Below, in pieces: positions 1 to 23,706 of a stretch of DNA of 23,706 nucleotides (its first letter is position 1; every line of letters starts with the position of its first letter). Source of the DNA: a virus; the IMG/VR virus record IMGVR_UViG_3300031957_002783, positions 1-23,706 of that record; one strand, given 5' to 3'. The notes under the pieces were generated by a model, which worked only from the letters and a program-made list of their open reading frames with translations, had not been told where the DNA came from and did not search any database. The position numbers and the translations under genes were made by a program.

Positions 1-1184
1 TTGAGGGCTGCTTCGGCCTTGTCCCAAGCGTCCGCGAAATCCTTGATTTTCTCGGCTCTGTCTTCGGCATTTTTTCCTTGCGCCAAAAGAACCGCTGCCA
101 CCGGGAATCCGATTGCCGCGACGGTTCCCAACAATGGCGCGACGGTTCCGAGAACACCGCCAAGGGCACCAAATCCACCAAAAACCTGCGGCAACTGTTG
201 CGCCATCACCCGCATCGGATCAGTGCCCAATTGCAACTGAACTGCCATGTCACCGATTTGGTTCGATGTGTTCTGAATCACGAAACGACCAGCGCCCGAC
301 ACCTTGAAGAACCCTGTCGCCTGCGCAGCAGCAGCAGTCGCCGCCGACGCGGCACCCAAATGCGCAGCCTTGGCTTGCGCCAGAACCGCATTCGCATCGC
401 TCTGACTGACCGCCCCCATGCGCACCGCGGCTTCCACCCGCCGAACCGCGGCCTCATAGCGGCGTTGCGCCGCATAGGCCGGATCGACCGACGCTTTCAG
501 CTGCTGGAATGCTTGCGCCTCCTTATGAATCTCCTTCTCAAAAATCGCAGCAGAGTCCCTCGCGGACTTTGCCCCCTGCTCCCCCAAGACCTGCTGCCTT
601 GCGCGCGCCAACATATCATTCGCGCGCTCTTGCGTCGTAATTCCGCTGCGCACCGCCCGTTCTGTCTGCTCAGTAATCTCCTTGAACCTGCGCTGCGCCG
701 CATAGGCCGGATCCAGCGATGCCTGCAAATCATCATAACTCGCAGCCTCCTTTTGTAGCGCCGCCTCCATTGCTCTCGCTGACTCTTCAGCGGATTTCTT
801 CGCGGCAGCCTCACCAAGAATCAAATCTCGCGCCTGTGCAATAACCCGGTTCGCCTCCTCCTTGGTCGTTATCCCTCGCAAAACCGCGCTTTGAACCTGA
901 TCCAAGACGGCTCGATACCGCTGCTGCGCCGCAATTGCAGGGTCAAGAGAACCGCGCAACTTTTCGAATGCGCTGGTTTCCTTCTGGATGGCCCGTTCGA
1001 ATACCTGCGCCGATGCCGCCGCCGATTTCGTCAATGCCTGACTGGATCGACCGTTTGCCTCATTGAACTTGCGCTCGATGCTCTGGGCGCGCTTCACCGC
1101 TGCGGCTTCGGCCTTGGCCAGCTGCTTTTCGAACTTGGAAAGCGGTATCTGAAGCGGGACTGATAGGCCCGGCGTGTCACTCAT
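1..1184 (-). CDS. Phage tail tape-measure protein, N-terminal part (cut by window edge)
   Basis: The minus-strand frame is open from an ATG at 1184 to the window edge, giving about 394 residues without a stop. Tape-measure proteins set tail length and are ejected with the DNA. Residues 1-80 are charged and helical. Three tandem 76-77-residue units follow, each with an S-(L/V)-D-P-(A)-x-A-A-Q-(R/Q)-R-(Y/F) core; the Asp-Pro codons lie at 939-944, 708-713 and 480-485. After them comes a conserved stretch with QIGDMAVQLQLGTDPMRVMAQQ, in several shorter pieces recognisable as the tape-measure type in which a Q-x-GD segment precedes a hydrophobic Gly/Ala-rich region (here about residues 300-350). 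The gene follows the tail chaperone after a 2-base gap (TGA-TC-ATG), the usual position. Family assignment is by motif and synteny; the C-terminus is not visible. Confidence 0.85.
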   Translation of the reverse strand, partial: MSDTPGLSVPLQIPLSKFEKQLAKAEAAAVKRAQSIERKFNEANGRSSQALTKSAAASAQVFERAIQKETSAFEKLRGSLDPAIAAQQRYRAVLDQVQSAVLRGITTKEEANRVIAQARDLILGEAAAKKSAEESARAMEAALQKEAASYDDLQASLDPAYAAQRRFKEITEQTERAVRSGITTQERANDMLARARQQVLGEQGAKSARDSAAIFEKEIHKEAQAFQQLKASVDPAYAAQRRYEAAVRRVEAAVRMGAVSQSDANAVLAQAKAAHLGAASAATAAAAQATGFFKVSGAGRFVIQNTSNQIGDMAVQLQLGTDPMRVMAQQLPQVFGGFGALGGVLGTVAPLLGTVAAIGFPVAAVLLAQGKNAEDRAEKIKDFADAWDKAEAAL

Positions 1185-1186
1185 GA

Positions 1187-1345
1187 TCAAAAGCCCTCAA
1201 TACCCAATTCGCGCAGGTCTTCATCTGTGAAGTCATCCGCGTCGACGCGATCCTTTTTCGCCCCATGCGCCGCATTCCATCCGTCGCGGCAGGCCATGAA
1301 TTCCCAAAGGCTCATTTTGTTGATGTCTGAAGGGGTGAAGCCCAT
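1187..1345 (-). CDS. Tail assembly chaperone, distal frame (likely reached by -1 frameshift)
   Basis: A 52-codon frame beginning MGFTPSDINKMSLWEFMACR, with the MslWEFmA core typical of short phage tail assembly chaperones that follow a GTA-gp10-type protein. It starts on an ATG that overlaps the stop of the preceding frame (TGATG). However, the same frame is open further upstream to 1423. It encodes LWQFSKLYGAGAVMGF just before the ATG, which completes the family domain but has no start codon of its own. I infer that the main product is a fusion to the upstream frame by -1 slippage, as for lambda G and GT. Stand-alone initiation at the ATG is the alternative. The tape-measure gene follows immediately. 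Confidence 0.75.
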   Translation of the reverse strand: MGFTPSDINKMSLWEFMACRDGWNAAHGAKKDRVDADDFTDEDLRELGIEGF

Positions 1346-1731
1346 CACGGCCCCGGCTCCGTAGAGTTTGGAGAACTGCCAGAGTCCGCTACCGGCTTCA
1401 CCCCCGCGCCCTCCCCCACCGGGTCATCAGCCTCACCGATCAGCGCAGCGGCCAGAACCTGATAGGCAGGCAGCTTCAGCGCGAACGCAGGGTGTTGATC
1501 GAACGCCCGGCGCACCATCGGCCCGGCCTCTTTGGCATCCATACCCGCGCCGATCAAACCAAGGCGCAGAACCTCAAAGATGTCATCGACCATCCACGAC
1601 CCGACCTTCAGCCGCGTCAGGATCAGTTCAGGCCCGGCATCGCAGTTCTTCTGCAGCGCCCGCAGTTCACCGATGTTCAGAGCGAAATCATGTTCGCCCT
1701 GAACCCAGTTGATGGTCACCTTGTTGTGCAT
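1345..1731 (-). CDS. Tail tube-associated chaperone, GTA-gp10-like
   Basis: A 128-residue protein beginning MHNKVTINWVQGEHDFALNI. The order (GEHDFALNIGELRALQK, then a helical middle with LKVGSWMVDDIFEVLRLGLIG split over residues 40-62) is that of the gp10 family of Rhodobacter gene transfer agents, classed with phage tail assembly chaperones. In siphophages such proteins hold the tape measure and help polymerise the tube; they are not in the virion. The last ~25 residues are Gly/Pro/Ser-rich and look unfolded. This is exactly where the -1 frame carries conserved coding, so the 128-aa form is probably the unshifted product. Start and stop overlap both neighbours by one base (TGATG), indicating coupled translation. 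Confidence 0.8.
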   Translation of the reverse strand: MHNKVTINWVQGEHDFALNIGELRALQKNCDAGPELILTRLKVGSWMVDDIFEVLRLGLIGAGMDAKEAGPMVRRAFDQHPAFALKLPAYQVLAAALIGEADDPVGEGAGVKPVADSGSSPNSTEPGP

Positions 1732-2183
1732 CAGGCTTTCGCCGTCCGCGTCGGGGTGCCGTCGAATTCAAGTTCGATGGATGCGGTCACGCGACCACGG
1801 CCATCAGACCGTTCATTCGAAATGTCCGAAACCAGCATGCGACCGACTTCATATTCCGTTTCGCCAACCGCTGCCTTCAGGTTGCCCAGACGGGCGGGGA
1901 TGGACGCGCCGGAATAGAACCAGTCCAGCAGCTTGCCGCCCGACTGCTGCGCCCAGACACCCGTGGCCGACACGGTCACTTCCAGCGACCGGACATCGCG
2001 CTCGACCTCATTGGGCAGGCTTTCGTCATCGCAGTCGGGCACTTCGGTGGTGTCGATGTTCGCGGTGCGCTTGATGGTGACGCCCTTCATCCCACAGATC
2101 CGCGTATAGACCGGTGTGGCATTGTCATCAAAGTCCACTTCAAGGACCATTTCTTCATACTTTTCAGTCACAGCTTTCGCCAT
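1731..2183 (-). CDS. Major tail tube protein (GTA-gp9 type)
   Basis: A 150-residue protein beginning MAKAVTEKYEEMVLEVDFDD. It reads as a tail tube protein: beta-rich, with a conserved KRTANIDTTEVPDCDDE segment at about residues 38-52, the central SLEVTVSATGVWAQQSGGKL region, and a terminal SIELEFDGTPT strand. It polymerises into the hollow tail tube around the tape measure. The start at 2183 has a good Shine-Dalgarno (GAGGTGA at 2188-2194). A strong terminator-like hairpin lies only 14 bases upstream, leaving no room for a promoter, so expression depends on read-through or on RNA processing. Its length matches the family and its position between the neck genes and the chaperone is standard. 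Confidence 0.9.
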   Translation of the reverse strand: MAKAVTEKYEEMVLEVDFDDNATPVYTRICGMKGVTIKRTANIDTTEVPDCDDESLPNEVERDVRSLEVTVSATGVWAQQSGGKLLDWFYSGASIPARLGNLKAAVGETEYEVGRMLVSDISNERSDGRGRVTASIELEFDGTPTRTAKA

Positions 2184-2196
2184 GTCATCACCTCAT

Positions 2197-2220
2197 AAAA
2201 AAGCCGCCTCAAAGGGCGGC
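2197..2220 (-). terminator. Terminator-like hairpin before the tail tube gene
   Basis: Read on the minus strand, GCCGCC at 2220-2215 pairs with GGCGGC at 2208-2203 around a 6-base loop, followed by six T residues (2202-2197). This is a textbook intrinsic terminator shape. It lies between the 66-aa gene and the tail tube gene, 14 bases before the tube start codon and just upstream of its ribosome binding site. Confidence 0.75.
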
Positions 2221-2251
2221 GATGGTTGCAGGTTTTGGGCCGATCAGCCGA

Positions 2252-2452
2252 TCAATTCACGCCCGCTTCTTGGCCCTGTTTGGCCGTTTTCGCCTTGCGC
2301 GGCGAAACCCGTGTGGCGACGCCCGCCGCCACACCCGCCGCAATGACTTCTTCGGGCAGGGTCTGCGGCTCTTCCGATGCCTTGATTCCCCAACCCACAT
2401 TCCGCTTGCGGCTCGAATAGTTGAAGTCCTGATGAAAGACGGCTTTGGCCAT
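2252..2452 (-). CDS. Small hypothetical protein between tail terminator and tail tube
   Basis: A 66-residue protein, MAKAVFHQDFNYSSRKRNVG at the start, followed by WGIKASEEPQTLPEEVI and a basic Ala/Lys tail. The start at 2452 follows the upstream stop by one base (TGACATG) with GGAA as ribosome binding site. The FNYSSRKRNVGWGI-type core resembles short proteins seen at this place in other alphaproteobacterial prophages, but I cannot name a function. Its expression level would be limited by the terminator-like hairpin that directly follows it. It could be a minor virion component or a morphogenesis factor. Confidence 0.7.
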   Translation of the reverse strand: MAKAVFHQDFNYSSRKRNVGWGIKASEEPQTLPEEVIAAGVAAGVATRVSPRKAKTAKQGQEAGVN

Positions 2453-2453
2453 G

Positions 2454-2891
2454 TCATTCCCTTTCCTCGATGTGCGCGGTGAACTGCATGACGCCATGGG
2501 TGACGGCTTCATCCGGGTCCGGCAAAATGCGCTGCAGCACCAGATCCGTGGTCAGATGCCCATGCGTGGGCAGATCCAGTTCCACATCCTTCAATGCATC
2601 ACGCACCGCCCGGCAAATCTGCTTGCAATGCAGCCGCCCCACCTTGCGCGACCAGATATCCAACTGGACGGTGATTTCATCCAAGGCGATGCAGTCATAG
2701 TCATCTGGCACGGTCGATTCCGGGCCAAATGACACATAGCCATCCGCCGCGCCATAGGGCGCGCCAGTAGCCTTCTGCGCATCACTCAAACGGGTGTCGT
2801 CATACACATCATGCACCAGCGCCATGACGCCCGCCGAAGCCTTCAGCGCATCATAGATCGCTTTCTGCAGTTCGATTTCCGGTTCAGCCAT
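2454..2891 (-). CDS. Tail terminator / tail completion protein (DUF3168, GTA-gp8 type)
   Basis: A 145-residue protein starting MAEPEIELQKAIYDALKASA. This opening, followed by VYD, a GYVSFGPEST strand and then EITVQLDIWSRKVGRLHCKQ, is diagnostic of the DUF3168 tail completion family. In siphophages this protein caps the finished tail tube and forms the joint to the head. The length is normal. The gene starts one base after the neck gene stop (TGACATG) and is followed one base later by the 66-aa gene, so translation is coupled. Confidence 0.88.
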   Translation of the reverse strand: MAEPEIELQKAIYDALKASAGVMALVHDVYDDTRLSDAQKATGAPYGAADGYVSFGPESTVPDDYDCIALDEITVQLDIWSRKVGRLHCKQICRAVRDALKDVELDLPTHGHLTTDLVLQRILPDPDEAVTHGVMQFTAHIEERE

Positions 2892-2892
2892 G

Positions 2893-3300
2893 TCAGAGCG
2901 ACCTTATTGCCTTGTTGATCTCGCGGGTGATCCGCGACTTGATACGCGACCGCATTGCCCGATAGGCGGGCCAGAAGAACGGATGCGCCGGGGCTTTGGA
3001 TGTGCCAAATTCGACCCACCGCGCATAGAAGGCCAGTTCGCTGCCCGCATAGACCACAATCCGCATGGACGGGTCTTCTGCAGGCGCAATGTCATCCAGC
3101 GCGATCGATCCTTTTGGCGGCTCACCCCATGTCCAGCCAATGCTGGCCAGCAAAAAACCATCTTGGACCGGCGCAAGCGAACGGATCATGTCGACCAGTT
3201 CCTGCGCCCCTTTTTCCAGCGCATCGCGCGCAGCGGTCCGCACCGCGTCAGGCACGGTCCGATACATGAAGCGACGGAATTCCGCCACACCATCAACCAT
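2893..3300 (-). CDS. HK97-gp10-family neck / tail-joining protein
   Basis: A 135-residue protein. A helical N-terminus (about residues 15-45, ending ELVDMIRSLAPVQDG) leads to a domain with GFLLASIGWTWG and then ARWVEFGTSKAPAHPFFWPA near residues 92-111. The R-x-x-EFGTs-xxpAhPFfwPA pattern is the signature of the HK97 gp10 family, which sits at the head-tail junction. The gene overlaps the upstream closure gene by 8 bases. Length and order (connector, closure, gp10-like, DUF3168, tube) agree with HK97-like phages and gene transfer agents. Confidence 0.88.
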   Translation of the reverse strand: MVDGVAEFRRFMYRTVPDAVRTAARDALEKGAQELVDMIRSLAPVQDGFLLASIGWTWGEPPKGSIALDDIAPAEDPSMRIVVYAGSELAFYARWVEFGTSKAPAHPFFWPAYRAMRSRIKSRITREINKAIRSL

Positions 3301-3643
3301 TCACCCGCCCACTCTCGACAAGCATCTCCAAAAACTGCCGGTCATCCGTCAGGCGCGGCGGTTCCTTGACGTTCCAGACCACGCCACCAGTGACGGCAAT
3401 CCAATCGGCATTCACCGCCTCTGCCGCCGCTGTCGCGCGAACGGTCAGAATAGCCGGTTGCCGATCTGACAGGCGCGCTTCCACGACACCTTCACCGCCC
3501 TTCATGGGCTTCACCCGCGCCCATTCCCGGAACACTTCGGCAAAGTCGCCAGCGACCTTGTTGCCGTGCCCGTCATCGACCTCGCCACGGCGCTGAAAGC
3601 TGACAACGCGGTCCAGATCGGTGACGCGTATTCCACGCTTCAT
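3293..3643 (-). CDS. Head closure protein / head-tail adaptor (SPP1 gp16 / HK97 gp9 type)
   Basis: A 116-residue protein starting MKRGIRVTDLDRVVSFQRRG. The opening, with L-D-R-x-V-x-F-x-R, followed by DDGHGNKV, EVFREWARVKP, and a C-terminal WNVKEPPRL strand, is the classic head-tail adaptor layout (V-D-D-G-x-G-N then W-A-x-V). The ring closes the portal vertex after packaging. The start at 3643 overlaps the upstream stop as ATGA, showing translational coupling. Length is typical. Confidence 0.88.
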   Translation of the reverse strand: MKRGIRVTDLDRVVSFQRRGEVDDGHGNKVAGDFAEVFREWARVKPMKGGEGVVEARLSDRQPAILTVRATAAAEAVNADWIAVTGGVVWNVKEPPRLTDDRQFLEMLVESGRVNG

Positions 3644-4230
3644 GCCGCGAACCTCCGGTAGCGCATCGTCAGACGGTCAACACAGCGGGCAACCTCTTCG
3701 CTGACACCATCGGTCGCATCCGCGCCCCGGTTGTGAAAGTAAAAGCCGACCATCTGCTTTGCCGCCTCGACAATGTCATCCGGCACCGATGCGACATCGG
3801 CAAACCCCGCCGTGAAGCGCAGGTCGACCGCATCCGGCCTGTCGATCAGGCTTGGCCACGCCTTGCCCGGCAACAGCGTCACGACCGCGTCACGCCCACG
3901 CCGGGTCAACAAATAGTCGGTGGCAGGCACAACACCGGGCGCTCCATCCGGCGCGGTGTAGCGGATTTCTGTCACGGCAGTGACCCGCGCGAACGGCAGA
4001 CGCAGCACCGATGGCACAAAGCCTGCGGCCTTCGATGACCATTGCTGCGCGACCAGCGGAAAACCCAAGCCGCCAAAGCCATCCGCATCGACATCCAGAT
4101 GAATGGACGCCGCCGAAATCGCCGCCTGAACTTCCGCGTCGGTTTCATCGCTCAGAATGCGCAGATGCGCCTTGGCGGCAGCAAGGTCGATCAGATCGAC
4201 ACCGCCACCTGAAATCCGCTCCAACCACAT
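3640..4230 (-). CDS. Head-tail connector protein (gp6-like)
   Basis: A 196-residue protein. The N-terminus DLAAAKAHLRILSDETDAEV (about residues 16-35) is the connector signature L-x-x-aKxHLr-(v/i)-x-x-d-x-t-D, followed by a helical AAISAAS segment. A beta region follows (LPFARVTAVTEIRYTAPDG), then D-D-I-x-x-A-x-x-Q near residue 153 and a final helix. These proteins form a ring below the portal. It closely resembles gp6 of the Rhodobacter gene transfer agent in architecture. It follows the unrecognised gene by 10 bases and overlaps the closure gene by four. Confidence 0.87.
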   Translation of the reverse strand: MWLERISGGGVDLIDLAAAKAHLRILSDETDAEVQAAISAASIHLDVDADGFGGLGFPLVAQQWSSKAAGFVPSVLRLPFARVTAVTEIRYTAPDGAPGVVPATDYLLTRRGRDAVVTLLPGKAWPSLIDRPDAVDLRFTAGFADVASVPDDIVEAAKQMVGFYFHNRGADATDGVSEEVARCVDRLTMRYRRFAA

Positions 4231-4240
4231 GGCTTGGGCC

Positions 4241-4867
4241 TCAGTTCAGCTTCAGCTGCGGCTCTTCCGAACCTCCGCCGTCAGCATCAGTCTGTTCCGG
4301 GAACATGTCGATCAGCGCCATGACCTCACCCAGAAGCGCGACAGCTTCGTCAGCAAGGACATCGCCGCTTTCCGGGTCAGGCTGAATAAGGTCGCGCAGC
4401 TTTTCAGCCTGCGCCTTTGCTGCGGCCACTTCAAGCAACAGTGCATCGCACTGCATCTGCGATTCTACCAACGACAGGCGCGCGGCATCACGTTCGGTCA
4501 CAGCTTCGCGCAAGGCGTTTTCACGGGCCTTCAACACAGCACCGACCTGCGGGTCATCTTCGGTCGGCTCACAATAGCCCGCCGCCTTCCACGCCTCATA
4601 GACGTGCGGCGCAAGCCATGTCGTGTCATGGGGCTTCAGGCTATAGCGCCCACCCTCGACCGCCGTCTTCATTTTGGCGAACACGCCTTCCGCACAGATC
4701 CCGGCCTTGGCCAGCCCGTCGAATTCTTTTTTTTCCAGTTCCAGACGCTGGCCTGCGGTGAATGTCACCGCGTCATCGCCGTCGCCCTCGACATGATCGC
4801 GCAGCGCAAAAGCCACGATCATCTTGCCCGCATCCGCTGCGGATGCCGCTTTTTTCTTTGCCGCCAT
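4241..4867 (-). CDS. Unrecognised protein downstream of the capsid gene
   Basis: A 208-residue protein, taking the ATG at 4867 (MAAKKKAASAADAGKMIVAF). I do not recognise the family. The N-terminus is basic; residues 20-70 suggest a beta-rich fold (IVAFALRDHVEGD, FTAGQRLELEKKEFDGLAKAG), reminiscent of short head-fibre or packaging-accessory modules. The middle has W, and residues 105-170 are strongly helical and charged (ARENALREAVTERDAARLS) with probable coiled coil. The tail is acidic. It lies between capsid and connector, so a decoration, head or assembly role is likely, but that is inference from position only. A 10-bp hairpin separates it from the capsid gene. Confidence 0.7.
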   Translation of the reverse strand: MAAKKKAASAADAGKMIVAFALRDHVEGDGDDAVTFTAGQRLELEKKEFDGLAKAGICAEGVFAKMKTAVEGGRYSLKPHDTTWLAPHVYEAWKAAGYCEPTEDDPQVGAVLKARENALREAVTERDAARLSLVESQMQCDALLLEVAAAKAQAEKLRDLIQPDPESGDVLADEAVALLGEVMALIDMFPEQTDADGGGSEEPQLKLN

Positions 4868-4894
4868 GATCAGCGCCCTTTCTGTCAAATGATG

Positions 4895-4922
4895 ATCGCC
4901 GCCCGATCACGCGGGCGGCGAT
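4895..4922 (-). terminator. 10-bp hairpin after the capsid gene
   Basis: ATCGCCGCCC (4895-4904) and GGGCGGCGAT (4913-4922) form a perfect 10-bp stem with an 8-base loop, 19 bases after the capsid stop. No T tract follows on the minus strand, so it may be a partial terminator or a 3' end that protects the capsid mRNA from decay, rather than a full stop. Confidence 0.5.
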
Positions 4923-4940
4923 GTTTCAGGTTTGCGCCGA

Positions 4941-6185
4941 TCAGGCTGCAGCGTGGCGCATCTTCTTGATGGCCGCGCTGTTGGCGGCGATGGTCTTTCC
5001 ATCGGTGCGCAGCATCGCAAGGAAGCCGACCTGACCCTTCTTGGTGTAGGCCGAGTCCGTGAACCGGAACAGCGTGATGTCCATCACGTCGCGGATCAGG
5101 TATTTCGACATATCACCGAACAGAACCGAGTCTGCGCCAGCCGCCGGAACAGCCATGTCCTGATTGGGCGTGTAGCCGTAACCCAAGATTTCCGCAGGTG
5201 CCTGACCGCTGACACCCGGCATCCAGATCGGACGGCCCTCGCCATCCTTCATCTTCTTGGCCACTTTCAGCGCGGTGTCGTGCATCATCCAGCTGGCATC
5301 GCGGCGATAGACCGGGTCGACGGAATGTTCCAGTTCGATAAAGTCATCGCTGGTGAAGCTGTCAACCAGACCTGCGGCGGTGGTGTGGCCCAGACCAGCA
5401 CCATTCACGATGCCAGTGGGCTTGCCGGACCCGTCGCCCACGGTGTAGGCCGCATTCGTCAGACGTGCCAGACGCGAAGCCAGCAGACCGTTCAGCATGC
5501 CTTCCATGTTGCCGATGCCAGCATCCTGCAGCAAGGCAAACGGAATGGCCACGACCTTAGAACTGGCCAGATGTGCGCCGATAGACGTGGTGCCGAAGGT
5601 GACGTCACCTTCGGTGGCCGAAGCGTTTTCGGCAAGCCATTCGCCGGTCACCGCGGTTTCATCGACGGTCGGCCACTGGATGGTTTCACCGCTTTGCGTC
5701 GACTGGACCTGCGCAACAGCGCGCACACCGCCATAGTCGGCCATCGCTTCCAGAAGCACACCACTGAAGGTAGTCGGCACCAGATAGCCGCCTTCGCTAT
5801 CAACGCCGGTCGACTGCGCGTTTTGCACCTGACGGCTGTATTCGGTCAGCACGTTTTCCGGCAGACGATTGACCGCAGCTTCGCCGCCGCGGACATAGGC
5901 ATCGAACACCAGCGAACGCACTTCATCGCCGGGGCGCTCCTGACGCTGGCGACCGCCGTTCTGCGCCGCAGGGGTGTCCGGATCATCGGCATCCGACTGC
6001 AGACGGGCTTCCAAATCCAGCTGCTGCTGTTCGCGTTTGATCTTGCCGTCGATCTTGTCGATTTCGGCATAGATTTCATCGACGCGATCCGCATCGTATT
6101 CGTCGGTGTTCTTGTCCAGAATGTTGCGCGCCTCTTTCGCCAGCGCGTCACGCTGCTCACGCAGCTGCTTGATAGTCTTGGGCAT
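4941..6185 (-). CDS. Major capsid protein, HK97 fold
   Basis: A 414-residue protein, starting at the ATG at 6185 (MPKTIKQLREQRDALAKEAR), which has GGAGG at 6193-6197 at ideal spacing. A TTG six bases further up is less likely. The first ~100 residues are a charged helical delta/scaffolding domain, expected to be removed by the protease encoded just upstream. The mature shell domain begins near residue 120 with STGVDSEGGYLVPTTFSGVL, the hallmark of this family (G-G-x-l-v-P). Conserved features follow: WLAENAS, FALLQDA, GDGSGKPTGI and the terminal TLFRFTDSAY region. Length is normal. It is the most abundant virion protein, which fits its strong ribosome binding site. Confidence 0.96.
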   Translation of the reverse strand: MPKTIKQLREQRDALAKEARNILDKNTDEYDADRVDEIYAEIDKIDGKIKREQQQLDLEARLQSDADDPDTPAAQNGGRQRQERPGDEVRSLVFDAYVRGGEAAVNRLPENVLTEYSRQVQNAQSTGVDSEGGYLVPTTFSGVLLEAMADYGGVRAVAQVQSTQSGETIQWPTVDETAVTGEWLAENASATEGDVTFGTTSIGAHLASSKVVAIPFALLQDAGIGNMEGMLNGLLASRLARLTNAAYTVGDGSGKPTGIVNGAGLGHTTAAGLVDSFTSDDFIELEHSVDPVYRRDASWMMHDTALKVAKKMKDGEGRPIWMPGVSGQAPAEILGYGYTPNQDMAVPAAGADSVLFGDMSKYLIRDVMDITLFRFTDSAYTKKGQVGFLAMLRTDGKTIAANSAAIKKMRHAAA

Positions 6186-6198
6186 CCCCAATCCTCCA

Positions 6199-6223
6199 TA
6201 AAAAAAACCCGGCCAAGCCGGGT
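6199..6223 (-). terminator. Strong intrinsic terminator shape before the capsid gene
   Basis: On the minus strand ACCCGGC (6223-6217) and GCCGGGT (6213-6207) form a 7-bp GC stem with a 3-base loop, followed by an uninterrupted T tract at 6207-6200. The capsid Shine-Dalgarno starts two bases after the T tract. It lies between the protease gene and the capsid gene. Confidence 0.82.
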
Positions 6224-6252
6224 CGGTTTCAGTCTATGCGGACGCACCGCAA

Positions 6253-6996
6253 TTAGGGCGCAACCCGCTCGAAGTATTCCAGCTTGCGCATCTGGGCAGC
6301 GCGATGCGCCGCCGCAGTCTCTTCCGGGTTCGCCTTCGCTTTCATGTGAAAGCGCTTTTTCAGCGCGTCCGGGGTGTTCTCGAAAATGGCCAGATCAAAG
6401 CGGTTTTCCGCACCGCCGTTTTTCTCATAGACACGGTCGACCAGCCCCATCGCCAGCGCCTCTTCGGCCTCCAACCACGTTTCATCATCCATCAACTGAC
6501 GGAATTCATCGGCACCCTTGCCGGATTTCGACGCATAGTCAGCGCGGATCGTTCCGTCGATTTTTTCCAACATGCCCGCCGATTGGGCGTGATCGCGGGT
6601 GTCGCCAAGCGTGATCATCCACGCATTGTGGATCATCACGAATGCGCCCTTTGCGATCTCGATTTCGTCACCGGCCAGCATCAGATAGGACGCCGCCGAC
6701 GCGGCCAGCCCATCGACATGAACAATCACCCGCGCCGAATGCTGTTCCAGCGCCGTCTTCATAGCGCGGGCCATAAATACATCGCCGCCGGGGCTGTCGA
6801 TGCGCAGATGAATGGTTTCCGCGTCGATCTGCTTGACCTCGCGGACAAACTCTTCGGCAGTGATGCCCCAATAGCCGATTTGGTCATAAACCAGCACTTC
6901 GACTTCACCTTCGCCTTCCATGGCGCGCACCTGAAGGGCAGCAGGCTTGCCATCCTTCGGGCGCAACGCGCGGGCCAGAATCTCTTTGAACTTCAT
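6253..6996 (-). CDS. ClpP-like (S14 family) prohead protease
   Basis: A 247-residue protein. The ClpP fold signatures are clear: IHLRIDSPGGDVF (about 62-74), the nucleophile in GLAASAASYL with Ser100, FVMIHNAW with His123, and the DDETWLEAEEALAMGLVD segment with the likely catalytic Asp171. Phage proteins of this type cleave the capsid delta domain during maturation; position between portal and capsid supports that. The start overlaps the portal stop as ATGA. The C-terminal ~50 residues are basic and Ala/Glu-rich and may act as scaffold. Confidence 0.94.
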   Translation of the reverse strand: MKFKEILARALRPKDGKPAALQVRAMEGEGEVEVLVYDQIGYWGITAEEFVREVKQIDAETIHLRIDSPGGDVFMARAMKTALEQHSARVIVHVDGLAASAASYLMLAGDEIEIAKGAFVMIHNAWMITLGDTRDHAQSAGMLEKIDGTIRADYASKSGKGADEFRQLMDDETWLEAEEALAMGLVDRVYEKNGGAENRFDLAIFENTPDALKKRFHMKAKANPEETAAAHRAAQMRKLEYFERVAP

Positions 6997-8336
6997 TTGC
7001 CTTCCTCTCGCGTTGTCTGGAAATATGGCGCGGGCGGTTGCGCGCCGTCGTCATCCGACGGATCGGTGGTATCCTTTGCGCCCTTGGCGACGGGCCGGAA
7101 CAGCTTGTCCGCCTCTGGATCGTCAGACTTCGGAAGCCCTTCCAATTCCTTGATATCGTTCACTGTGACAAAACCGGGATGCTGTGTGCCGCCCAACGCA
7201 ATCTTGTACATTTCATAGCGCGCCGTGATATCGGCCCGCAAAAGTGTGTCCATGTTGAACTTGATCGACACGCCTTGAACGCGCTCTTCCCGCGTCAAAA
7301 GCTTGCGGCTCAATTCCGCCTCGAACCGCTTGATATGCTTGCGCAAGCCGAGAATGTAGAATTGCGTGGTCTGGGCGTTGATCCCCGTCCCCCAGCTGGT
7401 CGACTTTTCCGTTTCACCGATCAGATGCGGCGGCACCCCATAGGCCCGCGCCACATCCAACACCTGAAACGACCGCGACTGGAAAAGCTGCGCGGTTTCC
7501 GGGTCTGTCATCAGCGATGTGAACTTGCCGCCCTCTGCCAAGACCGCCGGGATATGGGCATTTTGGATACCGCCGAATTTGCGCTGCCAATAGTTTCTGA
7601 CTTCATCGGCCACCTGTTCACTGACCTTGCCGTCATAACTGATGTAACCGGGCGGATTGATGCCCTGCTTGTAGAACTTGCTGGCATACTCATCGGCTTC
7701 CAAACCGATACCGATGGACCGCCCGAAACACTTTAGCGGCGACAGCGCCTCTAACCCCGACAACGTGGCCGATGCACGAAAATGCAGAATGTCATCCTGA
7801 TCGCGACCATAGGTCTGACCACCTTCGGTTATCCGATAAGCCGCGCGGCCATTGTACTTGAACGGCTTGACCGTGGCATCAAGCAGCGGGCGAAGTCCCG
7901 TCGCCTCTCCACGCGCGTTTCGCTCAATCTCGGCATATGCATTTCCCTCAAGAAACGCCAAGGCGAACAAACCCTCAAAGAACACTTCAGCCGAAAACAG
8001 CGGATGCGGATCTAGATGGACCAGATAATGGGCCGAATGATCGGCCAGCACTTCGGTGCCCTTTTCCTTGCTCTTTCGCGTGACCCGAACCGGCAATGTG
8101 CCAATGGTTCCAGCCAGCAAGGAGACGCAACCAAAGACCGCAGTCAGCTTCATGGCCGATTCCCGCGTCACCACGTCATGACCAAGAAAGCCGAAGAACT
8201 CGTGCCATTCCTCGACACTGGCCGATGACTGCAGATTGACCGGCCTGCTGTCCTGCACCGCAGGCACAGAAACGACCGGCTCGACGCGCGCCGCTTCCGC
8301 GACCTTGGCCCGTGATCCGAATATCCGCTCAAACAT
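6993..8336 (-). CDS. Portal protein, HK97 family
   Basis: A 447-residue protein, taking the ATG at 8336 (MFERIFGSRAKVAEAARVEP); a TTG at 8342 would add two residues. The portal ring is the DNA entry vertex. Family features are visible: SAMKLTAVFGCVSLLAGTIG (about 58-77), LDPHPLFSAEVFFEGLFALA, NAYAEIERNARG, DILHFRASA, and FQVLDVARAYGVPPHLIGE. The last of these is the strongly conserved portal segment near residues 285-305. The start lies eight bases inside the terminase gene, so the two are translationally coupled. Length is typical. Confidence 0.95.
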   Translation of the reverse strand: MFERIFGSRAKVAEAARVEPVVSVPAVQDSRPVNLQSSASVEEWHEFFGFLGHDVVTRESAMKLTAVFGCVSLLAGTIGTLPVRVTRKSKEKGTEVLADHSAHYLVHLDPHPLFSAEVFFEGLFALAFLEGNAYAEIERNARGEATGLRPLLDATVKPFKYNGRAAYRITEGGQTYGRDQDDILHFRASATLSGLEALSPLKCFGRSIGIGLEADEYASKFYKQGINPPGYISYDGKVSEQVADEVRNYWQRKFGGIQNAHIPAVLAEGGKFTSLMTDPETAQLFQSRSFQVLDVARAYGVPPHLIGETEKSTSWGTGINAQTTQFYILGLRKHIKRFEAELSRKLLTREERVQGVSIKFNMDTLLRADITARYEMYKIALGGTQHPGFVTVNDIKELEGLPKSDDPEADKLFRPVAKGAKDTTDPSDDDGAQPPAPYFQTTREEGK

Positions 8337-10110
8337 CCACAAATCCCCGCGTCACGACGCCTTTGCTTTCGTCTTCCTCGACAACCTGACACAACGGCCA
8401 CAAGCCGTTGATCAGCGCATCGATCCCGTCGATCTTGTCTTCGGGTGCCAGTTTGGTCGGGAAAATGTAGTCCCCGCCCGGCACCTGCTTCAGCAGCGTA
8501 TTGCCTGCCATCCATGTCAGAACCGCGTTGCCATCGTGCAGCAACCGATGATCATCAACGGCGGCGATCAGCTTGTTAAATGGCTCATTCGTATTTGCAG
8601 CCCGCTTGCGCAGCTCCACGGCCTGAATGCCCGCCGCATCCCAAGTCGCGGCCATCTGCTGCGCGAATTGCGCATCATAGATGACCATTTCCACATCCAA
8701 GGCTGGCAGATCACCCCAGCCCCATTCATTTCGCGGATCATGGTCAGCGCCATGGCCACACAGCTGCATGACCAACGCTTCGACCAATCGCAGATCCAGT
8801 TCAGCGCCAGGCGTTGTCGTAATCAGGCCCTTATTGGCCCATCCCCAAAGATGTTCATTGCCCGGCGCATCAACGACCTTCTGCGGCAGGCAGTGCCAAC
8901 TGAATGCCGTCATCGGACCTTTGGCCGGATCGCGTTCATCCGGGAACACAACCACGACACTTGACGGGTCATGACGTGTCGCAAGATCGACCCCGATAAA
9001 ACACCGACGCCCGGCAAAATCTTCGATCTTCAGCGACGTATCTTCGCCCGCGCGCCAGCCTTCCATGTCGATGGCTGATGCCCCGACACTGGTCCAGATG
9101 TCCAAGTGTTTGCGCAGGAACTCACCCATTGCCGCCGGGCTGGCCGCTGCTTTCTTCCATTCGTCCTGCATGTATTGCAGCGACTTGGCTGCATGCAGCG
9201 ACGGATTGGCCTTTTCCCATGCAACCGGATCGCCCGGATCATCGCCTTCATCCGCTTCAAAGATCAGCCCGAAATAGCTGTCATCCTCGAACGTGCCATC
9301 CAAAATGCGCTGCAGATACTTCCGCTGCTCATAGCAGATACCCGCAGTGTTGTAGCCCGCCGTGGTGATCGCAATCAGCAAAGGCTGCTCGCGCGCGCCC
9401 AAGGCACTGGCCATAGAATCCCATACGTCGCGCTTTTCGTGTTCATGCAATTCATCGACAATTGCACAGTGCGGATTTTTACCGTCCTTCGACTTTGTCT
9501 GACTGGCAATCGGCTGGAAAACTGCCGCCGGGTCAGCCGTCTTGATCTTGTGTTCCTCGACATGCAGGCCAAGCAGTTCATCCAGCCCCATGCCGTCCAC
9601 CCGACCGGTCATCGCCATCACGCGCGCTGCATCAAATACGATGCGGGCCTGATGGGTCGACGCCGCAGCCGAATAGACCTTCGCGCCCGGCTCACCGTCA
9701 GGCCCCAAAAAGTAAAGACCGACACCAGCCAGAAGCGTCGATTTTCCGTTCTTGCGCGGAACCTCGACATAGGCGGTGCGGAACCGGCGAATGCCGGTGA
9801 CCATGTGACGCCAGCCACCGATCTGGCTGATCAGGAACGCTTGCCACCCCAGAAGGGTGATGTTTTCATTGCGCGCTGCCCAAGCCCCTTCGATATGGGG
9901 CAAGGCTTCCATGAAGGCGCACATATGTTCTGACGCTTCCATGTCGAAGACATAAGGAAACTGGTCAGTGCCTGCCCGCTTCAGATCGGCCCTGAACCGC
10001 TTGCAGGCTTGCTTGATCCGCTTACAGCTGGGCAGCTTGTTCGCCAGAATGCCATCAACCCAATCCAGCGCCCGCAGCGTAATTGGCGTTTCGAAAGATG
10101 CGTCCAGCAT
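8329..10110 (-). CDS. Terminase large subunit (DNA packaging ATPase/nuclease)
   Basis: A 593-residue protein of the HK97-like (Terminase_1) family. Walker A is VPRKNGKST at residues 117-125, Walker B is CAIVDELHEH from 215, followed by the coupling motif ITTAGYN around 249. The RNase H-like nuclease domain begins FIGVDLATRHD at 371, with Asp375 a probable metal ligand. It translocates DNA into the prohead and cuts concatemers. It begins three bases after the small subunit stop and overlaps the portal gene by eight bases. All key motifs are intact, so packaging is probably functional. Confidence 0.97.
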   Translation of the reverse strand: MLDASFETPITLRALDWVDGILANKLPSCKRIKQACKRFRADLKRAGTDQFPYVFDMEASEHMCAFMEALPHIEGAWAARNENITLLGWQAFLISQIGGWRHMVTGIRRFRTAYVEVPRKNGKSTLLAGVGLYFLGPDGEPGAKVYSAAASTHQARIVFDAARVMAMTGRVDGMGLDELLGLHVEEHKIKTADPAAVFQPIASQTKSKDGKNPHCAIVDELHEHEKRDVWDSMASALGAREQPLLIAITTAGYNTAGICYEQRKYLQRILDGTFEDDSYFGLIFEADEGDDPGDPVAWEKANPSLHAAKSLQYMQDEWKKAAASPAAMGEFLRKHLDIWTSVGASAIDMEGWRAGEDTSLKIEDFAGRRCFIGVDLATRHDPSSVVVVFPDERDPAKGPMTAFSWHCLPQKVVDAPGNEHLWGWANKGLITTTPGAELDLRLVEALVMQLCGHGADHDPRNEWGWGDLPALDVEMVIYDAQFAQQMAATWDAAGIQAVELRKRAANTNEPFNKLIAAVDDHRLLHDGNAVLTWMAGNTLLKQVPGGDYIFPTKLAPEDKIDGIDALINGLWPLCQVVEEDESKGVVTRGFVDV

Positions 10111-10113
10111 GAA

Positions 10114-10563
10114 TCAGGCGCGACCCTTCTTTGCCATCGGCTTGAACGGCATCACCTTGGCCCCGCCACCACCTTCCGGCGGCTGTTCATCCAGCAGATC
10201 CATGAAGGATGTCTGGACCGACATGCCATTCTTGGCCCGTGCATACGGTGTGGCCAGCAGTTCGCGTTCCAGCGTCAGCAGCTTGTTTTCATGAAAAGCC
10301 CGGCTTTGCTCTCTCCCCGAAAGATAGTTGTTTGCCGTGGCTTCGAATTCTTCGGCGGCGATTTCAGCGGACAGCCGATCATAGGCCGCGCGGTGCGCCG
10401 CGTAGCGAACCACAATGCCAAAGACCGCTTCATCCAGAACCCGATCACGACGCAGAACAGCCAACAGGCTTTCGCCGTGCTTTTGCGCTTCAGCCTCAAA
10501 GTGTTCAGGCCATCCACCCAGAAGGGTGACCAGCCGTTCCATGCCTGATTCTGGTGCGGTCAT
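10114..10563 (-). CDS. Terminase small subunit (probable)
   Basis: A 149-residue mostly helical protein starting MTAPESGMERLVTLLGGWPE. Position directly before the large subunit is the main argument. The layout fits P27-type small subunits: a helical N-terminal region to residue ~65, a long helical stretch (KLLTLERELLATPYARAKNG, about 100-119) ending in the A-R-x-x-N-G-M-S-V motif, then a Pro/Gly-rich basic tail. It would recognise the packaging site. The ribosome binding region is an unusual run of eight G residues just after the HNH stop. Confidence 0.8.
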   Translation of the reverse strand: MTAPESGMERLVTLLGGWPEHFEAEAQKHGESLLAVLRRDRVLDEAVFGIVVRYAAHRAAYDRLSAEIAAEEFEATANNYLSGREQSRAFHENKLLTLERELLATPYARAKNGMSVQTSFMDLLDEQPPEGGGGAKVMPFKPMAKKGRA

Positions 10564-10575
10564 GAGACCCCCCCC

Positions 10576-11025
10576 TTAAACTTTCACGCGCAAAAATCTG
10601 ATTGCCGCCGCCGGTCCCCTGCCCTCAGGCGTTGGACTTTTCACCCCCCCCCTACCTGCGCGCCGGGCGACCCGCTGTTTCTTGATGTCGTGGCAGGGCT
10701 TGCACAGCGACTGAAGCTCCCCAAACCAGAACAGGGCGTAGTCTTCCCGATGTGGAACCACGTGGTCGGCAACTGTCGCCCGCTGCTTTGAATGATCCGG
10801 GCAGAGCCTGCACAGCGGTTCATTCGCCAACTGCTGTTCACGCCGTCCACCCTTGCCGCTCCAAGCTTTGCGCTTGTACCATTTGCGGCTGGGCTTATCG
10901 GCCCGCTTTGCATCCGCAGTCCGGTCCCGGTCCCGTTTGTCCGCCACCGCATGGGCCTCACAGTATGCCGACCCAAGATCGACCAGCCGGGAACAGCCCG
11001 GATGTGCGCAGGGTTTCTTCGGCAC
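10576..11025 (-). CDS. HNH endonuclease (terminase-associated)
   Basis: A 149-residue protein. An N-terminal Cys/His cluster (C6, C11, C22, H25) probably binds zinc. The HNH core follows: C72-x2-C75, D87-H88 with H92, and C108-x2-C111-H112. In HK97-type phages an HNH protein encoded next to terS works with the terminase in DNA cleavage and is needed for packaging; I infer the same here. The C-terminal 25 residues run through a G9 tract at about 10644-10652 and are Gly/Lys-rich. It is the first gene after the promoter and hairpin at 11060-11137. Confidence 0.9.
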   Translation of the reverse strand: MPKKPCAHPGCSRLVDLGSAYCEAHAVADKRDRDRTADAKRADKPSRKWYKRKAWSGKGGRREQQLANEPLCRLCPDHSKQRATVADHVVPHREDYALFWFGELQSLCKPCHDIKKQRVARRAGRGGVKSPTPEGRGPAAAIRFLRVKV

Positions 11026-11059
11026 CGCGTCCCCTTCGATGTTCGGAAGTCACCAATGC

Positions 11060-11092
11060 AAAAGCGCCCGCCGGTTTCCCGTGGGCGCTTTT
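11060..11092 (-). terminator. Terminator between early and late minus-strand operons
   Basis: AAAAGCGCCC (11060-11069) and GGGCGCTTTT (11083-11092) form a 10-bp stem. On the minus strand the interior has a further CGG/CCG pairing closing a GAAA tetraloop. The T run is short, and the hairpin is nearly symmetric so it could work in both directions. It lies downstream of a promoter-like sequence and just ahead of the HNH gene. Confidence 0.72.
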
Positions 11093-11107
11093 GTAGATGA
11101 TGCATAT

Positions 11108-11137
11108 TTCATAAGGGGCTGATGGATTAACCGTCAA
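11108..11137 (-). promoter_or_regulatory. Putative late promoter
   Basis: On the minus strand TTGACG (11137-11132) is followed after 18 bases by TATGAA (11113-11108), a fair sigma70 match (5/6 and 4/6). It lies after the stop of the 253-aa gene and before the terminator hairpin and the HNH gene, as expected of a late promoter. An A tract precedes the -35 box. Not experimentally supported. Confidence 0.5.
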
Positions 11138-11145
11138 CTTTTTTT

Positions 11146-11907
11146 TCAATCCCAGATCGGCAGGCACCCCGTTCCAAAGTGTGCGACCGACGCGCCACCA
11201 CGGCGCACCGGCCCCATCATGCGATCCAAGACGTCGGCCAATGCGCGGCTTAACACCTTGACCAGATCGGCATTCACCGCCCAACCATGCTTGCGCAGAA
11301 CATCGGTGATGGTGCCATCTTCCAGACAGACGATATCGACAAGCCGCCGATCCATGATGGTGACGCGCGACCCGCGATCCGATGGGCGGATGCGCCGCAC
11401 GACCAATGCCGACCCACTGCCGATGCGCTTGCGCAGCACCGTGATGCGCTCACGATCACGCAACACCGCATCCATGAAGTCGCTGCCATTGCCCGCGCTA
11501 CGCTGTGACAGGCTTTCCAGCGACGAACACTTCACCCCCGCACTGGCGTGCTTTTCGACCAGATCCCGATAGAACCGGCCCATGGCAACCTGCGCCGGAC
11601 TAAAGGGGGCATCCTTCTTGTGCCGCGCCGCCTTTGCCGCCATCACGTCAAAGCTATCGGCGCGCTGCAGCGTCTTGCGCCCCATGAACCCCGCAGCCTT
11701 TACCTCGAAATCATCGTCGCCCTTGGGATAGGACGCCACCATGTCCAGCATCCGCACAGGGCCACGCGCAGGGGCCATCGGGATGTCCGGCCCGACCTCC
11801 GGCGGAACAAACCCCATGGCCCGGACTTCTGCCATCCGCACCTGCTCATCAATACTGGTTGCCCGCTCGATACGCGTGACCGCCGTCGCTATCCTGTCCC
11901 GGTTCAT
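11146..11907 (-). CDS. Unrecognised early protein; candidate late-gene regulator by position
   Basis: A 253-residue protein, using the ATG at 11907 that overlaps the upstream stop as ATGA. I recognise it as a type common in alphaproteobacterial prophages but know no established function. Residues 110-160 contain MGRFYRDLVEKHASAGVKCS and later GNGSDFMDAVLRDRERI; residues 175-205 are basic (VRRIRPSDRGSRVTI). The C-terminal part has a helix-turn-helix-like stretch, ITDVLRKHGWAVNADLVKVL (about 211-230). It is the last gene of the early operon, directly before a promoter-terminator pair feeding the virion genes. Lambda Q occupies that place, so an antiterminator or activator role is a reasonable inference, not an observation. 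Confidence 0.75.
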   Translation of the reverse strand: MNRDRIATAVTRIERATSIDEQVRMAEVRAMGFVPPEVGPDIPMAPARGPVRMLDMVASYPKGDDDFEVKAAGFMGRKTLQRADSFDVMAAKAARHKKDAPFSPAQVAMGRFYRDLVEKHASAGVKCSSLESLSQRSAGNGSDFMDAVLRDRERITVLRKRIGSGSALVVRRIRPSDRGSRVTIMDRRLVDIVCLEDGTITDVLRKHGWAVNADLVKVLSRALADVLDRMMGPVRRGGASVAHFGTGCLPIWD

Positions 11908-12482
11908 GCTACAGCCCCCGGCACATAGTCGCGGATACGTTCGCAGTGCGCGATGAGGTTCAACCGGCCATCGCGCCACCGCGCCTCTTCGGGCGTCAAG
12001 GCATGGCCCGCCGCGACCTTGGCATCCAACCCCTTCATTTTTTCGAGCTGTGGCCCGGCTGCTTTCAACGCCATACCAGCCGAAAAGTCGTTCGGGAAAT
12101 CATTACGCCCAACGAAGCGCCGAAACAGTTCGGGTGCCCACCCATCGCGCAGCGCGGCTGCACCAATGGCATGGCGGAAGATTTTCACCATCCGGTCACT
12201 GGGTGGCCACGCCGGTGGCAACATGGGTTTGGCCTCTGCCAGTATCGCAGCAGCGGGCGGGAACCGGTTTGCCTTGGCCTCTGGATGTTCGATCACCCAT
12301 TCGCACAACTCCTGCAACGCGCCCTCATGCAACCGCCACAGGCGCGCGCACAACTCGCGCTTCATATCCTCAAACGCGGCGACCGGCGTGCCCTTGGGTC
12401 GCGCCAACCCCAGCCGTTCCAACGGACGGATAAGAATGTCCAGCACCCGCTCCTGTCCGATCTCTTGTTCGGTCTTTGCCAT
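11904..12482 (-). CDS. Hypothetical phage protein, helical
   Basis: A 192-residue protein taking the ATG at 12482 (MAKTEQEIGQERVLDILIRP). A TTG- or ATG-initiated form beginning 7 codons earlier is possible but leaves a poorer fit to the GAGGGG ribosome binding site. It is mostly helical with many Trp and Arg, e.g. FEDMKRELCARLWRLHEGAL and WAPELFRRFVGRND. I do not recognise the family. It lies between the replication-type gene and the possible late regulator, a position often taken by replication accessory proteins. It overlaps the next gene by four bases. Confidence 0.7.
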   Translation of the reverse strand: MAKTEQEIGQERVLDILIRPLERLGLARPKGTPVAAFEDMKRELCARLWRLHEGALQELCEWVIEHPEAKANRFPPAAAILAEAKPMLPPAWPPSDRMVKIFRHAIGAAALRDGWAPELFRRFVGRNDFPNDFSAGMALKAAGPQLEKMKGLDAKVAAGHALTPEEARWRDGRLNLIAHCERIRDYVPGAVA

Positions 12483-12517
12483 CTTCCAAACCCCTCTCTG
12501 CATCTAAGCAATCTGAC

Positions 12518-12660
12518 TTATCCACAGGCACAGCCGTCCAAAATTGACGCGCCCCGGAACTTTCTTTTTCTTTTGATTTCTTCTCGTTTCCTTTCAGCGG
12601 CTCGGTTTTCGGAAAAAATAAAAACTTCCAAAAACCGTTTCAGGAAATTCCTGTTTCTTC
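12518..12660. other. AT-rich intergenic stretch with a perfect DnaA box; possible origin
   Basis: The 200-base gap between two early genes holds TTATCCACA at 12518-12526, an exact DnaA box, beside an AT-rich pyrimidine-biased stretch at about 12559-12650 that stands out against the GC-rich surroundings. A small dyad CAGGAA-A-TTCCTG lies at 12641-12653. The upstream gene may encode a replication protein. Together these could form a phage replication origin; one DnaA box alone is weak evidence. Confidence 0.4.
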
Positions 12661-12683
12661 CGGCGGAAGGTTTGGGGAAGAAA

Positions 12684-13301
12684 TCAATGGCGCGACGAAA
12701 GGTCATTCAACGCCTCTTTCACGCGCTTCAGCGTGGCATTGCCACCCGGATATTTTTCCGCGATCCAATCGCTGATAGCATCCACCCGCTCTTCCATGGC
12801 CGCGATGCGTTCAGCGCCGGGAATGGCCTTCAGGTGACTGACGATGGTGCCCAGCCGCTTGCGCATGCGTTCATCGGCGTTCTTGGCTTCATTTTTCTTC
12901 TTACCCCGCAACGCCTCTAGCGCGACCTCAGTGACCACAGGATGCGCCAAGCGCTTCTGCTGATTGTCACAATGGACCAGATGCCAACCATGCAGCGGGG
13001 ACACATCCCGATTTCGAAGCTCACGCCATCTGGCCACAGACATCCGCAAGAGGAAGGCCAATGCTTCATCATCAGCGGGCAGTGTTCCGACCGGCGTTTC
13101 ATCCTGTGACAGTTCGAACAGTTCACGCCCAAACCAACCGACTTCCGGGTCGGCATAGCCAAAGCGGCGAAACTCACTGCCACGCCAACGCTTCAGGTTC
13201 CATGGCACAAAGAAATGCGAGTCCAAGCGCTCACTGGATGAAATCGGATAGATGTCGATGTCATCTGCATCGACCAAGTGAACGGCTGATGACTGCCCCA
13301 T
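12684..13301 (-). CDS. Possible replication-associated protein, DUF1376/YdaU-like layout
   Basis: A 205-residue protein, using the ATG at 13301 that overlaps the upstream stop (TGATG) and has a GGGGG ribosome binding site. The order of features (HFFVPWNLKRWRGSEFRRFG, then DPEVGWFGRELFELSQDETP, VGTLPADDEALAFLLRMSVA, and WRELRNRDVSP) follows the pattern of DUF1376 proteins, where a short 'process one genome unit, low-complexity decision' winged-helix-like domain precedes a helical tail. These are usually encoded next to phage replication genes. The C-terminal half is helical (ERMRKRLGTIVSHLKAIPGA). The assignment is tentative; no replicase motif is visible. Confidence 0.6.
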   Translation of the reverse strand: MGQSSAVHLVDADDIDIYPISSSERLDSHFFVPWNLKRWRGSEFRRFGYADPEVGWFGRELFELSQDETPVGTLPADDEALAFLLRMSVARWRELRNRDVSPLHGWHLVHCDNQQKRLAHPVVTEVALEALRGKKKNEAKNADERMRKRLGTIVSHLKAIPGAERIAAMEERVDAISDWIAEKYPGGNATLKRVKEALNDLSSRH

Positions 13302-13609
13302 CACCGCCCCCTTTTCTTGAAGCAACGGGCGCAGCGACTACCGTCTGAAAATCGGCTTTGAACCCAATCATGTCCGCGAAGCCAACAACCAACCTTCACC
13401 CGGAAAACAAGAGTTCGCGCCGCTGTCCAGAGCCACGCATCATTGTTCAAATGCCAATAGCGCCCCGGCCCGGCACCCACGCAGATTTCATAGCGAAGAG
13501 GATTCAAAACTTCCCGCCAAGCGATGTATCTGCGGGGAACATCCGCATGCTGGATGTGCCAAACCTTCAGCCACTTACGGTCCAAGACCAAGTGTTCTGG
13601 ACAATTCAT
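13301..13609 (-). CDS. Small zinc-ribbon-like hypothetical protein
   Basis: A 102-residue protein rich in Trp and Arg. The C-terminus has C-W-L-R-G-H-D-W followed about 18 residues later by CARCFKKRGR, the layout of short phage proteins in which Cys/His pairs may bind zinc. Start and stop overlap both neighbours (ATGA upstream, TGATG downstream), so it is a true member of the coupled early operon. Function unknown. Confidence 0.7.
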   Translation of the reverse strand: MNCPEHLVLDRKWLKVWHIQHADVPRRYIAWREVLNPLRYEICVGAGPGRYWHLNNDAWLWTAARTLVFRVKVGCWLRGHDWVQSRFSDGSRCARCFKKRGR

Positions 13610-13995
13610 GATTCACCCCTCGCTACTGCACGAACCCGCCGATCTCCCAACCACATGGATTGCACATGCGTCACATGCCGCCGTGCTGCGCGGGTCAGAT
13701 CGCGGATACCCGCGTCATGTTGTTCATATTTACCCATGCGCCAGACCAGCGCCGACAGGGCCATACGGTGGCCCCACTTGCGCATCTCTGCCGCGCCCGC
13801 GCGCTCACAGGCGGTGCAGCAGTAAATCTGCCAATTGCGGCGCGGTTCAAACGCCGCCCCACAGGATGGGTTAAAGCAGACCCCGCCCCGCCACGGGCTG
13901 GACACTGCCAATTCTCGATGCGCAAAGGTCCGAAAATCTTCCGGCTCAACATGCCGCGTCACGGCATTTGCGGTTGCGGGTAACAGCAGGGTCAT
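13606..13995 (-). CDS. Cys4 zinc-finger hypothetical protein
   Basis: A 129-residue protein taking the ATG at 13995, which overlaps the methyltransferase stop (ATGA). Residues ~38-62 contain C-F-N-P-S-C-G followed by Y-C-C-T-A-C, a four-cysteine knuckle preceding a helix (ERAGAAEMRKWGHRMA). Such fingers are common in small phage DNA- or RNA-binding proteins. The C-terminal half is basic and helical, with Arg and His clusters. Role unknown; it travels with the methyltransferase. Confidence 0.72.
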   Translation of the reverse strand: MTLLLPATANAVTRHVEPEDFRTFAHRELAVSSPWRGGVCFNPSCGAAFEPRRNWQIYCCTACERAGAAEMRKWGHRMALSALVWRMGKYEQHDAGIRDLTRAARRHVTHVQSMWLGDRRVRAVARGES

Positions 13996-14798
13996 AGCGC
14001 CAACACCTCTTGCTGGGCGCTCACAGGCGCGTTGACGGGCATTTCCATCTGGCTGCGCTCTATGGCCTCTGCGACACGAGCGCAGGCCACATCGAACCAC
14101 TGTGGGTCTTTCTCAATCCCGATGGCGGCGCGACCCGTGCGGGCTGCGGCCACGATGGTGGACCCGGACCCCATGAAAGGATCAATGACCAGATCACCCG
14201 GATCGGTCGAATTGCCCATCCAATGCGCCATCAAGGCGACCGGCTTTTCCGTCGCATGTGGGCGGCGCTGATCTGGCGGAACTTCGGAACCCAAATACAG
14301 GTGCGACACATCCTGCTGCGGACAGCGGATCAGCGCCTTCGACGAACAATCGGTGATGCGACGGGCGCGGCCCTTGTAGAGATACAACCCGAATTCGCAG
14401 TTCGGCATATACCAGCGGTTTGGCGTGGCCGTGATCTTGTCCCAAACCAGCAGTCGGTGGAAACCAAAGCCAATGGCACCGAACGCGGCGCGTGCGGCAC
14501 CCTCTTCCCGATCTGACGCCATGATGATGGCATCCGCATCATCGGCCAACGCATCATAGATCAGCGGGGCCATATCCACCCATTCGACCATATCGAACAA
14601 CTCGCCCGAATTGTCATAGGCGTCCTTGGCGAAACAGCCGCCCATTTCGCCCGTGCTGTTGCCGCCAGACGTGATGCGATAGGGCGGGTCAGACAGACAC
14701 AGCTTGGCGCGCGACTGCAGCGCAGGCAGCACATCGCGCATGTCACCCAAGATCAGGCGGCAGTTGCCGATGGTGATGTCGCGCCGAATGCCACTCAT
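13992..14798 (-). CDS. Orphan DNA methyltransferase, beta-class (N6-adenine/N4-cytosine)
   Basis: A 268-residue protein. The catalytic motif is SDPPY at residues 36-40 and the S-adenosylmethionine motif FMGSGST is at 208-214, near the C-terminus. This order (catalytic first) is the beta class, as in CcrM-like enzymes. The target-recognition region lies between them (about 90-190) and gives no clue to specificity. No restriction nuclease gene is nearby, so it is an orphan. Phage enzymes of this kind protect against host restriction or alter host gene control. It overlaps both neighbours by four bases (ATGA). Confidence 0.93.
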   Translation of the reverse strand: MSGIRRDITIGNCRLILGDMRDVLPALQSRAKLCLSDPPYRITSGGNSTGEMGGCFAKDAYDNSGELFDMVEWVDMAPLIYDALADDADAIIMASDREEGAARAAFGAIGFGFHRLLVWDKITATPNRWYMPNCEFGLYLYKGRARRITDCSSKALIRCPQQDVSHLYLGSEVPPDQRRPHATEKPVALMAHWMGNSTDPGDLVIDPFMGSGSTIVAAARTGRAAIGIEKDPQWFDVACARVAEAIERSQMEMPVNAPVSAQQEVLAL

Positions 14799-15427
14799 GC
14801 CGCACCCCCGACATGCTTTCCCTGCGCAACATAGACCATCGCCGCCGCCAGAATGCGTTCACGCCCACGGCGCGATCCACGCTTCACCGCTGTGGCGATG
14901 TATTCTTCATCCTTGAAGCCCAAGGCACGGCTGGCCGCCCGCATCGACGGAAAGGTCAGCCCGCCGATGGTAAAGGGCTTTGACTTCCACGGATTATAGA
15001 CCGCAGGCCGGGCAACCCGGTCAGGATCGCCATCACAGATCGCGGAATAAATCGTGCCGGGCTGCACCCCAAAGTGCGCCGCTGCCGCGTTCACATCCTC
15101 GAAAACCTTACCCGCAATGCGCACCCGCATCGGCTCAGGCCCGACACGCCCGGTGCCGACACGATGCAACGTGCCCTTGCGATACGCCGCGCGCACCGTG
15201 TTCGGATGGACGCCAAGCGCCTTTCCTGCGGCGCTGAAATTCGGATAGGTCACACCACGAATGGTGACCGGACGCTGACGCGCGCGGGTTCCCAAACCAT
15301 CCAACCGCCCCTTGCGCGCCGCCCCACGCACCTTCCCTGCCGTGACGCCAAGTGCCGCCGCCGCCGCATCCGCATCAGGGTAAACCACCCCGCGAATTTC
15401 GATATTCTGATAGATCCGCTTACCCAT
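14795..15427 (-). CDS. Four-repeat helix-turn-helix (NUMOD1-like) DNA-binding protein
   Basis: A 210-residue protein taking the ATG at 15427 (overlaps the upstream stop, TGATG). It consists of four tandem units, roughly residues 8-47, 53-92, 101-139 and 151-195. Each has a short beta strand with R-G-V-x-Y/F-P or an equivalent, then an A-A-x-A-L-G-V helix, and a second helix with R/Y-x-A-x-R-K-G. The anchor glycines are at 13, 58, 106 and 156. This is the plan of NUMOD1-type modules, which act as DNA-binding units attached to nucleases; here no nuclease domain is attached. It is encoded directly before, and coupled to, the DNA methyltransferase. A role in targeting or in gene control is inferred. 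Confidence 0.75.
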   Translation of the reverse strand: MGKRIYQNIEIRGVVYPDADAAAAALGVTAGKVRGAARKGRLDGLGTRARQRPVTIRGVTYPNFSAAGKALGVHPNTVRAAYRKGTLHRVGTGRVGPEPMRVRIAGKVFEDVNAAAAHFGVQPGTIYSAICDGDPDRVARPAVYNPWKSKPFTIGGLTFPSMRAASRALGFKDEEYIATAVKRGSRRGRERILAAAMVYVAQGKHVGGAA

Positions 15428-15690
15428 CACGCCACCCCCTGCATAGCCAGATGATGGCGGACACCCCACAAGACCCACGCCCCATCGACACCAGCCAAAG
15501 CGCAAGCCATGAAAAAATCACGCGTCCCAAACCATCGCCGCGCGGCGGATACCTCCGCAGGCCGATCAGACACCTTGGGCGACACCGCCAAGCGAAACTG
15601 CTCTTCAACCACCGCGCACCACAGCGCCCGGCAGGCGCGTGGGTCGATGTCCTGTTCCTCGACCTGATTGCGATCCATGTCATCGGACAT
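15427..15690 (-). CDS. Small early-operon protein of a prophage family, function unknown
   Basis: An 87-residue protein, using the ATG at 15690 rather than the GTG at 15693, because the ATG overlaps a stop (TGATG). Features are DPRACRALWCAVVEEQFRLA (about 16-35) and ARRWFGTRDFFMACALAGVD (about 49-68), a two-helix pattern that recurs in alphaproteobacterial prophages and chromosomes. The W-x-G-T/S-R-D-F segment looks like a DNA-contact helix, but no function is known to me. It lies just upstream of the repeat protein and is coupled to it. Confidence 0.75.
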   Translation of the reverse strand: MSDDMDRNQVEEQDIDPRACRALWCAVVEEQFRLAVSPKVSDRPAEVSAARRWFGTRDFFMACALAGVDGAWVLWGVRHHLAMQGVA

Positions 15691-15842
15691 CACACGGCAC
15701 CCCCTTCATACGCTCCGCCCTCGGAATCCCAGAACAGACCCGCGACCGCTTCACCGCAGCCCAGTTCCGCCGCCTCATCGAAAAAGGCCGGGCGCGCGAC
15801 CAAAGCCACGCGCCCAAGTCCAACAGGAAGGAAGGGGGGCAC
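15690..15842 (-). CDS. Possible 50-aa protein with GTG start
   Basis: The frame upstream of the 87-aa gene encodes a plausible 50-residue peptide whose stop overlaps the next ATG as TGATG, the coupling seen throughout this operon. The segment ARPAFFDEAAELGCGEAVAG looks like real coding and codons end mostly in G or C. The start is uncertain: GTG at 15842, or a later GTG near 15806; neither has a clear ribosome binding site. Function unknown. Confidence 0.45.
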   Translation of the reverse strand: MPPFLPVGLGRVALVARPAFFDEAAELGCGEAVAGLFWDSEGGAYEGGAV

Positions 15843-15915
15843 ATCAAACGGGCCACCACGCCCCCCACGGTATGGTGTCCTATGGGGAGAACCGCCCCCC
15901 TGCCCGGATGTTCAG

Positions 15916-16362
15916 TCAGCCGCCAGACGACGCCATAGCGGTTTCGATCAGGTTGTGTGCCTCGGTCAACGCGCGCACCGCGTCCGAAATTTCCTTGATC
16001 GCCTGCGCCATTTCGTCTGCACCGCTGGATTGTTCTGCAGCCAAGATCGCGGCAATTGCCTCGCCGCTTTCCTTTGCGATGCACGACCCGTGATGCAGGA
16101 GACTTTCGCCGTGCTGAGATGTCCGACTCTCCAAACGCCGCGCCAACATCCGGGTCACAGGGTATTTTTCCGCCGCATCTTCCAGCGCAATAACCTCGGC
16201 AACCGTCCAATCCAACTGCCCGGACATCTTCTTGCTGACCGTGCCCTTGCTGTGCCCACCACCCCAACGGGCGTTGAAGGTTTCCGCCACGGCGTCGTAG
16301 CAGCCAAACGATTTGACGAGAGACCGCATATTGGCCTGCAGTATCTTCCGGTAATCTATCAT
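15916..16362 (-). CDS. CII-like phage regulatory protein
   Basis: A 148-residue protein from the ATG at 16362 (MIDYRKILQANMRSLVKSFG); a GTG at 16374 would add four residues. Residues 20-70 hold a helix-turn-helix of the phage CII-like regulator type: YDAVAETFNARWGGGHSKGT, then VSKKMSGQLDWTVAEVIALE and an ALEDAAEKYPVTRMLARRL helix. The C-terminal half is helical (AAILAAEQSSGADEMAQAIK). It sits one gene after the Cro-like gene, the place of cII in lambdoid phages. It may activate establishment of lysogeny or control replication genes. Confidence 0.8.
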   Translation of the reverse strand: MIDYRKILQANMRSLVKSFGCYDAVAETFNARWGGGHSKGTVSKKMSGQLDWTVAEVIALEDAAEKYPVTRMLARRLESRTSQHGESLLHHGSCIAKESGEAIAAILAAEQSSGADEMAQAIKEISDAVRALTEAHNLIETAMASSGG

Positions 16363-16494
16363 TATGTGTCTCACACTTTGAAAATGCCGCCACCTTAGCC
16401 GCGCCGCCTTTCATTGCACTACAACGGGCTTCAACATCGTTTCCTTTGCCAATCACGCATTGGGCGCGACAAGCGGGATATGAGACAGCAAACA

Positions 16495-16710
16495 TCATTC
16501 CGCCGCCACATGATCTGTTCCCGCAGGCGCAGGGTTTTCGGCCATGTATTGGCGGATTTTGTTGGCGTCCCGGTTCAGCGCATCCAAGCGGCGCTGATGT
16601 CGCGCCACATAGCGGCTGTCATTCAGCGCCCGAACACAGACCGTCGACGGCTTCAGGCCCGTCGCGCGGCAGTAGTCTTCAAGTTCTTCAAGGATCGTTT
16701 CATGGGTCAT
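16495..16710 (-). CDS. Cro-like small HTH regulator
   Basis: A 71-residue protein from the ATG at 16710 (MTHETILEELEDYCRATGLK). The short helices LEELEDYCRATGLKPSTVCV and ALNDSRYVARHQRRLDAL fit the small, degenerate HTH regulators that occupy the cro position in many Rhodobacterales prophages. It is divergent from the repressor and reads from the promoter embedded in the operators. No good ribosome binding site is visible, and the predicted transcription start falls at or next to the ATG, so the message may be leaderless. Confidence 0.7.
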   Translation of the reverse strand: MTHETILEELEDYCRATGLKPSTVCVRALNDSRYVARHQRRLDALNRDANKIRQYMAENPAPAGTDHVAAE

Positions 16711-16717
16711 GCCCTCA

Positions 16718-16784
16718 TTTATTGGACAATCGGCCAATGATGTCAATGGACAACAGTCCATTTCAGTTTGGACTATTAGCCAAG
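16718..16784. promoter_or_regulatory. Right-operator-type region: three 18-bp operators and early promoter
   Basis: Three 18-bp imperfect palindromes lie at 16721-16738, 16745-16762 and 16767-16784 (ATTGGACAATCGGCCAAT, AATGGACAACAGTCCATT, TTTGGACTATTAGCCAAG), spaced 24 and 22 bases apart. On the minus strand a consensus -35 TTGACA (16746-16741) and a -10 AATAAA (16723-16718) with 17-bp spacing flank the first operator, so a bound repressor would block it. The repressor's own promoter is less clear; TGGACA at 16747-16752 is a possible -35. Confidence 0.8.
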
Positions 16785-16796
16785 TAAGCTATAAGC

Positions 16797-17186
16797 ATGG
16801 ACAATAAAGACTTTCCAAGATTCCGAGACGCCCTGCAACGCCACCTAGATGAGCGTTCAGAAGATGTTACCAAGCTTGCGCAGCGCGCTCAGGTAGGCAA
16901 AGACGCCCTCTACAAGGTCTTAAGCGGGAAAACCCGCGTTCCCGGCATCGAAATAGCTGTGAGAGTTGCGCACGCTTACGGCAAGTCTGTAGAAGAGTTT
17001 ATGGGGCTTTCCCCTGCGCAGGTCCGCGACCAGCTTGCGGAACAGATCGCCCGGCTGACACCGCAAGAGCAAGCGATACTGGAAGCGTCTTTAACTGCAA
17101 TTCTCTCTCAACGCACTGATGCCGATCAGGCAACGCCGCAAGGTGCAGGGACAACAAAACCGCCTGCCGATCTGAAAGGCGACTAA
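16797..17186 (+). CDS. XRE-family prophage repressor (CI-like)
   Basis: A 129-residue protein on the plus strand starting MDNKDFPRFRDALQRHLDER. The HTH spans about residues 22-62: DVTKLAQRAQVGKDALYKVL then SGKTRVPGIEIAVRVAHAYG and SVEEFMGL. The C-terminus (residues 70-105) is helical, without a LexA-type Ser/Lys protease, so induction would not be by self-cleavage. It is smaller than lambda CI. It sits between the two operator clusters and divergent to the Cro-like gene, the place of the master repressor. Base composition is more AT-rich and codon use less biased than in the neighbours, hinting at separate ancestry of the immunity cassette. Confidence 0.85.
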   Translation: MDNKDFPRFRDALQRHLDERSEDVTKLAQRAQVGKDALYKVLSGKTRVPGIEIAVRVAHAYGKSVEEFMGLSPAQVRDQLAEQIARLTPQEQAILEASLTAILSQRTDADQATPQGAGTTKPPADLKGD

Positions 17187-17272
17187 TCAATGCGCTGCTG
17201 CTGAAGCCTTTGCGAGAATCTACCATAAGTAGAACATTACCAGAACAAACAAGATAGGAAAGGGAAAATACC

Positions 17273-17653
17273 GTGGCAAACGGCATACCAGAAATAGGTC
17301 ATGAACCCGACCTATACATCCAGATAGAGGGCGACGGGGATTTCGAGTTCGATATTGTTGGCGAGTCGCACTACCAAGATGCTCTTAGCGAAATATGTGG
17401 CGGCAAGGCAACCAACGGGCACGAACGATACTGCGTCGCCTATCTCTTGCCAGAACCTGAGAACCCCTACGATTCCAATGCCATCGCGGTCTACATAAAC
17501 AAATTGCAGGTTGGATACATCGACAGGCAGTCAGCGCGCCGAATGTCTAAGTCAATGAGTGGTCAAGTTGTTACGGTAGATGCTGTGATCGTAGGCGGAT
17601 GGCGGCATACCAACGGCGACCAAGGCGCGTTTGGCGTGAAGCTCGACTTATAA
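17273..17653 (+). CDS. Stand-alone HIRAN-domain protein
   Basis: A 126-residue protein from a GTG at 17273 with AGGAAAGGG as ribosome binding site. Residues 24-115 match the HIRAN fold: FDIVGESHYQDAL at the start, AYLLPEPENPYDSNAIAVYI in the middle (the E-P-x-N-P-x-D-x-x-A-i-x-V signature), then GYIDRQSARR and a late strand. HIRAN domains bind single-stranded or 3' DNA ends and are usually fused to helicases or nucleases; here the domain is alone. It is co-directional with the repressor and 87 bases behind it, so it is probably made in the lysogen and may be a lysogenic-conversion (moron) gene. The partner and function are unknown. Confidence 0.82.
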   Translation: MANGIPEIGHEPDLYIQIEGDGDFEFDIVGESHYQDALSEICGGKATNGHERYCVAYLLPEPENPYDSNAIAVYINKLQVGYIDRQSARRMSKSMSGQVVTVDAVIVGGWRHTNGDQGAFGVKLDL

Positions 17654-17669
17654 GCCCTTTCCTCCCTGT

Positions 17670-17723
17670 ATTGGACAACTATCCAATTTTCAGTTGACAT
17701 TGGATAGTTGTCCAATCTAGTTT
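17670..17723. promoter_or_regulatory. Left-operator-type region: two mirrored 18-bp operators and promoter
   Basis: ATTGGACAACTATCCAAT (17670-17687) is repeated exactly inverted as ATTGGATAGTTGTCCAAT (17699-17716) with an 11-base spacer, so the pair could also form an 18-bp hairpin. A consensus -35 TTGACA lies at 17694-17699, and the second operator fills the -35/-10 spacer. The -10 is weak (CTAGTT or TAGTTT, 17717-17723). The plus-strand operon starts at 17749 behind it, with GGAGG at 17739-17743. Confidence 0.8.
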
Positions 17724-17748
17724 CGGCCTCACCTAGTCGGAGGCCAAC

Positions 17749-17940
17749 ATGCGTTTTCATACCCCCAACACACCCCAACGACAGGCAGACGCCCTGTCAG
17801 TGGTCTGTAACCCCAAGCCACACCACCGGCCCGGCTTGCGCCTGCTGGCGTGGGCCGTCCTGAAAAATGAACGCGGGCAGACAATCTGCCAACACCGCCT
17901 AAAGGCCAAGCCAGTTCTAGCAGATCGGCGGGTTGCGTGA
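17749..17940 (+). CDS. First gene of the plus-strand operon, hypothetical
   Basis: A 63-residue basic protein starting MRFHTPNTPQRQADALSVVC, with a good GGAGG ribosome binding site. It contains several His and Pro and a segment GLRLLAWAVLKNERGQTICQ. I see no known family. As first gene behind the repressed promoter it should be made immediately after induction. The stop overlaps the next ATG (TGATG). Confidence 0.65.
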   Translation: MRFHTPNTPQRQADALSVVCNPKPHHRPGLRLLAWAVLKNERGQTICQHRLKAKPVLADRRVA

Positions 17941-18206
17941 TGTCCAAACGCAAGCCCTTGAATGACACCGCCGGATATGTGGCCAGCCTGAAAACGACAT
18001 TCGGCTATGTCATGATCACCGACCGCGACAATGGCGGCGATTGGATCGACAGCGAAGAACGCTGGGTGGTTTCCGCCTTCGATAATCAGTTGGCAAATCT
18101 GGCCTTGATCGAATCCAGCAGTCTGCGGCGCGCCCGCGAAATCATGAAAGACGCGCGCCGGGATGGCTTTGCCACCGACTGGATCGACTTTTCGGAGGCA
18201 GCGTAA
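17940..18206 (+). CDS. Hypothetical early protein
   Basis: An 88-residue protein from the ATG at 17940 (MSKRKPLNDTAGYVASLKTT). A GTG three bases earlier is possible. It has a beta-like stretch with FGYVMITDRDNGG and a helical C-terminus (LRRAREIMKDARRDGFATDW). Family unknown. Coupled at both ends, TGATG upstream and TAATG downstream, so it belongs to the same transcript. Confidence 0.72.
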   Translation: MSKRKPLNDTAGYVASLKTTFGYVMITDRDNGGDWIDSEERWVVSAFDNQLANLALIESSSLRRAREIMKDARRDGFATDWIDFSEAA

Positions 18207-18421
18207 TGGCCGATCTGCCCCAATTCGCCCGCTTCTGGATGGTGTGCCGCAAACCGACCGGCCCGCAATCCAAGACCGAACCGCGCGCCCGCTATTCATC
18301 CTTCGATGAAGCTCTGGCCGCAGCCCAGAAACTCGCCAAGGAAAACGACGCCCAGTTCCACGTGCTTGAAACCGTGGCCACGGCGCGCCCCGGCGATGCC
18401 ATGCAGGAGACGCTGCTATGA
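18206..18421 (+). CDS. Hypothetical early protein, small alpha/beta
   Basis: A 71-residue protein starting MADLPQFARFWMVCRKPTGP, with GGAGG at about -9. The layout (F-W-M-V strand, a basic turn, A-R-Y-S-S-F-D-E-A-L-A-A-A-Q-K-L helix, and an F-H-V-L-E strand) is that of small beta-alpha-beta proteins common in prophages, often annotated only as hypothetical. Coupled to both neighbours. Confidence 0.72.
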   Translation: MADLPQFARFWMVCRKPTGPQSKTEPRARYSSFDEALAAAQKLAKENDAQFHVLETVATARPGDAMQETLL

Positions 18422-18759
18422 CCACCCACCTACTGAATGACCGCCTGACCGCATTTCTGCTGAATCTCGAATGCCTCGACATCGCAGGTCAGAAAGATGC
18501 GTTCATGAACGAGGTCATGGAATGCGGTGGCAGCTACGTGCCGCCCGTCGATGCCGCACAGTCCAGCCACATGTTCGAAATCGCCCTGCATGGCGTGAAC
18601 GCCTATGGCGCATCCGAAGAAGAGACGATCCGCAACTGGACCAAAGCCGCCAAGGCCATCGCGCCACTGGCTAACGCCCAACCACCCTTCCCGAACCCGC
18701 GAAACCACGGCGAAGAAATTGCCAACGTCCGCGCGGCGGTCGGTCAAGGCGTGCGCTAA
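18418..18759 (+). CDS. Hypothetical early protein
   Basis: A 113-residue protein from the ATG at 18418 (ATGA overlap). Sequence features: a helical N-terminal segment (LNDRLTAFLLNLECLDIAGQ), a central MECGGSYVPP turn, and a helical segment EEETIRNWTKAAKAIAPLAN before a Pro/Asn-rich tail. I do not recognise a family or motif. It is followed by TAATG coupling to the next gene. Confidence 0.7.
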   Translation: MTTHLLNDRLTAFLLNLECLDIAGQKDAFMNEVMECGGSYVPPVDAAQSSHMFEIALHGVNAYGASEEETIRNWTKAAKAIAPLANAQPPFPNPRNHGEEIANVRAAVGQGVR

Positions 18760-19058
18760 TGGCTGCGCACCACGACATCACCACAACCGGCAACCGCCTG
18801 TTTGCCGGTCACTGGGCCGGGCGCGCCCTGCTCGACGCGCCCGGCCCTCTTTCCCTGTTCCGTCGCGGGCGTCAGGGGAACGCCCCATCCGGGGCGCGCG
18901 CCGCATCTGCCATCACTCACGATAATTGGCGGCGCGCGCCCGATCTGGCGACGGACGAAACCCCGACCTTTCACTGCCCCCTGTGGCCACAGTGCGGATG
19001 CCCCGGCGGCACTGTGCGCCCGGAATGCCCCAGCCGAAAATCGCAGGTGCCCCAATGA
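18759..19058 (+). CDS. Small Cys-rich hypothetical protein
   Basis: A 99-residue protein starting MAAHHDITTTGNRLFAGHWA. The C-terminal CPLWPQCGCPGGTVRPECP cluster has four cysteines in a pattern that recurs in small prophage proteins of this bacterial group, suggesting a metal site. The N-terminal two thirds is Arg/Gly-rich and shows little structure. It is coupled to its neighbours by TAATG and ATGA overlaps. Function unknown. Confidence 0.65.
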   Translation: MAAHHDITTTGNRLFAGHWAGRALLDAPGPLSLFRRGRQGNAPSGARAASAITHDNWRRAPDLATDETPTFHCPLWPQCGCPGGTVRPECPSRKSQVPQ

Positions 19059-19135
19059 CGCCCGGATGGTGGATCTTGCCCGGCGCGCTTCTTGGCGCAC
19101 TGGCGTGGTGGGCGATTGTGCAGGTGACACTGTGA
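19055..19135 (+). CDS. 26-aa single-span membrane peptide
   Basis: A 26-residue peptide, MTPGWWILPGALLGALAWWA then IVQVTL. Almost all of it is one transmembrane helix with four tryptophans. The ATG overlaps the upstream stop (ATGA) and its stop overlaps a GTG start (GTGA), so both ends fit the coupled operon and it is probably translated. Such tiny membrane proteins in phages can act in host inhibition, exclusion or lysis; no specific role can be assigned. Confidence 0.6.
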   Translation: MTPGWWILPGALLGALAWWAIVQVTL

Positions 19136-19407
19136 ACGAACACACACGGCAACGCTTTGACGACATGAACCCGGCCCAACAGGCTGGCATCCTGTGCAAT
19201 GACCCGCGATTTCAGCGGTTCGCAGCCACCCGCTGCGGCATGCACGGCGAACAGTTCAGCACCACAGCCGCCGCACAATACCTGCGCGACTGCTGCCAGA
19301 TCGACAGCCGCAAGCAGCTGACCACCAGCGAAGCGGCCCAACAAAAGCTCCAGATCCTGCGCACCGAATTCGACGCATGGACCGGCAAAATCGCAACCCC
19401 ACGATAG
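19132..19407 (+). CDS. Hypothetical early protein
   Basis: A 91-residue protein using GTG at 19132, overlapping the previous stop as GTGA. Segments RQRFDDMNPAQQAGILCNDP and MHGEQFSTTAAAQYLRDCCQ are typical of small prophage proteins of this group, and the whole is helical with four Cys. Family function is not known to me. The frame is open further upstream, but the overlap with the Cys-rich gene makes the longer form unlikely. Confidence 0.7.
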   Translation: MNEHTRQRFDDMNPAQQAGILCNDPRFQRFAATRCGMHGEQFSTTAAAQYLRDCCQIDSRKQLTTSEAAQQKLQILRTEFDAWTGKIATPR

Positions 19408-19418
19408 AAAGGAACCCC

Positions 19419-19607
19419 ATGTCCAACCCGATCATGAAGCACTTTGCCTATGCGCATCTGCCCGACCACCTGCAAGCCATCAGCCGCCCCTTTGGCGAAT
19501 TGGCACAGCAGATGAACGACACCCTGCCCGATGACCCGGAAAAGTCCGCAGGGCTGCGCAAATTGCTTGAAGCCAAGGACTGCATGGTCCGCGCCAAGCT
19601 CGGCTGA
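19419..19607 (+). CDS. Candidate Acb2/Tad1-like hairpin protein (cyclic-nucleotide sponge)
   Basis: A 62-residue protein from the ATG at 19419 with AAAGGAA as ribosome binding site. It has the layout of the small two-helix phage proteins annotated as Acb2/Tad1 hairpin domain: an N-terminal F-x-Y-x-H-L-P, helix 1 with LQAISRPFGELAQQMNDTLP, then P-D-D-P-E-K-S and helix 2 LRKLLEAKDCMVRAKLG. Acb2 and Tad1 bind signalling nucleotides of CBASS and Thoeris defence and block them. Similarity here is by pattern only; members of the wider family without proven binding also exist. Position in an early operon behind a repressed promoter fits an anti-defence role. Confidence 0.6.
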   Translation: MSNPIMKHFAYAHLPDHLQAISRPFGELAQQMNDTLPDDPEKSAGLRKLLEAKDCMVRAKLG

Positions 19608-19667
19608 CCTCTCTTTCTGGCCCTTGGCGACAGGGGCCAGCGACGGAAACCGGAAAGGGCATGAACG

Positions 19668-19724
19668 ATGACCGACCAGAACAACCCCGCATTTGACCTG
19701 AGCGCAGCGGAGGGCGGGAAATGA
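19668..19724 (+). CDS. Possible 18-aa coupling peptide
   Basis: ATG at 19668 opens an 18-codon frame (MTDQNNPAFDLSAAEGGK) with AAAGGG eight bases upstream. Its stop overlaps the next start as ATGA. The next gene otherwise relies on the GGGCGGGAA just before its own ATG. The peptide may simply deliver ribosomes to the next gene. Low confidence that it has its own function. Confidence 0.35.
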   Translation: MTDQNNPAFDLSAAEGGK

Positions 19725-19984
19725 CCCCGCTAACCGACGCCGCGCGTAACCTTGTGGACGAATGGGGCAATGCCACGCCCGAACTCAAGGTTGTGGCCCT
19801 AAAGGCCGCGATCCGCGAAGGCGGCGGCACATGGCCCGACACCATTATCCCCGGTCAACTCTTTGAAATCAGTTTTGGCGGCGTTGTGGCCGTCGGCACC
19901 TGCGAAAATGACGCCGCGCGCGTTTGGTTCGATCTCGCAATTCATCGGACCTTTGCCGCGCTGGCAGGCACTGGAACACTGTGA
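19721..19984 (+). CDS. Hypothetical early protein
   Basis: An 87-residue protein from the ATG at 19721 (MTPLTDAARNLVDEWGNATP). It has a helical N-terminal half (ELKVVALKAAIREGG) and a beta-rich C-terminal half (QLFEISFGGVVAVGTCENDA). No recognised family. It is 11 bases ahead of the HTH gene and coupled upstream to the 18-aa frame. Confidence 0.65.
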   Translation: MTPLTDAARNLVDEWGNATPELKVVALKAAIREGGGTWPDTIIPGQLFEISFGGVVAVGTCENDAARVWFDLAIHRTFAALAGTGTL

Positions 19985-19995
19985 AAGGCCAACAC

Positions 19996-20241
19996 ATGAG
20001 CGAACCGCAACTAATTGCCATCGACCCAAACGCCCTTGCCGCCCTGCAGGCCGAGGTTCGCGCACTAAGCCAATTGCTCAAAAACGCGAACATCACCCCC
20101 CGCGACAAATGGCTGACGGTGGCCGAGGCGGCAAAGGAACTTGACGTCAGCACCGACACGATCAACCGCCGGATCAAGACCGGCGAAATCCGCACGAACG
20201 GCCAGACCGGCAGAATGCGGCGCGTGAAACTGAACGATTAA
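19996..20241 (+). CDS. Excisionase-like MerR/HTH_17 DNA-binding protein
   Basis: An 81-residue protein from the ATG at 19996 (MSEPQLIAIDPNALAALQAE). The C-terminal half is a MerR-like HTH with WLTVAEAAKELDVSTDTINR, then RIKTGEIRTNGQTGRMRRV. The S-x-x-T-I-x-R-x-I-K-x-G-x-I pattern is the excisionase/HTH_17 signature. The N-terminal third is a short coiled helix. Position in the plus operon, near and convergent to the integrase, suggests it is the excisionase (recombination directionality factor); a transcription regulator is the alternative. Confidence 0.75.
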   Translation: MSEPQLIAIDPNALAALQAEVRALSQLLKNANITPRDKWLTVAEAAKELDVSTDTINRRIKTGEIRTNGQTGRMRRVKLND

Positions 20242-20251
20242 GGCACCCGAC

Positions 20252-20419
20252 ATGGCACAGAAAAAGACGCTCGGGGCCTATCGCGCCGATACCGCAACCG
20301 GCTGGGCCGCCTTCGCCAACGACGGCACCACATGGCCGATCAGCGCGGACGAGGCGGCGGAACTGCCCCACCTGAAACCCTATTCCGACTTGTCGGACCA
20401 GTACCGCCTGAACCCGTAG
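20252..20419 (+). CDS. Small hypothetical protein
   Basis: A 55-residue protein, MAQKKTLGAYRADTATGWAA at the start, then FANDGTTWPISADEAAELPH and LKPYSDLSDQYRLNP. It begins 10 bases after the HTH gene stop. Codon use is regular for the phage. No family is recognised. It probably forms one transcript with the flanking genes. Confidence 0.6.
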   Translation: MAQKKTLGAYRADTATGWAAFANDGTTWPISADEAAELPHLKPYSDLSDQYRLNP

Positions 20420-20431
20420 AAAGACCCGATC

Positions 20432-20743
20432 ATGACCGGAATTGACGCAATCGCTGCAGAACGCAAACGGCAGATCGAGGCCGAGGGCTGGACGGCCGAG
20501 CATGACGATCAGCACACGGACGAAACGCTAGCACTGGTTGCCGCGCTCTACGCAACGCCCATCCCCCTGTTCTCGCAAGAGATCGGCGAAAGCCACACTC
20601 TCTTTGAAGACCCGTGGCCGACAGAATGGGATGACGCATGGGACAAGCGCGGCGAGCTAAACCGCCGCCGCAGGCTTGAGATTGCGGGCGCTCTGATCGC
20701 CGCCGAAATCGACCGCCTAGACCGCGAGACAGCGCGCAACTAA
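20432..20743 (+). CDS. Phage ERxRQ-EGWT family protein, last gene of the plus operon
   Basis: A 103-residue protein starting MTGIDAIAAERKRQIEAEGW. The A-x-E-R-x-R-Q-I-x-x-E-G-W-T-x-E-H-D-D-x-H motif followed by a W-P-x-x-W-x-x-x-W segment and a C-terminal RRLEIAGALIAAEIDRLDRE helix is a widespread phage and prophage family found also in enterobacterial phages. Its biochemical function is not established to my knowledge. It closes the plus-strand operon and is followed by the convergent integrase. Confidence 0.8.
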   Translation: MTGIDAIAAERKRQIEAEGWTAEHDDQHTDETLALVAALYATPIPLFSQEIGESHTLFEDPWPTEWDDAWDKRGELNRRRRLEIAGALIAAEIDRLDRETARN

Positions 20744-20855
20744 TCCCAGAAGGGAGTGCACGGCCCCGCCCCTAGCGACCCTACAAACGGAAGAAGCGGC
20801 GGGATGTTTGGTCAGCATAGACAGGTGGAAGCCCTGCGGAGAATAGACCGGTCGA

Positions 20856-20882
20856 GCGGGGGCGACTGAAAACCACCCCCGC
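20856..20882. terminator. Hairpin between convergent genes
   Basis: GCGGGGG (20856-20862) pairs with CCCCCGC (20876-20882) around a 13-base loop in the 152-base gap between the plus operon and the convergent integrase gene. No T tract follows in either direction, so it is a weak terminator candidate. The rest of this gap contains nothing I recognise. Confidence 0.4.
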
Positions 20883-20895
20883 ACCCATCCCAACA

Positions 20896-21864
20896 TCACC
20901 CCAAGCGCGCGGCGATATCCGCCGCCGTTTCGCGGTAATAGACGTTTTGCAAGATACGCAAATCGCGGTGCCCGGATATTTTGGCCAGCGTCATCACATC
21001 GACCTTGCGGGACAGCATGGTCAGGGCCGCCGCGCGGCTATCGTGAAACGTCAGACCATCGACCAGTGCCCGCGCCTTGATTTTGCGAAACAGAACATCC
21101 AATTGACGACTGGTCAGGCCGAACACCGGATCCAGATCGGGCGGCAACTGCCCGATCAAATCGACCGCCACCGACGACAACGGCACATCGCGCGCGTGCC
21201 CGTTTTTCGTCATCGGCAGGTGCGCAACCCTGTTTTCTAAATCCAGATTGTCACGGGTCAGACCGACGATTTCACCCGCCCGCATGGCTGTTTCCGACGC
21301 GAACCTGAACGCATGAAAGGCCCGCGCCGTGGCCGTGGTCAAATCATCACCCGCCGCATGCGCCAACCGCTCCAATTCGTCGGGCTGGGGCAGGCGGTCA
21401 CGCGGCGCGGGCTTGCGGGGCTTGCGCACGTCTGCCATGGGATTTGTTGTGATCAGCCCCCATTCGCGCCGCGCCTGTGTCAGGACCGCCGACAACAACG
21501 ATATTTCGCGCAACACTGAATTTGCCCCGACCTCGGCAGACCGCCGATCACGCCATGACGCCAGATCCCCCGCCGACAGTTCGCCAATCGGCACCCGCGA
21601 AATCGGATCGCGGCACAGCATTTCCAAACGGATCATTTCCCAACGCGCGCCGCGCTTGGACGGGGAAACCTCCCGCGCATAGCGCTGCATCACGTCACCG
21701 AACGGCACACGGACGGCCAATTTTTCGCGATTGTCGATTTCATAGATTGTGCGATTGGCCCAATCCTCGCAGGCCCTCTTGGTCGGCAGGACCTTGCTAC
21801 GCCGGACCCCGTTTCGATAGATTTCGACCCTATAGCCGCTTTTCTGCTTTCGAATCGTCGCCAT
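20896..21864 (-). CDS. Tyrosine recombinase, phage integrase
   Basis: A 322-residue protein. The arm-type N-terminal domain covers about residues 1-50 (MATIRKQKSGYRVEIYRNGV), the SAM-like core domain about 53-140, and the catalytic domain 155-322. Catalytic residues visible are Arg195 (ETAMRAGEI), Lys220 (MTKNGHARDVPL), His274 and Arg277 (FHDSRAAALT), His299 (SGHRD) and the nucleophile Tyr309 or Tyr310 (NVYYRET). All are intact. It reads away from the tRNA gene, and its start lies 154 bases from the tRNA 3' end with a set of repeats in between. It would integrate and excise the prophage at the tRNA-Thr site. Confidence 0.96.
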   Translation of the reverse strand: MATIRKQKSGYRVEIYRNGVRRSKVLPTKRACEDWANRTIYEIDNREKLAVRVPFGDVMQRYAREVSPSKRGARWEMIRLEMLCRDPISRVPIGELSAGDLASWRDRRSAEVGANSVLREISLLSAVLTQARREWGLITTNPMADVRKPRKPAPRDRLPQPDELERLAHAAGDDLTTATARAFHAFRFASETAMRAGEIVGLTRDNLDLENRVAHLPMTKNGHARDVPLSSVAVDLIGQLPPDLDPVFGLTSRQLDVLFRKIKARALVDGLTFHDSRAAALTMLSRKVDVMTLAKISGHRDLRILQNVYYRETAADIAARLG

Positions 21865-21876
21865 TCAAACCCCAAG

Positions 21877-21972
21877 ATGCGTAATGCCATGCGTAAATCG
21901 CGCGTAATACCGTGCGCGATTTTGCGTATTTTTGGCAAGCACTTTAGGGCAGGTCGGGCGCAAATGCGTCAA
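21877..21972. repeat. Direct repeats, probable integrase arm-type sites
   Basis: Short repeats of the form (A)TGCGTAAT occur at 21877-21885, 21889-21898 (ATGCGTAAAT), 21901-21908 (CGCGTAAT), 21922-21930 (TTGCGTATT) and about 21963-21972 (AATGCGTCAA). The first three are 12 bases apart. They lie between the integrase start and the tRNA, where arm-binding sites of tyrosine integrases are expected, and may also regulate the int promoter. Confidence 0.6.
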
Positions 21973-22017
21973 TTTGCAGTTATTTTAGCGAATTTTCCCG
22001 CACTGCGCTGCAATCAC

Positions 22018-22060
22018 TGGTGCCCCCACACGGACTCGAACCGCGGACCCACTGATTACA
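22018..22060 (-). other. Predicted attachment-site core in the 3' part of tRNA-Thr
   Basis: The prophage side meets the 3' end of the tRNA gene and the integrase gene adjoins it, the usual geometry for a tRNA-targeting integrase. The att core is expected within the T arm to CCA end (about 22018-22060), with a second partial copy at the far end of the prophage, which is outside this window. The exact crossover cannot be seen. Confidence 0.5.
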
Positions 22061-22093
22061 AATCAGTTGCTCTACCAGCTGAGCTATAGGGGC
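22018..22093 (-). tRNA. tRNA-Thr (anticodon TGT)
   Basis: Read on the minus strand from 22093, all cloverleaf parts are present: acceptor GCCCCTA pairing with TGGGGGC, D arm with GCTC/GAGC, anticodon stem ACTGA/TCAGT enclosing TTTGTAA (anticodon TGT), T arm with GGTTCGAGTCC, discriminator A and an encoded CCA (22020-22018). Length 76 including CCA. The gene is intact and serves as the prophage integration site. Confidence 0.96.
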
Positions 22094-22135
22094 ACTGACG
22101 CCGATTTAGCGTCGGATTCGCGGGGGCGCAAGGGG

Positions 22136-23632
22136 TTACCTGTTGGCCCGCGCCAAAAGAAGCACCGCGACCAATCCGACGCCAATCACCAACAGAGCTG
22201 CGGGCGATGCGTCGTTGATGTTTTCAAGCGAGGCCTTCTCATAGACCCGCGTTGCCAGCGTGTTGAACCCGAACGGGCGCAGGAGCAGAGTGGCGGGCAG
22301 TTCCTTGACGCAATCGACGAACACCAACAACAGCGCCGTCCCGATTGAGCCGCGGATCAGGGGCAGATAGACCTCAACCAAAGTGCCCCGCGCCGACCGC
22401 CCGAGAGAGCGCGCCGCCATCGGCAAACTGGGCGTGACACGGCCAAAAGCGGAATCCGCCGCGCCTTGGGCAATCGCGAAAAACCGCACGCAATAGGCAT
22501 AGATGACGGCAAAGGCAGACCCGGTCATCAACAGGCCCACGCGGTCCTCCGTGAACCGCTCAAGAAACGCGGCCAGCGCGTTGTCCGCCGCCGCCATCGG
22601 GATCAGTAGCCCCACCGCCAGAACCGCCCCCGGCGCGGCATAGCCAAGGGTCGTCACCGGCAACAACAGGCGCGGCAGTTGCTTGCCGCTGAGCCGGACG
22701 CCATAGACAAGGAACAGGGCCGCCGTCACCGTCACAAACGCAGCGATCCCACCCGCAGACAGGGTATGCCCCAGCGCCCGCAACAGGCCCGGCGCCAACC
22801 AGCCCGAGGTCGCATCCGCCGCGTGATAGCCGATCACCGCCGTCGGCAAGGCGAACCCAAGCGCAAAGGGCACCGCACAGAACAGCATCGCCAACAGGCC
22901 CTGCACGCCGGTCAGTTCGATCTTGGTGATCGGGCGGCTGTGCCGAGGCGGGTTAAAGAACCGCATGCGTCGACGACTGACCTTTTCCATGCCCATCAGG
23001 AACAGGATCATCACAAGGATCACCGACGAAATCTGGGCCGCGCCGCCCGCGTTGCCACCTTCTAGCCAGACGCTAAAGATACCGGTGGTCAGGGTCTGCA
23101 CGGCGAAAAATTCGACCACGCCGAAATCGTTGACCGTCTCCATCATCACGATGGCACAGCCCGCCGCGATGGCCGGACGCGCCAAGGGCAGGCCCACACG
23201 ACGGAACCGCCCGAAAGGACCGGCCCCAAGGGCACGGGCGACTTCATAGGTGCCGCCAGATTGCTCACGCAGTGCCGCGCGGGTCAGAAGGTACACATAA
23301 GGGTAGAGCGACACCGACAGCACCAGAATGGCCGCACCACGGGACCGGATTTCGGGGAACCAATAGTCGCGCGCGCTGCTCCACCCGAAAATCTGGCGCA
23401 ACAGGGTCTGAACCGGACCCGCGTATTCCAGAAAATCGACCAACGCATAGGCCCCCACATAGGCCGGGATCGCCAGCGGCAACAGCAACAGCCATTCCAG
23501 CCACCGCGCACCGGGAAAACGGTACATCGTGACCAACCACGCCGCCCCCGTCCCCATGGCCGCCGCAAGGGCCGCAACACAGACCATCAAGATGCCTGTG
23601 TTCATCACGTAGCGCGGCAAGGTCGCTGGCAT
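22136..23632 (-). CDS. Iron-type ABC transporter permease (two fused permease domains), N-terminus missing
   Basis: A 498-residue hydrophobic protein with two binding-protein-dependent transport domains and about ten to twelve membrane spans. The EAA loops that contact the ATPase are YEVARALGAGPFGRFRRVGL (from residue 129) and MAARSLGRSARGTLVEVYLP (about 400-420). LEYAGPVQT and ARDYWFPEIRS are hallmarks of the Fe(III)-type (SfuB/FbpB-like) permeases. Relatives have additional N-terminal residues with a first membrane span before the LPRYV motif, here at residues 5-9. An in-frame stop lies directly before the ATG and the sequence upstream is unlike the rest, so the gene is truncated by a rearrangement or an assembly end. 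It is host DNA outside the prophage. Confidence 0.85.
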   Translation of the reverse strand: MPATLPRYVMNTGILMVCVAALAAAMGTGAAWLVTMYRFPGARWLEWLLLLPLAIPAYVGAYALVDFLEYAGPVQTLLRQIFGWSSARDYWFPEIRSRGAAILVLSVSLYPYVYLLTRAALREQSGGTYEVARALGAGPFGRFRRVGLPLARPAIAAGCAIVMMETVNDFGVVEFFAVQTLTTGIFSVWLEGGNAGGAAQISSVILVMILFLMGMEKVSRRRMRFFNPPRHSRPITKIELTGVQGLLAMLFCAVPFALGFALPTAVIGYHAADATSGWLAPGLLRALGHTLSAGGIAAFVTVTAALFLVYGVRLSGKQLPRLLLPVTTLGYAAPGAVLAVGLLIPMAAADNALAAFLERFTEDRVGLLMTGSAFAVIYAYCVRFFAIAQGAADSAFGRVTPSLPMAARSLGRSARGTLVEVYLPLIRGSIGTALLLVFVDCVKELPATLLLRPFGFNTLATRVYEKASLENINDASPAALLVIGVGLVAVLLLARANR

Positions 23633-23706
23633 TCAGCAGTATTACGCAGGCGGCGCTGGTGCTCCAGGTGTAGCTGGATACAGAGATCCAGCTACCGGTG
23701 CGATCA
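23633..23706. other. Terminal segment of foreign character
   Basis: The last 74 bases stop matching a permease gene and have a different codon flavour. The plus frame reads QQYYAGGAGAPGVAGYRDPA then TGAI, a Gly/Ala-rich stretch using GGT, GTA, GGA and AGA. A 9-bp inverted repeat (TAGCTGGAT 23671-23679, ATCCAGCTA 23686-23694) lies inside. Too short to identify; a contig-end artefact, an insertion or a rearrangement junction are all possible. Confidence 0.5.

Follow-up and report, generated by a model that had tools for sequence, protein, structure and literature searches.

The window analysed here, a 23,706-nt stretch of viral DNA, holds two small overlapping reading frames near one end, and the locus raises the question of whether these are two separate genes or a single gene whose ribosomes sometimes change frame. 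A preliminary description of the sequence had proposed a programmed -1 frameshift between them, and all of its coordinates and sequence features were found in the window. The comparison with relatives described below strongly supports that proposal, and it is very probable that, through a programmed -1 frameshift, a single start codon serves for both tail-assembly chaperones.

The source record is viral and the structural genes of the window are on the minus strand, in the order terminase, portal, protease, capsid, connectors, major tail protein, chaperone pair and tape-measure-like ORF. The major tail protein gene (2183-1731; phrog_13196, E 1e-49) lies directly upstream of the first frame of the pair (1731-1345), which codes for a GTA-gp10-like protein of 128 aa, the putative counterpart of lambda gpG. 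This product matched PF11836 (GTA-gp10 / Phage_TAC_11) with an E value of 1.4e-18 and 67.2 bits, above the curated cut-off of 27.8, and phrog_8985 with an E value of 9e-38. The second frame is in the -1 relation to the gp10-like gene and, as described earlier, is open up to 1423, where it begins after a TGA; it closes with a TGA (1189-1187), and its translation in between includes ...GLWQFSKLYGAGAVMGFTPSDINKMSLWEFMA.... The part of it that would be added after the slip, the counterpart of lambda T, comprises 74 residues (1411-1187), was predicted by AlphaFold2 as a helical domain and is in the conserved -1 frame in 96/100 clusters of relatives. The predicted fusion is 181 aa long from a slip at either of two runs of five G residues (1417-1413 and 1405-1401), the length given in the preliminary description. 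Searches by sequence and by fold found no relatives of solved structure for either domain. Downstream follows the start of a long coiled-coil-like ORF in the tape-measure position (1184-1, running off the window), identified from its translation; annotated relative phages carry a tape-measure annotation at the same place and share the order of major tail protein, chaperone pair and tape measure. The tape-measure-like ORF opens with three similar tandem stretches of the form KE.....F..L..S.DPA.AAQ.R, with a repeat unit of about 70 residues.

Protein-guided scanning for relatives covered viral contigs, bacterial genomes and phage records, and loci were kept where both parts of the pair were found. 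This gave 148 loci, the window included and some fetched repeatedly. At 90% identity they formed 100 clusters, and at 70% they formed 75. Prophages of Rhodobacterales, for example one in Donghicola eburneus, are nearest to the window, and the host of the window phage would be Rhodobacterales-type bacteria; further relatives include Rhizobium phages such as 16-3 and loci from Paracoccus, Microvirga, Agrobacterium and others. The distal part was in the -1 frame in 96 of the 100 clusters, fused in frame in four and in the +1 frame in none, so the frame relation is more than chance. The in-frame fusions are L024 (Rhizobium phage RHph_X2_26), L139 (Bartonella tamiae), L117 (Paracoccus cavernae) and L009. 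L024 and L139 are without the heptamer described below, the L117 fusion may reflect a 1-nt assembly difference, and L009 is without half of the gp10 domain. The predicted fold of the Bartonella tamiae fusion consists of two domains joined by a low-confidence linker at the position of the slip.

The predicted slip site is the first G run, read as the in-frame heptamer G_GGG_GAG (1417-1411), at which the P-site Gly codon GGG would re-pair on GGG and the A-site Glu codon GAG on GGA. Under the strict pattern X_XXY_YYZ, the GGGGGAG of the window re-pairs in the A site only through a G-U middle pair. An in-frame heptamer was found just past the end of the PF11836 domain, in most cases by one to three codons, in 94 of the 96 clusters with the -1 relation (GGGGGAG in 50, GGGAAAR in 24, AAAAAAR in 10, GGGGGAA in 9 and GGGAAAC in 1). 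As background, the gp10 bodies of these loci and their other long ORFs contained 20 such heptamers in 57,277 codons, which means that about 1 in 80 loci would have a chance heptamer in a 35-codon stretch. Relatives L016, L018 and L100 carry the canonical lambda-type GGGAAAG or GGGAAAA at the same position in place of GGGGGAG. In three others the frame-0 stop comes directly after the heptamer (CCG GGG GAG TAG in L098 and L099, GTG GGG GAG TGA in L040), which fixes the slip to the heptamer. The two -1 clusters with no recognisable heptamer, L097 and L108 from IMG/VR, have CCG ATT GCR GAG at the expected place. The bare motif GGGGGAR, seen twice on the two strands of the window against 7.9 expected, is not a rare one; the evidence lies in its in-frame position and its conservation.

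The preliminary description had named both G5 runs as slip sites and recommended looking for them in relatives, which separated the two. The second run (GCG GGG GTG, with the G residues at 1405-1401) also permits P-site re-pairing as G_GGG_G and is kept in close relatives, and a slip there, or at both runs, would give the same fusion length. Conservation as a slippery site is confined to the first run; the second is in frame in just 26 of the 94 relatives, its A-site GTG cannot re-pair on GGT, and relatives L040, L098 and L099 reach their frame-0 stop before any second run. It also belongs to a predicted stem. The second run was thus discarded as a slip site, and a frameshift at it or at both runs is very unlikely.

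Signals of the kind that stimulate frameshifting flank the first run on both sides. Upstream, separated from the heptamer by 13 nt, is a Shine-Dalgarno-like GAGG (1434-1431); the spacing reported for stimulation of -1 frameshifting is 9-14 nt (PMC5009743). Shine-Dalgarno-like tetramers were present 6-22 nt upstream of the heptamer in 49 of the 94 relatives (52%), with a peak at 13-14 nt, compared with 7% of control windows. Downstream, after a 5-nt spacer GGCGC (1410-1406), GGGGGUGAAGCC (1405-1394) and GGCUUCACCCCU (1342-1331) form a predicted 12-bp hairpin, of which the 5' arm contains the second G5 run and the 3' arm codes for GFTP. A 90-nt segment including the hairpin had a minimum free energy of -47.5 kcal/mol and a z score of -4.2. 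A shorter, 60-nt downstream segment gave a z score of +0.67, but the 3' arm lies beyond its end, so the stem of the window was missed. The second G5 run is most likely the 5' arm of this predicted stimulatory hairpin and not a slip site.

In 12 close relatives, pairing of the window-type stem reached 88.9%, against no more than 68% after sliding; a covariation test on them found five pairs that vary in one arm only, mostly without loss of pairing, and did not exceed shuffles. Across the 94 relatives, the downstream pairing probability was 0.37 at +5, climbed to 0.94 at +9 and was down again by +17, with shuffled sequence staying near 0.6 from +5 to +10. The stem began at +4 to +8 in 66/94 relatives against 30/94 shuffled sequences, with a peak 6 nt after the heptamer. 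Which 3' partner is used depends on the subgroup: relatives near the window pair with GFTP codons and many Rhizobiales phages with RFAA codons, and short local hairpins form elsewhere. By this comparison of predicted stems, the conserved feature is the stem onset and not the 3' partner. In 26 clusters that were picked for pairing, the stem pairs +6 to +16 with the RFAA codons and own arms scored 9.96 against 7.31 for swapped arms, a match that is only suggestive in a class chosen in this way. A search of Rfam gave no significant match.

A different reading is that the distal ORF is a separate gene, started at its own ATG (1345-1343) by termination-reinitiation, with the -1 reading upstream of it incidental. 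This ATG overlaps the frame-0 TGA as TGATG and has a GGAG 11 nt before it; phrog_18467 and the annotated p016 of phage 16-3 begin at the same Met, and in related hosts the g10.1 genes of true GTAs seem to be translated from starts of their own. As claimed earlier, the only start codons that precede the conserved core in the window are a GTG (1348-1346) and this ATG. The earlier description had also proposed that the alignment be extended upstream of the ATG, where relatives with a start codon or without similarity would speak against a fusion. Similarity continued upstream in nearly all relatives, and it was the -1 frame that was preferentially conserved: over the 16 codons before VMGF, this frame scored 2.07 BLOSUM per residue with 43% identity, compared with 0.46 for frame 0 and 0.57 for +1. 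In at least 34 of 88 relative clusters, the stretch from the slip site to the vicinity of the SLWEF core contains no ATG, GTG or TTG, since the Met position of VMGF is often taken by I, L, V or A, and the ATG at 1345 is not conserved as a start among relatives. In the AlphaFold2 model of the -1 frame of the window, residues 17-27 form a confident helix, the first predicted, which ends at the ATG-encoded Met, so that a start at 1345 would remove it. On this conservation and the predicted structure, the residues upstream of the ATG are real protein, and the Met at 1345 is most likely an internal residue of the fusion. The conserved upstream residues, the startless relatives and the heptamer in 94/96 clusters led us to reject a separate start at 1345 as the principal route and make the separate-gene reading highly improbable, while some internal re-initiation at TGATG may occur in the window.

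The same distal frame would result if RNA polymerase slipped at the G5 run and produced mRNAs with an added G, and a homopolymer is indeed present there. Five G residues are short for RNA-polymerase slippage, however, and relatives carry GGGAAAR at the same place together with Shine-Dalgarno-like and stem signals that act on ribosomes, which leaves transcriptional slippage extremely improbable. A sequencing error or the decay of one original gene, for which a 1-nt change that would join the frames and the four in-frame fusions could be cited, is refuted by the breadth of conservation, with an identical -1 offset in 96 clusters from isolates and metagenomes, and its probability is practically negligible.

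Under a programmed -1 frameshift at the first G run, most ribosomes would translate the gp10-like gene as far as the stop at 1345, releasing the 128-residue protein. A minority would pause at GGGGGAG (1417-1411), aided by the pairing of the upstream GAGG with 16S rRNA and by the 12-bp hairpin 5 nt downstream, slip one base backward and read on to 1187, which would give the 181-residue fusion with its extra helical domain. The slip at the first run would leave the junction peptide VGEGRGGEAGSGLWQF. By analogy with lambda gpG and gpGT, the short product would serve to coat the tape-measure protein, and tail-tube subunits would be brought in by the long product, the rarer of the two. Comparison among relatives supports reading the two frames as a fusion, the location of the slip and the signals that would stimulate it, and from the sequences we infer the slip itself, its efficiency and the chaperone role.

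Tail-chaperone frameshifting is classic from lambda G/GT (Xu 2004, as reviewed in PMC5009743), and the window agrees with that arrangement, as had been suggested, in gene order, -1 overlap and slippery site: the pair lies between the major tail protein and the tape measure, the downstream frame has no conserved start, the slip would occur near the end of the first frame, and several relatives carry lambda's own GGGAAAG. Unlike lambda, the first domain is of the PF11836 type with no Pfam match to the lambda families, and the heptamer is GGGGGAG with Shine-Dalgarno-like and stem-loop signals. The description of this slippery sequence as unusual did not hold, since GGGGGAA is already documented for tail chaperones (PMC10885494, PMC5506516). 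It is reported for about a thousand tail chaperones of actinobacteriophages, for which the same argument of G-U re-pairing in the A site was made (PMC10885494), and it was proposed for corynephage phi16 together with a GAGG and a pseudoknot (PMC5506516). The window shares five G followed by A with these 'fivetwo' actinobacteriophage chaperones and with phi16, and with phi16 also the GAGG and a downstream RNA structure; it differs in the G at the third base of the A site and in its alphaproteobacterial hosts, and the likeness rests on the slippery signal. The three-part signal of Shine-Dalgarno-like sequence, heptamer and 11-12 bp stem-loop resembles that of E. coli dnaX, where in contrast the heptamer is A_AAA_AAG and the product is truncated instead of extended.

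The first protein is a PF11836 homologue as in g10/g10.1 of RcGTA, in whose literature g10 and its neighbour are two chaperone genes (PMC11409702). The window pair differs from the RcGTA type, treated here as a class without frameshifting, in having the heptamer and the conserved upstream residues. Three GTA-type g10 copies from Rhodobacterales genomes (L152-L154), a small sample, were without the heptamer, and their second gene appears to use its own start, in a variable frame relation. Frameshifts are mentioned for tail chaperones of Rhodobacter phages (PMC8601537), and a literature search of partial coverage found no report of frameshifting in PF11836/GTA-gp10 phages.

The mechanism is thus the known one of phage lambda, of which this phage, judged from sequence, is a further and well-supported example. 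Across a large set of phages of alphaproteobacteria, the PF11836 gene and the small ORF downstream of it can be read as a chaperone pair of the G/GT type, an arrangement common to about a hundred related phage lineages. The natural swaps between GGGGGAG, GGGAAAR and AAAAAAR, together with the in-frame fusions, provide a comparative series for trade-offs among slip site, Shine-Dalgarno-like signal and stem. We suggest tentatively that GTA-gp10-type phages may carry a near-universal three-part cassette, with GGGGGAG as a highly conserved default interchangeable with GGGAAAR, and that domesticated GTAs lost it and use separate starts; if so, a phage that became a GTA would be recognisable by its loss of frameshift control.

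Annotation in the phage records inspected either gives the two frames as unlinked genes, 'tail tube' and 'hypothetical', or omits the second one, as in AP-16-3 (L021), where the distal frame has no annotation. The second proteins in databases are truncated and start at the internal Met of VMGF, as in PHROG 18467 and p016 of phage 16-3 (L020, 2501-2698). The exception is RHph_X2_26, with its in-frame fusion.
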